Source: Candidatus Martarchaeota archaeon (GTDB lineage: Archaea > Micrarchaeota > Micrarchaeia > Micrarchaeales > Micrarchaeaceae). Taken from it: DNA of 64,000 bases. The translations under genes and the position numbers were made by a program. The notes beneath the pieces were generated by a model. It was given only the letters and a program-made list of their open reading frames with translations. It was not told the origin of the DNA and searched no databases. Below, piece after piece: positions 1 to 64,000 of this stretch (within the stretch, counting starts at the first letter, position 1; every line of letters starts with the position of its first letter). Location: contig JAMCYB010000011.1 in assembly GCA_023474385.1 (NCBI GenBank), positions 1-64,000 on the forward strand, written 5' to 3'.

Positions 1-1113
1 TGTAAATGTAAGGTTTGGACGATATGTTCACCTCAGCGCCTCTGGAATACCATCCCGATCCGCTCGAATTTCCATATTCGCTTGTAACGTTCACCAAGTA
101 CTGCAATTCCCATTCCGCAGTTTCGCTCACATTGTTGTAAATTTCAAGAGTGAAGCGCGTGTCGTTTCCTGTATACGACCCATTACCAACTCCATCCCAT
201 CCTAAGAATATGGCTCTTGCAGTATCATTTATGTAATAAATTTTGGGTGCAGCATCACTTACTTTAGAATATAGCGCGTATGTATTGTTGGAGGCCAGAT
301 TCGCATATTTCGAATCTATCGCCACTATCGCAGAGGTATTCCAAAGCAAGCCCTGCGTATCATGTATTCCTGACCCAACGCTAAAATAATTGGAATAAGG
401 CATTATTTCGCTTATATTGTACGGGTTGCTGAACGCTGTAGCGCTGCCTTTGCCGTATCCCCTATACGCATACGCTTTTGCAACATTCGAAAAGGAGCCG
501 TTTTTTAGAACCCTTAAGCTCTTGAAAGCCACTGGGGCCATATATGATTTGTTGTCCATCGCGTCGGCATATTCTCCGAACGCGGTAACAGGATTCGCAC
601 CTGATGTCCCCGTACCAAGGCTGATATTTCCAATTACATTTCCGTTAAACAGGAAATACCATTCTCCCTCCTTGGAATAAAACGTATAATTATTGTAGCT
701 TCCGTTTTGTCCTGCCGAATCATTTGGGCCTATAAATCCTAGGAAAGAATCTCCAGAGTAACCGCTCGGAAAGTACTCCCAGAACCATGTAGGGATTCCT
801 TTGGAGAGGTATTCGCGGGAGCTGCACCCTGAAAGCGTGCAGTTAGTAGGGTAATATCCGCTTCTATTATTCACTTCATAGCCTTCCTGGGCGAATGCGC
901 CGTTGGACAGATCCTCGCCTACCCAAAACGCCATGGAGCCATAGCTTATGTTTTGCGGATAAACTGTTTGTATATAAATGCTGCTACCGTTGTTGAAAGC
1001 TGCTGAATTGGCGGCTCTCGCTCCAGTCTGAAACCAGTAAATCTGGCCGCTTTGCGATGCCGATATCGGTGCCGCAATAAGTAGGAACAGAATGGCGATT
1101 TCAAGCTTTTTCA
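1..1113 (-). CDS. Secreted or surface protein, C-terminus beyond window edge
   Basis: An open frame of 371 codons runs from the ATG at 1113 to the window edge without a stop. It starts MKKLEIAILFLLIAAPISA, a clear Sec signal peptide, so the product should be exported. The mature part is rich in Asn, Ser, Gly, Tyr and Trp, with many N-x-S/T sequons, as expected of an N-glycosylated archaeal surface protein. Near the visible end, the stretch SGSGWYSRGAEVNIS resembles the short beta repeats of archaeal thermopsin-like and InlB-type surface proteins; that is a motif impression only. Its ATG lies 13 bases inside the end of the upstream deacylase gene, so the two are probably co-transcribed. The function is unknown. 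Confidence 0.75.
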
Positions 1114-1892
1114 TATTCCATACCCATTTCATTTAGCTTTTTTATAATTGAATTTCTTGTCTCCGCTTTTATGCTTTTCCATTCTATAACCGCAGCTGAA
1201 GGCTTTGGGGATGATCTTTCAAAGGCCTGCTCCAGCATTTCTACTTCAGAGCAATAATATTTCGGCATTATGTGTGCGAAGGCGTACCCTTTCGAAAGTG
1301 CCAGCCGTGTGAATTTCTCCGAATAGTGCTGCCCTCCTATTCCTACGACAACCTTTTCGTGGTAGTCATCAGCATCAAGAATCCTATAAGCGTATTCAGC
1401 CAGCATTTCTGCCTTGGGCTTATTCATCTTCGCGCCCTCCCCCCCACCAAATTCCATGAACAGCGATGGCGTGTTCAGCAATGGTCCGTGGTGCGTTGCC
1501 TCGTAGACAAAGTTTGACCCTCCTCTTTCTGAATTTCCCATAATCCTGGCAAGTTTCAGCATATATAACGGGGCTGCCACGCTCAATGACCTGCCTTTGC
1601 CCCCCAACGCTGCTTCTCTGCCCCAATTCCCCTCAGAATGCACTGTGAATGATTCCACCCCCTTTGCGCTCGAGTGCGCACTCAAGAAAATTATGCACTC
1701 CGGGTCTTTCATATCATCGAGGAATTCAGAGTTCAGGTTGCTGACTTCGCTTTCCGCAAGCACGCTCTCCCCAGACATGTATGTCTGTGCTCCTTCAAAG
1801 CTTCCTTTTAAGGCAAAGTTGCCTATCCTTTTCAAGGCCTCTCCTGCCCAAAGTGATACCTGGTCCTTCCGAGAGCATGCAAAAAGAATCAT
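1101..1892 (-). CDS. dtdA: D-aminoacyl-tRNA deacylase (archaeal DTD2/GEK1 type)
   Basis: The 263-residue protein matches the archaeal/plant DTD2 family, which removes D-amino acids mischarged on tRNA. Family features seen include the N-terminal MILFACSRKD strand, FLSAHSSAKG, TVHSEGNWG, the YEATHHGP motif and VGIGGQHYSEKFT, which carry the conserved histidines. Its length is usual for the archaeal form. It is transcribed leftward and overlaps the secreted-protein gene. The RNHCP gene diverges from it with only 36 bases between start codons, so the promoters of both must overlap in this gap. Confidence 0.9.
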   Translation of the reverse strand: MILFACSRKDQVSLWAGEALKRIGNFALKGSFEGAQTYMSGESVLAESEVSNLNSEFLDDMKDPECIIFLSAHSSAKGVESFTVHSEGNWGREAALGGKGRSLSVAAPLYMLKLARIMGNSERGGSNFVYEATHHGPLLNTPSLFMEFGGGEGAKMNKPKAEMLAEYAYRILDADDYHEKVVVGIGGQHYSEKFTRLALSKGYAFAHIMPKYYCSEVEMLEQAFERSSPKPSAAVIEWKSIKAETRNSIIKKLNEMGMEYEKA

Positions 1893-1928
1893 AAAGTAAT
1901 TTATATCAAAAGATTAAAAAAATGTATA

Positions 1929-2222
1929 ATGCGGAACTTTACAAGGAAGTACGAAGACTTCACATGTTTAAACTGCGGAACTAAAGTCAAAGGCAACGGG
2001 TACACTGACCACTGTCCGGTATGCCTGTACAGCCTGCACGTGGATATAAATCCCGGAGACAGACAGTCCGAATGCATGGGCGTAATGGTGCCTGTGCGCA
2101 GGATATATATGCGCACCTACACTGAACTTATATACAGATGCAGGAAATGCCTTGTTGAAAAAAAAGTCAGGTGCTCTCCTGAAGACTCAGAAAGCGCCAT
2201 AATTTCTGTTCCTTCAAGGTAG
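1929..2222 (+). CDS. RNHCP domain protein
   Basis: This 97-residue protein has the pattern of the RNHCP family: CLNCGTKV near residue 15, then DHCPVCLYSLHVD, PGDR and C-x-G-x-M-x-P. The eponymous R-N-H-C-P appears here as T-D-H-C-P, so only HCP is kept. Two further cysteines (YRCRKCLVEKK) make two likely zinc-binding knuckles. The biochemical role of the family is not established; an RNA- or translation-linked role would be inference. It lies upstream of nuoA on the same strand, with 49 bases between. Confidence 0.75.
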   Translation: MRNFTRKYEDFTCLNCGTKVKGNGYTDHCPVCLYSLHVDINPGDRQSECMGVMVPVRRIYMRTYTELIYRCRKCLVEKKVRCSPEDSESAIISVPSR

Positions 2223-2271
2223 TGCAGCGATAGTATATAAGTTTTTATTCTTATTAATAATCGGTCAGTCG

Positions 2272-2628
2272 ATGCTATACGATTATATCGCAGCAGTGCT
2301 GTTTATACTATTCGGCCTATTTGTGCCTATCATGTTTCTTCTGACATCAAAACTTCTGCGCAGCAAAACACCCGGCAATCCGATAAAGAACTCCCCATAC
2401 GAAAGCGGGGAGAAAAGCATAGGCAGCAGCAGGGACCTTGACAACGAGTACCTGCCCTATTTCGCATTGTTCCTGCCTTTTGAAATAATCGCTGTCTACA
2501 TGATCTTCTGGGCTCCGACTGCAAGAATAGGCTCCCAGAGTTCAGCTCTCGGCTCGATGGGGATTCTTGTGCTGAGCGCTATTCTTGCTCTTATAGGATA
2601 TAAGATGATAAGTGGTAAGAATGTCTGA
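2272..2628 (+). CDS. nuoA: NADH-quinone oxidoreductase subunit A
   Basis: This is a 118-residue, three-helix membrane protein (helices near residues 3-25, 62-84 and 92-112). It carries the subunit A loop motif NSPYESGEKSIG and a conserved acidic DLDNEYLPYF segment before helix 2. Subunit A is one of the small membrane subunits at the junction of the peripheral and membrane arms of complex I. The usual Cys of YECG is Ser here. It is the first gene of a nuoABCD run; the next start codon lies inside its last codons, so the two are translationally coupled. Confidence 0.92.
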   Translation: MLYDYIAAVLFILFGLFVPIMFLLTSKLLRSKTPGNPIKNSPYESGEKSIGSSRDLDNEYLPYFALFLPFEIIAVYMIFWAPTARIGSQSSALGSMGILVLSAILALIGYKMISGKNV

Positions 2629-3235
2629 ACGTCCATACACCGATGAGGAGCTATTCAATGCCGAGAAGGAAATGACAGAGCTTACGCAGAATTCCCTTAA
2701 AAGATACAAGCAAACTCCTAGCGTAATGTTTACAAAGCTGGAAAAGGCCATACAAGCATTCTCAAAGGATCTGGTGCGATGGAGCAGGGCGAATTCAATG
2801 TGGCCGCTGCAATTCGGGCTTGCATGCTGTGCTATGGAGCTCATGGATTTTGGGTCATCACGAATAGACGCAGAGAGGAAAGGCTATCTTCTTTTTCGCG
2901 GAACTCCGCGCCAGTGCGATGTCATGATAGTTGCAGGTTGGGTCACAAAGTCAATGGTTCCGCGCGTAAAAAGGCTCTACGAACAGATGGCAAGCCCCAA
3001 ATATGTAGTCGCATTCGGCGAATGTGCCACTTCGGGAGGGCCGTGGTATGAAAGTTACAACATAATGAAAGGTATAGACCAAGTGCTTCCAGTTGACGTG
3101 TATGCAATAGGCTGCCCCCCAAAGCCTGAAAACCTTTTCGGGGCATTGATGAAGCTACAGGACAAAGTAGGTGGTAAAGTTGCAGGAGATACAGAAAGAA
3201 GCCTTACTGAAAACATTAGAAGAACTGAAATCTAA
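2621..3235 (+). CDS. nuoB: NADH-quinone oxidoreductase subunit B
   Basis: NuoB carries the terminal N2 [4Fe-4S] cluster of complex I. All four cysteine ligands are visible: the CC pair in FGLACCAMELMDFG, the Cys in FGECATSGG and the Cys in IGCPPKPE. I chose the ATG at 2621, which overlaps nuoA by 8 bases; a GTG at 2612 would add three residues. The protein is 204 residues, of which about 60 precede the conserved core. It overlaps the proposed nuoC start by 65 bases. Confidence 0.95.
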   Translation: MSERPYTDEELFNAEKEMTELTQNSLKRYKQTPSVMFTKLEKAIQAFSKDLVRWSRANSMWPLQFGLACCAMELMDFGSSRIDAERKGYLLFRGTPRQCDVMIVAGWVTKSMVPRVKRLYEQMASPKYVVAFGECATSGGPWYESYNIMKGIDQVLPVDVYAIGCPPKPENLFGALMKLQDKVGGKVAGDTERSLTENIRRTEI

Positions 3236-3557
3236 GGGTTATCACTACTTGAAGTACATAACTGCAGTGGATACTCCCGACCATATGGAAGTAGTATACC
3301 TGCTCGCAAACATTGGACCATATGCGGAGGAAGCGGTTAAGGTTTCCATCAAAAAATCAGATAGCGAAAGACCATCGGTTCCATCTATAATGAATCTTTT
3401 CCCAGCGGCTGACTGGTACGAGCGTGAGATATCAGAAATGTTCGGCATAAAGATAGAGGGCAGAAAAACCCGTCGCCTTCTTCTGGAGGAATGGAATGGT
3501 GACGGATTTCCGCTTTTGAAGAGCTTTGAATGGGGCAAGGAATACCACAAACGGTGA
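3171..3557 (+). CDS. nuoC: NADH-quinone oxidoreductase subunit C (30 kDa)
   Basis: The 128-residue product has the 30-kDa subunit signature: an internal Y-x-x-L-x-Y-I-T-A-V-D segment, then the PAADWYEREISEMFGI helix and RRLLLEEWNGDGFPL near the C-terminus. It is short for the family because the N-terminal domain is reduced. The start is uncertain: GTG at 3171 lies well inside nuoB, and a TTG at 3180 is an alternative. It forms the peripheral-arm connecting module with NuoB and NuoD. Confidence 0.9.
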   Translation: MVKLQEIQKEALLKTLEELKSKGYHYLKYITAVDTPDHMEVVYLLANIGPYAEEAVKVSIKKSDSERPSVPSIMNLFPAADWYEREISEMFGIKIEGRKTRRLLLEEWNGDGFPLLKSFEWGKEYHKR

Positions 3558-3561
3558 AACC

Positions 3562-4656
3562 ATGCCAAACATGCGTATAAATATAGGTCCTATACATCCA
3601 AGCACGCACGGAGTGCTGCGCGTCGTGGTGTACGTCAACGGCGACACGATCGACAGCGTTGAGCCGCATATAGGGTTCCTTCATAGGGGCGTGGAGAAGC
3701 TCATGGAGACAAGGATGTACATGCAGAACCCCTCCTACACAGAAAAACTCGATTACGTGGCTCCTATGGGTTGGGATGATCTGTACGTAAGTTCTGTCGA
3801 GAAAGCCACAGGCGCTGCGGTGCTCGAAAATGCGCAGTACGCAAGGGTTATACTCCTTGAGTTCCAGAGGATAGCAAGCCACCTGCTATGGCTCGGCACT
3901 TTTGCGAACGACCTCGGCCAGATGTTCACGATTTTTATGTGGACATTCAGGGAGAGGGCAAAGGTGATAAAGTTTCTCGAGGATGTATCCGGCAGCAGGA
4001 TGTTCTATGTTAACATGCGTATAGGGGGCCTAAACGGGGAACTCCCGGAAGATTTCAAAGAACGCGCATATTCGCTTCTCGACTATCTAAGTGAACGCAT
4101 ACCGAAATACAAGAGCCTGCTAGACAGCAACAACTTCTTCATTTCAAGAACCAAGGGAGTCGGGGTTCTATCAAAAGATGATGCAATAGCATACGGCGCA
4201 TCTGGGCCGGTCCTGCGAGCGTCAGGCGTGGAATACGATGTCAGGAAGTCATATCCCTACTACGTATATGACAAGTTGAAGTTCAAGGTGCCACACGGCA
4301 CCCACGGTGACGCGTACGACCGCTATAAGGTAAGGTACGATGAAATGCTCGAAAGCATAAAAATAATAAAGCAAGCGCTTGATTTAATGCCTGGCGGAAG
4401 CGTTGCAGGGGCAAAGATAAAACTCATCGGCCAGCCTGCAAAACCCGAGCCTGTAATAGTATCGCGCGAGCTTCCCAGAGGCGAAGGCATAATATACATG
4501 GTGCCAGACAAGCAGAAGCCGTACAGGATAGGGATGCGCAGCCCGGCATATACTAATCTATCGCTGTTGCCAAAACTCGCAAAAGGTGTAAAGTTCGCCG
4601 ACCTATTCTCAATAATAGGCAGTCTCGACGTCGTTTTCGCTGAGATAGACAGATGA
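3562..4656 (+). CDS. nuoD: NADH-quinone oxidoreductase subunit D (49 kDa)
   Basis: This 364-residue protein is a full-length 49-kDa subunit, which with NuoB forms the quinone site. It shows IGPIHPSTHGVLR at the N-terminus, GFLHRGVEKLME, the YTEKLDYVAPM loop and the typical C-terminal ending with D-V-V-F-A-E-I-D-R. I chose the ATG at 3562, five bases after nuoC; an upstream TTG at 3526 would overlap nuoC and add residues unlike the family. The complex I run stops here; the next gene is prefoldin beta. Confidence 0.95.
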   Translation: MPNMRINIGPIHPSTHGVLRVVVYVNGDTIDSVEPHIGFLHRGVEKLMETRMYMQNPSYTEKLDYVAPMGWDDLYVSSVEKATGAAVLENAQYARVILLEFQRIASHLLWLGTFANDLGQMFTIFMWTFRERAKVIKFLEDVSGSRMFYVNMRIGGLNGELPEDFKERAYSLLDYLSERIPKYKSLLDSNNFFISRTKGVGVLSKDDAIAYGASGPVLRASGVEYDVRKSYPYYVYDKLKFKVPHGTHGDAYDRYKVRYDEMLESIKIIKQALDLMPGGSVAGAKIKLIGQPAKPEPVIVSRELPRGEGIIYMVPDKQKPYRIGMRSPAYTNLSLLPKLAKGVKFADLFSIIGSLDVVFAEIDR

Positions 4657-4668
4657 TTAAGTGATTTG

Positions 4669-5010
4669 ATGGAGGAAAATAAAGTGGAGAAATTGACAAA
4701 GGATTATCAATCAGCACAGGAGAAGCTCCAATCGCTTGCTTTGCAGAAGGCCCAGTTCCAGCAGCAGAAAAGCGAGCTTTCTGAAGCGCAAAAGAGGGTT
4801 AAATCTGCCGAAGGCAAAATATACTACCAGGTTGGGGGCGCTATAGTCGAGACTAAGAAGGATGATGCGCTTAAGGATATAGAGGAGAAACTCGAGTCCA
4901 TTGAGATGCGCCTTACCATAGTCAACAAGCAGTATGGTGAAGCTTCGTCGCAGGAGCAGAAAGTGCGTGAAGAACTGAGAAAGGTGCTGGAACCAAACAG
5001 CGGTGCATAA
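4669..5010 (+). CDS. pfdB: Prefoldin subunit beta
   Basis: At 113 residues, the protein is two long coiled-coil helices flanking a short beta hairpin around GKIYYQVGGAIVETKKDDA, the hallmark of beta prefoldin. Prefoldin captures unfolded proteins and passes them to the thermosome, which is encoded at 9482-11131; the alpha subunit is at 59886-60311. ATG 4669 is preferred over the TTG three bases upstream. It abuts the DHH gene, whose ATG follows immediately after its stop. Confidence 0.92.
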   Translation: MEENKVEKLTKDYQSAQEKLQSLALQKAQFQQQKSELSEAQKRVKSAEGKIYYQVGGAIVETKKDDALKDIEEKLESIEMRLTIVNKQYGEASSQEQKVREELRKVLEPNSGA

Positions 5011-5994
5011 ATGATAAAGATGAGCTTCGACGAAATTGTATCGGAACTCAAGGCCTTGGCATCCAAGAAAGTGTGCATAACTTTCCATTCTGTTGGCGAT
5101 ACGGATTCGGTGTCGTCTGCGTTCGGCATAGCTTCTATTCTTGGAAATGCGAGGATAGCTACTCCCGATTACATAACCTCCAATTCAAGAAGGATTTTGG
5201 AGCTGTTCGGTTACGACCCTTCGTCCATATCCACAAGCATCGAGCAGGACATTGATGCTGTGATAATGGTTGACGTGAACAACTATGAGGATTGCGGACC
5301 GTTCTCTGATATCCTCAAAAGCTATGGCGATAAAGTCATTGCGATAGACCACCATGCTCCGAACCACTCCCCGATACGCGGCTATAATGATGAAAATTAC
5401 AATTCTGCTGCGAGTATAGTATACGCAATCCTAAAAAAACTTGATTCCCATATCGACTCAAATCTAGCATCTCTTCTTGCTGCCGGGATAATATCCGACT
5501 CGGCAGAATTCAAAAATTCAATGCCGGATACTTTTATACAACTGGGAGAGCTGCTCAAGATTGCTGGAACTGGCTACATGGACATGCTGACGCGCATATC
5601 CCCCGTTGGTGATGTCAATGGTCGGCACGCCACATTCGTTGATATACAGGAGTCGCACGCTGAAGTCTACAGCAATCTCCTTGTTGTGCGCGGAAAGGCA
5701 CATTCGCACTCCAACCTTGCGGCAGACAACGCCATAAAGTGCGGCGTTGATCTTGCTCTTTTCCATTCGTTTAACGATTCAGAGGTATCATTTTCGGCAA
5801 GATTGAGGCCCACATTGGATTCGAAATACGGGATACACCTAGGCAGGATATCGCAAAAGCTCGCTTATCTGATAGGTGGCACAGGCGGCGGTCATCCATG
5901 TGCCGCAGGCGCGTTTGGCAAGAAGGAAGAAGCATGGTCAATATTCGAGGAATCATTCTTAAACGAGATCCTTAAGCTGGTGGGTGGTCCGTAG
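5011..5994 (+). CDS. DHH-family phosphoesterase
   Basis: This 327-residue protein has an N-terminal DHH domain: a modified motif I (FHSVGDTDS), VMVDVNN near residue 87, and the eponymous IDHHAPNHSP near residue 113. A C-terminal DHHA1 domain ends with GGTGGGHPCAAGAFG. The architecture matches NrnA/RecJ-like phosphoesterases that cleave short oligonucleotides or linear dinucleotides. Motif I differs from the usual H-x-N-P-D-G-D by having SVGDTD. The real substrate cannot be set from sequence. It sits directly upstream of mre11, with the stop adjoining the next ATG. Confidence 0.82.
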   Translation: MIKMSFDEIVSELKALASKKVCITFHSVGDTDSVSSAFGIASILGNARIATPDYITSNSRRILELFGYDPSSISTSIEQDIDAVIMVDVNNYEDCGPFSDILKSYGDKVIAIDHHAPNHSPIRGYNDENYNSAASIVYAILKKLDSHIDSNLASLLAAGIISDSAEFKNSMPDTFIQLGELLKIAGTGYMDMLTRISPVGDVNGRHATFVDIQESHAEVYSNLLVVRGKAHSHSNLAADNAIKCGVDLALFHSFNDSEVSFSARLRPTLDSKYGIHLGRISQKLAYLIGGTGGGHPCAAGAFGKKEEAWSIFEESFLNEILKLVGGP

Positions 5995-7197
5995 ATGAAA
6001 ATCGCAATAGTGTCTGATCTTCACATAGGATACGAACGGTTTCGCCAGGACGCTCTGCGCCAGGCCAAAATGGCGCTGGAGAAGGCGATAGGAATTGCTG
6101 ACGCAATACTGGTTCCGGGGGATATATTCGACAAGCGCGCTCCAAAGCCTGATGTAATAGCAGAGGCAATAAACCTTTTCAGGGATTTGAGGGATTCAAA
6201 CACGCTTGGGTCAGAGATCGCCGAATTCCGTGGACAGGGCAGCATATACACAAAGTTTCCGATAATCGCGGTGCCAGGGACCCATGAAAGGACCGCAGCC
6301 GGAAAGGAGAACCCGCTAGCGCTTCTTTCGCTTGCAGGCTTGCTGGCGGATACAAGCGAATCAACCACTATCATAAGGAAAGGCGATGAGAGAGTTGCAG
6401 TATTCGGTCTTGGGGGCGTACCAGAGGAGCAGGTCAAGAGCGAGTTGTTGCGGCTGAAGCCATCACCGGTGCCTGGTGCGTTCAACATATTCATGTTCCA
6501 TCAATCAATATACGAGATCCTTCCGTTTAACGACTCATTCATACACTATGACGACCTGCCCGATGGCTTTGACCTTTATGTGTGCGGCCACATACACAAC
6601 CGCATTGAAGCTACAGTCCACGGCAAGCCATTCCTGATACCCGGAAGCACGGTTCTGACACAGCTCAAGGATAAGGAACAGGAAAGGAAGGGGTTCATAG
6701 TTTTTGATACAGAATCGCATACCCACGAATTTGTAGAGATAGATTCCAGGGATTTCGTGCTTGAAACAGTAAAGGCGGAAGGCGCAACCGCCTCGGATGT
6801 AGCCTCATCAATAAGAAGCTCAATAGAAAAAGCTGTCGACGCACATAACAATCCTGTCGTGCGCGTAGTTGTGAGCGGCACGCTTGAGAAGGGTTCTGAA
6901 GCCTCAGACATAGCGCTCCAGAAACTGGTTTCAGAATTCTCCGGAAGGGCTGAAATAGAAATAGACATGTCAAGGCTGGAAAGCGAGGGCCTCGGCGAGA
7001 GCATAGACCAGATACGCGCAGGCAAGCTCGGCAACATGTCAATAAAGGAGATAGGCATGGCGCTGCTGCGGGACAGGCTCAGTGCAGAAGGCTACTCAAG
7101 CAAAATAGATCCACAGACTCTCTTTTCAATACTGTCTGAGTCCAAGAAAGAGGAGGCCATAAAGGCCGTTCTCGAACTTCTCGAAAAGGAAAAATGA
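5995..7197 (+). CDS. mre11: Mre11-like DNA repair nuclease
   Basis: This 400-residue calcineurin-like nuclease starts with SDLHIGY, then GDIFDKRAPKP, VPGTHERTA, MFHQSIYE and CGHIHN, the five phosphoesterase motifs in Mre11 order, followed by a capping domain and a helical tail that would bind Rad50. The third motif is G-T-H-E where the family usually shows G-N-H-D; the general-acid His is kept. No rad50 lies next to it, although the pair is normally adjacent in archaea. It probably processes DNA double-strand break ends. Confidence 0.85.
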   Translation: MKIAIVSDLHIGYERFRQDALRQAKMALEKAIGIADAILVPGDIFDKRAPKPDVIAEAINLFRDLRDSNTLGSEIAEFRGQGSIYTKFPIIAVPGTHERTAAGKENPLALLSLAGLLADTSESTTIIRKGDERVAVFGLGGVPEEQVKSELLRLKPSPVPGAFNIFMFHQSIYEILPFNDSFIHYDDLPDGFDLYVCGHIHNRIEATVHGKPFLIPGSTVLTQLKDKEQERKGFIVFDTESHTHEFVEIDSRDFVLETVKAEGATASDVASSIRSSIEKAVDAHNNPVVRVVVSGTLEKGSEASDIALQKLVSEFSGRAEIEIDMSRLESEGLGESIDQIRAGKLGNMSIKEIGMALLRDRLSAEGYSSKIDPQTLFSILSESKKEEAIKAVLELLEKEK

Positions 7198-7198
7198 G

Positions 7199-7426
7199 TC
7201 AAAGGGACTTTATTCCAAGAGCCTTTGCAACAGCTTCGCTGTTCTTGACGTCTACCGTCTCACCAAGAAGCTCAAGGTGTGCTGTGTTGCACCTCCTCTC
7301 CCTCTTGTGCCTTGTCGCGGTCAATACCTGCACGTAGCCGTTTCCTTCAATCTTTGTTATTACCGCCCTGCTCCCGGCGTCCCTGCCCAACTTCTTTATG
7401 CACAACCTTCCTGGTTCCAGTAACAT
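7199..7426 (-). CDS. rpl14e: Ribosomal protein eL14
   Basis: A 75-residue KOW-domain protein with MLLEPGRLCIKKLGRDAG at the start and a VITKIEGNGYVQVLT strand pair, as in archaeal eL14 of the large subunit. The ATG at 7426 follows a perfect GGTGATT ribosome binding site that overlaps the end of the cytidylate kinase gene. The adk-DUF106-eL34-cmk-eL14 order is a conserved archaeal arrangement, which supports the call. Confidence 0.9.
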   Translation of the reverse strand: MLLEPGRLCIKKLGRDAGSRAVITKIEGNGYVQVLTATRHKRERRCNTAHLELLGETVDVKNSEAVAKALGIKSL

Positions 7427-7427
7427 T

Positions 7428-7976
7428 CTAATCACCTAAAACATTATCCTTGTCCCTGCCTATTGACAGAAGGAGTACCTGCTCGATTTCCTCCTCCAGC
7501 GTCATCCTTTCAGTATTAATCGCGATGTCGAATATCCTCCTGTCATTCATGTCTATCCCGTAAACCTTCATGAAATGCTCTGAAGTGAGTCTGTCTATCC
7601 TGTCAACAGTCTTCATCTCCGAATTTATATCCTTTTTCCCTGAGAGCGCCGCGCGCCTCCTTGCCCTTTCCTGCAGCCCGCAATCGAGCCATACCCTTAC
7701 CGTAGCATTCTTTATCAACCATGGCGACAGCCTTGTCGTGGCGATAAAGTTGCTTCCACTTGCCTCGTCTTCCACCCTCCTATCGAATTCCCTGGCATGC
7801 GCCTCATCCTTATCAGAAATGAGCTTTTCCAGCATGCCTATCAGCCTGGTGTCGTCGTTGCCAACATCCGACTTGTAGCTCATCCCTATGTGCTTTATGC
7901 CCAATTTTGAGGCGATGGAGCTTCCCAGCGTACTTTTTCCAGAAGAGGTGTAACCGCTTATGCAGATTCCTATCAT
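7428..7976 (-). CDS. cmk: Cytidylate kinase
   Basis: This 182-residue P-loop kinase begins with GICISGYTSSGKSTLGSSIA (Walker A) and carries an arginine-rich LID segment (QERARRRAAL) and a dipyrimidine-kinase style C-terminal half (D-R-R-I-F-D-I-A-I-N-T). It matches the short archaeal CMP kinases, which phosphorylate CMP/dCMP. The genomic slot between eL34 and eL14 is the usual one for archaeal cmk. It ends inside the ribosome binding site of eL14. Confidence 0.86.
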   Translation of the reverse strand: MIGICISGYTSSGKSTLGSSIASKLGIKHIGMSYKSDVGNDDTRLIGMLEKLISDKDEAHAREFDRRVEDEASGSNFIATTRLSPWLIKNATVRVWLDCGLQERARRRAALSGKKDINSEMKTVDRIDRLTSEHFMKVYGIDMNDRRIFDIAINTERMTLEEEIEQVLLLSIGRDKDNVLGD

Positions 7977-7980
7977 CCTA

Positions 7981-8298
7981 TCAGTGCGCTACCAATTGCA
8001 GCACGTATTTACGCTGCCTAATGCCAACATCATCAAGCTTCATGTCTCCCTGCTCAACCCTGCTGCCAAGCGTAACAACCGCAGAGGCGCAGGATGCACA
8101 CAGTACTCCTCCAAACAGCCTTGAATTTGTCCTTCTGCTCTTTCCTCCCTTCTGGCTTATTCCATTGAGTTCGGAGCCGCATATTGCGCAGTGCGGCATG
8201 GAATTCTTGCCTCGCCTGTAGTGGACGACGTTCCTGCCTTTTATGGTAATCCTTCTGACTGACTTTGAGCTGCCAGACCTATGCATTGGTTTTGTCAA
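7981..8298 (-). CDS. rpl34e: Ribosomal protein eL34
   Basis: A 105-residue basic protein with two CxxC knuckles (HCAICGSEL and CASCASAV), a zinc ribbon typical of archaeal eL34. The start is either TTG at 8298 or ATG at 8286; the longer form resembles the family N-terminus. It follows the DUF106 gene and lies four bases upstream of cmk. Confidence 0.9.
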   Translation of the reverse strand: MTKPMHRSGSSKSVRRITIKGRNVVHYRRGKNSMPHCAICGSELNGISQKGGKSRRTNSRLFGGVLCASCASAVVTLGSRVEQGDMKLDDVGIRQRKYVLQLVAH

Positions 8299-8340
8299 TT
8301 AAAGCACCGATTGCGTTTATCTATTAATAGGATAAGCTAT

Positions 8341-8853
8341 TTAGCCCTTATCATAATTGGAGAAGACCTCGTCGCTGTTCTGCATGGCCTGCTCCAGCTT
8401 CGTCTTCTTCCTGTCATACGCCATTATGACCCCTGCGGACACCAATCCAGACAGGAAAACCACAGCGAAAAACAGGCTCTTGTAGTTGAGTCCCGATACT
8501 ATGAACGTGACTGTCTCCTTAGATATGCTGCCGAACATGGCAGGCATGAGAACGTAGTAAAGAAGGAAGAATATCGGTATTATTATGAGCGTGGACTTCA
8601 TCTGTATCTTCATGCTCTCCGTCATCATAGGCATAAGCTCCTTCTGCTTTGCCATTATCTCCTCCTGGGGCCTCTTGCTTTTTACCATCTCGTTCAGTAT
8701 CGCCGTGTGCTTCTTCATTCTTGCCTGCGCGTCCCTCATCTTCTTGGGGTCGGATATCTTCCTCTGTGCAAATATAGAAAATGAGGTGTATGCCAGCGCT
8801 ATCGCTATTATTATGAGTTCAGTACCGAAAGGCATGGGCACAGCAGCTACCAT
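8341..8853 (-). CDS. EMC3/Oxa1-like membrane insertase (DUF106)
   Basis: This 170-residue membrane protein has helices near residues 9-28, 88-108 and 128-148, separated by a charged, helical cytosolic hairpin (ISDPKKMRDAQARMKKH to MAKQKELMPMM). That is the layout of archaeal DUF106 proteins, which belong to the YidC/Oxa1/EMC3/TMCO1 superfamily and help insert membrane proteins. The gene lies next to adk in the region that in many archaea follows secY. secY itself is not in this window. Confidence 0.85.
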   Translation of the reverse strand: MVAAVPMPFGTELIIIAIALAYTSFSIFAQRKISDPKKMRDAQARMKKHTAILNEMVKSKRPQEEIMAKQKELMPMMTESMKIQMKSTLIIIPIFFLLYYVLMPAMFGSISKETVTFIVSGLNYKSLFFAVVFLSGLVSAGVIMAYDRKKTKLEQAMQNSDEVFSNYDKG

Positions 8854-9420
8854 CTAATCCCCGAATATCTCTCCGAGCACCTTGTTGAAAGCACTCGAAC
8901 TCTCAATAAGCATGCCCTGTCTGTTCCTAATTATGTATAATGAAATATTTAAATATGAGCTATAGAACGAAAGAGTGGCTATATTTATGTCACGCTGTAC
9001 TCCAAGCATTTCCTTCCCGTCATTCTCCCTGTGCCTGTTAGTATCAAGCGCCCTCCTGAGCAGTATCTCGTCCGATTCGGCATCTATGTACACTATCGCC
9101 TTAAGCCATTTCGCGCTTCCTATAATCGAGAACGGCAGTCCTGTAAGGAACTTGCCCTCGCTTTCAACAGTCGCATGGGTGTCTATGACCAGCCTGCCCT
9201 CCATCCTACCTATCGCTGCAAAGGCTTCCTCCCTCAGCCTGTCTACCTTCTCCTGATCAAGCTTCCGTATCTCGTCCCTGTCCTTCACATACCCCATTTT
9301 CAATGCGAAGTCCTTCATAAGGTTACCAACATTGACCAGCTTGCAGCCTTTCAGGTCTGCAGCTGCAAGGAGCGTAGTCTTTCCTGCCCCAGGAGAACCA
9401 GTTACTATTATTCCTTTCAT
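8854..9420 (-). CDS. adkA: Adenylate kinase, archaeal AdkA type
   Basis: The 188-residue kinase starts with GIIVTGSPGAGKTTLLAAA and follows the AdkA pattern, including G-Y-V-K-D-R-D-E-I-R-K-L, a DTHATVES motif, GLPFSII and RRALDTNRHREND. AdkA-type enzymes interconvert AMP, ADP and ATP. ATG 9420 gives the standard N-terminus; eight extra upstream codons are not expected to be used. Its stop adjoins the DUF106 start. Confidence 0.88.
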   Translation of the reverse strand: MKGIIVTGSPGAGKTTLLAAADLKGCKLVNVGNLMKDFALKMGYVKDRDEIRKLDQEKVDRLREEAFAAIGRMEGRLVIDTHATVESEGKFLTGLPFSIIGSAKWLKAIVYIDAESDEILLRRALDTNRHRENDGKEMLGVQRDINIATLSFYSSYLNISLYIIRNRQGMLIESSSAFNKVLGEIFGD

Positions 9421-9481
9421 AAGAATAAACTTGCATTCAAGCAATAAAAACCTAACTAAGGATAAGTGGAGAGGGGATGGA

Positions 9482-11131
9482 TTACTCCATCTCGCCTCCC
9501 GGAGGCATGCCTCCCATTCCTCCTCCCGGGCCTCCCTTTGCCCTTGCGCTTATCATGTCGTCTATCCTCAGGATTATCTCCGCCGCCTCGCTTGCGCTGT
9601 ATATCGCCTGCATCTTCACACGCATAGGCTCGAAGATCCCCTGTTTCGCCATGTCGCTTATGTTGTTCTTGTATATGTCTATTCCGTACGACATGCCGTC
9701 CTTCGTCCTATGCTTGTTCCTGAGCTGCACTAGCGTGTCTATTGCGTCCATGCCTGCGCTTTCCGCCAGCGTCTTCGGTATTATCTCAAGTGCATCGGCG
9801 AATTTCTGTATCGCAAGCTGCTCCCTGCCGCCAACGCTGTTCGAGTAATTCCTTATCTCGTTGGCTATCTCGGTCTCTATGCTGCCGCCACCGGAGACAT
9901 ACTTGCCATCTTCCACAACGCTCGTTATCGCGCCTATCACATCGACAAGCGACCTCTCGACCTCGTCGGCAACCTGCTGCGTGCCTCCCCTTATGAATAG
10001 AGTGACGCTCTTCGGGTTCTTGCAGTTTTCTATGAAGACCATCTGTTCCCCTGCAACCTTGCGCTCTTCAGCCAGTCCTGCAAATCCGAGATCCTGCTCC
10101 TCAAGGTCGTCAAGGCTTGTTACTATCTTCGCCCCTGTCGCCTTCGCTATCTTTTCGATGTCACTCTTCTTTACCCTCCTTATCGCGGCTATTCCTGCCT
10201 TGGAAAGGTAATGCTGCGCGACATCGTCGATGCCCTTCTGCGTCACGACAAAGTTGGCCTTGCTCTTCTTTATCTTCTCTACCATCTCCTTGAGCATGTG
10301 CTCCTCCTGCTGCAGGAACGCCTGCATCTGCTCTGGAGAGGTTATCTCTATCTTTGCATCTGTCTCTGTTTTCTCTATCTCGAGCGCAACGTCGAGCAGC
10401 GCTATCTTCGCGTTCTTCGTGCTCTTCGGCATTCCTGGATGGGCAATCTCCTTGTCTACCAGCACTCCGCTTATGAGCTGCGTGTCTGCTATCGTTCCGC
10501 CTGTCTTCTTTTCTATCTTTATGTAGTCTTTGTCAACTACAAGCTTCCCAGCGGAGTTCTTGTCCACTACCTGCTTTACCGCTTTTATAACGAGCTTTGA
10601 CAGGTACGCCTTTACTGCTTCGTCTCCAACGTTCTTCGATCCCATCGAAACGCTTGCTATCTTCTGGAGCAGTGCCTCGTCAGATATGTTGACCTCCTTT
10701 GCACTCTTCTTTAGTATCTCCTCTGCCTTCTGCGCAGCAATCTTGTAACCCTTTATCACCGTGGTCGGATGCACGCCCTGCTCAAGCAGCTCGCCAGCTC
10801 CCTTCAGCAGCTCGCCTGCCATCACAACAACTGTTGTAGTTCCGTCGCCGACCTCCCTGTCCTGCGTCTTCGCGATGTCGACCATGATCTTTGCGACCGG
10901 ATGCTCAACATTCATCTCCTCCAATATCGTAGCTCCGTCGTTGGTTATGACTATGTCGCCGAGGTCGCTCACCATCATCTTATCCATCCCTTTCGGGCCT
11001 AGTGTCGTCTTTACTGCGTTCGCCACTGCGATGCCTACTGCTATGTTCGTCCTTTGCGCGTCTCTTCCAAGAAGCCTTGTGGACCCTTCCGGGAGCACAA
11101 GATACTGTGGTCCTAATTGATTTTCTGCCAT
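9482..11131 (-). CDS. thsA: Thermosome subunit (group II chaperonin)
   Basis: This 549-residue group II chaperonin has [49 protein letters not shown] and the flexible Gly-Met-rich C-terminal tail. It folds cytosolic proteins in the double ring fed by prefoldin. ATG 11131 is preceded by a perfect GGTGAT ribosome binding site; a longer reading frame to 11170 runs into the promoter. This is the only chaperonin in the window, so a homo-oligomer is possible. Confidence 0.97.
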
Positions 11132-11171
11132 TTTATCACCTAAGCATGAGAACTGAGAGTATATGCACATT

Positions 11172-11184
11172 CCATATATATATG
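11172..11184 (-). promoter_or_regulatory. TATA-type promoter of the thermosome gene
   Basis: An alternating AT tract (CATATATATATGG on the minus strand) lies about 45 bases upstream of the thermosome ATG and fits an archaeal TATA box. The predicted start site near 11150 leaves a short leader containing the GGTGAT ribosome binding site. Confidence 0.55.
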
Positions 11185-11227
11185 CTTATACACTTATTTA
11201 TGGCTATAAAGGTATAAATATCTTTCC

Positions 11228-12022
11228 TTAGAGCGCCGAAAGTTTTTCGGCGATTGAAGCATAAAGCGCAGCAATATCCTTCTCGTTCCTGACCGGAACT
11301 TCTCCTGCATCTGCATAATCCGCAAGCCTTCCATCATAAGGTATCGTTCCCATTACCTCAGTGCTCAATTCCTTTGCAACCATCTCAACATTTGCATTAG
11401 GCATCTGGACCATATTGCCTACCACTCCAAGCACAGGAACACTAAGCATCTTGGCCATCAGGCCGGATTTTATCGAGTTCACTGCAGCTATCCGCTGCCC
11501 TGTAGTTACAACAACAAATCCGTCCAGGCCAAGCACCTGCATTATGGTTAGCGGTGCATCAGACGTGCCCGGGGGCAGGTCGATTATAAGATAATCCAGC
11601 TCCCCCCACTCGGTATTTTCGAAGAAATCGTACAGCATCTTCACTATTATGGGCCCTCTCCATATTATTGGGGCTTTTCTGTCATCAACCAGCATAGCTG
11701 TCGACGCCACCTTTATGCCGTCCTTTACAACCGGTTTCAGCGGCAGCTCTGCCGCCCCCATCTTTTCTGTCGTACCTATGAACATCGGCAGGTTAGGGCA
11801 GTCTATGTCTGCGTCAAGCAAGCCAACCTTCAGTCCCTTGGCTGCAAGCGCATACGCGAGATTTACTGCCGTGGTGGTTTTTCCCACCCCTCCCTTAGCG
11901 CTATACACGCCTATCTTCTTTTTTACTCCTGCGAGCGATTTCCTTATGGCTTCCTTGTGCTGGATAACAAGCGAAAATGAAGGGTGCACGTTCCCACTAG
12001 GCTGAGTTTTTCCTTCTTCCAT
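11228..12022 (-). CDS. Mrp/NBP35-family P-loop ATPase without CxxC
   Basis: The 264-residue protein has the deviant Walker A SAKGGVGKTT near residue 41, a DADIDCPNLP Walker A' segment, IIWRGPIIVKML, DYLIIDLPPGTSDAP and VVVTTGQ, all of the Mrp/ApbC/NBP35 Fe-S carrier family. Those proteins bridge a cluster with a C-terminal CxxC that normally follows the V-G-N-M strand. Here the region reads GNMVQMPNANVE and has no cysteine pair. It may be an Fe-S carrier using other ligands, or a related ATPase with another job. Confidence 0.8.
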   Translation of the reverse strand: MEEGKTQPSGNVHPSFSLVIQHKEAIRKSLAGVKKKIGVYSAKGGVGKTTTAVNLAYALAAKGLKVGLLDADIDCPNLPMFIGTTEKMGAAELPLKPVVKDGIKVASTAMLVDDRKAPIIWRGPIIVKMLYDFFENTEWGELDYLIIDLPPGTSDAPLTIMQVLGLDGFVVVTTGQRIAAVNSIKSGLMAKMLSVPVLGVVGNMVQMPNANVEMVAKELSTEVMGTIPYDGRLADYADAGEVPVRNEKDIAALYASIAEKLSAL

Positions 12023-12156
12023 GCATGTATTTAGTTACCAAAACCTTAATACGTTGCGCAGAATAATCGCGATGTCGATAAACGGCGCTGCAATGCAAAG
12101 AGATTTATAGTTTTTCCCGATTTAAACTATTATCTGCATTCTTTGAAGGTGTATGA

Positions 12157-12528
12157 ATGAAAATAAGTGAATTGAAGGCTGGCGCTACAAACGTAACGAT
12201 ACAGGCTAAAGTGGTAAGCAAGGATGATCCAAGGGAAGTGGTCACGAAATACGGCAAAAGGCTGAGCGTCGCAAACATAAAGCTGCAGGATGATACCGGG
12301 AGCATACAGATGTCGCTGTGGGGCAATGACATAAACACTGTTGACATCGGCGACACGATAGAGATAGCGAATGGCTACGTCAATGAATTCAGGGGCACTC
12401 CGCAGCTCTCAACTGGAAAATATGGGAAGATAAAGGTTGTCGAGAAGGGCGAGGGCTCTTCAGAGATGCCCATAGAGGAAAGCTCAGATTATTCTGAAGA
12501 AAGCGACGACTCAGACATGGAAGTGTGA
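12157..12528 (+). CDS. Single-stranded DNA-binding protein, OB-fold
   Basis: This 123-residue protein has one OB fold (residues about 5-100: TIQAKVVSKDDPREV, LQDDTGSIQMSLWG, IANGYVNEFRGTPQLSTG) followed by a Ser/Asp/Glu-rich tail. That is the layout of simple archaeal SSB proteins related to RPA, where the acidic tail recruits partners. No zinc finger is present. A TATA-like ATTTATAG at 12101 and GGTG before the ATG support the start. Confidence 0.82.
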   Translation: MKISELKAGATNVTIQAKVVSKDDPREVVTKYGKRLSVANIKLQDDTGSIQMSLWGNDINTVDIGDTIEIANGYVNEFRGTPQLSTGKYGKIKVVEKGEGSSEMPIEESSDYSEESDDSDMEV

Positions 12529-13587
12529 TCATTTCCTTTTTAATCTTATTTTTTGCGGTTTCTTTTTCCAGTATCTGAATGTATAGAATAGGAACAGCAT
12601 GCCTACTATCACTCCAAACCACAGCGAAGCTATCCTTGTCATTATCGTTGCTGCAGAGCTGTAAGCAGCCCCAAGCCCGAACGAACTTCCAATAAGAGCT
12701 ACGAGAGCGCCGTCAGTGACCCCTATGTTCCCAGGCAGTGTGGAAACCATGCCAAATATCTGAGAGGTCGAGAATATGAATACGCTCCCGGCAATATGGA
12801 GCGCACCACCCAGCGCAAGTATTGAAAATAGGAGTGCAAATGCATTGAACACAGCAGCAGGAACAGAGAGCGCCACTGAAACGCCATATACTTTGTAATT
12901 GTTCAGCTTGCTTTGCGATGCGAAATACTCATCTCCATAAAGGGAGAACATTTCTAGGAACCTGCTTTTCTTCAAAAGCTTCCTAAGAAACTTGAAGAAC
13001 CAGTCATTGAGGAGGAAGGCAAACGGTAGCACCAGCACAATGTCCACTATCAGGACATATAAGATGAGCTTGTTGAAGTAAATCGCCGATATTATCGCTA
13101 TTATTGCCACACCAAGGAAATCGGTGAATATGTCAAGCGTGACTATCGGTATTATGTTCGTGAATTTGACGTTTGTCAGCCTGTTAAGGGTGTATGCTGC
13201 CAATACCCTGCCAATCTTCCCGGGTGTTATGTTCATCGAGTAAAGTGACATATACACCATGAAACTTTTTCTCAGAGGTACGTAGATCTTCAATGTCCTA
13301 AGATAATAGCTCCATTTTATGAACCTGAGTATATATCCGAAGAACACGAACACGAACGCCAGGCCGAAAAGCCACAAGTTCGCCGACGCTATTATCGCAG
13401 CTACTCTATTAGCCCCGCCGAGCCAAGCAATGATTCCGAAAACTATGATGCTGAACACCAGCGATACCGCAACGAAGCCCATCACTCTGTTGACAAGTTT
13501 CTTATACTCTGCCTCGCTCATGCTTTTGGCATGCGTTATGGTGTACCATATCGAAACCTGCTTTTTTTTGTTTGAGCGCTTTGCCAC
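12529..13587 (-). CDS. UPF0104/AglD-type polytopic membrane protein, flippase-like
   Basis: This 352-residue protein has about eight membrane helices, with conserved SMNITPGKIGRVLAAY and the late STLPGNIGVTDGALVAL motif, both marks of the LPG-synthase transmembrane/UPF0104 family. Archaeal members act late in lipid-linked glycan handling; a translocation role is inferred, not shown. The basic N- and C-termini are cytosolic in such proteins. The GTG start at 13587 lies five bases from the glycosyltransferase stop, so it is the last gene of the glycan cluster. Confidence 0.78.
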   Translation of the reverse strand: MAKRSNKKKQVSIWYTITHAKSMSEAEYKKLVNRVMGFVAVSLVFSIIVFGIIAWLGGANRVAAIIASANLWLFGLAFVFVFFGYILRFIKWSYYLRTLKIYVPLRKSFMVYMSLYSMNITPGKIGRVLAAYTLNRLTNVKFTNIIPIVTLDIFTDFLGVAIIAIISAIYFNKLILYVLIVDIVLVLPFAFLLNDWFFKFLRKLLKKSRFLEMFSLYGDEYFASQSKLNNYKVYGVSVALSVPAAVFNAFALLFSILALGGALHIAGSVFIFSTSQIFGMVSTLPGNIGVTDGALVALIGSSFGLGAAYSSAATIMTRIASLWFGVIVGMLFLFYTFRYWKKKPQKIRLKRK

Positions 13588-13591
13588 AAAA

Positions 13592-14743
13592 TCAATACTT
13601 CAAAATTTTTTGAAAAGATGTCTCATACTCCTTTGTTATTTCTCTCCAATCATGCTCCCTGTGCACGAAATCCATCACCCGTTCGGTGTCATGAATTTCC
13701 CATCCAGCTGAGGAAAGCTTCTTCAGGGCTGATACTATGCCGTTCTTGCTTCTCGGTTTTACGTAAATTGCATGCTCCTTTAGCATTTCGGGTATGCCGC
13801 CAGCCCTAGACGCTATGACAGGTATTCCGGAAGAGAGCGCTTCTAGTCCTGCCAGCCCAGCAGGCTCGTATAGCGATGGAAATACAAACGCATTAGCGGC
13901 ATTATAATAGTATGGAAGGCTTTTCTCATTGATATCCGAGAGCAGAGTAACGTTTGCGTGGAGCCCGCGCCTATCCGCCTCTGTTTGCAGATAAGCTTTA
14001 AGCGGCCCTTTCCCTATCATTATAAGCTCTGAATCGTCATCAAGGATCCCGCGTGATATTGCATCTCCAAACGCTTCAAGAAGGTACGTCTGACCCTTCT
14101 GCTGTACGAACCTTGCAGTGTTAAGTATTATTTTCGCGTTCCCATTAAGGCCAAGCTTCCTCCTTGCTAACTTGCGCCCCCTTGGCTTAAACTCATTATA
14201 ATCGACGCCGTTAAGTATTATTTTAGTCCTATGCAGATGCTTCTTGGGCACCGTCGTCCTTGCCGCGTCCTTAGAAACTGCTGTTATCAGGTCAGACATC
14301 CCTATTAACCTGCTTCCCCACGTCTTGTCAAATATCAGTCCTCCGCTATCAGTGAACCTGTCTATGTTCCTTGGGAGCGAGTTGTGTATCGTTATGGCAA
14401 GCTTAGCATTTACGCTCCGTATTGCTTTGATTTCACCAAGGAAGTACTGGTACCTGTTGTTGATGTGGTATATGTCTGCCCCTGTCCTCTTTATCTCCTC
14501 GGCTATTCCGTTCATTTTCAGGAATGGCATGGGCAGCCCCTGTATATCAAGGTACCTTGTGCTCAGCCTTACGACTTTTATTCCGTTGACGTTGTCAACC
14601 CTCCTCTTCTGGTTCCTTTTCAACGATGCACTTATCACTGTGACGTTGTGCTTTTTCGCCAGCTGAGTATAAAGGCTGTAAAGAACGCGTTCGGTACCCC
14701 CATTATAAGGGTAAAAGAAGGGGTTGAGCACGCATATATCCAT
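13592..14743 (-). CDS. Glycosyltransferase family 4
   Basis: This 383-residue GT-B enzyme shows the N-terminal NPFFYPYNGGTERVLYSL loop, the central KIILNTARFVQQKGQTYLLEA region and the nucleotide-sugar motif PSLYEPAGLAGLEALSSG with its conserved acidic residue (E in YEPAGLAGLEA). It transfers a sugar from a nucleotide donor, probably onto a lipid-linked or protein-bound glycan given its neighbours. It carries no membrane helix. Confidence 0.88.
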   Translation of the reverse strand: MDICVLNPFFYPYNGGTERVLYSLYTQLAKKHNVTVISASLKRNQKRRVDNVNGIKVVRLSTRYLDIQGLPMPFLKMNGIAEEIKRTGADIYHINNRYQYFLGEIKAIRSVNAKLAITIHNSLPRNIDRFTDSGGLIFDKTWGSRLIGMSDLITAVSKDAARTTVPKKHLHRTKIILNGVDYNEFKPRGRKLARRKLGLNGNAKIILNTARFVQQKGQTYLLEAFGDAISRGILDDDSELIMIGKGPLKAYLQTEADRRGLHANVTLLSDINEKSLPYYYNAANAFVFPSLYEPAGLAGLEALSSGIPVIASRAGGIPEMLKEHAIYVKPRSKNGIVSALKKLSSAGWEIHDTERVMDFVHREHDWREITKEYETSFQKILKY

Positions 14744-14756
14744 CTGTACACCGCGC

Positions 14757-15584
14757 TTAGCTTTGTTCCGAAAGCAGTACCTTTATGTACGGCTGGTCGC
14801 ATACGCTGGCAGGCTTGAATCCTGTCGCCTCGCAAATGTTTGCAGTATAAAGATTCGCCGCTCCTATCACATTCTGTGAAGGTACTGAGTTCGAATCATT
14901 GAAATCTGCTATCATCTGGGCCCAAGCATACTTAGTAAGTAAGCCTCCTATTATGGGGCTCCCGACCATGACGGAGGTGTTTGCTATATCTACAAATGGT
15001 ATGCTGCCTCCGCTGTCGTATTTCGAAAACAGCTTTTTCTGAACCGCATTTGGCGTTTGCAATGCTGGGTATGTATTAAGCGAAGAGTTGAACTTGTTGG
15101 TTGTAAGCTCCACCTCCTGGAAGTTCAGGAGGCTGCTGGTATAACTCGAGTTGTAAAAAGTGAATGTCGGCGTATTCGGATAGGCGTCCGAAGCGCTGGA
15201 CGTCATGTAGTGCAGTTTTGTAAAGTTGCCGAAACGCATGAGCGCAATTACTATTCCCCACCTGGCTTCCGCACAGTAAGGGCAGAAATCAGCACCGATG
15301 TAAAGGAATGTGGGCGTTCCGTTCGTTATAAATGCGGTTGTATTCTTCTCCGTTGTCATAAATCCAGCTATTGTCCCGGAACCTACCTTGTTCGCAAGCG
15401 ACTCGTTGTTTGCTATTGTATGAAGTTCTGAAAGGGTCTGTGGGCTAAGCTGCACGTTGTCAAGGCTAGAGGAGGCAGCATTCGTAGCACTGCTGTCATT
15501 CAAAATTACAAGAACAACAGCAATTATCACAACTGCGGCTATTCCGATATACATATACTTGTTATTTTTTGTCAATTCCACCAC
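14757..15584 (-). CDS. DUF929 membrane-anchored thioredoxin-like protein
   Basis: A single N-terminal helix (KYMYIGIAAVVIIAVVLVIL) anchors an outside domain of about 240 residues rich in N-x-S/T sequons. The core has GADFCPYCAEARWG, a glutaredoxin-like CxxC, and a later cis-Pro-like GGSIPFVDIAN; together with GTPTFLYIG this is the DUF929 pattern known from Sulfolobales and other archaea. Two more Cys (NICEATGFKPASVC) could form a structural disulfide. GTG 15584 overlaps the PAP2 end; a start at the ATG at 15554 is possible. A role as an external thiol oxidoreductase is inferred. Confidence 0.75.
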   Translation of the reverse strand: MVELTKNNKYMYIGIAAVVIIAVVLVILNDSSATNAASSSLDNVQLSPQTLSELHTIANNESLANKVGSGTIAGFMTTEKNTTAFITNGTPTFLYIGADFCPYCAEARWGIVIALMRFGNFTKLHYMTSSASDAYPNTPTFTFYNSSYTSSLLNFQEVELTTNKFNSSLNTYPALQTPNAVQKKLFSKYDSGGSIPFVDIANTSVMVGSPIIGGLLTKYAWAQMIADFNDSNSVPSQNVIGAANLYTANICEATGFKPASVCDQPYIKVLLSEQS

Positions 15585-16164
15585 TCTTTATAGCAATCTT
15601 AGGAAATATCCTACCAACTAGATTGTTAAAGAACTTATTAATCCGTTTTGCATAGATGGATAACACGTAGTAAAGTACCACGCTGAGCACTACTCCAGCT
15701 ATGACATCTGTGAAATAGTGCACGCCAAGGTAAATTCTCCCAAAGAGTATGAGCAGAAGCCATACTACATATGCAATCCTGAGATATTTGTAGCCTTTTA
15801 GGAAGAATGCGAGGCCAGTAAGCACAGAAGCATGGTTGCTTGGGAATGAAAATGTCGATTCGCATCCAACATTGTTGATCCAGCTCAATTCGCTCACATT
15901 ACATGGCCTTGGTTCCCTAACTATGTTCTTTATGATGTCCGACACCACATAAAATACGATTCCTGCAATGATAAAGCTATATGTGTTCATATCCTTCTTG
16001 TAGAAGTACATGTAAAGTACTATTGCTGGAAGTACGATGAAAAAGCTTTTCGCAAGCAACGCCATAATGTAATTAAGGCCTGGGCTTGCAAGGCTGTCTG
16101 CAAGCTTGAAAGCTTCTATGTTTATGCCTATGTTGTATGGTTGCAAGAATAGTAGCCCTAGCAT
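15562..16164 (-). CDS. PAP2-family membrane phosphatase
   Basis: This 200-residue polytopic protein has the three PAP2 motifs: KNIVREPRP near residue 85, FSFPSNHAS near 108 and GRIYLGVHYFTDV near 145. The second motif has Asn where Gly is usual in PSGH. Such enzymes dephosphorylate polyprenyl or lipid phosphates on the outer membrane face. Between a NUDIX-like gene and a glycosyltransferase, recycling of a dolichyl carrier is a reasonable guess. Confidence 0.86.
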   Translation of the reverse strand: MLGLLFLQPYNIGINIEAFKLADSLASPGLNYIMALLAKSFFIVLPAIVLYMYFYKKDMNTYSFIIAGIVFYVVSDIIKNIVREPRPCNVSELSWINNVGCESTFSFPSNHASVLTGLAFFLKGYKYLRIAYVVWLLLILFGRIYLGVHYFTDVIAGVVLSVVLYYVLSIYAKRINKFFNNLVGRIFPKIAIKSGGIDKK

Positions 16165-16178
16165 TAACTGTCACCATT

Positions 16179-16691
16179 TCACTTTTTCATCAAGGTGTTT
16201 ATATAATACAATATGCCAGCAATCGTCTTGTTGTCCTTTATGTAGTTCCTTTCCACCATATCCCGCAGTGCGTCGAACTTCACTGCAGTAAATGATGACA
16301 TCCCGTCCCTACTTACGTTTTTCATTGTTTTTTTGTTCTTGGCTATATAGAAGTAATCCTTCTGCGTTGTTATGTACGGGTTCATGAAGGTTTTTAGCAT
16401 CAGAGTGTAATTGCCGAACACATAGCCTGTCTGCTCCTTTATTACGCGCTTTGCAGCGTCAACCGGCTTTTCCCCGTTCTGAAGGAGTCCGAAAGGGAGT
16501 TCGACCGTCATCCGCTTCAACGCCGGTCTGTATCCTCTCTCTATTAGGAGCGATACGTTATCAGGCATGGCCAGTACGGTAACTGCATCCGGAGCTTTGA
16601 CCCTCTCGAAGGACATAATTTTCCTGCCTATGGGTACTTCTATGCGCTCAACGGAAAATTTATGATTTCTGTAAATTACCTTGTCTGCCAT
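16179..16691 (-). CDS. NUDIX-fold protein with degenerate catalytic box
   Basis: The 170-residue protein follows the ADP-ribose pyrophosphatase layout: an N-terminal beta domain with FSVERIEVPIG, then DAVTVLAMPDNVSLLIERGYRP. The NUDIX box reads GLLQNGEKPVDAAKRVIKEQTGY. Compared with G-x5-E-x7-R-E-U-x-E-E-x-G-U, the Glu after Arg is Val and the second Glu of the EE pair is Gln. These positions bind metal, so activity may be weak or lost. It heads the presumed glycan cluster, 14 bases upstream of PAP2. Confidence 0.75.
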   Translation of the reverse strand: MADKVIYRNHKFSVERIEVPIGRKIMSFERVKAPDAVTVLAMPDNVSLLIERGYRPALKRMTVELPFGLLQNGEKPVDAAKRVIKEQTGYVFGNYTLMLKTFMNPYITTQKDYFYIAKNKKTMKNVSRDGMSSFTAVKFDALRDMVERNYIKDNKTIAGILYYINTLMKK

Positions 16692-16758
16692 AACACTAAT
16701 CTGTTCGAATTCTTTTCTAACCTTTAAATACTTTTCTTAAGAACTATTACGAGAATGC

Positions 16759-16892
16759 GGGGCTGTAGCGTAACCTGGCAGCGCAGCTGGCTCCAGATGT
16801 TTAAAATTTATGAGCCTGTGGCGATGATGAGGATCTGGAATTCAGAAACATGAAGTAACCAGCTGATCCGGGTCCAAATCCCGGCGGCCCCA
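16759..16892 (+). tRNA. trnW: tRNA-Trp(CCA) with a 61-nt intron
   Basis: The acceptor stem GGGGCTG at 16759 pairs with CGGCCCC at 16885-16891, followed by discriminator A; CCA is not encoded. A 5-bp anticodon stem (GCTGG 16786-16790 with CCAGC 16859-16863) frames anticodon CCA at 16793-16795. The T arm is GGGTCCAAATCCC. An insert from about 16797 to 16857, placed by the usual 37/38 splice position, interrupts the anticodon loop; ATGTTT and AAACAT at its ends pair, as expected near a bulge-helix-bulge splice site. The exact splice points need structure modelling. Confidence 0.9.
16797..16857 (+). ncRNA. tRNA-Trp intron resembling a box C/D guide RNA
   Basis: The intron holds a consensus box C (ATGATGA, 16824-16830). 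Directly after it, ATCTGGA (16833-16839) is complementary to TCCAGAT (16792-16798) across the anticodon and splice site. A D'-like CAGA at 16843 puts the fifth upstream guide base, G16838, opposite C34 of the tRNA. Many euryarchaeal tRNA-Trp introns guide 2'-O-methylation of C34 this way. A CTGA that could act as box D occurs only in the 3' exon (16863-16866). The pairing could also be partly structural. Confidence 0.6.
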
Positions 16893-16940
16893 AATTCCGT
16901 TAGGCGTAGAATTATAATTATTTCATATAAACTCTTACTC

Positions 16941-18098
16941 ATGGAGATACTGATAGCATTGCTGCTTCTACTATCATTTTCCATACTTCTGGGGAAGCTG
17001 TTTGAGCGTGTCGGTATTACAGAAATTGTTGGTCAGATACTTGCCGGGATTATATTAGGCCCAAGCATCTTTGGCTTTGTCACGCCATCAACAGTATTGT
17101 CCGGAATAGCGGAGGTTGCAATCTTCTTCATACTGCTTTTCATAGGCATACAAATAACTACAGAGGTGCTTACCGACCATCTGAGAAGCGCGTCTTATTT
17201 TACGCTATCGTCATTCATCATACCATCTTTTGTGATGGCGTTCCTCGGAATTTACATATTCAACATAACGCCATCGGCTGCAATCACAGCATCAATAGCG
17301 CTCGGAGTTCCATCAATATCCATAGTTTCGGTTTTGGTATACCGTCATTCCATCATAAATCAGGAGGATGGGCTGCGGCTGCTAGCCGGTGTAATATCTG
17401 CTGACATAGTGGCATTCGTAATATTCGCGGTTATACTGCATAAACTAAACCCTCTTATAACAGTGGCAGCTTTGGCAGTATTCTTAGCCTTGCTCTTGCT
17501 GATAGACTATGAGACCAAACGCCATAGCAAAGGTCTTAGGAAAATATTTTCCAATCTTATAAAGAAAAGAGCTGAAGAGACGCTTTTCGCCCTTGTAATA
17601 TTGATGGGCTTGATAGTATCGGCGATATTTCAGGTAATCGGAATAACGTACGTTCTTGGCGCGCTATTTGCGGGCATGCTGATACACAAGACTACTGTGG
17701 GTGTCCGCCCATCAAGGATGCTAAGCAACACTTTTAGGCGTCTGAACGATAGCTTCTTCATACCTATATTTTTCAGCATAGCAGGACTTGCCTTTACTTT
17801 CCCATCTGCAGAATATGACGGCCTCCTAATATCCATGGTTCTTGTGGCAATGTGCGTTGGCGGAACGTTAAACTACATTGCGGCAAACGATAGGTTCACA
17901 AAGCTGCAGTCCAAAGATGCTGTCGGCATCCTTGGAAGCAGGGGCGCAGTGGGCATAATAATTGCATCACTGGCACTGCAATATGGCATCATATCAAACC
18001 AGCTTTATACGGTGGTACTGGTAGGCACGATAACGCTATCGATAATAATGCCACTTGCGCTCACTAAAAAGAGTGAAAGACGTGCAATAGAAGAATGA
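16941..18098 (+). CDS. Cation:proton antiporter, CPA2/Kef type
   Basis: This 385-residue polytopic protein has 11-12 membrane helices, beginning with EILIALLLLLSFSILLGKLF and VGQILAGIILGPSIFG, as in NapA/KefB-like antiporters. The usual acidic pair of electrogenic CPA2 members is not obvious in helix 5; LLAGVISADIVAFVIF contains a single Asp. No C-terminal TrkA-N domain is fused. It probably exchanges Na+ or K+ for H+. Confidence 0.85.
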   Translation: MEILIALLLLLSFSILLGKLFERVGITEIVGQILAGIILGPSIFGFVTPSTVLSGIAEVAIFFILLFIGIQITTEVLTDHLRSASYFTLSSFIIPSFVMAFLGIYIFNITPSAAITASIALGVPSISIVSVLVYRHSIINQEDGLRLLAGVISADIVAFVIFAVILHKLNPLITVAALAVFLALLLLIDYETKRHSKGLRKIFSNLIKKRAEETLFALVILMGLIVSAIFQVIGITYVLGALFAGMLIHKTTVGVRPSRMLSNTFRRLNDSFFIPIFFSIAGLAFTFPSAEYDGLLISMVLVAMCVGGTLNYIAANDRFTKLQSKDAVGILGSRGAVGIIIASLALQYGIISNQLYTVVLVGTITLSIIMPLALTKKSERRAIEE

Positions 18099-18167
18099 GC
18101 GATTAAAAGCAGACATTTTCTAAATATAAATTTTGATGAGATTTAAATTCCTTCCTTCCAAAAACAA

Positions 18168-20006
18168 ATGGAGTCAATGGCACCAGCCCGGCATTCCTAT
18201 GATATAGAGGAGCAGAAGCGCGAACAAAAATATGGCAAATCCTACAAGTGGATAGCTCTGTCTAACACTACATTGGGGGCGCTTATGGCTTCCATAAACG
18301 CATCAATACTGATCATATCGCTTCCTGCAATATTCAAGGGCCTAAACGTAAATCCTATCGCGCCTTCAAGCACTGTCCTGCTTTTGTGGTTGCTTCTCGG
18401 GTACAGCATAGTGTCTGCAGTGGCTGTCGTTTCGGTGGGCCGACTTTCCGACATGTACGGCAGGGTAAGGCTCTATAACCTCGGGTTTGCAGTATTCACT
18501 ATAGGATCCATAGGGCTGTACGCGTCCTCGCTGTACGTATCAGGAACCGTTGGCGCTTTATCATTGATTTTCATAAGAATCCTGCAGGGTCTTGGTGGCG
18601 CATTCCTTTTTGCAAACAGCGCTGCTATACTAACAGACGTATTTCCCTCAAACGAAAGGGGAAAGGCTCTCGGATTCAATCAGATTGCCGCTGTGGGCGG
18701 TTCGGTGCTAGGTTTCATAATAGGCGGACTGCTAGCTGGTATTGACTGGCATTTGGTTTTCCTGATAAACGTTCCTTTCGGAATCATAGGGACAGTATGG
18801 GCTTACGTAGCGTTGCATGAGATTGCAAGCATAAAGAAAAATCAGAAATTCGACATATTCGGGAACGCAACATTTGCAATAGCCCTGATACTATTTTTGG
18901 TGGGCATAACATATGGTCTTCTGCCATATGGTTCTAGCACTACTGGATGGTCCAACCCGTTTGTTTCAAGTTCTATAATCGTTAGCATAATACTGTTCGT
19001 GCTGTTTGTGCTTATAGAGCTCCGCACTAGGGAACCCATGATGAAGCTGAGCTTATTCAGGATCAGGGCTTTCACATTCGGCAACCTCAGTCTCGCATTG
19101 GCAGGTCTTTCTAGGGGAGGGCTGCAGTTCATGCTCATAATCTGGCTGCAGGGCATATGGCTTCCGCTTCACGGCGTATCGTTCAGCAATACTCCGTTCG
19201 ATGCAGCCATAGACCTGATACCGTTTGCCGTCGGTTTCCTGATATCGGGCCCGTTGTTCGGATATCTTTCAGACAAGAGAGGCGCAAGGCTGTTCACTAC
19301 ATCAGGCATGCTGATAAACGTAGCCGCATTCTTGCTTCTGCTAACCTTGCCTGCCGATTTCGATTTCATATCGTTTGCGCTGATAACGGTATTCTTCGGC
19401 ATAGGTCAAGGAATGTTCTCCGCACCAAACACAGCCGCAATAATGAATGCAGTTCCTCCAGATACACGCGGTGCGGTATCCGGCATAAGATCCACTTTCC
19501 TTAACACCTCTTTCATGCTCAGCCTTGTCCTGTTTTTCACCATACTCATAGCTACGTTCGGCCATGAACTTCCTCCCGCGATAGCCTCAAGTTTAAACTC
19601 GCTGAACGTTTCCCAAAATGTAACTGCATCAATATCCGATATACCTCCAACAGGCATTCTGTTTTCCGCCCTTTTGGGCTATAATCCGATAAAGAACGTC
19701 ATACCTCCCCAAGATGTTCCGATACTGGGTGCAAAAGTATACTCGGAGCTCATAAGCAAGCAGTTCTTCCCCAAGCTGATATCAAAGCCATTCATAGATT
19801 CCATGCGTGTCGTGTTCTACATTGGGGCCATAATGGCATTCATAGCTGCGCTGCTTTCAGCGCTGCGCGGGAAGCGTTATGTTTATGACGGCGTCTCAGA
19901 AAAGGCACGCAGTGGCAGAGATAAAAACTCTAAAAAAAGCCGAAGCAAGAAAGCTGTAGCACCAATCCAACAAAAAAGAAGGAATTCAAAGCAATCAAAA
20001 GCCTAA
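18168..20006 (+). CDS. MFS transporter, 14-helix DHA2 (EmrB/QacA) type
   Basis: The 612-residue protein has about 14 membrane helices, with SVGRLSDMYGRVRLYNLGF (motif A between helices 2 and 3), RILQGLGGAFLFANSAAI and GFNQIAAVGGSVLGFIIGGLLAGIDWH (motif C), which place it among DHA2 drug:H+ antiporters. A large external loop sits before the last helix. The C-terminal tail of about 40 residues is strongly basic. An internal ATG at 18180 is an alternative start. The substrate is unknown. Confidence 0.88.
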   Translation: MESMAPARHSYDIEEQKREQKYGKSYKWIALSNTTLGALMASINASILIISLPAIFKGLNVNPIAPSSTVLLLWLLLGYSIVSAVAVVSVGRLSDMYGRVRLYNLGFAVFTIGSIGLYASSLYVSGTVGALSLIFIRILQGLGGAFLFANSAAILTDVFPSNERGKALGFNQIAAVGGSVLGFIIGGLLAGIDWHLVFLINVPFGIIGTVWAYVALHEIASIKKNQKFDIFGNATFAIALILFLVGITYGLLPYGSSTTGWSNPFVSSSIIVSIILFVLFVLIELRTREPMMKLSLFRIRAFTFGNLSLALAGLSRGGLQFMLIIWLQGIWLPLHGVSFSNTPFDAAIDLIPFAVGFLISGPLFGYLSDKRGARLFTTSGMLINVAAFLLLLTLPADFDFISFALITVFFGIGQGMFSAPNTAAIMNAVPPDTRGAVSGIRSTFLNTSFMLSLVLFFTILIATFGHELPPAIASSLNSLNVSQNVTASISDIPPTGILFSALLGYNPIKNVIPPQDVPILGAKVYSELISKQFFPKLISKPFIDSMRVVFYIGAIMAFIAALLSALRGKRYVYDGVSEKARSGRDKNSKKSRSKKAVAPIQQKRRNSKQSKA

Positions 20007-20050
20007 ATAACTGTTTGCAGTCTTGTATACGTGCAGAAAGGGGCAAAAAA

Positions 20051-20923
20051 ATGCAAGAGAAAAAAGCCGCACTTCTATCGCGTTTCGGGGAGCGCGTTTT
20101 TGCGGGGCGCTGGATAGCTGGACCTTACATAAGCGACGCCATAGCAGTGGCCTCGCGTTTCAATGGGAATGGTGTCGGGGCTATAATAAACTACCTTGGC
20201 GAAGCCCTCTCCGAAAGAAAAGATATATCGGATACAATGTCTACATACTCCTCGCTGATCGGCAGCATAAGCGCAGGCCATGCCGATGCCCACATATCGG
20301 TAAAACCGACCCAGATAGGCTTGGGCATTTCTTATCCGTATGCAAAGAAGAATTATCTCAAGCTGGTGAAGGCTGCGAAGTCAAAAGGATTATTCATATG
20401 GCTCGATATGGAGGAATCCGACAAGGTGGACGATACCATACGGCTTTACCGCTCAGCATCTAAAAGCGGGAATGCTGGCATATGCATACAATCATACCTC
20501 AGGAGAAGCGAGCGAGACGTCGCACGGATAGCATTGGAGGGCGGTGTAATACGCCTTGTAAAAGGTGCATATACCGAACCTGAGGAAGTTGCCTATGCAA
20601 CTAGGAAAGAGGTTACGCAAAACTATTACCGGCTGATGCAGCTCCTATTTAAGAATTCACACAAGTTCATGATAGCCACACACGATATGGCCATAATCAA
20701 AAAAGCCATCGCACTGAACAGAAAATACAAGCGAGAAATGGAGTTAGCCATGCTCAACGGCATACGCAACCTCGACGCGGTATCATTGGCAAGAGAAGGG
20801 CACAGCGTGCGCGTATACATCCCATTCGGGCCATCGTGGTTTAAGTATTCGACCAGAAGGCTTAGAGAAGCCGGCCATGCATCACTAATCGCGCGTTCGC
20901 TTTTTAGCAGGCAAAGGATATAA
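20051..20923 (+). CDS. putA: Proline dehydrogenase
   Basis: This 290-residue flavoenzyme is a minimal monofunctional ProDH barrel. Motifs seen are HISVKPTQIGL, FIWLDMEES, CIQSYLRRSERD, IRLVKGAYTEP, MIATHD and the C-terminal VYIPFGPSWFKYSTRRLRE, which binds the proline carboxylate. It oxidises proline to pyrroline-5-carboxylate, passing electrons to FAD. ATG 20051 follows an AAAGGGG-like site; an upstream TTG at 20015 is less likely. The next enzyme of the pathway is encoded at 44788-46416. Confidence 0.9.
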   Translation: MQEKKAALLSRFGERVFAGRWIAGPYISDAIAVASRFNGNGVGAIINYLGEALSERKDISDTMSTYSSLIGSISAGHADAHISVKPTQIGLGISYPYAKKNYLKLVKAAKSKGLFIWLDMEESDKVDDTIRLYRSASKSGNAGICIQSYLRRSERDVARIALEGGVIRLVKGAYTEPEEVAYATRKEVTQNYYRLMQLLFKNSHKFMIATHDMAIIKKAIALNRKYKREMELAMLNGIRNLDAVSLAREGHSVRVYIPFGPSWFKYSTRRLREAGHASLIARSLFSRQRI

Positions 20924-20969
20924 CTTTTATTAAGCATTATAAAAGATTAAATGATTACAGTTGATATTC

Positions 20970-22406
20970 ATGGAAAAAATAGAGAAGCAGATAAAGAAGG
21001 ACGAAAATTTTTCTGAATGGTACGTTCAAGCGGTTATGCATTCCGGCCTTTTCGATTATGGAGAGGTATCCGGAACTTTGATATTCCGTCCTGATGGCTA
21101 TTACATCTGGGAATCAATACAGAAGGCTGTGGACCCGCTTTTCAAAGAGATTGGGATACAGAACGTGTATTTTCCCTTGTTTATACCAAAGCACTTCCTT
21201 GAAAAGGAGAAGGAGCATATAGAGGGCTTCTCTGCAGAAGTTGCATGGGTTACAAAGGGCGGCCAGTCTGAGCTTGAGGAGGAGCTAGCAGTGCGCCCCA
21301 CGTCAGAGACTATAATGTACCCCGCATATTCCAAATGGATAAGGTCATGGCGCGATCTCCCAATGAGGTACAATCAGTGGAACAACGTTGTCAGGTGGGA
21401 ATTCAAGCATCCCACCCCACTGCTTAGGAGCAGGGAGTTCCTGTGGAACGAGGGGCATACAGTATTCGCCACAAGGGAAGAAGCTGCCGCCGAACGCGAT
21501 CAGGTGCTTGGCATATACAAAAAGGTGCTCAAGGAGTATCTTGCATTGGAAGGGATAGTGGGTCAAAAAACGGACTCTGAAAAGTTTGCAGGCGCTGAAA
21601 ATACCTTCAGCATAGAATTCGTAATGCCTGACGGGCGCATATCGCAGGGACCCGACTTCCACATAGACGGGCAGAAATTCTCCAAAGCGTTCGACATCAC
21701 TTTTCTAGACAAGGAGGGCAAGCGCCAATACGTCTATCAAAACACTTTCGCCATAAGCACTAGGATGATAGGCATAATGCTCGGCATGCACGGTGACGAC
21801 AAGGGTGTAATAATACCGCCGAAGCTTGCACGGATACAGGTCGTTGTGGTTCCAATATACTCGGAGCAAAACAAGGCTGAGATCATCAAATATGCGGACG
21901 GCGTGAAGGAAAACATATCTAAGGATTTCAGAGTTTTTGTCGACGACAGCGACGCGTATTCTCCCGGATGGAAGTTCAACGAGTGGGAGAGAGCAGGAGT
22001 TCCTGTAAGGATAGAAATAGGCAAGAAGGAGATGGAATCAAACTCCGTAACCCTATTCCGCAGGGATACATTTGTCAAAGAGAGCGTGCAGGTGACGAAT
22101 TTGGCTGTTTCGGTATCCAAGCTGCTCCAAGAAATACATGAAAACTTGTATCAGAAGTCTAAAAGCCTGATAAAGACTAAGATAATTGCTGTGGAAAACT
22201 ATGAAAAGCTGAAAGATGCAGTGAAATCTGGCTACGCAGTCAAGGCGCTGTGGTGCGGCGACAAGGAGTGCGAAGCGAAGATAAAGGAAGAGACCGCCGC
22301 AAGATCCTCAAACATACCATTCGGCGAGCAGGAAAACATAAATGGCGTGTGCGTGTATTGCGGAAAGCCTGCAAAGCACAGGCTAAACTTCGGCAAGTCA
22401 TACTGA
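20970..22406 (+). CDS. proS: Prolyl-tRNA synthetase, archaeal/eukaryotic type
   Basis: This 478-residue class II synthetase shows VRPTSETIMYPAYSKWIRSW (motif 2 area), RYNQWNNVVRWE, LLRSREFLWNEGHT and a C-terminal zinc-type domain with CGDKECEAK and CVYCGKP. There is no bacterial editing insertion, so it is the archaeal form. ATG 20970 is preferred over a TTG at 20961. It follows proline dehydrogenase on the same strand, separated by an AT-rich gap that could hold its own promoter. Confidence 0.96.
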   Translation: MEKIEKQIKKDENFSEWYVQAVMHSGLFDYGEVSGTLIFRPDGYYIWESIQKAVDPLFKEIGIQNVYFPLFIPKHFLEKEKEHIEGFSAEVAWVTKGGQSELEEELAVRPTSETIMYPAYSKWIRSWRDLPMRYNQWNNVVRWEFKHPTPLLRSREFLWNEGHTVFATREEAAAERDQVLGIYKKVLKEYLALEGIVGQKTDSEKFAGAENTFSIEFVMPDGRISQGPDFHIDGQKFSKAFDITFLDKEGKRQYVYQNTFAISTRMIGIMLGMHGDDKGVIIPPKLARIQVVVVPIYSEQNKAEIIKYADGVKENISKDFRVFVDDSDAYSPGWKFNEWERAGVPVRIEIGKKEMESNSVTLFRRDTFVKESVQVTNLAVSVSKLLQEIHENLYQKSKSLIKTKIIAVENYEKLKDAVKSGYAVKALWCGDKECEAKIKEETAARSSNIPFGEQENINGVCVYCGKPAKHRLNFGKSY

Positions 22407-22408
22407 AG

Positions 22409-23731
22409 CTATGCGTTCTGCCTTGAAACTTCCCTGACCGCGTCTTCGAATATATCCATTCCGCTGTCTATCGTGCTCTTCCTCACTGTAAGCGGAGGTA
22501 TTATGCGTATCGTCGACTCCCCAGAAGGAAGGAGCAGCAGTCCCCTGTCAAAGCATTTGAGTTGCACCTTATCCCTGACCTCAGGATTGGGCTCTTTGCC
22601 TTTCTTGTCTTTTACGAACTCGACGCCTATCATAAGCCCTATCCCCCTCACATCACCAATTATTTCGTAATCTTCCTTCATCCTCTCAAGGCGCTTCATT
22701 ATGTACCTGCCTTTCTGTACTATCTCTTCCGAGAGCTTAGCTTTCTTCGAATTTATCTGTTTGAGAGCTTCATACCCTCCTGCGGTGACTGCAAAGTTTC
22801 CGCCGAAGGTGTTTGCATGCTTCCCATAAGGTATGTCGCCCAGCGCACTGCTCACTGCTGTAACTCCTATCGGAAGCCCAGCGCCAACCGACTTCGCCAT
22901 GGTGTATATATCCGCAGTTACGCCGAAGTTCTCCAGTGCGAGGAACTTTCCGGTCCTCATGTATCCGGACTGGACTTCATCAGCAATCATCAGTATCCCG
23001 TTCTCATCAGCAAGTTTCTTGAGCTCCTTGAAGTAATCCTTTGGCGGGACTATGTAGCCTCCCTCGCCTTGTATCGGCTCGAACATTATTGCGCTAACCT
23101 CCTTGGGGCCGACTTCCTTGGACAATGGGTATTTCTTTATGTAGTCTATGCATGCAAATCCGCATCCAGGATACGTCTCATTGAACGGGCACCTGTAGCA
23201 GTAGGGGAATGGTGCGTGTATGTCGTTCGGGAAGGGTCCGAAATGCTCTCTCTGTATAGATTTTGAAGCGGTAACGCCGAGCGAGCCCCCGGTCCTTCCA
23301 TGGAAGGCGTTGTAGAATCCTAGTATGTAGCCCCTGTTGCTGTATATCTTTGCGAATTTTATGGCAGCCTCATTTGCTTCTGTGCCCGAATTGGAAAGGA
23401 AAAGTTTGCCGAATCCCCTCGGCATGAGCTTGAGGAGCTCCTCGCCGAACTTTACCGGCATTTCGCCATAGAAGTCAGTGAACGCAGAATGCATTAGAAG
23501 GTCTATCTGCTTCTTTATCGCGTTCCTAACGCTGCTGTTCGAGTTCACGCCAAGATTGTATACCGATATGAAGCTGGTAAAGTCTATGAACTTCCTGTCG
23601 TCGATGTCGTATGCGAAGTCTCCCTCCCCTCTGTGCGGAACGAATGGAAATGGCTCCCTAGTGGTGGTAAGAAACACCTTTTTATCCCTGGCTATTATGT
23701 TCTGTACCTTTTTCGAAAGCTTTTGCGCCAC
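22409..23731 (-). CDS. Class III PLP aminotransferase (GABA/ornithine type)
   Basis: This 440-residue fold-type I enzyme has FLSNSGTEANEAAIKFAK, YNAFHGRTGGSLG, MFEPIQGEGGYIVPP, IADEVQSGYMRTGK and the PLP lysine in AKSVGAGLPIG. Close relatives in archaea include GABA/ornithine aminotransferases and also amino-acid racemases, so the substrate is not fixed by sequence. A Cys-rich insert (PYCYRCPFNETYPGCGFAC) could bind metal. GTG 23731 follows a perfect AAGGTGAT site. It is the last gene of an operon with acdB and acdA. Confidence 0.87.
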   Translation of the reverse strand: MAQKLSKKVQNIIARDKKVFLTTTREPFPFVPHRGEGDFAYDIDDRKFIDFTSFISVYNLGVNSNSSVRNAIKKQIDLLMHSAFTDFYGEMPVKFGEELLKLMPRGFGKLFLSNSGTEANEAAIKFAKIYSNRGYILGFYNAFHGRTGGSLGVTASKSIQREHFGPFPNDIHAPFPYCYRCPFNETYPGCGFACIDYIKKYPLSKEVGPKEVSAIMFEPIQGEGGYIVPPKDYFKELKKLADENGILMIADEVQSGYMRTGKFLALENFGVTADIYTMAKSVGAGLPIGVTAVSSALGDIPYGKHANTFGGNFAVTAGGYEALKQINSKKAKLSEEIVQKGRYIMKRLERMKEDYEIIGDVRGIGLMIGVEFVKDKKGKEPNPEVRDKVQLKCFDRGLLLLPSGESTIRIIPPLTVRKSTIDSGMDIFEDAVREVSRQNA

Positions 23732-23735
23732 GCAA

Positions 23736-25139
23736 TCACCTTATTGAGTCCCTGTACTCCTTATACTCAAGCAAGGCTTTAAAAGCCCGAGCGGCCTGAT
23801 CAGGCGATGAGTATACCGGGACTCCGGAGCTCTCCATCATGTTCCTGTGCGCCTGGGTGTAGCTTCCCCCTGGACTCACTACTGCTATCGGCTTAACGCG
23901 TGTAGCGGAATAGTTTATCAGGCTTGCTGCTACCCTGGAATCCGCGCCAGGGGTCTGGAAAAGTGCTATAACCATTATGGCGTCCACGTTAGGGTCTGAG
24001 CTCGCCACCTCAAGAGCTGCGGCAAATCTCTTGTCATCCGCATCGCCTGCCATATCCATCGGCATCTTTATGTTCACTATTGGCGGCATAATCTTCCTAA
24101 GAGCCTTCTCGGATTCCTTGGAGAAGGAGGCAAGTTCCAGGCCTGCCTCGTATAACGCGTCTGTAGCTATCACCCCAACTCCTCCGCCGTTGGTTATTAT
24201 TGCAATTCTCCTCCCTTTTGGGAACGGTTGCGTCTCGAACATCTTTGCAAAGTCCATCACATCCTGCATTGTCTTTGCCTGTGTTATCCCAAACTGCCTG
24301 AACACGGCTTCATACGCCTGATAGCTTCCAGCAAGCGAAGCGGTGTGTGAATGGGCTGCGGTGGCTCCGGCCTCTGTAGCACCTCCCTTTATCATTATTA
24401 CGGGCTTCTTCGCTGTTATCTCCTTGGCCGCCTCTATGAATTCCTTGCCGCGTTTCGCACCTTCCATATAGAAAATGACCACAGTCGTCTCGTCATCCCT
24501 GGCCAGGTAATCCAATATGTCGACTTCATCTATGTCTATTGCATTCCCGTAGGATATGAATTTCGATAGACCGAAGCCCTCTGCGTCAATCATGTCCAAT
24601 ATCGAGCTGCCGACCGCGCCGCTCTGGGATGCAAAGCTTACTCCCCCTATCTTTGGCCTGTCTATCTTGAATGTGGGAAGGAACAGCGTATCCACTCTAG
24701 CGCGTGTATTCATTATTCCGAGGCAGTTTGGTCCCATCAATATGAAGGAGCTTTTTCTCGTTATCTCAACAAGCTTGTCCTGCAGGTCCTTCCTTCCTAT
24801 CTCGGCATACCCTCCGCTGACTACTACGACACTCTTTACCTTTGCAATCCTGCATTCCTCAAGTATTGAAGGCGTCGCTTCGGCTGGCACTGCTATGACT
24901 ACAAGGTCAAGCTGTTTTCCTATGGATTTTATGCTTCTGTAGGCCTTGTAGCCCATTATCCTGTCTCCTTGCTTGGCGTTTATGTTCACCGGAAACATTG
25001 CGCCGTCGTATCCTACGTCGATGTAGTTCTGCAGTATTATGTGCCCGACCTTGTTTGGGTTGCTTGTAGCTCCAACTATGGCAACACTGCGCGGAGCCAT
25101 TAAAATGTCAAAAAGTTTTCTCCTTGTCTTGATGTCCAT
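23736..25139 (-). CDS. acdA: ADP-forming acyl-CoA synthetase, alpha subunit
   Basis: This 467-residue protein carries a CoA-binding Rossmann domain (SVAIVGATSNPNKVGHIIL) and two succinyl-CoA ligase-like domains. The phospho-histidine region is TAAHSHTASLAGSYQAYEAV near residue 257. It makes acetate or another acid plus ATP from acyl-CoA, ADP and Pi, the archaeal route of substrate-level phosphorylation. ATG 25139 fits a GGTGG site better than GTG 25148. The beta subunit gene lies immediately upstream. Confidence 0.92.
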   Translation of the reverse strand: MDIKTRRKLFDILMAPRSVAIVGATSNPNKVGHIILQNYIDVGYDGAMFPVNINAKQGDRIMGYKAYRSIKSIGKQLDLVVIAVPAEATPSILEECRIAKVKSVVVVSGGYAEIGRKDLQDKLVEITRKSSFILMGPNCLGIMNTRARVDTLFLPTFKIDRPKIGGVSFASQSGAVGSSILDMIDAEGFGLSKFISYGNAIDIDEVDILDYLARDDETTVVIFYMEGAKRGKEFIEAAKEITAKKPVIMIKGGATEAGATAAHSHTASLAGSYQAYEAVFRQFGITQAKTMQDVMDFAKMFETQPFPKGRRIAIITNGGGVGVIATDALYEAGLELASFSKESEKALRKIMPPIVNIKMPMDMAGDADDKRFAAALEVASSDPNVDAIMVIALFQTPGADSRVAASLINYSATRVKPIAVVSPGGSYTQAHRNMMESSGVPVYSSPDQAARAFKALLEYKEYRDSIR

Positions 25140-25148
25140 GATTGCCAC

Positions 25149-25763
25149 CTATACCATTACCCTCAGGTCCACTGCATCGTAGCCCTTTTCGTGCAATATT
25201 ATCGGATTGAGGTCCAATTCAGTAATGTCATTCTCTGAGAGCATCTTCGAAACCTTAAGCAGAAGGTCCACAAGCATGCGCTCCGTTTCAGTATCTTTCG
25301 CAATCACGCTTTTCGATTTCAATTGTTCTATCATCGATTCTGCGTCGTGGCGCGATATTGGGCACACCCTTAGGGCAAAATCCCTAAATACCTCTACATA
25401 TATCCCGCCCAGACCTATAAGTATAAGCTTTCCGAACTGCTCGTCTGTTCTGCCTCCGACTATTATCTCCAGGCCGCTCGGAGCCATTCTCTGGCCCAAT
25501 ATCCTGTACGGTCTGTATTTTTCAGCCTTCTTTGAGAGCTCCGCAAAAGCCTTCTCGGCATTATCGCTTGATACGTTGAGCACTACAAGTCCGCTTTTTG
25601 TTTTATGGAGCGCCTTCTGCGATATCGCCTTCATTGCAATGTTGCCCTTCTCCGCGAAGCTCGCAGCTTCCTTTCCGCTCTGAAGATATCTGCTATCGAT
25701 TGACCTTATCCCATACCTGTCAAGAAGCGCTCTAGCTTTTTCATATTCCAAAAGACGTGCCAT
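25149..25763 (-). CDS. acdB: ADP-forming acyl-CoA synthetase, beta subunit
   Basis: This is a 204-residue ATP-grasp protein with LLEYEKARALLDRYGI at the start, MKAISQKALHKTKSG, GLEIIVGGRTDEQFGKLILIGLGG and the C-terminal ELDLNPIILHEKG metal-binding motif. It provides the nucleotide-binding half for AcdA. It is somewhat shorter than typical beta subunits of about 230 residues, trimmed at the N-terminus. It lies directly upstream of acdA and downstream of the tail-anchored winged-helix gene. Confidence 0.9.
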   Translation of the reverse strand: MARLLEYEKARALLDRYGIRSIDSRYLQSGKEAASFAEKGNIAMKAISQKALHKTKSGLVVLNVSSDNAEKAFAELSKKAEKYRPYRILGQRMAPSGLEIIVGGRTDEQFGKLILIGLGGIYVEVFRDFALRVCPISRHDAESMIEQLKSKSVIAKDTETERMLVDLLLKVSKMLSENDITELDLNPIILHEKGYDAVDLRVMV

Positions 25764-25770
25764 GCGACCA

Positions 25771-26520
25771 TCACAAGCTCTTGATTAGGAGTACCACCAA
25801 AATTATAATTATTATAGCCAATAAAATCAGTATCGCAGGTTTTTTCATGCCCGATTTTCTTGGTGCCATCTTCTGCAGTTCCTGCGCCTCTTTCTCGTCA
25901 TACTCGCCTCCTGGCATCTGCGGTCTGGCTTCCTTGGCGCCACTCTGCTGCAACACATCACCCATCTGCTGCGCTTCTGCTTTTCCTGCCTGAAGAGGGT
26001 TCGCCTGGGCAGGTATTGTCGCTCCCGGTTGTGGTGCCGCAGCCTGTGCCTGTGCCTTCTGCGGCATTCCCTCCTTCGCTCTCATGAAACCCTTCTCTGT
26101 CAATGAAATTGCTATCACCCCATTCCTTATCTCGTATGTTGCGAAGCCCTGCTTTGAGAGCTTGTAGAGGTGCATAGCCATGTCCGTCTCCGCTATGTTT
26201 ATCGCACCTGAGATGTCTGGCAGCGATCTCTTCCCTTTTGACAGCTGCTCAATTATCTCCATGTCGAGATGGTCAAACTCGCTTTCCGCCTTTGCTGAAA
26301 GGTCTTGGAGGAGTTTGTTCCCTGTTTCTGTTATCTTTATCTCATTCTGGCCGGGAAAGTTGGTCTCGAAATCGACCAGTTTTTTCATCCTCAGCGTGCC
26401 AAGTATGTTTGACGCATCAAAAAATGAGGAGTTTATCGCGCTGCCAAAGTTCTCCACGTATGTTTGCGGGGTTATCCTTGTAAGCGCGACTACATCAATG
26501 AAATTAGGTTCGGAAGACAT
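25771..26520 (-). CDS. Tail-anchored winged-helix protein of unknown function
   Basis: This 249-residue protein was not recognised as a named family. Residues about 5-75 and 85-155 read as two winged-helix units: ITPQTYVENFGSAINSSFF, then LDMEIIEQLSKGKRSLPDIS and MHLYKLSKQGFATYEIRNG, ending with ISLTEKGFMRAKEG. A Gln/Ala/Pro-rich linker follows (about 155-225), then a single helix (PAILILLAIIIIILVVLLI) at the very C-terminus. The layout predicts a cytosolic wHTH pair tethered by a tail anchor. It diverges from the beta-CASP nuclease gene and is probably co-transcribed with acdB, acdA and the aminotransferase. Confidence 0.6.
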   Translation of the reverse strand: MSSEPNFIDVVALTRITPQTYVENFGSAINSSFFDASNILGTLRMKKLVDFETNFPGQNEIKITETGNKLLQDLSAKAESEFDHLDMEIIEQLSKGKRSLPDISGAINIAETDMAMHLYKLSKQGFATYEIRNGVIAISLTEKGFMRAKEGMPQKAQAQAAAPQPGATIPAQANPLQAGKAEAQQMGDVLQQSGAKEARPQMPGGEYDEKEAQELQKMAPRKSGMKKPAILILLAIIIIILVVLLIKSL

Positions 26521-26604
26521 GCAATCATTCGGTAGATTTTACGATTATATCCATCAGAACTTTTATATATGTATTTTAATAAAGTGTGATTGTCAGCCTG
26601 TTTT

Positions 26605-27879
26605 ATGCGGCAATGTGGTTCTTTGCGATTTAGTTTCTTCGGAGGAGCACAGGAAGTCGGAAGGTCTTCCATCCTGTTATCGGATGATAGAAAGATAATG
26701 CTCGACTTCGGGATCAAAGTTGATCACAAGACCGAGTTTCCAACTGCAATACCAACAATCGATGCTGCGGTAATAAGCCATGCGCACCTCGACCATAGCG
26801 GGTTTGCCCCTGCGTTGTACAATGAGAACTCCTGCCCGTCATTTGGAACCAAGCCCACGCTCGAGCTTTCAATGCTGCTCATAGAAGACGCGATGAAGAT
26901 AGCAAAGAACGAGCATTCAAACATACACTATCATAAGCGGCAGGCCAACATTTACAACACCAAATTCGTTCCGCTGAATTTCAGGCAGCCCATGCCGTTC
27001 GGTAATTACGAAATCGAGCTGTACGACGCAGGCCACATATGCGGCAGCGCGGTAACGCTGATAGACAGGAAGAAAGGCAAGGAGAACAAGCGTGTCGTAT
27101 ACACTGGCGACTTCAAGCTGGGCAAGCAGTTTCTGCACTCCGGGGCTGACATAGTCAAGAGCGATGTTCTAATCATAGAATCAACTTACGAGTCGCGCGA
27201 GCATCCAGATAGGCATAAGCTCGAGGAGAAGTTTATCGAAGACATAAAGGCGACGCTGGACAATGGAGGTACGGCCCTCATACCTGTTTTCGCGGTGGGG
27301 AGGAGTCAGGAGATTCTAGCTATGCTATACAAGCACAGGCTGACCCCCATATCGTATGTCGACGGAATGGCAAGGGCCGCTACAACCATAGTGTCAAAGA
27401 ACTCCAAATTCATAAAGAACGGGGATGTGCTTTCGAAGGCGATAATGGAAACGGTGTGGGTAGACGATTACCACGTAAGAAAGGAGGCTCTCGAGGAACC
27501 GTCGATAATACTTACAACTGCAGGAATGCTCAACGGCGGCCCTGTGCTCAATTACATAACCAAGCTGAACAAATATTCCAAAATACTCCTAACAGGGTAC
27601 CAGGCAGAAGGAACTAATGGCAGGCAGATACTTGAAAGCGGCTCCATCACTGTAAAGAATTCTAAGATAAGGATAAACAACGAAGTCGAGCAGTACGATT
27701 TTTCAGCCCACGCAAGCGATTCCGACCTTTATGAGTACGTTAGGGCGAGCGCTCCAAACCACGTGATATGCGTGCACGGCGACAGGGAGCATACGATGCA
27801 CTTTGCCGAAACGCTTAACGGCGAAGGCTTCGACGCCTATGCTCCTGCTGTCGGCGACACGATAGAGATACCGGGATGA
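26605..27879 (+). CDS. Metallo-beta-lactamase/beta-CASP ribonuclease (aCPSF2-like)
   Basis: The 424-residue protein starts with FSFFGGAQEVGRSSILL, has the zinc motif SHAHLDHSGF, GHICGSAVTLI, YTGDFK, IIESTYESREHP and the beta-CASP motifs ending in FSAHASDSDL and VHGDREH. It lacks the N-terminal KH domains of aCPSF1, so it is closest in layout to aCPSF2. It should cleave RNA in processing or decay. ATG 26605 lies about 40 bases after a TTTATATATG box; a TTG at 26590 is the alternative. Confidence 0.88.
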   Translation: MRQCGSLRFSFFGGAQEVGRSSILLSDDRKIMLDFGIKVDHKTEFPTAIPTIDAAVISHAHLDHSGFAPALYNENSCPSFGTKPTLELSMLLIEDAMKIAKNEHSNIHYHKRQANIYNTKFVPLNFRQPMPFGNYEIELYDAGHICGSAVTLIDRKKGKENKRVVYTGDFKLGKQFLHSGADIVKSDVLIIESTYESREHPDRHKLEEKFIEDIKATLDNGGTALIPVFAVGRSQEILAMLYKHRLTPISYVDGMARAATTIVSKNSKFIKNGDVLSKAIMETVWVDDYHVRKEALEEPSIILTTAGMLNGGPVLNYITKLNKYSKILLTGYQAEGTNGRQILESGSITVKNSKIRINNEVEQYDFSAHASDSDLYEYVRASAPNHVICVHGDREHTMHFAETLNGEGFDAYAPAVGDTIEIPG

Positions 27880-28830
27880 TCAGGAAAGTCCAAGCGCAGC
27901 TGCCATGAATGGAAGCACTATAGTCGCGTCCCCGTCAATGGTCACGTATTTCGCCTTCTCCTTTATCTTTCCCCATGATACTGCCTCGGTCAGCCTCGCG
28001 CCCGAAAGGCTCCCGTCGAACTGCGAAGCCGTGGTTATGTAGACAGCATAATCCAAGCCTCCTTTGAACTGGTTCCACCAGATTACGTGGTGCTTGCTGA
28101 TTCCTCCCCCTATCATCATGGCGCCGGTGGTTTTGTTGTCAAAGGATATGTTGCTCAGTGCAAGCTCATCCTTGAGCATGTTGAGCTTGAAGTCGTGGTC
28201 CTGCGAGAAGATGGCAAGCTGTGTTCCGAAGGCTCCATCCACTATGCCTGGATTGTATATCGGCACGTTGTTCAGGTAAGCCTGTCTAAGTATGGATCCA
28301 GGATCCTTGATTCTCTTCCCAAATTCGTTTATCAGCTCGCTGGGCGAATACTCTGCCTTGTAATCTTTAGAGGAATAAAGCTCCTTCATTGTAGAGTTGA
28401 AGGCCTCTTCAAGCTTACCACCGTACTGGTAGTTCTCTATAAACACGTTTCCAAGCCTGTATACCTTTGCCCTATGGAGCGCAGCGTCATCCGCCTCAAA
28501 CGTACCCTTCGAATAGATGCCGCCGTATGCCCTTGCTATGTCGTGGTCGAGAGTGCCGCAAGTGGTTATTATCGCGTCGAAATACTTTACCATACCGGCA
28601 AGCACTCCCCTGAGTCCCGTTGAGACTATATCTGCCGGAAAGGACAGGAAGTTGAACGAGTCCTTGTTGGCTATCATCTCCCCCAATATTTCCTTGCCCC
28701 TTGCCATATGCTGTCCTGAGAACCCTCCCATATCCGACATTTCGTCGAAAAGCGCGGACACTTTCATGCCCTTTGTTATCCTTATATCCTTGATCTTCTT
28801 CCCAACAATTTTATTTTTTGAAGCTTCCAT
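27880..28830 (-). CDS. dys: Deoxyhypusine synthase
   Basis: This 316-residue enzyme has TCGTLDHDIARAYGG, NVPIYNPGIVDGAFG, GGGISKHHVIWWNQFKGG and TASQFDGSLSGARLTEAVSW followed by GKIK with the catalytic Lys. It transfers the aminobutyl group of spermidine to a lysine of aIF5A. ATG 28830 follows GGTG; an upstream extension is unlikely. It is divergent from ftsZ across 168 bases. Confidence 0.95.
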   Translation of the reverse strand: MEASKNKIVGKKIKDIRITKGMKVSALFDEMSDMGGFSGQHMARGKEILGEMIANKDSFNFLSFPADIVSTGLRGVLAGMVKYFDAIITTCGTLDHDIARAYGGIYSKGTFEADDAALHRAKVYRLGNVFIENYQYGGKLEEAFNSTMKELYSSKDYKAEYSPSELINEFGKRIKDPGSILRQAYLNNVPIYNPGIVDGAFGTQLAIFSQDHDFKLNMLKDELALSNISFDNKTTGAMMIGGGISKHHVIWWNQFKGGLDYAVYITTASQFDGSLSGARLTEAVSWGKIKEKAKYVTIDGDATIVLPFMAAALGLS

Positions 28831-28998
28831 CGAATTCACCAATAACAATCTTATGGCAGAGCTATTTATTATTTTTTTGTGGTTGATGAAGCTGATTATC
28901 CTGGCATATATGCATTGCTGTTCCGCGCCTTCTCTGGTTGCGCAAATTATTTAATGCTTCATACCGAATATTAATGTATAAAACACCGGTAGATTTTC

Positions 28999-30099
28999 AT
29001 GGATGATTCTATTCAGAAAGACGAGGCGCTAAGCCCAGATGACGAAGAGATACTGAAGTTTATAGAATCTTCCAAGCCGAAGATTTATGTTGTGGGCACC
29101 GGAGGCTCGGGCAGCAACACCATCAACAGGCTCAATGCTATAGGAGTAAAGGATGCGACATTGGTAGCCATGAATACCGATGCTCCACACCTCGTCAAGA
29201 CGCGTTCAGAGAGAAAGCTGCTTCTCGGCAAGAAGGTGACAAGAGGGCTTGGAGCAGGCAGTGATATAAAAGTAGGAGAGGAAGCTGCGATAGAGAGCAA
29301 GGAGGAGATAAGGCATCTGCTTTCGGATTCGCAGATGGTATTCATAACCTGCGGTCTGGGTGGGGGCACAGGCACAGGCTCAATAGCCACCATAGCCCAT
29401 GAGGCAAGGGAGGCGGGCGCGCTCACGATAGCAATAGTCACGCTTCCATTCTCGAGCGAAGGCAGGGTAAGGATGAAGAATGCCCTGGAAGGGCTCTCAA
29501 AACTTAGGAAGGTGTGCGATACAACAATAATAATCCACAACGACAAGCTGCTTTCCATAGCCCCAGACCTTCCGCTCAACATGGCTTTCAGGGTCTCGGA
29601 CGAAGTTCTCGCCAGCGCAGCGAAAGGCATAGTGGAAATGGTGACCAAGCCTGGCATGGTAAACATAGACTTTGCGGATCTCCGCGCTGTGCTCAAGGAA
29701 TCAGGTTACGCTGTAATCGGCACTGGCGAAGGGATGCCTACAAACGACGGCACCAGCAGAGCGGCAGTGGCGCTTGAAAATGCCATAAAGAGCCCGCTTC
29801 TCGACGTGGACTTCTCCAACGCGAAGAAGGCACTGGTAAACATAACCGGCGGCGAGAGCCTAACGCTCCGCGAGGCAGAGATGATATTCCAGGAGGTATC
29901 AAACAGGATAAGCGACGATGCAATGGTAAAGTGGGGCGCAAGGATAGAGGAGGGCATGCAGAAGGACATGCTCAAAGTTATGATAGTCATAAGCGGCGTA
30001 GACTTCCCTGAATATACTGAGGAAGGAATAAAGAGGAGCATAAAGAGCATAAGCAAGAACGAGCCCATCGACCTTGATGAACTATTCACAGGAAAATAA
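28999..30099 (+). CDS. ftsZ: Cell division GTPase FtsZ
   Basis: This 366-residue tubulin-fold GTPase shows VVGTGGSGSNTINRL near residue 32, the AMNTDAPHL loop, the G-box GLGGGTGTGSIA and the NIDFADLRAVL T7-loop region with catalytic Asp residues. The C-terminus ends soon after the fold with DLDELFTGK and has no long variable linker. It would polymerise at midcell. Whether it is FtsZ1 or FtsZ2 is not decided here. Confidence 0.95.
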   Translation: MDDSIQKDEALSPDDEEILKFIESSKPKIYVVGTGGSGSNTINRLNAIGVKDATLVAMNTDAPHLVKTRSERKLLLGKKVTRGLGAGSDIKVGEEAAIESKEEIRHLLSDSQMVFITCGLGGGTGTGSIATIAHEAREAGALTIAIVTLPFSSEGRVRMKNALEGLSKLRKVCDTTIIIHNDKLLSIAPDLPLNMAFRVSDEVLASAAKGIVEMVTKPGMVNIDFADLRAVLKESGYAVIGTGEGMPTNDGTSRAAVALENAIKSPLLDVDFSNAKKALVNITGGESLTLREAEMIFQEVSNRISDDAMVKWGARIEEGMQKDMLKVMIVISGVDFPEYTEEGIKRSIKSISKNEPIDLDELFTGK

Positions 30100-30120
30100 A
30101 AAGCGCAGTTTTAAAAAAGT

Positions 30121-30297
30121 TCAAGCGTGATTTGACTTCGATCTGTGTGCTACAAGCTTCTTGTTGATCTTCCTCTTTATCACTATGCTGTTCTTGTAGC
30201 ATCTGCCCGAGCAGTAGTACTTTATTGCGCCGGTCCTGAAGACGTACATTATACCGGTTCCCTGCTTTATGGGCTTCGAGCAGTAAGAGCATTCCAT
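30121..30297 (-). CDS. rpl24e: Ribosomal protein eL24
   Basis: I found this short gene by reading the minus strand: MECSYCSKPIKQGTG leads into MYVFRTGAIKYYCSGRCYK and a basic tail, 58 residues in total. The CxxC and CxxxC pairs form the eL24 zinc finger. It ends 21 bases from the ftsZ stop, so the two converge. The order L7Ae-eS28-eL24 is conserved in archaea, which confirms the call. Confidence 0.92.
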   Translation of the reverse strand: MECSYCSKPIKQGTGIMYVFRTGAIKYYCSGRCYKNSIVIKRKINKKLVAHRSKSNHA

Positions 30298-30301
30298 AAT
30301 A

Positions 30302-30535
30302 TCACTTCACCTTGATCTCGCGAGCCTCCCTGTTAGTATCAGGCAGCCTTATCACGTCGCCCACCATCGCCGGCCCAAGCATGTTTCTCCTTATTATCCT
30401 TCCCTTGTCCCTTCCTTCGAGAATCTTGCAGCTTACCTGGTATATCTCGCCATATATGCCTGTCTTTCTCTTCTTATTTATCTCCACTATCTCTGCGAGG
30501 AATCCTGAAAACTGCTGCTGCGACTCTCCTTCCAT
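30302..30535 (-). CDS. rps28e: Ribosomal protein eS28
   Basis: A 77-residue OB-fold small-subunit protein with GIYGEIYQVSCKILEGRDKG, IIRRNMLGPAMVGDVIRL and the terminal R-E-A-R-E. It is slightly longer at the N-terminus than most archaeal eS28. It lies between L7Ae and eL24, with four bases to the eL24 start. Confidence 0.92.
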   Translation of the reverse strand: MEGESQQQFSGFLAEIVEINKKRKTGIYGEIYQVSCKILEGRDKGRIIRRNMLGPAMVGDVIRLPDTNREAREIKVK

Positions 30536-30541
30536 AAATTA

Positions 30542-30940
30542 TCACTCCTGCTTCTTCTCCTGCGCCTGCTCCTTCTTTGAGCTTCCAGTAAGCCTCGATA
30601 TGATGTCCTTTATGCTCTGTGATGCATTGCCCTGATTCTCTACCGCTACTGCAGTGCAAGGCACGTTGAGCCCTATCGACTTCCCAAGCTCAAGCTTGTT
30701 TGGTACATAGGTGTAAGCGATTTTCTTCTGCTCGCATATGGACGGTATGTGCATAACGACCTCTTCAGGGTCGACGTCCTCGGCGATAACTACGAAAGAG
30801 GCAAGCCCGCGTTCGACGCTCTTGGTGACCTCGTTCGAGCCCTTCTTCACGCTGCCGGACTGCTTCACAAGCTGAAGCGCCTCGTAGGTTTTTTTGACCA
30901 CTTCCTCTGGGACTTCGAATTTTACGAAAGACTTTGCCAT
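30542..30940 (-). CDS. rpl7ae: Ribosomal protein L7Ae (K-turn binding)
   Basis: A 132-residue protein with VKKGSNEVTKSVERGLASFV, IAEDVDPEEVVMHIP, and KIAYTYVPNKLELGKSIG, the K-turn binding surface. In archaea it serves the ribosome, box C/D and H/ACA RNPs and RNase P, so it would bind the proposed tRNA-Trp intron guide. A Lys/Gln/Glu-rich tail of about 20 residues follows. ATG 30940 gives the standard start MAKSFVKFEVPEE. Confidence 0.94.
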   Translation of the reverse strand: MAKSFVKFEVPEEVVKKTYEALQLVKQSGSVKKGSNEVTKSVERGLASFVVIAEDVDPEEVVMHIPSICEQKKIAYTYVPNKLELGKSIGLNVPCTAVAVENQGNASQSIKDIISRLTGSSKKEQAQEKKQE

Positions 30941-31021
30941 AATAACACCGTCAGTTTCCATCATCCAGTAAATAGAAATTGCAATAATAGATTGCTAGCA
31001 AACATATATAAACATTGGGCG

Positions 31022-33214
31022 TCAGTCAAGGAACTGCTCCGGGCCCGGCGGCTCTGGCGGCTGTCCCTTCCTTACCCTTATGTCCCTAACTACCTTGTTC
31101 TGCAGCTCCCCTGGCAGCCTTTCATAACCGGCGAACTCGGTGTACCATACCGCTCTTCCCTGTGTAAGCCCCCTAAGGTCGTTTGAAAAGCTCTTCAGAG
31201 TTTCGGCTACAGGCAGCTTTGCGACTATAGTAACCTCTGCCCTTTCCTGGTTTACCGTGACTATCTGCCCGCGCTTGCCTTGCAGGAACGATATCACATC
31301 TGACATGTTGTCCTGTGGTATGCTTATCGTAAAGTTCTGCTTCGGCTCAACAAGAGTTATGCCTGCGCTGAGCATTGCCGCATATATAGCGTTCCTTATC
31401 GCAGGTATGATCTGCGCTGGGCCCCTGTGCACCGGATCCTCGTGTATCGTCGCGTCGACTATGCTCACCAGCACGCCGGCGCATTTCTCCCTTGCAAGCG
31501 GTCCGTCCTTCACTGCCTGCTCGAATCCGTCTATGAGAAGCTCCATGACCTCGTTGAGGTACTGCACTCCGTGCGTCGCATCAACCATTATGTTCCTGTT
31601 GCATACGTCAACCACGCCCTTGGCAGTCGGCCTGTCAAGCCCAGCCTCGATGAAAGCGTCAACTGCGAGCTGCCCTTTCGGCTTGCCCTCCCTTATCTTG
31701 CCCTCGTCTATCGCGGCGAGTGTTTTTTCAGGCAGCGGCTCAACAGTCACAAAGAACCTGGAGTGCTTGTTTGGCGACTTGCCCATTACAGGGCCAGCCT
31801 TGCCGCTTATAGTCTCGTTGTAAACAACTATAGGCTCGCTCGTTATTATAGGGACCTTGAACTCGTCCCTTATCTTCGTCTCTATTACATCTAAATGGAG
31901 TTCTCCTATTCCGCTTATGAGATGCTCGCCCGTTTCCTGGCTTATCTCCACCTTCAGCGTGGCGTCCTCCTTTGAAAGTATCCTGAGCGCCTCTATGAGC
32001 TTTGTCATGTCCCTGGAGTCCTTTGCCTCTATTGCCTTTGTTACTACGGGCTTAGAGTAGTGGGTTATGCTTTCGAAAGCCTCTATCTGGTTTTCGCTTA
32101 CCGTGTCCCCTATTGAAAGGTCCTTGAGTCCTATAAGTGCGGCTATATTTCCTGCAGGGACCTCGTCAACTATTATCCTGTCCGGACCCATGTACAGCGC
32201 AACCTGCTGGATGCGCTGCTTGTTGGTCTTGCCGCTCACGTAGAACTCCATGCCCTTCTTTACAGTGCCAGAAAATATCCTTGTTATTATGACCTCTCCG
32301 CTGTGCTGGTCATACGCGACCCCAAAAGTCACCATGTTGGCCTTGGCAGTCGCATCTGTGTTGGCCATGGCTTGGCCGTCAACGGAAGACATGTCCCCAT
32401 GCCACATGATGGGCACTCTGTATACTTGCGCCTCTTTCGGGCTAGGCAGGTGCTCCACTACCATCGATAGTATGGCATCCTCTATGGGTGCTATGTCCTG
32501 CAGTTTTGCCTCGTCACCAGCCGCAGTATACTCGAAAACCTGCTTGAAGGAGACGTTCTTCTGCTTCATCATCCTAACCGATATGGCCCATCTCTTCATC
32601 GCCGAGCCGAAGCATACGCTGCCACCTTCAACGCTGACCTTCCATTTGTCGGCGAATTCTTCTGGAGAATACTGCTCTATCATCCTGTTTATGTCCCCTA
32701 TCAGTGCGCCAAGCCTCTCCTGCGTCTGTTCCGGAGTGAGCCTCAGCTCGTTAAGCAGCCTGTCCACCTTGTTTACGAAAAGTACTGGCTTGGCCCTTTC
32801 CTTCAATGCCTGCCTCAGCACTGTCTCAGTCTGCGGCATGACCCCCTCTACTGGGTCAACTACGAGCACCACGCCGTCAACTGCTCTCATCGCCCTGGTG
32901 ACGTGTCCTCCAAAATCAACGTGGCCTGGCGTGTCTATCAGGTTTATAATGTAATCCTTGTCTTCATATGTGAATCCCAGGGATATGTAGGCGCTCTTTA
33001 TCGTCATCCTCCTGTCCTTCTCTATCGCCTCATAGTTGGTGTAGAGCACGTCCCCCGCAGCCGACTTCGGTATGAGGCCCGCCTTTGCAAGAAGGGAATC
33101 GGTAAGGGTAGTCTTTCCGTGGTGAACGTGCGCTATTATGCCTATGTTCCTGACGCTGGTAACGTCCTTCATTATGCGCGTTACTTCTTCAACTACAAAT
33201 TCTTTCCTTACCAT
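31022..33214 (-). CDS. fusA: Elongation factor 2 with unusual G1 and switch I residues
   Basis: The 730-residue GTPase has all EF-2 domains, with NLIDTPGHVDFGGHVTRAMR (G3) and NKVDRLLNEL (G4). The diphthamide region reads IHEDPVHRGPAQIIPAIR with the target His kept. Two positions are odd: G1 reads AHVHHGKTT, so residue 31 is His instead of the near-invariant Asp, and switch I reads EKDRRMTI, where the usual RGMTI Gly is Arg 69. The protein is otherwise intact, so I assume it is functional. It lies downstream of uS7 and uS12. Confidence 0.96.
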   Translation of the reverse strand: MVRKEFVVEEVTRIMKDVTSVRNIGIIAHVHHGKTTLTDSLLAKAGLIPKSAAGDVLYTNYEAIEKDRRMTIKSAYISLGFTYEDKDYIINLIDTPGHVDFGGHVTRAMRAVDGVVLVVDPVEGVMPQTETVLRQALKERAKPVLFVNKVDRLLNELRLTPEQTQERLGALIGDINRMIEQYSPEEFADKWKVSVEGGSVCFGSAMKRWAISVRMMKQKNVSFKQVFEYTAAGDEAKLQDIAPIEDAILSMVVEHLPSPKEAQVYRVPIMWHGDMSSVDGQAMANTDATAKANMVTFGVAYDQHSGEVIITRIFSGTVKKGMEFYVSGKTNKQRIQQVALYMGPDRIIVDEVPAGNIAALIGLKDLSIGDTVSENQIEAFESITHYSKPVVTKAIEAKDSRDMTKLIEALRILSKEDATLKVEISQETGEHLISGIGELHLDVIETKIRDEFKVPIITSEPIVVYNETISGKAGPVMGKSPNKHSRFFVTVEPLPEKTLAAIDEGKIREGKPKGQLAVDAFIEAGLDRPTAKGVVDVCNRNIMVDATHGVQYLNEVMELLIDGFEQAVKDGPLAREKCAGVLVSIVDATIHEDPVHRGPAQIIPAIRNAIYAAMLSAGITLVEPKQNFTISIPQDNMSDVISFLQGKRGQIVTVNQERAEVTIVAKLPVAETLKSFSNDLRGLTQGRAVWYTEFAGYERLPGELQNKVVRDIRVRKGQPPEPPGPEQFLD

Positions 33215-33230
33215 AAATACGCACCATGAC

Positions 33231-33965
33231 TCACTTTGCGCTCCTTGCCATGCGCTCTATCTCGTTCTTCCTCTTCACTGCATAGCTGTTGATGTCGTTG
33301 TTAGCCGCAAGCATTATCTCGTTAGCCAGGACGTCGTACATCCTTCTCTTCTTGCCGAAGGATCCTATCACAGTAGCCATAGCAATGTTCTTCAGCGCTA
33401 TGTCGAGCCTCCTGCTGGCGCTTATGTCAACTGCAACGTTCGATATTATACCTCCGTACCTTACCCTTGTTGTGTCCTCTATCGGCGCGCTGTTCTCGAG
33501 AGCCTTGACATACAACTGAAGCGGGTTCGTATCCGATTTCTCGTGTATGGCATCAAACGCCTTTTCTATTATGTGCATGACCTTTATCTTTTTGCCCTGA
33601 AGCCTTCCCTCAGTCCTGATCGTCTTTCCGCCTACTCTGCCCCCTGTGCCTCCCCTCATCATGGAGTTCTCCAGCCTTTCGACAATGTTGAGCGACGCCT
33701 TTGACAGGTCCTTCTGGCTCCTTCTCCTGAATGTGCTCGGGTATTCGAGCGGCGTCAGGTCTATGTACCTTTTCAGGCTCAGGTCTTCAACCTTTACGTC
33801 ATAGCTGTATTTCTCGAAAAGCATCCTCTCCTTATTCTGCCCTTCTGTTTCGGCTGCGGGCTTCGCCGCCTTCCTGGACTGCTTCTTTGGCGCCTTTTTC
33901 TGCTTTTCTGCAGTGGCTTTATCCGAATCAATTCCAGTTTCCTGAACAACGCTCTCCTCAGCCAT
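33231..33965 (-). CDS. rps7: Ribosomal protein uS7 with N-terminal extension
   Basis: This 244-residue protein contains a full uS7 core from about residue 50 on: RYIDLTPLEYPST, MHIIEKAFDAIHEKSDTNPL, GGIISNVAVDISASRRLDIAL and a C-terminal KKNEIERMARSAK-like helix. The first 45 residues form an extra Lys/Ala/Glu-rich low-complexity arm not needed for the fold. It initiates small-subunit head assembly. It lies six bases after uS12. Confidence 0.95.
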   Translation of the reverse strand: MAEESVVQETGIDSDKATAEKQKKAPKKQSRKAAKPAAETEGQNKERMLFEKYSYDVKVEDLSLKRYIDLTPLEYPSTFRRRSQKDLSKASLNIVERLENSMMRGGTGGRVGGKTIRTEGRLQGKKIKVMHIIEKAFDAIHEKSDTNPLQLYVKALENSAPIEDTTRVRYGGIISNVAVDISASRRLDIALKNIAMATVIGSFGKKRRMYDVLANEIMLAANNDINSYAVKRKNEIERMARSAK

Positions 33966-33971
33966 AAATCA

Positions 33972-34400
33972 TTACCTCTTGGGTTTGTCCTTTCTTCCGG
34001 TCCTTACCTCCTCAAGGCTCGCCCCGTTTATCTCGACGACCTTGTATTTCATTCCTGGTATGCTGCCCATCTGCCCTCTCTGGGAGCCTCCCATTCCCTC
34101 TATCGTCACTTCGTCGTGCTCATCTATGAAGTTTATTGAGCCGTCATGAGGCACGAAAGCGCCAACAACCCTATTGTTCTTTATCAGCTGCACGCGCACG
34201 CACTTTATCTGCCCGGAGTGCGGCTGCTTCTGCTCAACTACGAATTTCTGCAGAACCAGAGCCTTCGCCCTAGGAACAGTGCCTACTGCGTCGTACTTCT
34301 GCTTTAGCTTCAGTTTCTTCCTCTTCAGCCACTTCTTAAGCATGCGCTGCCTTTTCCTCTGCTTCACCAGTTTCCTCGCTGCAAATTCACCGTTAGGCAA
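33972..34400 (-). CDS. rps12: Ribosomal protein uS12
   Basis: A 142-residue decoding-centre protein with PNGEFAARKLVKQRKRQRML, KALVLQKFVVEQKQPHSG, CVRVQLIKNNRVVGAFVPHDG and GSIPGMKYKVVEING. The start is TTG at 34400, with GTGATT just upstream; there is no ATG that fits. It begins one base from the eL30 stop. Confidence 0.95.
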   Translation of the reverse strand: MPNGEFAARKLVKQRKRQRMLKKWLKRKKLKLKQKYDAVGTVPRAKALVLQKFVVEQKQPHSGQIKCVRVQLIKNNRVVGAFVPHDGSINFIDEHDEVTIEGMGGSQRGQMGSIPGMKYKVVEINGASLEEVRTGRKDKPKR

Positions 34401-34706
34401 TCAATCACTGCTAAAATTTTTAAGTATCCCAGAGTCTCCAGGCTGTATTATCGATATCGCCGATACCGAATAGGGCTTTCCGCAGACAGCGCCGAATTCC
34501 ATTGGCGTGCCCTCGAATATTATGACTTTTATTCCGGAAATCTTGGACAGGTGGTTCAGGTCGTCCACAAGCTCCTTTTTGCTCTTCGACGTCGCCACTA
34601 CGAGCTTGGCCGTGCCCTCCATGAGAGACTTCAACGTACTCCTTGCCCCGATTGCAGTCTCTCCGCTATCCACAGCCAGTCTAACATCTCCGTTTAAATC
34701 TGCCAT
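34401..34706 (-). CDS. rpl30e: Ribosomal protein eL30
   Basis: A 101-residue L7Ae-fold protein with LAVDSGETAIGARSTLKSL, KLVVATSKSKKELVDDL and GIKVIIFEGTPMEFGAVCGKPY. It heads the eL30-uS12-uS7-EF-2 run. NusA, often found between eL30 and uS12 in archaea, is absent. ATG 34706 has AAAGGA upstream; ATG 34712 is too close to that site. Confidence 0.93.
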   Translation of the reverse strand: MADLNGDVRLAVDSGETAIGARSTLKSLMEGTAKLVVATSKSKKELVDDLNHLSKISGIKVIIFEGTPMEFGAVCGKPYSVSAISIIQPGDSGILKNFSSD

Positions 34707-34830
34707 ATTCATCCTTTGAGAAAAGGTAAACGATGCCGGCATCAATCTGCAGGCGCCGATGCATACGATTATAGTAGGGAAAAGTATATATAATTATTGA
34801 AAATGCCGATATTCGTTAGCGCCCAGGAAA

Positions 34831-35838
34831 TCAGTGCGTTATGGTGTAGTTGCATCCTGAAGGCTGCGAAAAGTCGCCGCTCAGTATGAGCTTGGCGTAT
34901 CCGATGAGCGGGATAGAGCCTATGACCTTGCCATTCACGTATGAGCTGTTTACAGGAAGGTTGCCGTACTGCATGTCCAGCCCAGGGTTGTTGTCTCCCT
35001 TGGTGAGCACATAGTAGCTTCCGCTTGCATTTATTATTGCGTATACGCGGTGCACTACGTATGAATCGCCTGCAGCGTAGAACGAATCCTGCGGCACTGT
35101 TGTATAGACGATAATCGAATTATTCCTGTCTCCTGTTATTACCGTATTGCCTATTGCTATCGCTTCGGTGTAAGCTTCGTTGTACGATATGCCGTTGTCG
35201 AAGACGACCTTTCTCTCCCCGCAGTAATACCTGACAAGATTTCCCGACTGCGAGGCGTTTGATATTATGTGCTCCGGTCCGTCACCTGTTGCCAGAAGAC
35301 CTACCGAATAGCCTTTCTTCACTTCCTGCGATATGAGCGCCCCTCCTGAATAGTTCTCGTACGCCACGCATGCATTGAACTCGAGTCCTATGTTGCTTAG
35401 CATGGAGGAAAACTCCTGCTTTGTCACGTCGACTACTGGTGCCCTGAGCTTAGTCACGTTCAATCCCTGTATCGCTATCATGTCCCCCCTGTGCAGTACG
35501 GGGAGCATGGAGCAGCTTGGCACAACATCCAGCGGCGTCGGAGTGTTCAGAGCAAAGCGCAGGAATAGCCACAGCCCAATTACTACTGCTATGGCTATGA
35601 CTATCTCGGTGCCTTCCCGCACAGCGTTGCTCCTGTTTACCCCGCTAACAAGCTCTAAGCCCACTATAATTACAAGCACGATAAATGACGCAGCTCCCAG
35701 CGCTATCGAAAGAATTCCGTTGCTGTTGAACCTTATGTAAAGCACCAGAAGTATCGCGAATACGACATAGAGCGGCCAGATGGTTATGCCTTTGCTGCGA
35801 CTCTCGCTCTTTCTTCTCCTCCTCTCCTTGCCCTTCAT
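34831..35838 (-). CDS. Signal peptidase I, archaeal type
   Basis: This 335-residue protein has three or four N-terminal helices (about residues 18-40, 43-65 and 78-98), then the S26 catalytic domain. The nucleophile is the Ser in DVVPSCSMLPVLHRGD. SYVVHRVYAII supplies the His that replaces bacterial Lys, and VLTKGDNNPGLDM is the third motif. The N-terminal membrane region is longer than in common archaeal SPases. It cleaves Sec signal peptides such as that of the protein at 1-1113. Its ATG overlaps the SMC stop by one base. Confidence 0.9.
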   Translation of the reverse strand: MKGKERRRRKSESRSKGITIWPLYVVFAILLVLYIRFNSNGILSIALGAASFIVLVIIVGLELVSGVNRSNAVREGTEIVIAIAVVIGLWLFLRFALNTPTPLDVVPSCSMLPVLHRGDMIAIQGLNVTKLRAPVVDVTKQEFSSMLSNIGLEFNACVAYENYSGGALISQEVKKGYSVGLLATGDGPEHIISNASQSGNLVRYYCGERKVVFDNGISYNEAYTEAIAIGNTVITGDRNNSIIVYTTVPQDSFYAAGDSYVVHRVYAIINASGSYYVLTKGDNNPGLDMQYGNLPVNSSYVNGKVIGSIPLIGYAKLILSGDFSQPSGCNYTITH

Positions 35839-38800
35839 TACAACTCCCTGCCCTCTACGCCGCTTGCGCTTGCCTCGATGCCTACCGCCTTCGACTCGCC
35901 ATCGTGTTTCGCTACTCCTATGACAGTATCTGCATACGCTATCAGTGAGTCGTTGTGGCTTACCACTATGAACTGCGAGCTCTCGCCCAGGCGTTTCAGA
36001 AGCAATGAAAGCTTTTTCGAGTTTTCCTTGTCAAGCGCGGAATCTATTTCGTCGAATATGTAAAAGGACATCTGCCTCCTCATCTGTATGGCAAATATGA
36101 GCATTATCAGCACGAATGATTTTTCGCCTCCGGAAAGGGCCTCGACGCTCCTTGTCCTGCCGCCCTCCTTGATTATTATCTGCAGCCCGGAAGAGAACGG
36201 ATTCTTCTGGTTCTCCAGCCTCATTTCGGCTTCGCCATCGTATGCGAGCTTGTATATCCTCTTGAAGTTAGCGTTGATGCTGTCGAACACCTCCCCAAAA
36301 ACGCTTATCTTCTTCGACTCTATCTCGTTTATCATGTCAAGTATAGAAGTTTTCTCCATGCTTATTGTCCTGAGCCTCTCCTCCGCTTCTTCCACCTCCC
36401 TGCTCCTTTCGGCGTACATTTCAGGCGCCTTCATGTTTACCGATCCGAGCCTTTCCATTCCTGCGCGGGCTGCACCGAGTTTCTGCTCCATTTGGTCAAG
36501 TGGCATATCGAGCGGCACTATATCCTCGTAGCTCCTTTTTTCCGCCTTTATATCCCCTATCCTGACCTCTGCCTGGCTGATCTTTCCAGAGAGCTCTATC
36601 GCGCTGCGCTCAAGCCTTTCCATCTCGCTCTTAAGCGTGCCGCTCCTGAAACCCAATTCCGATATCTTTTTCTCGTGCTCCGAAACCTTTGCATACAGCT
36701 CCTTTGCGAACGAATCCTTGCTGTTCATGTTTCCCTCAAGCTCCTTCCTGTCCGCCTCAAGCTTCGCCCTCTTCAAAGAGAGCTCCTTCTCCTCTGCTAT
36801 CAACTCTTTTATGGACCTGCCCTGCGCCTTGCGCTCTTCCTCAAGCGCCAAGGACCTCTCCCCAACCAACTCCAGCTCCTTCTCCACGCCGGCAGCCTTC
36901 ACCTTAAGCACTTCGAGCCTGGCCCTCGCCTCCTTAGCCTTCTTTACCGCTTCCACTGCCGCCCCGCCCCTCTTTGCTGCCGACGAGTCGCCGAGCTGCC
37001 CCCTAAGCGCCTGCGCCTCCGCTTTCGCCGCGCTAAGCCTTTTTTCCATGACAGCCTTCTCGTTGCCCAACTTGTCAAGCATTGCCTTCTCGCCGTCAAG
37101 CTCCCTGCTTATGCGTTCAGCATCCGTTTCGAGCTTGGCTATCGCCGCATTAATCTCGGATTCTGATGCATGTGTGCTGCTTATCGCAGCATTATGCCTG
37201 ATCAGATCGGTCTCTGCTCTCGCAATGCGCTCCCCAATGGGCTTCCTTCCTGCTTCAAGCTTTGCCATCTTATCAGATATATCCGAGAGTTTTGTGCGGA
37301 GAGCTGCAAGCTGCGATTCTAGCATCATGGGGCTTTTTGCAGCCCTGTTCCTGCCACCGCTTATGACTCCCGTGTTCTCTACAAGGTCGCCTTCAAGTGT
37401 CACATACCTCCTTTTTCCTATGCCATTCTTTTTTGCTTCTGCTATGCTTCCGACAAGGTATGTGTTCGAAAATATGAAGTTGAACACCTTTGAATAACGC
37501 TCGTCAAACTGTACGTGGTCTATTATCGGCTTAAGCCCCCTGCCGCTCCTGTCAATCTCGTATTTCACTACATCTTCAATCGGTATGAATGACGCCCTTC
37601 CCATGTCGCGCTTCCCCCTGCCGCTCCTGTCAATCTCGTATTTCACTACATCCTCAATCGGTATGAATGACGCCCTTCCCATGTCGCGCTTCTTGAGCAC
37701 CTCTATCGCCATCGATGCAATCGAAGCGTTGTCTACAACAAAATATCCTAGCCTGCTTCCCGCCGATGCGTTTATCGCTGCCTCGAACTCTTCTGGATAC
37801 GCGCACAGCTGGTATGCCCTTCCATGGAAGCCCTCTCCTATCTCTTCGCGAAGCTTGGCTTCTATCGCCGCGCCCGCGCCGCCGTGCATGGCGATTTGCT
37901 CCCTCACGCGTATCATTTCCTCGCCGGCTTTCTCGGATGCCTTCTTCATTTCTGCAATCTTTGAGACAATTTCAGCATCCTCCTTCAGCGCATCCTCCTT
38001 TGCCTTGCCGGCTAACTCCACGGCTTCGAGCGCTTTCTTCAATGCCACTGCGTTCTCTGAGAGCCTCGCCTGAAGCTGTCCCATTTCAGAATTGTATCTC
38101 GACAGCGTTTCTTCGAGCGAATGCATTCTGTTCTCAATTCCTGCGCCCCTGATTGCCGTGGCAGAATGCTCCTCCTCAAGCGCCGAGATCTCGGCGCTTA
38201 GCTTCGAGTACCTTTCCGCAATGTCCGCATAATTGCCGCTCTCGTCGATTTCCTCATAATTTTTGAACCCGCCGATCTCGTTGCGCAGCGATTCCAGCTC
38301 GGCCTTGAGCTCACCGCTCTTCTTAGAATGCTTCTCGATCTCCGAAGATGTCTTAGCCAGCGTTTCCTCTGCCTTCGCCCTTGAAGCTTTTGATGAGGAA
38401 AGCCTTTCGTCGACAACTGCCAGCTCCCTCTTTATCCCTTCGATAGCGTTGTTTGCCGAGCTGGCCTCTATTGAATGCCTGTTGAGCTCCTCTGCGAGCT
38501 TCCTCCTTTCGGAAGACAGGCTTTCTATGTCTGAGTCTATCCCTATGAGCTCCTTGGATATCCCGTCCTTTCTGGCGTTTGCTTTGGAGAGCTGTTCCCT
38601 GTGCGTTTCCAGCTCATCCATGAGGGCATTCTCCCTTGCGGTGAGTATGCTGAATGCCAGCAGCTTTGCCTGGTCCGCAATAAACTCCTTGTATCTCTCT
38701 GCATCTTCCTTCTCCTTCTTCAGCTCGTTAAGGAATCCCCTCCTCTCGTTAAGCATGCCATGCGCCTCGCCGAGCTTTTCCTCAACCCTCTCCAGCTCCT

Positions 38801-39317
38801 TCTCGGCAGCCTCCTTTTTCTTGTCAAATTCGTTTATCCCAGCAGCAATGTCTATGATCTCCCTGCGCTCCTTGCTGTTCATGTTCAATATCCTTACTAT
38901 CTCTCCCTGTGCTATGGTGTTGGTCTCGTTCACGTCGCCCCCGTGTCCCTTAAGGAATTCCACAACATCCTGCTTGGTGGTATGCTTTCCGTTGAGCCTG
39001 TAGCCCATCTTCCTGTCCTCGCGTGCATACCTTATTATCTCCACGTTGGCGTCGCCTCCCATGACCACCTTGACGTATGCCCTGCGCATCTCCTCGTTCC
39101 TGCCCTTCTTGACATCCTCGTTGAGAAGCTGCGTCGGCGACACTATTCTGAGTCTCCTGAGCGAGCTCTCGCCCAGCGCAAAAAGCAGCGAATCGCACAC
39201 ATTAGATTTTCCTGAACCGTTGGGCCCCACTATGCAATTGAAGTTCTTTCTGAACGCTATGCTGGCGTGCCTAAATGATTTGAAGTTGTGCAGGACTATC
39301 CTGTCTATGTATAACAT
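35838..39317 (-). CDS. smc: Chromosome segregation ATPase SMC with duplicated hinge segment
   Basis: This 1159-residue SMC has Walker A CIVGPNGSGKSNVCDSLLFA near residue 28, two long coiled coils, a hinge around residues 500-690, the signature EALSGGEKSFVLIMLI and Walker B YIFDEIDSALD. It organises and segregates the chromosome with kleisin partners, which are not in this window. Residues 543-568 are repeated in tandem as 569-594 (unit begins KRDMGRASFIPIEDVVKYEI), inserting 26 extra residues in the hinge at its conserved GRASFIP element. Confidence 0.95.
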   Translation of the reverse strand: MLYIDRIVLHNFKSFRHASIAFRKNFNCIVGPNGSGKSNVCDSLLFALGESSLRRLRIVSPTQLLNEDVKKGRNEEMRRAYVKVVMGGDANVEIIRYAREDRKMGYRLNGKHTTKQDVVEFLKGHGGDVNETNTIAQGEIVRILNMNSKERREIIDIAAGINEFDKKKEAAEKELERVEEKLGEAHGMLNERRGFLNELKKEKEDAERYKEFIADQAKLLAFSILTARENALMDELETHREQLSKANARKDGISKELIGIDSDIESLSSERRKLAEELNRHSIEASSANNAIEGIKRELAVVDERLSSSKASRAKAEETLAKTSSEIEKHSKKSGELKAELESLRNEIGGFKNYEEIDESGNYADIAERYSKLSAEISALEEEHSATAIRGAGIENRMHSLEETLSRYNSEMGQLQARLSENAVALKKALEAVELAGKAKEDALKEDAEIVSKIAEMKKASEKAGEEMIRVREQIAMHGGAGAAIEAKLREEIGEGFHGRAYQLCAYPEEFEAAINASAGSRLGYFVVDNASIASMAIEVLKKRDMGRASFIPIEDVVKYEIDRSGRGKRDMGRASFIPIEDVVKYEIDRSGRGLKPIIDHVQFDERYSKVFNFIFSNTYLVGSIAEAKKNGIGKRRYVTLEGDLVENTGVISGGRNRAAKSPMMLESQLAALRTKLSDISDKMAKLEAGRKPIGERIARAETDLIRHNAAISSTHASESEINAAIAKLETDAERISRELDGEKAMLDKLGNEKAVMEKRLSAAKAEAQALRGQLGDSSAAKRGGAAVEAVKKAKEARARLEVLKVKAAGVEKELELVGERSLALEEERKAQGRSIKELIAEEKELSLKRAKLEADRKELEGNMNSKDSFAKELYAKVSEHEKKISELGFRSGTLKSEMERLERSAIELSGKISQAEVRIGDIKAEKRSYEDIVPLDMPLDQMEQKLGAARAGMERLGSVNMKAPEMYAERSREVEEAEERLRTISMEKTSILDMINEIESKKISVFGEVFDSINANFKRIYKLAYDGEAEMRLENQKNPFSSGLQIIIKEGGRTRSVEALSGGEKSFVLIMLIFAIQMRRQMSFYIFDEIDSALDKENSKKLSLLLKRLGESSQFIVVSHNDSLIAYADTVIGVAKHDGESKAVGIEASASGVEGREL
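37536..37691. repeat. 78-bp tandem direct repeat in smc
   Basis: Units 37536-37613 and 37614-37691 are head-to-tail copies of 78 bp with one mismatch (catcttc against catcctc in the middle). The mismatch is synonymous (Glu GAA or GAG). The unit is 26 codons, so the smc frame is kept. Confidence 0.97.
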
Positions 39318-39337
39318 CCGTGAGTCGCCTCGCTTAT

Positions 39338-40435
39338 CTATCTGTTTGTAAGATTTTTATTAGTGACCGAAGCGTTCTTCTTTGATATGTGGAGCGCTAT
39401 GACGGACTCGACGTGCTGCGCCACAAGCACTCCAACAACTTTCCTGCCTACTTTCACCGCTATTATGCCTGTGTTCTCGTTCCTCATCTTGTCTATGGCT
39501 GCTGGCAATGGCTTGTTAATTCCTATGGTCGGTATCTCTGTGCAGAAGCTGTCTACTGTATTCGACATGTATCCTGGATTCAGAGAAGTTCCCATTTTCA
39601 CCCCCTGGACAAGCTTGACGCTCTTGCCATAATCCACTATGATTACGTGGGTGTGGTACTTCATGAAAATGTTGTAAAGCTCGCCTATAGTGGTTCCTGG
39701 CTTCACTGATGCGAAGTCCTTGCTTACCGCATCCCTCACCCTAAGGTCAGCTGCCATCTCCCTTACGTACGCGGTCTGGTATTCCGCCTGAGCACCTCCG
39801 TAAAGGAATATTGCTATCAAGATGTCCCAGAAAACTACGAATTCCCTGTACGCGAACGTGTATCCCGGCTCTACAGCCGCGTATATCACGGTTCCGACTA
39901 TGAAGAGCACTATGACTATCTTGCTCAGCTTAACAGTTATCTTCGTAGCGTCGAAGAAGCTGTGCTTCTTCTGCTCGTAGCTTCTGAACACCCTTCCCCC
40001 GTCAAGAGGGAAGCCAGGTAGTAGGTTGAACACCCCTAGAAGTATGTTTATCAGGAAGAGGAGCTGAACGAGGTGCCTTACTGCGCCGCCAGGTATGAGC
40101 ACAACGGCAACTCCGAGCGCCACCCCTATGAATATGCTGGCAATGGGTCCAGCTATCGATATCCTGAACTCTATGTCTGGATCTATCTCCTCCATGTCTA
40201 TCACAGAGGCGCCCCCTATCGGCAGCAGTATTATCTTCTTCACACCTATGCCGTTGCGCTTTGATGTTATCGAGTGCGCCAGCTCGTGGAGCAGGACGCA
40301 TATGAAAAGAAGGACTATGACTGCAAAAAGGTAGAGGCTCAGCACAAGCGAGAATACAAGAAGGAGTACGAAGCTCCAGTGCAGCTGTATCTTTATTCCT
40401 GATATGCTGCCTATGTAAGGCGATATGTTAACCAT
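39338..40435 (-). CDS. Site-2 protease family metalloprotease with CBS pair
   Basis: This 365-residue protein has about six membrane helices with LLHELAHSITSKRNG (HExxH zinc site) near residue 52 and NLLPGFPLDGGRVFRS, which supplies the third ligand. A cytosolic pair of CBS-type domains follows from about residue 235 (VRDAVSKDFASVKPGTTIGE to VVGVLVAQHVESVIAL). S2P proteins cut transmembrane substrates, and the CBS pair may sense adenine nucleotides. It lies 20 bases upstream of smc on the same strand. Confidence 0.88.
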   Translation of the reverse strand: MVNISPYIGSISGIKIQLHWSFVLLLVFSLVLSLYLFAVIVLLFICVLLHELAHSITSKRNGIGVKKIILLPIGGASVIDMEEIDPDIEFRISIAGPIASIFIGVALGVAVVLIPGGAVRHLVQLLFLINILLGVFNLLPGFPLDGGRVFRSYEQKKHSFFDATKITVKLSKIVIVLFIVGTVIYAAVEPGYTFAYREFVVFWDILIAIFLYGGAQAEYQTAYVREMAADLRVRDAVSKDFASVKPGTTIGELYNIFMKYHTHVIIVDYGKSVKLVQGVKMGTSLNPGYMSNTVDSFCTEIPTIGINKPLPAAIDKMRNENTGIIAVKVGRKVVGVLVAQHVESVIALHISKKNASVTNKNLTNR

Positions 40436-40485
40436 GGGAATACCTTTCAGGCAAGACTTAAATTAGTTCTAAAATATAAAAATAC

Positions 40486-41253
40486 GTGCCCATTACAGAC
40501 AACGGCGAAATAAAATTCGTATACGGATCGCCTGCGATGGCCGTCGGCAGAGGAAAACGCTCCGCCATAGTTGTTGGAGACATACACATAGGGATGGAGT
40601 CAAAGCTCCGCAAGCTTGGCATACACCTGTACGACATGTCGGCTTCTATGGCGCGCGACATACTCCGCATAGCCTCCGAATTTGGCACATCCAGGGCGAT
40701 ACTGCTAGGCGATATAAAAGACCAGGTGCTTAGGCCCGAGTCGTCCGAGCGTTTTGCAGTTTCAAACTTCTTCAACATCCTTTCGCCACTCGACATAACT
40801 GTGGTGCGCGGAAACCACGATGCATACCTGTCCGATATGCTTTCGGTGCCTATCGTGGACGAGCTGACTACCGGAAGCTTTTCCTTCACTCACGGGAATT
40901 CGTGGCCCTCTGAAAAGGCTATGCAGTCCAAGTATCTCATAACCGCGCACAACCACGCTGCGCTTTCCATAAAGGATCTTAACGGGGCGGTGTACTCAAG
41001 GAAGGCGTGGGTCGTAGCGGGCATCAATCCCGAAGAGGCGCATAGACGCTACCACAAATTCAACAAGGACATAAAGCTTGTAATAATGCCTGCATTCAAC
41101 GACATGATACTTGGCCATCCTGTAAACGAAGGAGAATCGCGCGGACTCGGGCCGCTGCTCCAGAACAGGGTGTTTGAAACAGAGACAGCGTCTGTATACT
41201 CGCTGGAGGGCCAATACTTCGGCACCATCTCCGAGCTCAGGAAAAAGCAGTAG
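40486..41253 (+). CDS. ICC-like metallophosphoesterase (COG1407 type)
   Basis: This 255-residue calcineurin-like enzyme has VVGDIHIGMESK, LLGDIKDQVL, VVRGNHDAYLSD, FTHGNSWPS and ITAHNHAALS, giving the five metal-binding motifs. The rest matches archaeal COG1407 proteins, often linked to DNA repair helicases, but no such neighbour is seen here. The start is GTG at 40486. It converges with the rpoK gene. Confidence 0.82.
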   Translation: MPITDNGEIKFVYGSPAMAVGRGKRSAIVVGDIHIGMESKLRKLGIHLYDMSASMARDILRIASEFGTSRAILLGDIKDQVLRPESSERFAVSNFFNILSPLDITVVRGNHDAYLSDMLSVPIVDELTTGSFSFTHGNSWPSEKAMQSKYLITAHNHAALSIKDLNGAVYSRKAWVVAGINPEEAHRRYHKFNKDIKLVIMPAFNDMILGHPVNEGESRGLGPLLQNRVFETETASVYSLEGQYFGTISELRKKQ

Positions 41254-41257
41254 CAGC

Positions 41258-41434
41258 TCACTTCTGCCTTATTATTGTTATAGGTATGACTCCCTTTTCG
41301 AACTCCAGCTCCGCCAGATTCAGCGGGTCGACAATTCCCTCCGGGACTTTTATCAGCGGCGGCGCGCCGTATGCGAGCTGCAAAGCTCTTGCCCCTATAA
41401 CCCTCGCCTTTTCGAACTTTGTATATTCTTTCAT
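41258..41434 (-). CDS. rpoK: RNA polymerase subunit K
   Basis: This is a short gene read directly from the minus strand: 58 residues starting MKEYTKFEKARVIGARALQL, followed by AYGAPPLIKVPEG and the ending EFEKGVIPITIIRQK. It is the archaeal RpoK (Rpb6-like) subunit that helps assemble the polymerase clamp. It lies 11 bases downstream of the geranylgeranyl reductase gene, rather than in the usual rpoN-rpoK-enolase cluster. Confidence 0.94.
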   Translation of the reverse strand: MKEYTKFEKARVIGARALQLAYGAPPLIKVPEGIVDPLNLAELEFEKGVIPITIIRQK

Positions 41435-41445
41435 TCAAATGACCT

Positions 41446-42891
41446 TCATATCGGATTTGGCTGGAACCTCTCCTTCACGTCGTGCATCTCTGACTGGACC
41501 TTGAGCTTCCACTCCTTGAAGCCCTCCGTGCTTTTCGGATACCTGCTATAGAGCTCGTCGAAGGTTTTCATTTTCCTCACAGTGTATATGAGGTTTGAGA
41601 ATGCCTTTATGTTGGCGGCCCCCTTCAGCGCTATTTTGAACTTTGAAGCCAGGCTCAGCTCAGGTATGCGCCCGTAGCTGAGGTCCACCGCCTCCTTCTC
41701 TGTTATGAACATCTTCATTCCGTAATTGAGCAGGTCGTTGTTGAGCGACTGCAGGTACACCCTGAACGCCTCAAGCCCGGCGGTCTTCTTGCCGTACTCC
41801 TCGTTGAAATCGAGGTTGTACTTCCAAAGCGCCTTTATGCTTGTGTCGCCGTTCTTCGCAGCTCTTGCCGCATTTATGCCGCCAAGTATTCCAGATACCA
41901 TCGCAGGGCCAATACCCCCGGCACTTATGGGGTTGGGCATCGCCATGCTGTCCCCTACTCCTATGTAGCCATTGTACACTAGGGATTCCATCTGCCTCCT
42001 TACCGCGACGGACCAGTAGCCCTTCCCATTCATGTTCTCGTTGTCCAGTTTCACGTTCTTTATCACTGGATTATACTCCACGTAAGCGTCCATGAGAGAG
42101 TGCAGGGTGTCCTTCTTGCCGAGCTTCTTGTTTCTCGTTTCCAGGCTCCTCTTCTGTACGCCCAGACCTATGTTCACCCTGTTCCCGTTCTTCGGGAACA
42201 CCCATCCATAACCCCCAGGGGCAAGCTCCTGGTTGAGGTGTATTATCGCATTCTTGGGATCGTAATATCTCGGGTCCTCATGATCAGGCTCAAATGAGTA
42301 TATATACCTCCCTGTAGACTCAATGTCGTCTATGTCTATCATTCTGTCAACGTATTCGTTCTCCGGTAGTTTCCTCCTGAGCGTTGTCGCTATGCCGAGT
42401 GCATCGACCACGACCTTTGCCATATACTTGGCGTGCGAGGTATCCTTGTCCTTGCCGAAGACGCCAACTACGCTGTTGGACTCTATTATCGGCCCTTCCA
42501 CCTCAAACTTTGGCACGTATTCGGCGCCCTGCTTTATTGCGTACTCAAGCAGTTTCCTCTCGAAAAGAGGTCTGTTGAGCACATAGCCCTCTCCATCAAA
42601 TATGAACTTGGATTCAAGGTCCGGAGATAGTGCGAGCACCCCGTCTACCTTTTTGTCGAGCTCAGGATAGCCGAAGCTCAGTCCCTTGGCATTGTCGCGT
42701 ATGTACTTCAGGTGGCTTTCTGCCACTGCATCTCCGCAGACCCATCCCCAATTGGTCTTCTTTCCTGCGGTGTCAATGTCATTCCTGTCAAGGAGCAACA
42801 CCTTAGCGCCTTCACGTACCGCCATCGCCGCGGCGAGGGTGCCGCCCATTCCAGAGCCTGCTACAATTACATCGTAGTAATTCTCATTCAT
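41446..42891 (-). CDS. Geranylgeranyl reductase family FAD enzyme
   Basis: This 481-residue flavoprotein has the N-terminal dinucleotide motif VIVAGSGMGGTLAAAMAV, then DRNDIDTAGKKTNWGWVCGD, LNRPLFERKLLEYAI, GGYGWVFPKNGNRVNIGLG and VGDSMAMPNPISAGGIGPAM, the typical reductase motifs. It saturates the isoprenoid chains of archaeal ether lipids. ATG 42891 is preferred over the frame start at 42900. It is followed by rpoK. Confidence 0.88.
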   Translation of the reverse strand: MNENYYDVIVAGSGMGGTLAAAMAVREGAKVLLLDRNDIDTAGKKTNWGWVCGDAVAESHLKYIRDNAKGLSFGYPELDKKVDGVLALSPDLESKFIFDGEGYVLNRPLFERKLLEYAIKQGAEYVPKFEVEGPIIESNSVVGVFGKDKDTSHAKYMAKVVVDALGIATTLRRKLPENEYVDRMIDIDDIESTGRYIYSFEPDHEDPRYYDPKNAIIHLNQELAPGGYGWVFPKNGNRVNIGLGVQKRSLETRNKKLGKKDTLHSLMDAYVEYNPVIKNVKLDNENMNGKGYWSVAVRRQMESLVYNGYIGVGDSMAMPNPISAGGIGPAMVSGILGGINAARAAKNGDTSIKALWKYNLDFNEEYGKKTAGLEAFRVYLQSLNNDLLNYGMKMFITEKEAVDLSYGRIPELSLASKFKIALKGAANIKAFSNLIYTVRKMKTFDELYSRYPKSTEGFKEWKLKVQSEMHDVKERFQPNPI

Positions 42892-43024
42892 GAAATGCAC
42901 TTTAGACTTGTGTAATATAATACGAAAAGCCCAGCATTATACTAATATACAGATATTTATTTATATATGTGGGCGTGCTTGAGGCACGATTTACGGAATG
43001 GCGGCGGCGTATGCCGTATCCTTG

Positions 43025-43129
43025 TGCGGGGGGTGAGATTCGAACTCACGAAGGTGCTAGACCACAGGATCTTAAGTCCTGCGCATTTTTCTGTGGCCGT
43101 CAGACCAAACCAGACTCTGCCACCCCCGC
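43025..43129 (-). tRNA. trnL: tRNA-Leu(UAA) with about 19 extra bases in the D-loop
   Basis: On the minus strand, GCGGGGG at 43129 pairs with the acceptor 3' strand at 43032-43026, with A73 at 43025 and no encoded CCA. The anticodon arm is CAGGA-CTTAAGA-TCCTG with anticodon TAA at 43074-43072. A long variable arm and the GTTCGAATC T-loop fit tRNA-Leu. The D-loop holds an insert near 43109-43091 that folds back on itself (TCTG with CAGA, GGTC with GGCC). The first base is two bases after the stop of the PAC2 gene, so it may be cut from that transcript. Confidence 0.88.
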
Positions 43130-43131
43130 GA

Positions 43132-43875
43132 TCAAGCATACATCGAAGGTCCTGTGTCATCCAACGACTTTTTGTAAGTTTCGTGCGTCTCCTTGGTCTT
43201 CTTCATAATATCCTTGACCTTTGACTCCACGAGCTTCGCCTCCTTGTCAAGTTCCGCAGTGTCTATGTCTACCCCCAGTATGCTGTTCATGCTCTTTATG
43301 GCAAGCACTGCGTATTCCGGGTCTATGAGCGCCGGGTTTATAGGCACCAATATGTTTATATCATCCATGTTGTCGTTCATTGCCATTCCAAGTATAAGCG
43401 CGTTTACTCCTGTGGCCATGCCGTCTCCTATCGGCTTAAGCCCGTTCTTCTCTATCACGTCCTTCACAAGCTTCTTTGAGGAAGCCACGCCGAAAACGTC
43501 CTTGGGCACCTCCTCCTGCTGTGTTGGTATGCCGCTTATCGAGACGACCCTGTCTACCCCTCCCTTCTTTATGATGTCCGAATAGACCGCGTTGCTGAGC
43601 TCGAAAGTCATCTCAATCGGGATTGCGAATTCAGCGAAAATTGTCACAAGCTTCAATTTTTCCGATATGTAAATCCTCACAGGGTGCATAGGAACGTCGT
43701 CGTGTATCGAGATCAGCGGAGGGAACTTGTCGCTCTCCAGATATCCTATATTTTCCATCCCAAGCTTCTCTACAAGGTAGTTTATTGCCATCGGGCCGAC
43801 AAGCCCAGCTCCGGGGAAACCCTCTATAAACGTGTATCCGTCAAGATTCTTTTTCTGCATTTTTATCTCTATCAT
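43132..43875 (-). CDS. PAC2 family protein (proteasome assembly chaperone-like)
   Basis: This 247-residue protein matches archaeal PAC2/PbaB-type proteins: FIEGFPGAGLVGPMAINYLVE at the start, SDKFPPLISIHDDVPMHPVR, VSISGIPTQQEE and GVNALILGMA. Relatives bind proteasome subunits or act as ATP-independent chaperones. The C-terminal helix is Lys/Glu rich. ATG 43875 lies just after a TATTTAAAG box, so the mRNA may be leaderless. Confidence 0.82.
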   Translation of the reverse strand: MIEIKMQKKNLDGYTFIEGFPGAGLVGPMAINYLVEKLGMENIGYLESDKFPPLISIHDDVPMHPVRIYISEKLKLVTIFAEFAIPIEMTFELSNAVYSDIIKKGGVDRVVSISGIPTQQEEVPKDVFGVASSKKLVKDVIEKNGLKPIGDGMATGVNALILGMAMNDNMDDINILVPINPALIDPEYAVLAIKSMNSILGVDIDTAELDKEAKLVESKVKDIMKKTKETHETYKKSLDDTGPSMYA

Positions 43876-43924
43876 AAAAGCACTAATACTGATTTTGCGC
43901 CAAGCTTTAAATAGTTGTGCAAAA

Positions 43925-44030
43925 TACCTGGACCCGGCAAGACGCAAGCATCTGCAGCTGCTTGGCTTGAGCCTGTCGAGGGAGTGTCTTTTAAGTGTCG
44001 ACGGTCTTCCGACGGAGTTCTGACGATAGC
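43925..44030. other. GC-rich intergenic island of unknown role
   Basis: Between the divergent PAC2 and basic-repeat genes is about 100 bases that are clearly more GC-rich than the promoter DNA around them. They contain short self-complementary pieces (GTCGA with TCGAC) and two copies of CGACGG. I see no open frame of note and no tRNA. It may be an upstream leader or a small RNA. Confidence 0.3.
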
Positions 44031-44069
44031 TATATAAATTTATAGAATGATATGAAAACGGTGAATTAA

Positions 44070-44360
44070 ATGGCAGAGAGAGTAGGAAGAGAAAGAGTAG
44101 ACAGGGAAGACGGCTATCTTTACTATCTTGGTAAGGACGGCGCAGTATGGAAGTCTCCGATGAGGTCCAACCCGCGCGGAAGAAAGGGCAAGGTGAGCTC
44201 GGAGAAGATCCAGAGAGAGGAAGGGTACCTGTACTTCATAGACAAGAATGGGTACGTTGCAAGGACAAAGATGAACAGGAGGGGCAGGCAGAGCAAGCCG
44301 AAGGCAAAGAAGGCTTCAAAGAGCATGAGGGCAAAGCCCCAGAAGAGGAGGAGAAGGTAA
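44070..44360 (+). CDS. Small basic two-repeat protein, candidate nucleic-acid binder
   Basis: I do not recognise this 96-residue protein. It has two copies of one motif: residues 9-41 (VDREDGYLYYLGKDGAVW, then Arg/Lys/Pro-rich RSNPRGRKGK) and 46-73 (IQREEGYLYFIDKNGYVART, then MNRRGRQSK). The C-terminus is a Lys/Arg tail ending KPQKRRRR. Two small beta units with basic linkers and a very basic tail suggest DNA or RNA binding, perhaps chromatin or ribosome associated; that is inference. It has its own promoter (CTATATAAATTT at 44029) and a GGTGA site. Confidence 0.7.
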   Translation: MAERVGRERVDREDGYLYYLGKDGAVWKSPMRSNPRGRKGKVSSEKIQREEGYLYFIDKNGYVARTKMNRRGRQSKPKAKKASKSMRAKPQKRRRR

Positions 44361-44372
44361 AGCCTTCTTCCC

Positions 44373-44768
44373 TCATTCGAAAACCATAACGCTACCTTTG
44401 GCTATCCTTTCTTTTCCTATCGTGCCTGAAACGAATTCCACCACGTATGCTGCTTTTCCATTCGGAGTGTAAGTCCTGCACTTGAAAAACGACCTGCATG
44501 GCGCAGCATTCTCCACAAAGTCCACTACTTTTTTATCGCTGCCAAGCCAGACAATGTCGATGCTGAAGTTCATGTTCAGCATCCATATGCCGTACCTGCC
44601 TGCCGTATCGAACTTGAACAGCATGCACTCCCGGCTTTCCAATTCATGCCTGAACATCAGCCCTATGCTCCTTTTCGTAGGGCTGTCGGCTATGATGGCG
44701 CTGTATGCGGATTTCCCAATGTGCAGCTCCTCCGTTGAATATTTCTGCCTCCTGTAAATCGCCTTCAT
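44373..44768 (-). CDS. DUF192 family protein
   Basis: This 131-residue protein follows the DUF192 pattern: ADSPTKRSIGLMFRHELESR, MLFKFDTAGRYGIWMLNMNF, DIVWLGSDKKVVDFVENAAPC and a short beta C-terminus. DUF192 proteins are small beta-barrel proteins, often exported; no signal peptide is visible here. The start may be ATG 44768 or TTG 44786. It lies directly downstream of P5C dehydrogenase on the same strand. The function of the family is not settled. Confidence 0.8.
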   Translation of the reverse strand: MKAIYRRQKYSTEELHIGKSAYSAIIADSPTKRSIGLMFRHELESRECMLFKFDTAGRYGIWMLNMNFSIDIVWLGSDKKVVDFVENAAPCRSFFKCRTYTPNGKAAYVVEFVSGTIGKERIAKGSVMVFE

Positions 44769-44787
44769 CACCGCTGAGAAGAGCAAA

Positions 44788-46416
44788 CTATCCCTCTGTT
44801 ATCGAAAGGCTCTGCTCCCTCATAAATTGCTGGAGGTAGAAGGTGCTTCCAGTTCCCTTTCCTGTCAGCCCGCTGCCCTTCCATCCTACGAAAGTGTGCA
44901 GGCCGACTATGGCTCCAGTAGTAGCGCTGATGCTCCTGTTTATGTACACCACCCCGGATTCGATTGCGTTGGAGAATTGCTTTATCTCCTTTCTGTTCCT
45001 GCTGTACAACCCTGCAGTGAGCCCGTAATCTGTGTCATTCGCCATGCGCAAGGCTTCGTCGAATGTTTTGTATCCGACGATTGCGAGTATCGGTACAAAA
45101 AGCTCATTGTGAACCAGCTCATTCGAATGCTGCAGCTCTGCCAGCACCGGTTCGACATAATAGCCGTCCAGCCCCACATCTACCCTTTTCCCTCCGTAAA
45201 GCAGCTTTCCCGTATTCTTTATCCTGTCTACCGATTCCACATACCTCTTGTAGGCGCTCTCGCTTATCAGCGGGCCCATATAGATGTCCTTGTTGAGGGG
45301 GTTGCCGACGCGCATCCCCCTTACTTTTTCTATAAGCTTGCTTATGAAGACCTCCTTGACACTTTCATCGACGTAGACTCTAGAAAGTGCGCTGCACTTC
45401 TGACCGGCAAATCCGAATGCGGCTCCTGCAACGCCCTTCACCGCTGCATCAATGTCAGCATTTTTTGAGATTATTGCGGGGTTCTTGCCCCCCATTTCCA
45501 CGACAAAAACCTTCTGCATTCCCCTCCCGAAACTCCTCGATATCATGTTGAGGCCAGTGTTTCTGGATCCAGTGAACGCTATGCCCGCTACGTTCTTGTT
45601 CATCGCCAGCTCGTCCCCGACTTCCGAACCCGGGCCTGTTACGTAGTTGAAAACTCCCGGGGGCAGGCCAGCTTCGCGCAAAAGTTTGTACAGCATGAGC
45701 TCTACTAGCATCGTCATGTTGTCAGTTGAGGACGGCTTGAATACTACTGTGTTGCCGGTTATCATGGCCCCTATGCTCATTCCCATGGATATTGAGACTG
45801 GGAAATTGAATGGCGCTATTATGCCGAACACACCGTACGGCTTCATTGATATTATGACCTTCTCGGATTCGGACGGGGCGCCCTGGAAACCAGCACTCAC
45901 GTTGGCTTTGCTGCCGCCGAGCAGGGTCTTCCTTGAATAGCCCTTGTTTGCAAGGAGCTCTCCTGCGTAATACCTGGCAAAGTCTATTGCCTCGTCAACT
46001 TCGCCTATCGACTCGTATACAGACTTGGCGTTTTCATAGCTCAGCGCAGCAGCGATGGTAAATTTGTTTTTTGAAACCAAGTCTGCGAACTTCGAGAATA
46101 TCGCCGCCCTTTCCTTGTAGCCTGTATCCTTCCATTCTGCGAAGGCTGCGTTGGCAACCTCAATCGCCTTCTGCGCATCTTCCCTCCTGCCTTTTTGAAA
46201 TCTCCCTATCACTATGCTCCTGTCGACTGGGGACCGCTCCTCAAGAAGACCGTCAGCCTTTACCTCCATGTTGCCTATGTACATTGGGTGTGTCTTTCCG
46301 AAATCCGCTTTCACCACTGCTATCGCATCCTCGAAAAGTTTGTGGAATTCGCTTTCCCTTCCCTGCTCTATAAAATTCTTGTACGTAAATTCGTTCCTAA
46401 AAGCCGCTCTAGGCAT
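44788..46416 (-). CDS. 1-pyrroline-5-carboxylate dehydrogenase
   Basis: This 542-residue aldehyde dehydrogenase has the P5CDH layout: a long N-terminal segment (FRNEFTYKNFIEQGRE), NFPVSISMGMSIGAMITGN, AFTGSRNTGLNMISRS, VVEMGGKNPAIISKNAD and the catalytic Cys in FAGQKCSALSRVYVD. It oxidises glutamate semialdehyde to glutamate, completing proline catabolism begun by the enzyme at 20051-20923. Its promoter (TTTATAAC, minus strand, 46453-46446) is in the same gap as the SUF promoter. Confidence 0.9.
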   Translation of the reverse strand: MPRAAFRNEFTYKNFIEQGRESEFHKLFEDAIAVVKADFGKTHPMYIGNMEVKADGLLEERSPVDRSIVIGRFQKGRREDAQKAIEVANAAFAEWKDTGYKERAAIFSKFADLVSKNKFTIAAALSYENAKSVYESIGEVDEAIDFARYYAGELLANKGYSRKTLLGGSKANVSAGFQGAPSESEKVIISMKPYGVFGIIAPFNFPVSISMGMSIGAMITGNTVVFKPSSTDNMTMLVELMLYKLLREAGLPPGVFNYVTGPGSEVGDELAMNKNVAGIAFTGSRNTGLNMISRSFGRGMQKVFVVEMGGKNPAIISKNADIDAAVKGVAGAAFGFAGQKCSALSRVYVDESVKEVFISKLIEKVRGMRVGNPLNKDIYMGPLISESAYKRYVESVDRIKNTGKLLYGGKRVDVGLDGYYVEPVLAELQHSNELVHNELFVPILAIVGYKTFDEALRMANDTDYGLTAGLYSRNRKEIKQFSNAIESGVVYINRSISATTGAIVGLHTFVGWKGSGLTGKGTGSTFYLQQFMREQSLSITEG

Positions 46417-46546
46417 TATAGCACCGTATAAATATGTGTGCTAACGTTATAAAACCATACACTGGAATTGTTACGCAATGTTGCGCGCAAAAAGCCAGCG
46501 TCAATGCGCATACGGAGAACCAGTCTCTCTTTTTGCTTGCATAACC

Positions 46547-46554
46547 TTTAAATA
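46547..46554 (+). promoter_or_regulatory. TATA box of the SUF operon
   Basis: TTTAAATA lies 43 bases upstream of the sufB TTG. A start site 25 bases downstream would give a short leader containing the GGTG ribosome binding site at 46588-46591. The left arm of the nearby palindrome is also TATA-like, so the true box needs mapping. Confidence 0.5.
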
Positions 46555-46568
46555 ACATCACCGACACT

Positions 46569-46587
46569 TTTATAACCGAGTTATAAA
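46569..46587. promoter_or_regulatory. Perfect 8-3-8 palindrome at the SUF promoter, candidate operator
   Basis: TTTATAAC-CGA-GTTATAAA has two exactly complementary 8-base arms around a three-base spacer. It lies where transcription of sufB should begin and ends 9 bases before the start codon. A dimeric HTH protein is the natural reader; one is encoded inside the same operon at 49286-49615. Confidence 0.5.
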
Positions 46588-46596
46588 GGTGCTCTA

Positions 46597-48015
46597 TTGA
46601 CTGCTCAAAAAGAGGAATTCGTCGGGTCCAATGATGAAGAGTATCTTGAAAGGTACGGCTTCAGCGACAAGATAGAATACAAATACAAGACTGCAAAGGG
46701 GTTATCCGAGGACATAGTGAGGGAGATATCCAGGATAAAGGAGGAGCCCGAGTGGATGCTTGAGAAAAGGCTCACTGCGTATAAAGTGTTCGAGCAGAAG
46801 CCAACTCCTTCATGGGGTGCAGACCTCAGCAAGATAGACTTCAATGACATATTCTACTACATGCGCCCCACAGACAAGAAGGGCAGTACATGGGACTCTG
46901 TTCCAGAGGACATAAAGCGCACTTTTGACAAGCTGGGCATACCTGAAGCCGAAAAGAAGTTCTTTGCCGGTGCGGAGGCGCAGTACGATTCAGAAGTTGT
47001 GTATCACAACATAAGAGAGGACCTCCAGAAGCAGGGGGTCATATTCACAGATACAGACACTGCGGTAAAATCATATCCGGAACTGATGAAGAAATACTTC
47101 GGCACAGTAATACCGCCGTCAGATAACAAATTCGCGGCTCTGAACACGGCAGTGTGGTCAGGCGGGTCGTTCATTTACATACCAAAGGGGATAAAGGTAA
47201 CAATCCCGCTCCAGGCGTATTTCAGGATAAATTCGGAGAAGGCGGGTCAGTTTGAGCGCACCCTCATAATAGCGGACGAAGGTTCGGAAGTCACTTACAT
47301 AGAGGGCTGCACCGCCCCAATATACATGAGCTCGTCCTTGCACTCAGCTGTGGTGGAGCTCGTAGCACACAAAGACGCACACATACGCTACGTAACCATA
47401 CAGAACTGGTCCAAGAACGTTTACAATCTTGTAACCCAGAGGGCTTTCGCGTACGAGAATGCCTACGTCGAATGGATAGATGGCAACATAGGCAGCAAGA
47501 TAAACATGAAATATCCAAGCGTCTACCTGAAAGGAAGAGGTGCAAGGGGAGAGGTGCTTTCGATAGCAGTCGCAGGCGAGCATCAGGTGCAGGACTCGGG
47601 AGGCAAGATATTGCATCTGGCTCCAGACACAACATCAAAGATAATATCGAAGAGTGTATCAAAGGGCTCCGGAGTTGCATCCTACCGCGGTCTGATATAC
47701 GTCGGAAAGGACGCATCAAACACAAAATCCACTGTGCGCTGTGACGCGCTTCTCATGGACGATAATGCGAAGACCAACACATACCCGTACATGGAGGTGT
47801 ACCGGGACGACGCTACGATAACGCACGAGGCCACAGTGGGCAAGATAGGGGACGAGGAACTGTTCTACCTCATGTCCAGGGGCATAAGCGAGGAGGATGC
47901 GCTAACGATGATAGTCCTCGGCTTCATAGAGCCCCTCACAAAAGCGCTTCCAATGGAGTACTCGCTGGAGCTTAAACGCTTGATAAAGCTTGACACGTCA
48001 AATTCTGTCGCATAG
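46597..48015 (+). CDS. sufB: Fe-S assembly protein SufB
   Basis: The 472-residue protein contains the SufB core with FIYIPKGIKVTIPLQAYFRI, VTYIEGCTAPIYMSSSLHSA, SYRGLIYVGKDASNTKSTVR and the conserved Cys in VRCDALLMDD, then SRGISEEDALTMIVLGF. In the SufBCD complex it builds the nascent cluster. The start is TTG at 46597, as no usable ATG exists nearby, with GGTG correctly spaced upstream. It is the first gene of a six-gene operon. Confidence 0.95.
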   Translation: MTAQKEEFVGSNDEEYLERYGFSDKIEYKYKTAKGLSEDIVREISRIKEEPEWMLEKRLTAYKVFEQKPTPSWGADLSKIDFNDIFYYMRPTDKKGSTWDSVPEDIKRTFDKLGIPEAEKKFFAGAEAQYDSEVVYHNIREDLQKQGVIFTDTDTAVKSYPELMKKYFGTVIPPSDNKFAALNTAVWSGGSFIYIPKGIKVTIPLQAYFRINSEKAGQFERTLIIADEGSEVTYIEGCTAPIYMSSSLHSAVVELVAHKDAHIRYVTIQNWSKNVYNLVTQRAFAYENAYVEWIDGNIGSKINMKYPSVYLKGRGARGEVLSIAVAGEHQVQDSGGKILHLAPDTTSKIISKSVSKGSGVASYRGLIYVGKDASNTKSTVRCDALLMDDNAKTNTYPYMEVYRDDATITHEATVGKIGDEELFYLMSRGISEEDALTMIVLGFIEPLTKALPMEYSLELKRLIKLDTSNSVA

Positions 48016-48023
48016 GCGTTAAA

Positions 48024-49283
48024 ATGAGCGTATACGAAACGATGGTAAATGAGTCGAAGGAACTGTACAGGTCGCTGCCAGAGGAGAGCAACGAGCTCTT
48101 CAAGAGGCGGTTTGTACCTATAGGGCTTCCTCAATCGATTGCAGCCAACACGGCTTCAGAAGTGAGCGCAGATCTCGGCAAGCTGCCTCTTAAGTTCGAC
48201 GCAGTGATATCCGGTAATGGCTGCAGGTCAATGTCAAAATCAATACGCATTGCAGAAGCCGGCTCTAAGGAATACATGGATGCAATAAGTTCCAGGGTAT
48301 ACGACCCAAGAGCAGACAAGTACTCGTCGTTCATAAACGCTTCGTCATCAAGCGCCATCATGGTAGACATATCTAATGCTTCGACAAGGAGACTGAACCT
48401 TTTCTTCTCCACAAATTCCGACATATGCACGCAGGTTTTCATAAAAGCTGCGGACAATTCCGAATGTGAAATCACAGAATGGCATTCCTCCTCTGACCAC
48501 CCGGGCTCAGTAAACGGCGTTATAAATGAGATCGTAGCAAGCCCATATTCAAGAATTGCAGTAAATATCGTACACAATGAACCCTCTGCGGCAAAAGTTC
48601 TTAACGTTTCGAAGGCTGTTGCCATGGACAACGCCCAGGTTACAGTAAACTACGTCTATCTTGGGGGGGCATCTACCAAATCAAGGAATTACCTCCTTGC
48701 ATCCGGGTATTCCTCTAGCATCATTGCGAACGAGTTCGCACTCGCTCAATCGGAGCAGAAGTATGACATCAACACATCAATAATAAATGAGGCGGAGTCC
48801 AGCACGGCAAGGCTTACCTCTAAGGCAGTAGTGTCAGACAATGCGGTGTGCTTCCTAAAAGGCTTTTCAAAGATAAACCATGGTGCGAAGGATTCACGTT
48901 CATTCGTTGAAGAACGCGGACTAATAATAGAAAAAAGCGCAAAGCTCGAGTCCATACCGTCAATGTCAATAGACGAGAGCAGGGTAAAGGCATCCCACTC
49001 GTCAGCTATGGCGCCTCTGGACCCGGATACGATCTTCTACCTAAATTCGCGCGGCATCGATTTCAAGACTGCACGCATGCTTATAATAAGCGGATTCAGC
49101 ATATCGCAGCTTGCGAAGATAAGCGACGACATGCTAAAAGTGGCTCTATCTTCGATAGTGTCCTCAAGGTCTGCAGGCACCGAGGGGATAGGCAAGACTC
49201 CGAACATCGTGAGCCGCGACATGTGGATCCCATCGGCAAGCCATACAACCATACAAAAGCACAAGGATCTTGAGCAGGTGTGA
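48024..49283 (+). CDS. sufD: Fe-S assembly protein SufD
   Basis: This 419-residue SufB/D family protein has the C-terminal motif ASHSSAMAPLDPDTIFYLNS with the conserved His, then RGIDFKTARMLIISGF. The N-terminal two thirds are diverged, as usual for SufD. It pairs with SufB on top of SufC. Its stop overlaps the start of the HTH gene. Confidence 0.9.
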   Translation: MSVYETMVNESKELYRSLPEESNELFKRRFVPIGLPQSIAANTASEVSADLGKLPLKFDAVISGNGCRSMSKSIRIAEAGSKEYMDAISSRVYDPRADKYSSFINASSSSAIMVDISNASTRRLNLFFSTNSDICTQVFIKAADNSECEITEWHSSSDHPGSVNGVINEIVASPYSRIAVNIVHNEPSAAKVLNVSKAVAMDNAQVTVNYVYLGGASTKSRNYLLASGYSSSIIANEFALAQSEQKYDINTSIINEAESSTARLTSKAVVSDNAVCFLKGFSKINHGAKDSRSFVEERGLIIEKSAKLESIPSMSIDESRVKASHSSAMAPLDPDTIFYLNSRGIDFKTARMLIISGFSISQLAKISDDMLKVALSSIVSSRSAGTEGIGKTPNIVSRDMWIPSASHTTIQKHKDLEQV

Positions 49284-49285
49284 AA

Positions 49286-49615
49286 ATGCAGAGAAAGCTA
49301 ACTTCGTACGAGAATGTGATGGCTAATTTTCTGCCTGCATTCAGATTTCGGGCGGCTGGAATAATGGCAAAAGAATACAGGATCAACCAGCAGCTCTCGG
49401 CAAATCTGCTCGGGGTGACGCAGGCTTCAATAAATAAATATCTCAATGGCAGGGTTTCAGACAAGGTAAAACGGATTGGGCTACACATAGATGCGGATTC
49501 CGTAAGGGCTTTCATCGAGGATGCGGAATCTGGCAAGACCCGCGATGCCAAGCGCGAGATCTGCAGGATGTGCCAAAGCTATAGAAGCTTCGACTGCTCC
49601 CTAATAATTAAATGA
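49286..49615 (+). CDS. HTH regulator with C-terminal Cys cluster, inside the SUF operon
   Basis: This 109-residue protein has an HTH (INQQLSANLLGVTQASINKY, about residues 36-55) preceded by YENVMANFLPAFRFRAAGIM, which looks like the archaeal COG2522 predicted regulators. The C-terminus reads REICRMCQSYRSFDCSLIIK, giving C-x2-C-x8-C. Three cysteines are enough to hold an Fe-S cluster with an outside fourth ligand. Placed between sufD and sufC, it is a strong candidate for a feedback sensor of cluster status, like IscR or SufR in bacteria, which it does not resemble in sequence. A GTG at 49280 is the alternative start. Confidence 0.75.
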   Translation: MQRKLTSYENVMANFLPAFRFRAAGIMAKEYRINQQLSANLLGVTQASINKYLNGRVSDKVKRIGLHIDADSVRAFIEDAESGKTRDAKREICRMCQSYRSFDCSLIIK

Positions 49616-49629
49616 TGCTGTGTGATAAA

Positions 49630-50370
49630 ATGATTCTGGAGATAAAAGACCTATCGGTGGAAATTGCTGGCAAGGAAGTGATACAGAACCTCAATCTTAC
49701 AATAAGGACCGGAGAAAAGCACGTGCTTATGGGTCCGAATGGCTCGGGGAAGACCACTCTTGCAAAAGCCATATTCGGCCATCCTTCTATAAAAATAACA
49801 TCTGGCGACATACTGGTAGATGGGAAGAGCATAAAGGCACTGACCCCTGACAAGCGCGCTGCAGCAGGGCTTTTCCTAGGTTTCCAGAATCCAGTCGAGA
49901 TAGACGGTGTTGGGTTTGTGAGCTTTCTGCGCGCGGCAAAAGATGCTCTTTCGCCTTCCGAATCAAATACGCGAGAGCTTATGCAGGCAATAAAATCATC
50001 GACAGAGAAGCTTAAAGTCGGAGACAGCCTTATAGGAAGATCGCTCAATCAGGGCTTCTCTGGGGGAGAAAAGAAAAAAGCCGAAGTCCTCCAGATGGCT
50101 GTCCTCAAACCTAAAATAGCAATCCTTGACGAACCTGATTCAGGCCTTGACGTCGACGCGGTAAACATAGTCTCGTCCAACATAAACGATCTTGCCAGGG
50201 AAAACGCGATGGGCCTCCTCATAATAACGCACTATAGCAGGGTTCTATCATACATCGATGTGGACTACGTGCACGTAATATCAAAAGGCAAGATAGTGTT
50301 CGAGGGCGGCAAGGAAGTAATAAAGCAGATAGAGGATGGCGGCTATGAAAAGCTGCTAGAAGGTGCATAA
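49630..50370 (+). CDS. sufC: Fe-S assembly ATPase SufC
   Basis: A 246-residue ABC ATPase with VLMGPNGSGKTTLAKAIFGH (Walker A), a Q-loop FLGFQNPVEIDGV, signature GFSGGEKKKAEVLQM and Walker B IAILDEPDSGLDVDAV. It drives the SufBCD scaffold. ATG 49630 has GTGAT five bases upstream; ATG 49612 overlaps the HTH stop and is an alternative. Confidence 0.95.
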   Translation: MILEIKDLSVEIAGKEVIQNLNLTIRTGEKHVLMGPNGSGKTTLAKAIFGHPSIKITSGDILVDGKSIKALTPDKRAAAGLFLGFQNPVEIDGVGFVSFLRAAKDALSPSESNTRELMQAIKSSTEKLKVGDSLIGRSLNQGFSGGEKKKAEVLQMAVLKPKIAILDEPDSGLDVDAVNIVSSNINDLARENAMGLLIITHYSRVLSYIDVDYVHVISKGKIVFEGGKEVIKQIEDGGYEKLLEGA

Positions 50371-50371
50371 T

Positions 50372-51622
50372 ATGTCCGTCGAAGAGCTGAACCCATCAGA
50401 GATAAAGAAGGATTTTCCAATATTTGGCAATGCCGTAAATGGGAAGCGGCTCGTCTATCTGGATAGCGCGGCTACGTCACAGAAGCCCAAGCAGGTAGTT
50501 GATGCCATAGTAAACTACTACTACAGCTTCAATGCGAACATACACCGCGGCATATACAAGATATCCGAGCAGGCTACCGAGGAATACGAGCGTTCAAAGG
50601 AAAAAGTTGCAAGGTTCGTGAACGCAGAGAACGGGAAAAACATAATATACGTGCGCAATACCACGGAGGCACTCAATACTGTAGCGTTAACATTCGGCGA
50701 GCACAACATTGCGAAGGGCGACCACATACTGATATCGGATATGGAGCATCACAGCAACATAGTGCCATGGCAGCTTCTTGCAAAGCGCAAATCTGCCATA
50801 CTGGATTTCGTCCCTCTAAAGGACAATGCCTTCATTGACATCCCTTCCTACGAAAAGCTGCTCGAGAACAACCCTAAGATCGTCTCGCTCACGCATGTTT
50901 CGAATGTGCTTGGCACCATAAATGAAATAAAGAAGCTCACTTCCATGGCTAAGAAGGCCGGCTCAACAGTTGTAGTAGACGGTGCGCAGTCTGTCCCGCA
51001 TATGCCAGTGGACATATCCGACATGGGATGCGATTTTTTTGCTTTTTCATCGCACAAGATGCTTGGGCCTTCCGGCGTAGGCGTATTATACGGCAAAAAA
51101 GAGCTGCTTGAAACTACAGAACCGCTTTTCGGCGGAGGCGACATGATAAGTTCTGTAAGGAGGTCAGGATCTGAGTGGAACGAGATACCCTGGAAGTTCG
51201 AGGCTGGCACACCCAACATAGAAGGAGCAATCGGCTTGGGTGCAGCTATAAACTATCTTGAAGGAATAGGGATGCAAAAGATAAGAAATCATGAGAAATC
51301 CCTTACAGGATACGCAATGGAAGCAATTTCAAGAATTCCAGGAGTTGAAACTTACGGCCCTGCTCCGGGAATGGAGTCGGAGCGCGGCGGAGTGATATCC
51401 TTCGGCCTTAATGGCGTGCACCCGCATGACGTATCACAGATATTCGACAGCGAGGGCATAGCAATAAGAGCAGGTCACCACTGTGCCATGCCTCTTGTAA
51501 CAGAGGTCCTGCGCAAGGGCGCAGTATCGCGCATGAGCTTTTACATATACAATGACGAGAACGACGTAGACGCCGCAATAGCAGCAATAAAAAAGGTAAA
51601 GAGCATATTCCACATAAGCTGA
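50372..51622 (+). CDS. sufS: Cysteine desulfurase SufS
   Basis: This 416-residue class V PLP enzyme has YLDSAATSQKPKQVVDAI, the PLP Lys in FFAFSSHKMLGPSGVGVLYG and the catalytic Cys in IRAGHHCAMPLV. It takes sulfur from cysteine and hands it to SufU. ATG 50372 follows AAGGTG; the sufC stop is two bases upstream. Confidence 0.95.
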   Translation: MSVEELNPSEIKKDFPIFGNAVNGKRLVYLDSAATSQKPKQVVDAIVNYYYSFNANIHRGIYKISEQATEEYERSKEKVARFVNAENGKNIIYVRNTTEALNTVALTFGEHNIAKGDHILISDMEHHSNIVPWQLLAKRKSAILDFVPLKDNAFIDIPSYEKLLENNPKIVSLTHVSNVLGTINEIKKLTSMAKKAGSTVVVDGAQSVPHMPVDISDMGCDFFAFSSHKMLGPSGVGVLYGKKELLETTEPLFGGGDMISSVRRSGSEWNEIPWKFEAGTPNIEGAIGLGAAINYLEGIGMQKIRNHEKSLTGYAMEAISRIPGVETYGPAPGMESERGGVISFGLNGVHPHDVSQIFDSEGIAIRAGHHCAMPLVTEVLRKGAVSRMSFYIYNDENDVDAAIAAIKKVKSIFHIS

Positions 51623-51631
51623 GTGTGTCAA

Positions 51632-52036
51632 ATGAGCGAAATAGACGACCTCTACATGGAGGACATAATATCAAATTACGAACATCCGCATAACCGCGGC
51701 AGCATAAGCAACGCATCCGCTGAATTCCACGGACATAATCCCGTATGCGGAGACGACATACGAATCTATGTAACGATAAAGGATGGCAGGGTGGAGGACG
51801 CCAAGTTCGACGGTGACGGCTGCTCCATAAGCATCGCTTCTGCAAGCATGCTCACCGATTACATAAAAGGAAAGACGCTTGACGAGATAGAGCGCATGGA
51901 TGTCGATACCATAAGGAAGCTGCTAAACATAGATCCTGGCCCTGTGCGCCTGAAATGCGCCACGCTCTCCTTAAAAACATTGAAGGGAGCGGTATTCCTT
52001 TTTGAGCACAAGCCGAACGACACGGACAATCTATAG
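51632..52036 (+). CDS. sufU: SufU/IscU-type sulfur-transfer scaffold
   Basis: This 134-residue U-type protein keeps three conserved cysteines: PVCGDDIRIYV, DGDGCSISIASASMLTDYI and RLKCATLSLKTLKGA. The Gly-Asp between the first pair and spacing of the third agree with SufU. It closes the operon and its stop overlaps the convergent alaX end by six bases. Confidence 0.92.
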   Translation: MSEIDDLYMEDIISNYEHPHNRGSISNASAEFHGHNPVCGDDIRIYVTIKDGRVEDAKFDGDGCSISIASASMLTDYIKGKTLDEIERMDVDTIRKLLNIDPGPVRLKCATLSLKTLKGAVFLFEHKPNDTDNL

Positions 52037-52744
52037 CCCTATGACAAATACGACCCGTTTGTTGTGCGCTCCCCTGCTCTCATAGGATTCTAGCCTTATT
52101 CTGCCTATCTCAGAGGTATTGGAGACATGCGTACCGCCGTCAAGCTGCATGTCGAATCCCTCTATGTCTATCACCCTTATAGTTTCAAGCTTTTTCAACA
52201 GCTCGTTCCCGGGAAGAGTCCTGGAAAGGTTCGGTATTGCCGCCGCCTCGTCTACAGAAAGAAACTTCTGCGAAACTGCGTGCTTCTCATCTATGACAGC
52301 CTGCGCCTTTGCGGCAATCTCATCAGCTTTTTGCTTATCCATCATAGGTATGTCGAAATCCATTCTTGCCCTGTCCTGATATATCTGGCCTCCAGTTACC
52401 TTCCCGCCATAATATTTCTCCACTACCCCGTCTACTATGTGCAGAAGGGTGTGGTATTTCATATGTGCGTATCTCCTATTCCAATCTATCTCTCCCTTTA
52501 CGGCGAGTCCAGGAGCCAACGAAACTTCTTTTTCAGGCAGATGTATTATTCTGTCGCCATCCTTCCTTACATCAATTATGTTTATCCTAGAACCATCTAC
52601 GGTCAATGTTCCGACATCGCATGGCTGTCCTCCTCCTGTTGGATAAAATGCAGTCCTGTCCAGCTCTATCCCGCCATCTGCTGCGACTATAGTTGCATCG
52701 AACGCCTTCATATACTGGTCTTTCCAGAAAAGCTTTTCAACCAT
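52031..52744 (-). CDS. alaX: Alanyl-tRNA editing protein AlaX
   Basis: This 237-residue trans-editing protein has RTAFYPTGGGQPCDVGTL, the zinc motif HMKYHTLLHIVDGVV (HxxxH) and a second metal site MQLDGGTHVSN, ending with GRIRLESYESRGAHNKRV. It hydrolyses Ser- or Gly-tRNA-Ala. The second site has Asp where many AlaRS editing domains have Cys (CGGTH); its His is kept. Its length is that of the medium AlaX class. Confidence 0.9.
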   Translation of the reverse strand: MVEKLFWKDQYMKAFDATIVAADGGIELDRTAFYPTGGGQPCDVGTLTVDGSRINIIDVRKDGDRIIHLPEKEVSLAPGLAVKGEIDWNRRYAHMKYHTLLHIVDGVVEKYYGGKVTGGQIYQDRARMDFDIPMMDKQKADEIAAKAQAVIDEKHAVSQKFLSVDEAAAIPNLSRTLPGNELLKKLETIRVIDIEGFDMQLDGGTHVSNTSEIGRIRLESYESRGAHNKRVVFVIGL

Positions 52745-52838
52745 CTACTCACTCAGAGACTCTCTAATCATCACAAGTCAGAAATACCTTGTCTCATCAT
52801 CTTGGCAGATTTCCCATACAAGTTATAAAACGCTTTTG

Positions 52839-53699
52839 CTAAGTTACCAGAAAGTAAATTGCCACAATCATTACAACCGATAGTGCAAGCTTCCTCTTCA
52901 TAGCGGATTCTCCGAATAGCAGCCCTCCGCCAACTACCGTTATGAGAACGTCGGCTCCATTCCTCAACGGCGATGCAACGCTAACAAAGGTCCCTGCCAG
53001 CGCGAAATAGTATGTTGCCCTATAAGCTACTGTCAATGCGCTTATCGCTATAATGGGTATTTTGTATCTCGACAAGTTCTGCGCAATCTCCTTAACTCCA
53101 CCGTACCGTATGCTTATGTAAACCATCATGTTAGCCGCTATGAAAAATTCAGCCAGGACCAGATAAGTAAGGGGTTGCACAGTATACAGCGTGTATTTCA
53201 TCAGTATGCCGGCCACCGCCATCAGCACCATATCCAAAATTAGGTAGTAAATATACTTTTTATCGGCAAATCCGCTCCGTTTGCTCCCTGACCTAAACAT
53301 CATCATGTAAACCGCTGCCACTATTATCACTATGCTCGCATACTGGATGATTGTAAGCTGCTCCCCGAGCAGGATGAAAGCGAAAATTACTATCAAGAGC
53401 TGCGGGACCGAGCTGAACAGCGGCGACGCTATGCTTATGTTCCCATGCTTGTAGACCCGCGCAGTGAGCACGTAGGTGATAGTGGAGAAGAAGCTTACTG
53501 CATATATCAGCCCTACGTCCACAAGGCTGATTTTGAAGTTTGTGAACGGTATGAAAACGAGGGCCATGACGGCAGTCACAAGTGAAAAGCTTGCGGTGTA
53601 CGCCGTTGCGTGCTCGCTTTTGAGGACACGTTTTTCTATCAGGCTTGAGACCGCCATCACTACTCCGGATAAGATGATCAGGAAGTAGAGGTACAGCAT
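52839..53699 (-). CDS. EamA/DMT family transporter
   Basis: This 286-residue protein has ten predicted membrane helices in two halves, each with an EamA-like pattern (ISIASPLFSSVPQLLIVIFAFILLGEQL; SVASPLRNGADVLITVVGGGLLFGE). It probably exports a small metabolite. The gene is preceded on the same strand by an anchored protein gene. Confidence 0.8.
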   Translation of the reverse strand: MLYLYFLIILSGVVMAVSSLIEKRVLKSEHATAYTASFSLVTAVMALVFIPFTNFKISLVDVGLIYAVSFFSTITYVLTARVYKHGNISIASPLFSSVPQLLIVIFAFILLGEQLTIIQYASIVIIVAAVYMMMFRSGSKRSGFADKKYIYYLILDMVLMAVAGILMKYTLYTVQPLTYLVLAEFFIAANMMVYISIRYGGVKEIAQNLSRYKIPIIAISALTVAYRATYYFALAGTFVSVASPLRNGADVLITVVGGGLLFGESAMKRKLALSVVMIVAIYFLVT

Positions 53700-53707
53700 T
53701 CATGCAC

Positions 53708-54109
53708 CTAGCTGCTGTTGCTGATGTTCTTTATCTGCGAATAGAGTGCCTTGCTCGCATTGTACGAATTGGTGGAGTTCGTGTACAGCCTGTTTATCGT
53801 AAGCCAGATCTCCTTAAGCTTTGCTATTCCTGCGCTGTAGTTCTTAGAGCCAGAAAGCAAGCTCGACACTACACTGTTGTTCGTATGGTTCTCAGACCAC
53901 GCTATGAACGAGCTCTGGTTCATATATTCCGTTATGTTGTAGAATTGCTCCGTGCCATTAAGGCTCAGCGGCAGGCTCGTGTTCGTTGACTTTATTTTGT
54001 TCACGGAATAATTCCGGAACTGGCTGCTGGTTATCACAAGATATACAAACGCCACCACTATCACAAAAGCGATTATGCGTTTCAGCATGCCCCCTTTCTT
54101 GTTTGCCAT
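53708..54109 (-). CDS. Single-pass anchored extracytoplasmic protein, unknown
   Basis: This 133-residue protein has a basic start (MANKKGGMLKR), one helix (IIAFVIVVAFVYLVITSS) and an outside domain with nine or so N-x-S/T sequons and no cysteine. It resembles the mature region of other surface proteins of this genome only in composition. No domain is recognised. It begins the operon with the EamA transporter. Confidence 0.65.
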   Translation of the reverse strand: MANKKGGMLKRIIAFVIVVAFVYLVITSSQFRNYSVNKIKSTNTSLPLSLNGTEQFYNITEYMNQSSFIAWSENHTNNSVVSSLLSGSKNYSAGIAKLKEIWLTINRLYTNSTNSYNASKALYSQIKNISNSS

Positions 54110-54170
54110 ATGCCCACTATTTTTGCTTTACGATTTCCAGCTAAAAGCTTTATGCATATGCGTCTCGTGA

Positions 54171-54243
54171 TAGTCCCGGCAGGATTCGAACCTGCGTAGC
54201 AGGGTCCAAAGCCCTGCGTCCTTGGCCTCTAGACGACGGGACT
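54171..54243 (-). tRNA. trnQ: tRNA-Gln(UUG)
   Basis: The minus strand gives a normal 73-base cloverleaf: acceptor AGTCCCG at 54243 with CGGGACT, the D arm, the anticodon stem CAGGG/CCCTG with loop CTTTGGA (anticodon TTG), a T arm CAGGTTCGAATCCTG and discriminator A. No intron and no encoded CCA are present. Confidence 0.95.
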
Positions 54244-54305
54244 GCCAAGGATTCGCGATATATGGTTTAATGTAAAAGGTTTATAATATTGTTTGCAAAG
54301 TATAT

Positions 54306-56255
54306 ATGCTTCCTACATGCGTGATTCCGATGCTGAAGTTCAAGACTACCGCAGACGTGAAGGTGCCTTCCGCGCTCATAGACCAGGTTATAGGGCAGAA
54401 GAACGCAGCATCCATAATAAAAAAGGCAGCCAAGCAGCGCAGGAATGTCCTGCTTATAGGCGAACCCGGAACCGGCAAAACGATGCTGGCGCAGGCAATG
54501 GCTGAGATGCTTCCAGTGACCGAGCTCGAGGATGTCCTGGTGTACCGCAACACCAACGATGAGAACCAGCCAATCATAAAGGTCGTGAAGACCTATCCTG
54601 ACGGGGTAAAGAAGGATGCGGATGGCCAGGGCAGGCAGATACTGAAGGAGGAACGCATGAAGAACAGGATGAACCTCAACCGCGGCACATCATATGTAAC
54701 GCCACTGATACTCGCTTTCGTAATAATACTTTTCGCGCTTTCGCTCACCAACATATTCAAGGGATACGAGATAATAGTGCTGGCCGCCCTGATATTGGGC
54801 GTAATGATATTTGGTTCTATGCTGCTTTTCATGAGCGGCTTCTCGCGCCGTATGCCAATACCAGGCATGCCTAATGAGCAGAACGAGCCAAAGCTCATAG
54901 TCGACAATACTGGGATGTCGCATGCGCCTTTCATAGATGCGACAGGCGCCAAGGCGGGTGCGCTCTTCGGCGACGTCAGGCACGACCCGCTGCAGACAGG
55001 CGGCCTTGGAACTCCGGCGCATCTCAGAGTCGAGAGCGGCGCGATACACAAGTCGAACAAGGGAGTGCTATTTGTCGATGAGGTCTCAAGCCTTGTGATG
55101 AGGTCGCAGCAGGAGCTTCTCACGGCTATGCAGGAGAAGAAATACACGATAACAGGCCAGAGCGAGATGAGTTCAGGAGCGCTTGTCAAGACAGAGCCAG
55201 TGCCATGCGATTTCATACTTGTGGCTGCCGGCAACATACAGGATATACAGCACATGCATCCCGCATTAAGGTCCAGGATACGCGGGTACGGATACGAGGT
55301 ATACATGGACTCCACGATGGAGGATACCGCAAAGAACCGCGACGCCATAATACAGTTCATAGCGCAGGAAGTTGCAAAGGACGGCAAGATACCGCATTTT
55401 GACAGGTCCGCGGTGGAAGAGATGCTCGAGGAGGCCCGCAGGCGTGCGGGAAGGAAGGGCAGGCTAACCCTTGTTCTGAGGGACCTCGGAGGGCTTCTTC
55501 GCGCCGCTGGAGACCTTGCCGTAGAGCGCAACAAGAAGTTCGTTACTGCGAAGGAGGTGGAGGACGCAAAGCTGCTTGCTTCGCCCATAGAGGCGCAGGT
55601 GGTTTCGCAGCACATAGAGAACAGGAAGGATTATCGCGTGTTCAACACTTCAGGTTTTGCGGTTGGAAAGGTCAACGGTCTCGCAGTAGTCGGCGGCAGC
55701 TCGACTTATGCCGGGCTTGTAATACCGATAGTTGCGGAGGTCACTCCCGCAAGCTCCAGATCAGAGGGCAAGTTCATCCCAACCGGCAAGCTGGGCAAGA
55801 TAGCAACCGAAGCAGTGAAGAACGTCAGCGCAGTGATAAAGAAGCACATGGGCAAGGACGTCGCGAATTACGACATGCACGTGCAGTTCCTGCAGACCTA
55901 CGAGGGCATAGAGGGCGACAGCGCGAGCATATCAGTTGCGATAAGCATAATATCTGCGATGGAGAACCTTCCTGTCGACCAGTCGATAGCAATGACAGGA
56001 TCCCTTTCGGTGCGCGGCGAAGTCCTTCCAGTAGGTGGTGTTACCAGCAAGATTGAGGCCGCGCTCGCAGCTGGAATAAAGAGCGTAATCATACCTGCAA
56101 GCAACAAGGGCGATGTATACTTGAGCAAGCCCAATCTGAAGAGGATACGCCTGATACCGGTAAAGACGCTTGACGAGGTCATGAAGTATGCGTTCAAGCA
56201 GTCGACACGCCGCGACGAGATAATCAGGGAGCTCAAAAAGAACAGAAAAGGATGA
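54306..56255 (+). CDS. lonB: Membrane-bound archaeal Lon protease (LonB)
   Basis: This 649-residue protein begins with [19 protein letters not shown] and Walker [18 protein letters not shown]; two membrane helices (about residues 122-140 and 147-172) are inserted in the AAA domain; Walker B is [11 protein letters not shown]. The protease domain has Ser in [13 protein letters not shown] and Lys in [12 protein letters not shown]. It degrades membrane and misfolded proteins. TTTATAATA at 54280 places transcription close to ATG 54306; ATG 54330 is the alternative. Confidence 0.95.
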
Positions 56256-56259
56256 TTTC

Positions 56260-57366
56260 TTGCCAAAGAACACAGATTCTACCCCGTCTGAGAAGCTTGA
56301 GGAATTCGGGCGGAGCATACTGAACGACGTTAAGAAGGGCTCCAACCCAAGGTTCATCACTGCTGTAAGATCCAGGTCAAACGTGGTGTACGAGGAGAAG
56401 GAGGGCTACCTGACTCTCGGCGGCGCCCAGGAGGAGAGAAATTTCATAAACATAGCGCAGTCAAAGCGCTTCATGCAGACTACTGCCATAGCGGCAAAAT
56501 GCCACCAGTTCATCAGGGAAAACCTTCATACTACAATAAGGGGTCTCTTCTACCAGCTTAAATATTCGCTGGGAGAGGACGTCGATGAAAACATATTCAA
56601 CGAGCAAAGCGAGTCCAACCCGCTCATAGAGGATCTTGAAGCATCGCTAGGGATAAAGAGGGAGGATCTGAATCTGAACGCAAACAGGAAGGGCGTGCTC
56701 GCTGGCAACATGCGCGTGATGGACAGCTTCGGCGGCGAGCAGTTGGAAATAGATGCCAGCAAGCAGGGAAGGAGCGGCTGGGCGATACCAAGCGACGTCG
56801 ACAACGACATACAGTTTGTCGACGTGAAGGCCAAGTACGTGCTTGTCATAGAGAAGGATGCAATATGGCAGAGGCTCAACGAGGACGGATACTGGAAGAA
56901 GGAGAACGCGATAATAATATCGCCACAGGGACAGGCTGCGAGGGGCGCCAGGAGGCTGATACGCAAGCTTTCAGACATGGGCCTCCCGATATACGTCTTC
57001 AACGACTGCGACGCTTGGGGATGGTACATATACTGGACGATAAAGACCGGAAGCATGAACCTCGCCTACATAGGGAAGGACATAGCCACCCCGAAAGCGA
57101 AGTTCATAGGTGTCACCATGTCAGATCTTGAGCACTATGAGTTCCTGAACAAGCTCACCATGAGGGCCAGCGAGGTTGACCTCAAGAGAGCTCAGGAAAT
57201 GCTCTCGTATCCATGGATCAGCAAGCATAAGGAGTGGGCTGAAGAGCTCAAGAAAGTGCTTAAGACAAAGACCAAGCTCGAGCAGGACACACTTCAGGGC
57301 CCAAGGCTCACTTTTGTTGGTGAGTATCTGAGGGAGAAGATAAGCAATAAGGAATTCCTGCCGTAA
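56260..57366 (+). CDS. top6A: DNA topoisomerase VI subunit A
   Basis: This 368-residue Spo11-like protein has the catalytic Tyr in TIRGLFYQLKYSLG, GGEQLEIDASKQGRSGWAIP, a TOPRIM Glu in YVLVIEKDAIWQRL and the Asp pair in VFNDCDAWGWYIY. With Top6B it relaxes and decatenates DNA. The B subunit gene, usually adjacent, is not next to it or elsewhere in this window. The TTG start at 56260 lies five bases after lonB. Confidence 0.94.
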   Translation: MPKNTDSTPSEKLEEFGRSILNDVKKGSNPRFITAVRSRSNVVYEEKEGYLTLGGAQEERNFINIAQSKRFMQTTAIAAKCHQFIRENLHTTIRGLFYQLKYSLGEDVDENIFNEQSESNPLIEDLEASLGIKREDLNLNANRKGVLAGNMRVMDSFGGEQLEIDASKQGRSGWAIPSDVDNDIQFVDVKAKYVLVIEKDAIWQRLNEDGYWKKENAIIISPQGQAARGARRLIRKLSDMGLPIYVFNDCDAWGWYIYWTIKTGSMNLAYIGKDIATPKAKFIGVTMSDLEHYEFLNKLTMRASEVDLKRAQEMLSYPWISKHKEWAEELKKVLKTKTKLEQDTLQGPRLTFVGEYLREKISNKEFLP

Positions 57367-57387
57367 TTAACGAAAATATGCGAGGAG

Positions 57388-58704
57388 TCAGACTATTATC
57401 GCGGGGTGCACGTCGTTCATCCCAAGCTTCTTGAGCGTCTCCTCCGGATTGTAGTAGTAGTCCCTGACGACCTGGCTTATCTGCTTCATGTCCCTTATCC
57501 CGTACTTGTTCATGTTCTCCAGTATTGCCGCCCTTGTGACCTCCTCAGCGAGTATGTCCCCTGGATTTACGCCTATCGCCTTGGAGAGCGCATCCCTGTA
57601 TGTTACGCTCGGGAGTATCTGGGCTGCCTGGTGCGTCTTATAGTCATATTTGTACAAATCGGAGAGCAGTATCTTTGTCTCCATGCCGCTCACCTCGGAG
57701 ATCTGCACGACCTTCCTGTAGGGCTTCCCCTTCATGTACACCTGCGAGAGCACGAATAGTACGTCTATTGCGGGTATTATTTCAGTGGGCACGTTCATAG
57801 GCTCGTTCTCCAGCCTGTTTACAATGTCCCTTGTCGATGATGCATGTATCGTGCTCATGGAATTCTTTCCTATGTTCATTGCGGTTACCATGTCCTTGGC
57901 TTCCGCGCCCCTCACCTCGCCGATTATTATCATGTCCGGTCTCATCCTGAGCGTATTCTTGACGAGCTCCTGCATCGTAAGCTCCTCGCTGGTCTCAAGC
58001 CTTACGCAGTTCTCCTGGGTAGTAGTGTCGAGTTCATACGTTTCTTCTATGGTCACTATCCTCTGTTCAGGCCTAAAGAAAGAGAACATCGCGTTTAGCA
58101 TCGTGGTCTTTCCAGCCGCAGGCATTCCGCCGAATAGTATGTTGGCAGGCCTCGCCTTGAAACCGTCCACATAGACCCAGAGCCTTGCCGCTATGCTGTA
58201 GTCTATTACGCCTAGGTTTATCAGGTCTATTATGCTCAGCGCCTTCCCCTTGAAGTTCCTTATCGTTATGTCGTATCCGAGCGGCGAGGACACTATGTTT
58301 GCCCTGCTCCCGCTTGGCATGTGAACATCTAATATGTTTCCCTTGGCAGCTGAATTGGTCGCGTACGCCCTAAGCTTTTTGACGAATACGTTCAGCTCCT
58401 CGATATTCTCGAAAGCCTTGTCGAGCATCTTCTCGCCCTGCTGCGAGTGGTAATAGAATATGCTCTGTGTGTTGTTTACCATTATGTCCTCAACAAACTG
58501 GTCGGTAACGAGCTTGTCTATCGGTGAAAGGTCGTTGATGTCCCTGAAGATCTCGCCTACTTCGTCCTCGCTGATATCCCCCTTTATCGACTTCGCCACA
58601 TTTTTTACGAGTTCGTACTTTTTCTGGTCGCTCTTCAAGTTCACGAATTTGCCCTCGAGCCCGTCAAGAATCCTGTTCTCCAGATCATAGAGCTTTTGGT
58701 CCAT
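57388..58704 (-). CDS. Type II/IV secretion ATPase (archaeal pilus/GspE-like)
   Basis: This 438-residue ATPase has an N-terminal domain with DQFVEDIMVNNTQSIFYYH, then GSRANIVSSPLGYDITIRNF, Walker A LFGGMPAAGKTTMLNAMF, the Asp box VTIEETYELD, Walker B MIIIGEVRGAEAKDM and a His box STIHASSTRD. It matches ATPases driving archaeal type IV pili or related machines. No TadC-like membrane partner or pilin lies next to it. A GTG at 58725 would add seven residues. Confidence 0.88.
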   Translation of the reverse strand: MDQKLYDLENRILDGLEGKFVNLKSDQKKYELVKNVAKSIKGDISEDEVGEIFRDINDLSPIDKLVTDQFVEDIMVNNTQSIFYYHSQQGEKMLDKAFENIEELNVFVKKLRAYATNSAAKGNILDVHMPSGSRANIVSSPLGYDITIRNFKGKALSIIDLINLGVIDYSIAARLWVYVDGFKARPANILFGGMPAAGKTTMLNAMFSFFRPEQRIVTIEETYELDTTTQENCVRLETSEELTMQELVKNTLRMRPDMIIIGEVRGAEAKDMVTAMNIGKNSMSTIHASSTRDIVNRLENEPMNVPTEIIPAIDVLFVLSQVYMKGKPYRKVVQISEVSGMETKILLSDLYKYDYKTHQAAQILPSVTYRDALSKAIGVNPGDILAEEVTRAAILENMNKYGIRDMKQISQVVRDYYYNPEETLKKLGMNDVHPAIIV

Positions 58705-58740
58705 CGAATCAGAGCCTATACTCACCCAACCTTAATAAAT

Positions 58741-59886
58741 TTATGCGGCTGGGATTATCCTGTCAAGAATGAAATCTGTGCTGTAAGGAACCATGTCATC
58801 GTACGATTCGCCGGTGCCAAGGAAGAGTATTGGTATTCCTGACGAATGGGCTATGGATATCGCGTTCCCGCCCTTTGCATCGCAATCGAGCTTGGTCAAT
58901 ATTATCCCGTCAACCTTTATGCTTTTTGAAAATTCTCCGACCTGGTTCAGCACCGCATTGCCCCCTGTGCTCTCTGCCACGTATATGGTGATGTCAGGCT
59001 TCGCCACCCTGTACATCTTCTCCACTTCCCTGAGCAAGTTCCTGTTGGTCTCCTGCCTTCCGGCTGTGTCTATAAGCACTGTGTCTATCCCGTGTGCCGT
59101 GGCGTATTTTATAGCGTCGAAAGCTACGCTAGCCGGATCCGCGCCATAGGAGCTCTTTATTATTGGCACGCCGACCTTCTTGGCATGGTACTCGCTCTGC
59201 TCTATCGCAGCTGCCCTGAACGTGTCGCTAGCTGAGAATACCGTGCTTATGCCTTCTGACGAGAGAAGCTTTGCAACCTTCGCCATCGTTGTGGTCTTTC
59301 CTGTGCCGTTGGGCCCCAGGAACAGTATCCTCACCGGAAGCTGCCCGCTCGCCTTCCTGGCCTTCACGAATTCGATTATATTGGGGCCAGAAGCGTTGGA
59401 TTTCATTACATCCTCGAGTGAAGCCCTCACAAGCTCCACCAGGCGCGATTTCATGTCCCGTGCGCCTATGTGCTCTTCAAGCAGCCTTTCCCTGAGGCTT
59501 TCCGATATGGATTCCGCAGTCTCGAAAGAAACGTCGGACTCGAGGAGCAGCACCTTTATGTTCTGCACAAAATCATCTACCTCATTTTCTCCAAGCCGCA
59601 CATTGCCGAGGACAGAGCCCTTTATCTTGGTCCCAAGCGATATGTGTATCTTTTCTTCAACCTGGTTCTGCGGCTTCTCCTTCTGTGCGGCCTTACTGGG
59701 CGCGGCAGGCGCGCTTTCCGGTTCAGGCTCCGCCTCCCTCAATTTTGCCGGAGCTGTGTTCTGCTTCTCAGCCTCGGTCGTGTCCTCCGGTTCGCTGGTT
59801 TCCTGCGGTTCTTCCGCAGATTCCTCCTCCTTTTTTGCAAATCCCCGTATGGCTTCTGACAGCCTCTCCTTCAGCCTGTTGAACAT
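58741..59886 (-). CDS. ftsY: Signal recognition particle receptor FtsY
   Basis: This 381-residue SRP GTPase has an N-terminal Glu/Pro/Ala/Lys-rich stretch (residues 15-75), then the N domain and the G domain with LFLGPNGTGKTTTMAKVAKL, DTAGRQETNRNLLREV and TKLDCDAKGGNAI. It docks SRP-ribosome complexes at the membrane. Its ATG overlaps the prefoldin alpha stop (ATGA). Confidence 0.95.
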   Translation of the reverse strand: MFNRLKERLSEAIRGFAKKEEESAEEPQETSEPEDTTEAEKQNTAPAKLREAEPEPESAPAAPSKAAQKEKPQNQVEEKIHISLGTKIKGSVLGNVRLGENEVDDFVQNIKVLLLESDVSFETAESISESLRERLLEEHIGARDMKSRLVELVRASLEDVMKSNASGPNIIEFVKARKASGQLPVRILFLGPNGTGKTTTMAKVAKLLSSEGISTVFSASDTFRAAAIEQSEYHAKKVGVPIIKSSYGADPASVAFDAIKYATAHGIDTVLIDTAGRQETNRNLLREVEKMYRVAKPDITIYVAESTGGNAVLNQVGEFSKSIKVDGIILTKLDCDAKGGNAISIAHSSGIPILFLGTGESYDDMVPYSTDFILDRIIPAA

Positions 59887-60311
59887 CACTCGACACCGGT
59901 TTGCGCTCCAAACCTTGCGCCTATCTCGCGGAGGGCCTTCTCTATGTTGCCCTTTTCAGAGTACATCTTTTTCATGTAGGCGTTCACTCCCTCGAGCCTG
60001 CTGCTTATTACCTCCTTCGCTACTTCTACCGGCGACTCGACAAGGTATCCCCCGCCTACGTCTATTACGAAGCTGTCGGAACTGTCAATCTTCGACTTCA
60101 GGAAAAGCCCCTCGCCGGATGGGAGAAATGCGTCGGAGCCATTCACCATTCTGTAGTTTTCAAGCGTCTGTAGCGCCGCATTTAGCCCCTGCATGATGCC
60201 TAGCGCCTCATCAAGCCTCTGTGCCACTATGCCGTACTGCTCCTGGTACACGCTGTACATGTATCTGAGCCTTTCAGACTCCTCCTCACCAGATGCCTCT
60301 GGAGACTGCAT
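59886..60311 (-). CDS. pfdA: Prefoldin subunit alpha
   Basis: This 141-residue coiled-coil protein has two helices around a beta region (SGEGLFLKSKIDSSDSFVIDVGGGYLVE), the alpha-prefoldin pattern. It assembles with the beta subunit encoded at 4669-5010. The ATG overlaps the LX stop by one base (TGATG). Confidence 0.9.
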   Translation of the reverse strand: MQSPEASGEEESERLRYMYSVYQEQYGIVAQRLDEALGIMQGLNAALQTLENYRMVNGSDAFLPSGEGLFLKSKIDSSDSFVIDVGGGYLVESPVEVAKEVISSRLEGVNAYMKKMYSEKGNIEKALREIGARFGAQTGVE

Positions 60312-60484
60312 CACTGCACCTTCTCTATTTTGGTTATGCTTACCTTCCTCCTGGCTATCCTGTATTTGCTGCCCATCCTGGCAAGCGCCATGTCGATGGC
60401 ATGCTTCTCGCTCGTGGCCTCGAGTTCGAGCTTGAACCCGTGCTTGTAGTTCGCGTCAAGGGATCCCTCTATGAGAAATTTCAT
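60311..60484 (-). CDS. rplX: Ribosomal protein eL20 (L18Ae/LX)
   Basis: A 57-residue protein found by reading the minus strand: MKFLIEGSLDANYKHGFKLE, then ATSEKHAIDMALARMGSKYR and a basic end. It is the archaeal LX protein. The eIF6 stop overlaps its ATG and its stop overlaps the prefoldin alpha start, which fits the conserved eIF6-LX-pfdA order. Confidence 0.92.
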   Translation of the reverse strand: MKFLIEGSLDANYKHGFKLELEATSEKHAIDMALARMGSKYRIARRKVSITKIEKVQ

Positions 60485-61173
60485 TTTTTCACCGTATTAT
60501 CGTCTATGTCAAGCGCGTCCATCACCCTCGCAAGCTCGAACCCCGTGGTCGAATCGCCTACGAGGAGCCCTGAGCCGTTTGATATCGTACCCAGGCCTAT
60601 GCCAAGCCCTCCAGTGTTGACCGTTGTCATCACCGGCTTCATGCCCACAACCTTCTCCATCTCCTCCACTTCGTCCTCTGAGCTCCTGTTGTTCATCGCG
60701 AGCCCCCTGTTTGTCAGTATATTGTTCGCCCCGACAGTTTTAAACCTTCCCGTTTCGAAGCTTACTGTTTCGACTCCCAGCGCGTCGCCTATCTGCTCCG
60801 CGCTCTCCCTGTCATAATCCGGATTTATCAGCGCTATCCTGTCGTTTGCAAGTATGTTGTTTCCCACGGCGTTCATGTTGCTCTTGAGCACGCAAAGGTT
60901 TTCTCCCTCTACAAGGTGCTTCTTCATCTCCCTTATCTCGTAATCCCTCGCAATGTTGGAGACGACAACGCCGTTGGAATTCCCCCTCGCGTATATTCCC
61001 GCCATGTCGGACCCGTTCACGCTGAGCTCGACAATCCTGGCGCCCAAAAGGCTGCCAAGGTACCCTTTTACTTTCTGCGTCAGCCCTGCCCCAGCTATCA
61101 CGTACTTGTCGCAGGCGTTTGCATAAGCCCCTATATAATCAGTTCCACGTATGGAGTACTTCGCTACCCCCAT
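60481..61173 (-). CDS. eif6: Translation initiation factor 6
   Basis: A 230-residue pentein-fold protein with IGAYANACDKYVIAGAGLT, GNSNGVVVSNIARDYE, LKSNMNAVGNNILANDRIAL and MTTVNTGGLGIGLGTISNGS. It binds the large subunit and stops premature joining. It lies between eL31 and LX. Confidence 0.96.
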   Translation of the reverse strand: MGVAKYSIRGTDYIGAYANACDKYVIAGAGLTQKVKGYLGSLLGARIVELSVNGSDMAGIYARGNSNGVVVSNIARDYEIREMKKHLVEGENLCVLKSNMNAVGNNILANDRIALINPDYDRESAEQIGDALGVETVSFETGRFKTVGANNILTNRGLAMNNRSSEDEVEEMEKVVGMKPVMTTVNTGGLGIGLGTISNGSGLLVGDSTTGFELARVMDALDIDDNTVKK

Positions 61174-61178
61174 CCAAA

Positions 61179-61583
61179 TCAGCCGCTCTCCTTCTTGGGC
61201 GAGGGCTTCTTGGCCGCCTTTGCAGGGCTCTCCTTGCCGTTCTCCTTCTGCTTCGGCTCGGCTGGCGCAGCCTTCTGCTTGCGCCCTCCTTTCGCCTTTG
61301 TCTCCGGCACTGCGGCATCCTTCTTTGCCGCTACTCCGAATTCGCTCACCATCGCCCTTCCGCCGTCAATCTTCACGTTAAGCTTCACCGGCACCATCGT
61401 CTTCGAGTAGTGCTTCATTATCCTGGAGTTCAGCTCCTTAGATATCTTGACGTCCTCTTCCCTGAGCTTGGTGTAGTGCGCTACCCTGTTTCGTATGTAG
61501 CCTGCAGCTTTCTTGAACCTTTTGGTCCTAGGCTGCTTCACCAAGTACTTTCTTATCCCTATTGTTATAAGTCTGTCTGCCAT
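61179..61583 (-). CDS. rpl31e: Ribosomal protein eL31 with basic C-terminal tail
   Basis: The first 85 residues are a normal eL31 (TIGIRKYLVKQPRTKRFKKA, GYIRNRVAHYTKLREEDVKI, MKHYSKTMVPVKLNVKI). The remaining 50 residues are Lys/Ala/Pro/Glu-rich low complexity, roughly half again the usual length. The tail may thread into rRNA or be exposed at the exit-tunnel rim, where eL31 sits. ATG 61583 gives the family start. Confidence 0.93.
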   Translation of the reverse strand: MADRLITIGIRKYLVKQPRTKRFKKAAGYIRNRVAHYTKLREEDVKISKELNSRIMKHYSKTMVPVKLNVKIDGGRAMVSEFGVAAKKDAAVPETKAKGGRKQKAAPAEPKQKENGKESPAKAAKKPSPKKESG

Positions 61584-61587
61584 CAAA

Positions 61588-61752
61588 TCATCCCTTGTTG
61601 CTGAAGCCAAGCTTCTTCCTCCTCCAGCTCCTCATGTTCCTGTTTGTCTGTATCTTCCTATGGGTCCTAAGCGTCACAAGCACTGGCAGCCTTCTCTGCT
61701 GCTTGATCTTCTTGCCAAGCCTCCTCTTCTTGTAAGCAGTTTTCTTTGTCAT
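61588..61752 (-). CDS. rpl39e: Ribosomal protein eL39
   Basis: A 54-residue, very basic protein read on the minus strand: MTKKTAYKKRRLGKKIKQQR, then LPVLVTLRTHRKIQTNRNMR and SWRRKKLGF. It lines the exit tunnel. It lies between PDCD5 and eL31, its usual archaeal place. Confidence 0.94.
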   Translation of the reverse strand: MTKKTAYKKRRLGKKIKQQRRLPVLVTLRTHRKIQTNRNMRSWRRKKLGFSNKG

Positions 61753-61759
61753 AAAATCA

Positions 61760-62065
61760 CTATTTACGCTTAAAATCTATCTTTGTCTCGGGCCTGTATG
61801 TCAGCTTCTGCAGGAGCGCAACAAGCTGCGCCTCGCTTATCTTGCCGCTTACCCTGTTCTGCTGTATCACAGATATCACCAGGTTGGTGAGCTGCACGTA
61901 CAGCTGCTCGTTCGAGGCCTTAATGTTCATCATTCTCGTATATGCGTCGGCGTCTAGCACCTGTTTGAGCACCTCCTTTCTCTGCTGCTCCTCCTGCATC
62001 TTCCTGATTGCCGAAGCGTACCTCTTCTTGAGCTCCTTCTGATCGTACTCCTCTCCCTCGGCCAT
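61760..62065 (-). CDS. PDCD5 family DNA-binding protein
   Basis: A 101-residue helical protein with RYASAIRKMQEEQQRKEVLK, LDADAYTRMMNIKASNEQLY and LLQKLTYRPETKIDFKRK, the PDCD5/TFAR19 family found in all archaea next to eS19. The first five bases of its gene (ATGGC) are also the left end of the 194-bp tandem repeat, so its translation start has been copied. Confidence 0.93.
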   Translation of the reverse strand: MAEGEEYDQKELKKRYASAIRKMQEEQQRKEVLKQVLDADAYTRMMNIKASNEQLYVQLTNLVISVIQQNRVSGKISEAQLVALLQKLTYRPETKIDFKRK

Positions 62066-62448
62066 CGCTGATGCACCTACTTAGCTCCCTGTGATATTTC
62101 GTTGCACGCCTTGTCGACGAATGATTTGCCCTTCGCCGTTATTATCCTGCCTTTCTTGCCCTTCTCAACAAGCTGCAGGCTCTCGAGCTGTATCATCGCA
62201 TCCCTTATTATGCTGCCTCCCGCCTTCATGTGATGCTTCTTGTGAACTACGCTCGCCATCGCTGATGCACCTACTTAGCTCCCTGTGATATTTCGTTGCA
62301 CGCCTTGTCGACGAATGATTTGCCCTTCGCTGTTATTATCCTGCCTTTCTTGCCCTTCTCAACAAGCTGCAGGCTCTCGAGCTGTATCATCGCATCCCTT
62401 ATTATGCTGCCTCCCGCCTTCATGTGATGCTTCTTGTGAACTACGCTC
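62061..62448. repeat. 194-bp tandem direct repeat over rps19e 3' end and PDCD5 start
   Basis: Units 62061-62254 and 62255-62448 are head-to-tail and differ at one base I can see (cgccgtt against cgctgtt). Each carries the last part of rps19e, the short intergenic spacer and the ATGGC of PDCD5. The difference is synonymous in the S19e frame (Thr ACG or ACA). Confidence 0.97.
62077..62259 (-). pseudogene. Duplicated C-terminal fragment of eS19 with a borrowed start codon
   Basis: This 60-codon frame repeats the last 57 or 58 residues of eS19 (VVHKKHHMKAGGSIIRDAMI to the end) exactly. Its start ATG and the spacer ahead, with GGTG, come from the copied PDCD5 start region, so the fragment has working-looking translation signals. 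It is probably a by-product of tandem duplication. It could yield a short wing-domain peptide of eS19. I class it as a gene fragment. Confidence 0.85.
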
Positions 62449-62690
62449 TCCTTCCTGTTGCCGTACCTGTTCCTGAGCCTTTCTACTCCTACGGGTCCTT
62501 TCAGGTATATCTGCCTGAGTATTGAAGCGCCGCGCATGTACCAGAAGTCCTTGCTGTCCGGCAGCCTGTCTTTTCCGGCTCCGGACTTGACATAATCAAT
62601 ATAACCAGGTTTCTTGAACTCAGAAGCCTTCAGTCTCTCCGATAGCGCTTTTATAAGGATGTCCGCCTTTACGTCGTTCACATTTGCCAT
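62271..62690 (-). CDS. rps19e: Ribosomal protein eS19
   Basis: The intact copy has 139 residues: ADILIKALSERLKASEFKKP, DFWYMRGASILRQIYLKGP, GVERLRNRYGNRK and the winged C-terminal part ESLQLVEKGKKGRIITAKGK. ATG 62690 gives the family start, MANVNDVKAD. TTTATAA boxes lie 35-60 bases upstream. The 3' part is the source or copy of the fragment downstream. Confidence 0.95.
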   Translation of the reverse strand: MANVNDVKADILIKALSERLKASEFKKPGYIDYVKSGAGKDRLPDSKDFWYMRGASILRQIYLKGPVGVERLRNRYGNRKESVVHKKHHMKAGGSIIRDAMIQLESLQLVEKGKKGRIITAKGKSFVDKACNEISQGAK

Positions 62691-62899
62691 TAAACCACAC
62701 ACTATTTGGTATAAATAGAGCAGATAGTTATGTAATGCAAAATTATAAATAGTTTTTATTCGGTCGTTGCCTTGGAATCTTATCCGTGGTAGCCAAAACA
62801 GTTTGTGCCAATAGGAATTTATTAGAAGCAACGTTATGCTAAACTTTGTCTGGCGAGTCTAAATTGCACATAGCATGGCAAAAAAGAAAATGGCGCAGC

Positions 62900-63217
62900 T
62901 CATTGCATCCTGCGCGCCGTGCCGTACTTGTCGAACGCGGTGACCTTGCCGTAGCGGTTCCCGAGGCGCTTCTGGAGGAAGCGCTCTACGTCGGAAGGCT
63001 CATTCTCCTCGTCAAAGCGCGTCTTTACTATGTAGCCGAAATCCCCGTCAGTAAGGTAGACCTCCTCGACCTCATTCATCCTTATCAGCTCGTCGCCGAG
63101 GTCTTCCATTTCAGCCTTAACGGGAGGCTTCAGGAAGTACATCCTATAGAACCTCTTCCCAGACCTTGTCGTCTCGACAAGGTTTCCGTTGTTTCTGGCG
63201 TTTTTAGTACTGCCCAT
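62900..63217 (-). CDS. Small conserved-looking protein, unknown
   Basis: This 105-residue protein is not recognised. It starts MGSTKNARNNGNLVETTRSG, then FYRMYFLKPPVKAEMEDLG and VEEVYLTDGDFGYIVKTRFD, which has the look of the alternating beta-alpha units in AsnC/Lrp-type ligand-binding domains; this is a weak pattern only. A GGTGGGGA site precedes the ATG. It follows the 85-residue gene and precedes the ribosomal block. Confidence 0.6.
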   Translation of the reverse strand: MGSTKNARNNGNLVETTRSGKRFYRMYFLKPPVKAEMEDLGDELIRMNEVEEVYLTDGDFGYIVKTRFDEENEPSDVERFLQKRLGNRYGKVTAFDKYGTARRMQ

Positions 63218-63236
63218 GCTCCCCACCAATTTAATA

Positions 63237-63494
63237 TTACCTGTACTTCTCAGGAAGATCATACTCAGTTATGTTGTTGTATTCAAGGAACCTCCTGAAA
63301 TCGTACTCGCTGAGCTGGTCCTTTATCGGCATGTCGCCCCACACGTACATGAATGCGATTCTGCTGAGCGCAATTCCTATAACAGGGCGCTTGTTGTTCG
63401 GGTCATCCTCAAAAACCCACTTGTCGCGCTTCTTCCTTGCCCACTTTCCAAGAACCGGAAGGGACAGCACAAACTTTATTTCCCATACATGCAT
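63237..63494 (-). CDS. Small protein, unknown
   Basis: This 85-residue protein is not recognised. Visible features are an early hydrophobic MHVWEIKFVLSLPVLGKW, a basic KKRDKWVFEDD stretch, GIALSRIAFMYVWGD and an acidic/aromatic end (EYNNITEYDLPEKYR). ATG 63494 follows GGTGG. It is 19 bases ahead of the next unknown gene, so the two are likely expressed together. Confidence 0.6.
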   Translation of the reverse strand: MHVWEIKFVLSLPVLGKWARKKRDKWVFEDDPNNKRPVIGIALSRIAFMYVWGDMPIKDQLSEYDFRRFLEYNNITEYDLPEKYR

Positions 63495-63521
63495 CCAAAC
63501 CACCAATTAAACGCAAAAAAG

Positions 63522-63625
63522 GCAGGGCTGGTGGAAGTTGGAAACAGTGATACAACCAGAATTAGTCGAGGGTAGAATGACATCGAAGTCGTTCATATAA
63601 TTTGCCATGTCCACCAAACCCCTGC
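63522..63625 (-). ncRNA. Structured 104-nt element, candidate small RNA or MITE-like repeat
   Basis: The ends are inversely complementary in two blocks: GCAGGG (63522-63527) with CCCTGC (63620-63625) and GGTGGA (63530-63535) with TCCACC (63610-63615). Read leftward, it has a TATA box (TATAAATA, about 63652-63659) near 28 bases upstream and a T6 tract just after its end (63515-63520), as for a short RNA gene. The T-loop and other tRNA marks are missing, and 5S rRNA signatures are absent. The paired ends would also fit a small non-autonomous transposable element. Confidence 0.45.
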
Positions 63626-63639
63626 TTGATTGATAATAT

Positions 63640-63817
63640 GAAGAAGCTTTTATTTATACTAAATTGGAAATATATAATATAAAACTTTTTTTGATGCTTA
63701 GAAATTGAATAAAATATTTTATTTCAACGGATTTATATAATTAATAAGTAAATTTAAGCTTTATTAATGTTATAATTATTGACAAATATTTATAAATATT
63801 AATTACAATAATCCTTT
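63640..63817. other. AT-rich intergenic stretch without a gene
   Basis: About 180 bases of mostly A and T separate the structured element from the last gene. There is no open frame worth noting. TTTATAAATATTA at 63789-63801 is a probable TATA box for the gene at 63818, and boxes on the other strand serve the candidate small RNA. Confidence 0.6.
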
Positions 63818-64000
63818 ATGCGACCAAGAAAAAAGGCCATCCCAAAGCAGGTTCTTGCGAGATTAAATGAGCTTAGGAAAAACAGCAAGTTCGGAGTCAC
63901 GCTCAACAAGATACACGGCGAATATTTCGCATACGAATACAAGGATGTCATCGAAAGTGCTACAGGCAAGCGTAAGAGAAACGTCTTTTACCTGGGCAAG
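63818..64000 (+). CDS. Start of a gene cut by the window edge, possible transposase N-terminus
   Basis: Sixty-one codons from ATG 63818 stay open to the window end. The start is MRPRKKAIPKQVLARLNELR, then KIHGEYFAYEYKDVIESATG and a basic RKRNVFYLGK. The pattern aromatic-x-Y-E-x-K-D-x-x-x-x-x-x-G-K-x-x-x-x-x-x-Y-L-G-K resembles the N-terminus of IS4/IS1634-type archaeal transposases, but the part seen is too short to decide. It has its own TATA box. Confidence 0.5.
   Translation, partial: MRPRKKAIPKQVLARLNELRKNSKFGVTLNKIHGEYFAYEYKDVIESATGKRKRNVFYLGK

Follow-up and report, generated by a model that had tools for sequence, protein, structure and literature searches.

A small helix-turn-helix protein with a three-cysteine tail is a probable iron-sulfur-responsive repressor of the SUF operon in a micrarchaeal genome

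The SUF operon found in a 64,000-nucleotide stretch of DNA from a Candidatus Martarchaeota archaeon (the whole stretch being called the window hereafter) contains a gene for a small helix-turn-helix (HTH) protein, which is probably a sensor turning iron-sulfur (Fe-S) assembly up or down. On the evidence given below, we consider it probable that this protein is a dimeric repressor which acts on SUF and on some metal uptake and which most likely responds to an Fe-S cluster bound by its three cysteines. Its predicted binding to a palindrome in the SUF promoter is strongly inferred from the distribution of both elements among related genomes. C93, C96 and C104 may hold the cluster and, by analogy with known regulators, the holo form may be the repressing one.

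All genes of the operon are on the + strand and are separated by short gaps, in the order sufB-sufD-HTH-sufC-sufS-sufU, with the HTH gene sitting between sufD, which ends at 49283, and sufC, which starts at 49630. The preliminary description of this DNA had reported a SUF operon with an embedded small HTH gene, and this was borne out by the open reading frames together with the NCBIfam family matches (Table 1). For the sufD product, SufD was the best NCBIfam family despite a score below the cut-off (152 vs 222 bits). The gene which follows sufU (window 52031-52744, - strand) resembles, by eye, an AlaX-type alanyl-tRNA editing protein.

Table 1. Positions in the window of the SUF genes, of the HTH protein features and of the promoter elements.
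Feature	Position	Strand	Basis
TATA-box-like TTTAAATA of the sufB promoter	46547..46554	+	read directly, conserved spacing in relatives
Candidate palindromic operator TTTATAAC-CGA-GTTATAAA	46569..46587	.	sequence, conservation in relatives
sufB, leading the operon, TTG start	46597..48015	+	TIGR01980 719 bits, over cut-off
sufD	48024..49283	+	SUFBD_core 150 bits; TIGR01981 152 bits, below cut-off 222
HTH regulator, 109 aa, proposed Fe-S-responsive SUF operon repressor	49286..49615	+	ORF, ATG 49286 to stop
Helix-turn-helix, residues 35-53 (helices 35-42, 46-53)	49388..49444	+	AlphaFold2 model, alignments A1/A2
Three Cys codons	C93 49562-49564, C96 49571-49573, C104 49595-49597	+	sequence, alignments A1 and A2
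sufC	49630..50370	+	TIGR01978 292 bits, over cut-off
sufS, cysteine desulfurase	50372..51622	+	TIGR01979 577 bits, over cut-off
sufU	51632..52036	+	TIGR01994 112.9 bits, over cut-off

The C-terminal end of the 109-residue HTH protein reads CRMCQSYRSFDCSLIIK and includes C93, C96 and C104, which form a C-x2-C-x7-C tail (CRMCQSYRSFDC). A three-cysteine tail had been described before and stands, and its spacing had to be corrected from C-x2-C-x8-C. The AlphaFold2 model of the protein (mean pLDDT 89.1) placed C93 and C96 in the last long helix (85-99) and C104 immediately ahead of a short terminal helix, in a low-confidence end of which the last nine residues have a mean pLDDT of 59. Homologues were compared in two alignments, one chosen from motif-bearing loci (A1, 51 rows, 24-88% identity to the window protein) and one found by database search with no motif selection (A2, 92 rows, 22-90% identity). 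The invariant columns were P17, Q46, K51, C93, C96 and C104 in A1, and Q46, A47, C93, C96 and C104 in A2. Because A1 was built from motif-bearing loci, its cysteine invariance is partly a matter of choice, and A2 is free of that effect. Within the HTH, residues Q46, A47, S50, K51 and Y52 were invariant or nearly so in the two alignments, and no His, Asp or Glu was found among the columns conserved at ≥90% in either. Pfam models matched the HTH protein below their gathering thresholds (HTH_3 with 16.4 of 23 bits, HTH_31 with 18.2 of 27, and Cro likewise), and PF01381 is precomputed on some of its relatives. As to the number of cysteines, 45 of 49 copies from operons led by sufB have three, and a fourth one, two residues upstream, is present in 23 of 33 copies from operons led by the HTH gene.

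To describe the distribution of this gene, the genome nearest to the window (G001, with 100% of the window's sampled words in common) was taken as reference, and 99 relatives of G001 formed the comparison set. A first search gave a protein match in 88 of the 99, and an orthologue was located inside a SUF operon in 83. The other 16 comprise nine genomes with SUF genes and no HTH gene, three with a cut SUF contig (G042, G046, G059) and four with no SufB match at E <= 1e-60 (G034, G055, G094, G097). The co-occurrence of the three cysteines with SUF linkage, which the preliminary description had set as a check, was clearly observed: the full motif was present in 82 of the 83 SUF-linked orthologues vs none of 31 non-SUF paralogues among the fetched loci, which cover the best matches of the first search plus its second matches except the weaker ones. 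In the first 78 SUF-linked copies the third cysteine follows at x7 in 76, at x6 in one and at x8 in one. The orthologue of G028 had been missed by the first search and was recovered by profile, and for this reason the absence of the gene from the nine HTH-less genomes was re-checked by profile.

SUF-linked homologues devoid of the cysteines had been named beforehand as evidence against the proposal, and a partial case was found in one genus (g15), in which the CxxC is kept and the third cysteine is missing. The copy L040 (genome G017) has the CxxC only, as do L179 and L177 of the named set, and a third g15 genome (L029, G039) has all three cysteines. L040 and L179 lack the third cysteine but remain linked to SUF and have an operator that departs by one mismatch, which indicates either that the three cysteines are not always required or that this copy is degenerate. 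In a tree of the HTH proteins, the SUF-linked, non-SUF and other-order groups were separated with one change each. The association between cysteines and SUF linkage thus belongs to a single clade and was established once and then kept, which is ancient conservation and not 83 independent events; its use as repeated independent evidence was accordingly ruled out. The named homologue and locus records belong nearly all to Candidatus Micrarchaeota or Micrarchaeaceae, with some Marsarchaeota and one 'bacterium'. The latter record (L205) displays a sufC-sufB-sufS-sufU-HTH order of the Micrarchaeota kind and is probably mislabelled.

The candidate operator has a core TTATAAC-N3-GTTATAA at positions 46570-46586 and is the sole exact TTATAACNNNGTTATAA in the window, where a scan allowing up to 3 mismatches gave 3 sites, about the level of shuffled sequence. 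In sufB-first operons, from which loci with <100 nt upstream were left out, TTATAACNNNGTTATAA was recovered within 150 nt upstream in 52 of 52 promoters, with 0 (34), 1 (14), 2 (3) or 3 (1) mismatches. Some relatives entered twice, as a G genome and again as a named record; dropping identical upstream regions left 45 distinct promoters, with 0/1/2/3 mismatches in 30/11/3/1 (41 of 45 at <=1); dinucleotide shuffles of these promoters produced no site with fewer than 2 mismatches (0/1800). In 39 distinct operons led by the HTH gene, TATAACNNNGTTATA was found ahead of that gene, exact in 38 and with one mismatch in 1, and block shuffles gave 1/1560 with one mismatch and 0 exact. For four of these 39 (L163, L164, L202, L209) the exact site is upstream of another start, outside the interval first scanned. 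The spacing to the TATA box was measured on 41 of the 45 distinct sufB promoters, and in 32 of the 41 TTTAAATA (<=1 mismatch) starts 22.6 ± 4.6 nt before the palindrome; the start codon follows the site at a variable distance (25.4 ± 17.5 nt). The palindrome is found just downstream of the sufB TATA box in operons led by sufB, and ahead of the HTH gene in operons that this gene leads. As it covers the expected transcription start, its position suits a repressor.

The nine genomes with SUF genes and no HTH gene (G011, G018, G019, G025, G040, G041, G056, G057, G093) were analyzed in the same way, the contig of G018 ending just past sufD. The palindrome was found upstream of sufB in none of these nine operons, up to 4 mismatches, and a search of the nine genomes with the family profile gave no full match, with nothing in seven and a short weak partial match in two. 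Anywhere in the fetched locus, TATAACNNNGTTATA at <=1 mismatch was present in 90 of 93 HTH-bearing rows vs 0 of 9 HTH-less ones, and the HTH-less genomes had no exact TATAACNNNGTTATA site apart from G018, whose single one is inside an open reading frame. Taken together, these results agree with the prediction that the palindrome at 46569-46587 is the cognate operator, since it is conserved upstream of the SUF operons of relatives and tracks the presence of the HTH gene. On the best SufB tree (102 rows) the HTH-less state required five changes, of which well-supported branches force two; with only two of the five losses on such branches, a sign test on the losses was not significant. Three HTH-less genomes, G011, G040 and G056, were seen to carry a second, divergent SufB-like gene elsewhere, with ~50% identity (L112 6116-7504, L117 6930-8288, L130 2-736).

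At the scale of whole genomes, TATAACNNNGTTATA was recovered at 122 sites in 99 genomes vs 8 for a reversed control. By coordinates, 79 of the 122 sites are at SUF-operon promoters, before sufB or the HTH gene, one per genome in 79 genomes, and many of these genomes, including the one nearest to the window, have no other exact site. All 43 non-SUF sites were examined: 17 lie before ZIP-family genes, 1 before an NRAMP gene, 2 before radical-SAM genes and 2 before methyltransferase genes; roughly half of the 43 lack an evident iron or Fe-S target, and several fall inside open reading frames. The 17 ZIP-family sites are all found ahead of genes for a single membrane-protein family, at a distance of 10-91 nt (L303-L322, L351-L368). 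One member exceeded the Pfam Zip threshold (36.1 vs 35.1 bits) and two others gave no match at E <= 0.01; among six aligned members, a Zip match at E <= 10 was obtained for three. The six have in common [HQ][ND]-x-[ST]EG-like patterns, which we take to be a ZIP signature. The NRAMP gene behind one site scored 155 bits, and the radical-SAM genes behind two sites are that of L314 (82 bits) and its homologue in L365. The L314/L365 product, 643-647 residues long, combines an HMPTM-type zinc ribbon with a tail rich in glycine and cysteine. Within the genus of the window (G001-G003), a scan allowing two mismatches gave 3, 5 and 5 sites vs 1, 4 and 6 in the control, and only the SUF site stands out. 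Since this genus has the SUF site only, the ZIP part of the predicted regulon rests on other genera.

The position of the HTH gene differs between lineages, with at least four arrangements: sufB-sufD-HTH-sufC, HTH-sufB, HTH-sufC-sufB, and HTH before a nifS-type gene. The window's family has sufB-sufD-HTH-sufC-sufS-sufU and its sister family HTH-sufB-sufD-sufC-sufS. Matches to the A1 profile (E <= 1e-6) were found in 184 of the 295 genomes sampled from the phylum, 36 of them outside the window's order. Loci were obtained for 30 of these 36 genomes, and SUF/ISC-type genes were present within 1.5 kb in 22 of the 30, on the other strand in the case of L255; in the remaining eight (L242, at a contig end, L246, L247, L249, L250, L252, L253 and L267) no SUF/ISC-type gene was found within that distance. 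The neighbours were either sufC-sufB, with sufS-sufU further on when longer DNA was taken, or a cysteine desulfurase gene with a sufU-like one after it. For eight desulfurases (six of these out-of-order neighbours and those of genomes G226 and G118), NifS was the best model for all and was over its cut-off in five. The out-of-order tails match C-x2-C-x(4-12)-C in 24 cases out of 30; L254, L256, L258 and L259 keep the CxxC with a more distant third cysteine, and L265 and L270 have a CxxH...CxxC tail. In several deep forms the tail is CxxC-x9-CxxH-...-CxxC or similar. No SUF gene lies within several kb of the HTH gene in G226 and G118, where a nifS gene is found ~3.6 kb off, preceded by a palindrome site at 63 nt (G226) and 44 nt (G118); G226 has another site upstream of the HTH gene. 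In G118, a ThiI-like gene (by eye; L375 5217-5891) with a SUF-type palindrome at its start directly precedes the HTH gene. A different palindrome, TTAACAATTGTTAA-like and perhaps a diverged operator, was noticed in the HTH promoters of L263, L264 and L266, which belong to deep lineages of the nifS type.

The HTH protein probably has its closest functional counterparts in SufR and IscR: we infer, by analogy, that it works like these regulators, being a member of neither. That SufR and IscR are of other families had been stated in the preliminary description, and no family model ties the HTH protein to either. IscR has three cysteine ligands, and the common trait proposed here with IscR and its Rrf2 family is Fe-S-responsive feedback on cluster assembly; Pfam gave no Rrf2 match to the window protein at E <= 1. 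The gene of SufR is linked to suf genes, as the HTH gene is in 83 of the 99 relatives. From what PMC8593673 describes in its relevant part, SufR of cyanobacteria and actinobacteria is, like the repressor proposed here, a dedicated, autoregulated suf repressor with a palindromic operator and with Fe-S cysteines behind an N-terminal DNA-binding part. The same part of that source assigns SufR to the DeoR family, with a C-x12-C-x13-C-x14-C cluster site and a CAAC-N6-GTTG operator, whereas the HTH protein has C93, C96 and C104 only, and the conserved site here is TTATAAC-N3-GTTATAA, with CAAC-N6-GTTG absent, by reading, from the window's sufB promoter. NCBIfam, which includes TIGR02702 (SufR_cyano), gave no SufR match to the window protein at E <= 0.1. 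In none of the 31 relatives searched did a SufR_cyano or Rrf2 match exceed its cut-off, so these genomes offer no known Fe-S regulator of either kind as a competitor for the role.

By sequence, the nearest known kin are haloarchaeal HTH-ThiN proteins, which were reached through a deep Micrarchaeota relative. This relative aligned, across 98% of its length, with four records from haloarchaeal plasmids (30-33% identity, E 4e-9 to 5e-7), two of the four being named as thiamine-phosphate synthase family. The archaeal HTH-ThiN proteins we take to be ThiR, and the COG2522-type label proposed for the HTH protein in the preliminary description may hold. The HTH region and the cysteine tail can be aligned, the comparison being made with the deep relative found with A1 and not with the window protein itself. 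In contrast to the window protein, whose 109 residues comprise the HTH and the tail with no ThiN domain, the haloarchaeal proteins are ~310 residues long and have a further C-terminal part. The two records examined also differ in having CxxH...CxxC without the first CxxC, and in their surroundings, with thiaminase genes beside one, a phosphonate transporter beside the other, and SUF genes at neither.

In the mechanism that we propose, a dimer of the HTH protein would bind TTATAAC-N3-GTTATAA downstream of the sufB TATA box, and the C-x2-C-x7-C tail would carry an Fe-S cluster with three Cys ligands. When clusters are plentiful, the holo form would block the transcription start of the SUF operon, its own gene included, and in some lineages also that of a metal importer of the ZIP or NRAMP family. 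Under a shortage of clusters or iron, the cluster would be lost and the DNA freed, and assembly and metal uptake would rise, by analogy with SufR and IscR.

A sensor comparable to Fur or Zur, with Fe(II) or Zn(II) bound directly by the cysteines and with SUF and the ZIP/NRAMP genes controlled by metal level, is an unlikely reading, although it would fit the 17 of 43 non-SUF sites at ZIP-family genes and the one at NRAMP, the zinc-like CxxH...CxxC of kin from other orders and haloarchaea, and the four cysteines of many HTH-first copies. Against the Fe-S reading, ZIP proteins can carry zinc, and only some members of the site-linked family pass a Zip model. What argues against a Fur- or Zur-like sensor is the exact site at the SUF operon in 79 genomes, many of which, the nearest included, lack any other site, together with the composition of the tail, three cysteines in 45 of 49 sufB-first copies with no His, Asp or Glu column at ≥90%. 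Three cysteines with no conserved His, Asp or Glu are unusual for zinc. In the window's family, three cysteines that lack another well-conserved ligand point to a cluster with an open site rather than to zinc, and the fourth cysteine of 23 of 33 HTH-first copies makes zinc possible there. Small cysteine clusters often bind structural zinc; we nevertheless hold it very unlikely that the tail is a structural zinc knuckle with no sensing role, on a repressor which answers a partner protein or is constitutive. Most sufB-first copies have three cysteines only, which argues against the knuckle, if weakly, and the last nine residues of the model are of low confidence (mean pLDDT 59).

CxxC, which the tail contains, is a common redox motif, and bacterial SUF is often stress-induced. 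A thiol or redox switch, in which a disulfide or persulfide formed under oxidants or sulfur stress frees SUF, would have an archaeal precedent in the thiol-based regulator of the TrmB family reported in PMC9426492. Two cysteines suffice for a simple disulfide, whereas nearly all SUF-linked copies (82 of 83) retain the third, and such a switch seems to us improbable. Finally, we consider it highly improbable that the HTH protein acts elsewhere and that the palindrome either serves as a general promoter element or belongs to another regulator. The palindrome is indeed AT-rich and TATA-like, and its binding by the HTH protein is a prediction, but there is about one site per genome, mostly at SUF, and the site precedes the HTH gene wherever this gene leads and is gone from 9 of 9 HTH-less operons. 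We retain the Fe-S-dependent repressor as the preferred reading.

In the literature searched, the coverage of which was incomplete and is no proof of absence, no archaeal SUF regulator was found. PMC11218638, in the part concerned, relates SufR to Fe-S assembly in Gram-positive bacteria and not in Archaea, and in PMC8351635, which surveys the iron and sulfur pathways of methanogens and alkanotrophs, the relevant passages name no assembly regulator. The regulation of archaeal Fe-S cluster assembly thus seems largely open. The present analysis supplies a protein, a candidate DNA site for it and a predicted regulon, the nine genomes lacking the gene are natural knock-outs for comparison, and the system allows a direct test of whether Fe-S assembly feedback arose again in archaea. 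It also ties the control of Fe-S assembly to metal import in uncultured archaea. A broader proposal, to which we give even chances, is that of a phylum-wide archaeal regulator of Fe-S homeostasis forming its own family, in which the same HTH and the same or a diverged palindrome would run SUF or nifS-nifU-like genes plus ZIP/NRAMP iron import, and which would have evolved independently of SufR and IscR from the stock that also yielded the archaeal thiamine regulator.

A separate feature of these operons concerns SufB. The window's own SufB is free of any large insertion, and in ~20 relatives (G007, G010, G014, G019, G030, G041 and others) SufB has an in-frame insertion of several hundred residues near residue 240, examples of such split SufB being L114 6004-8481, L119 6139-8736 and L128 5805-8360. 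These insertions are probably inteins.
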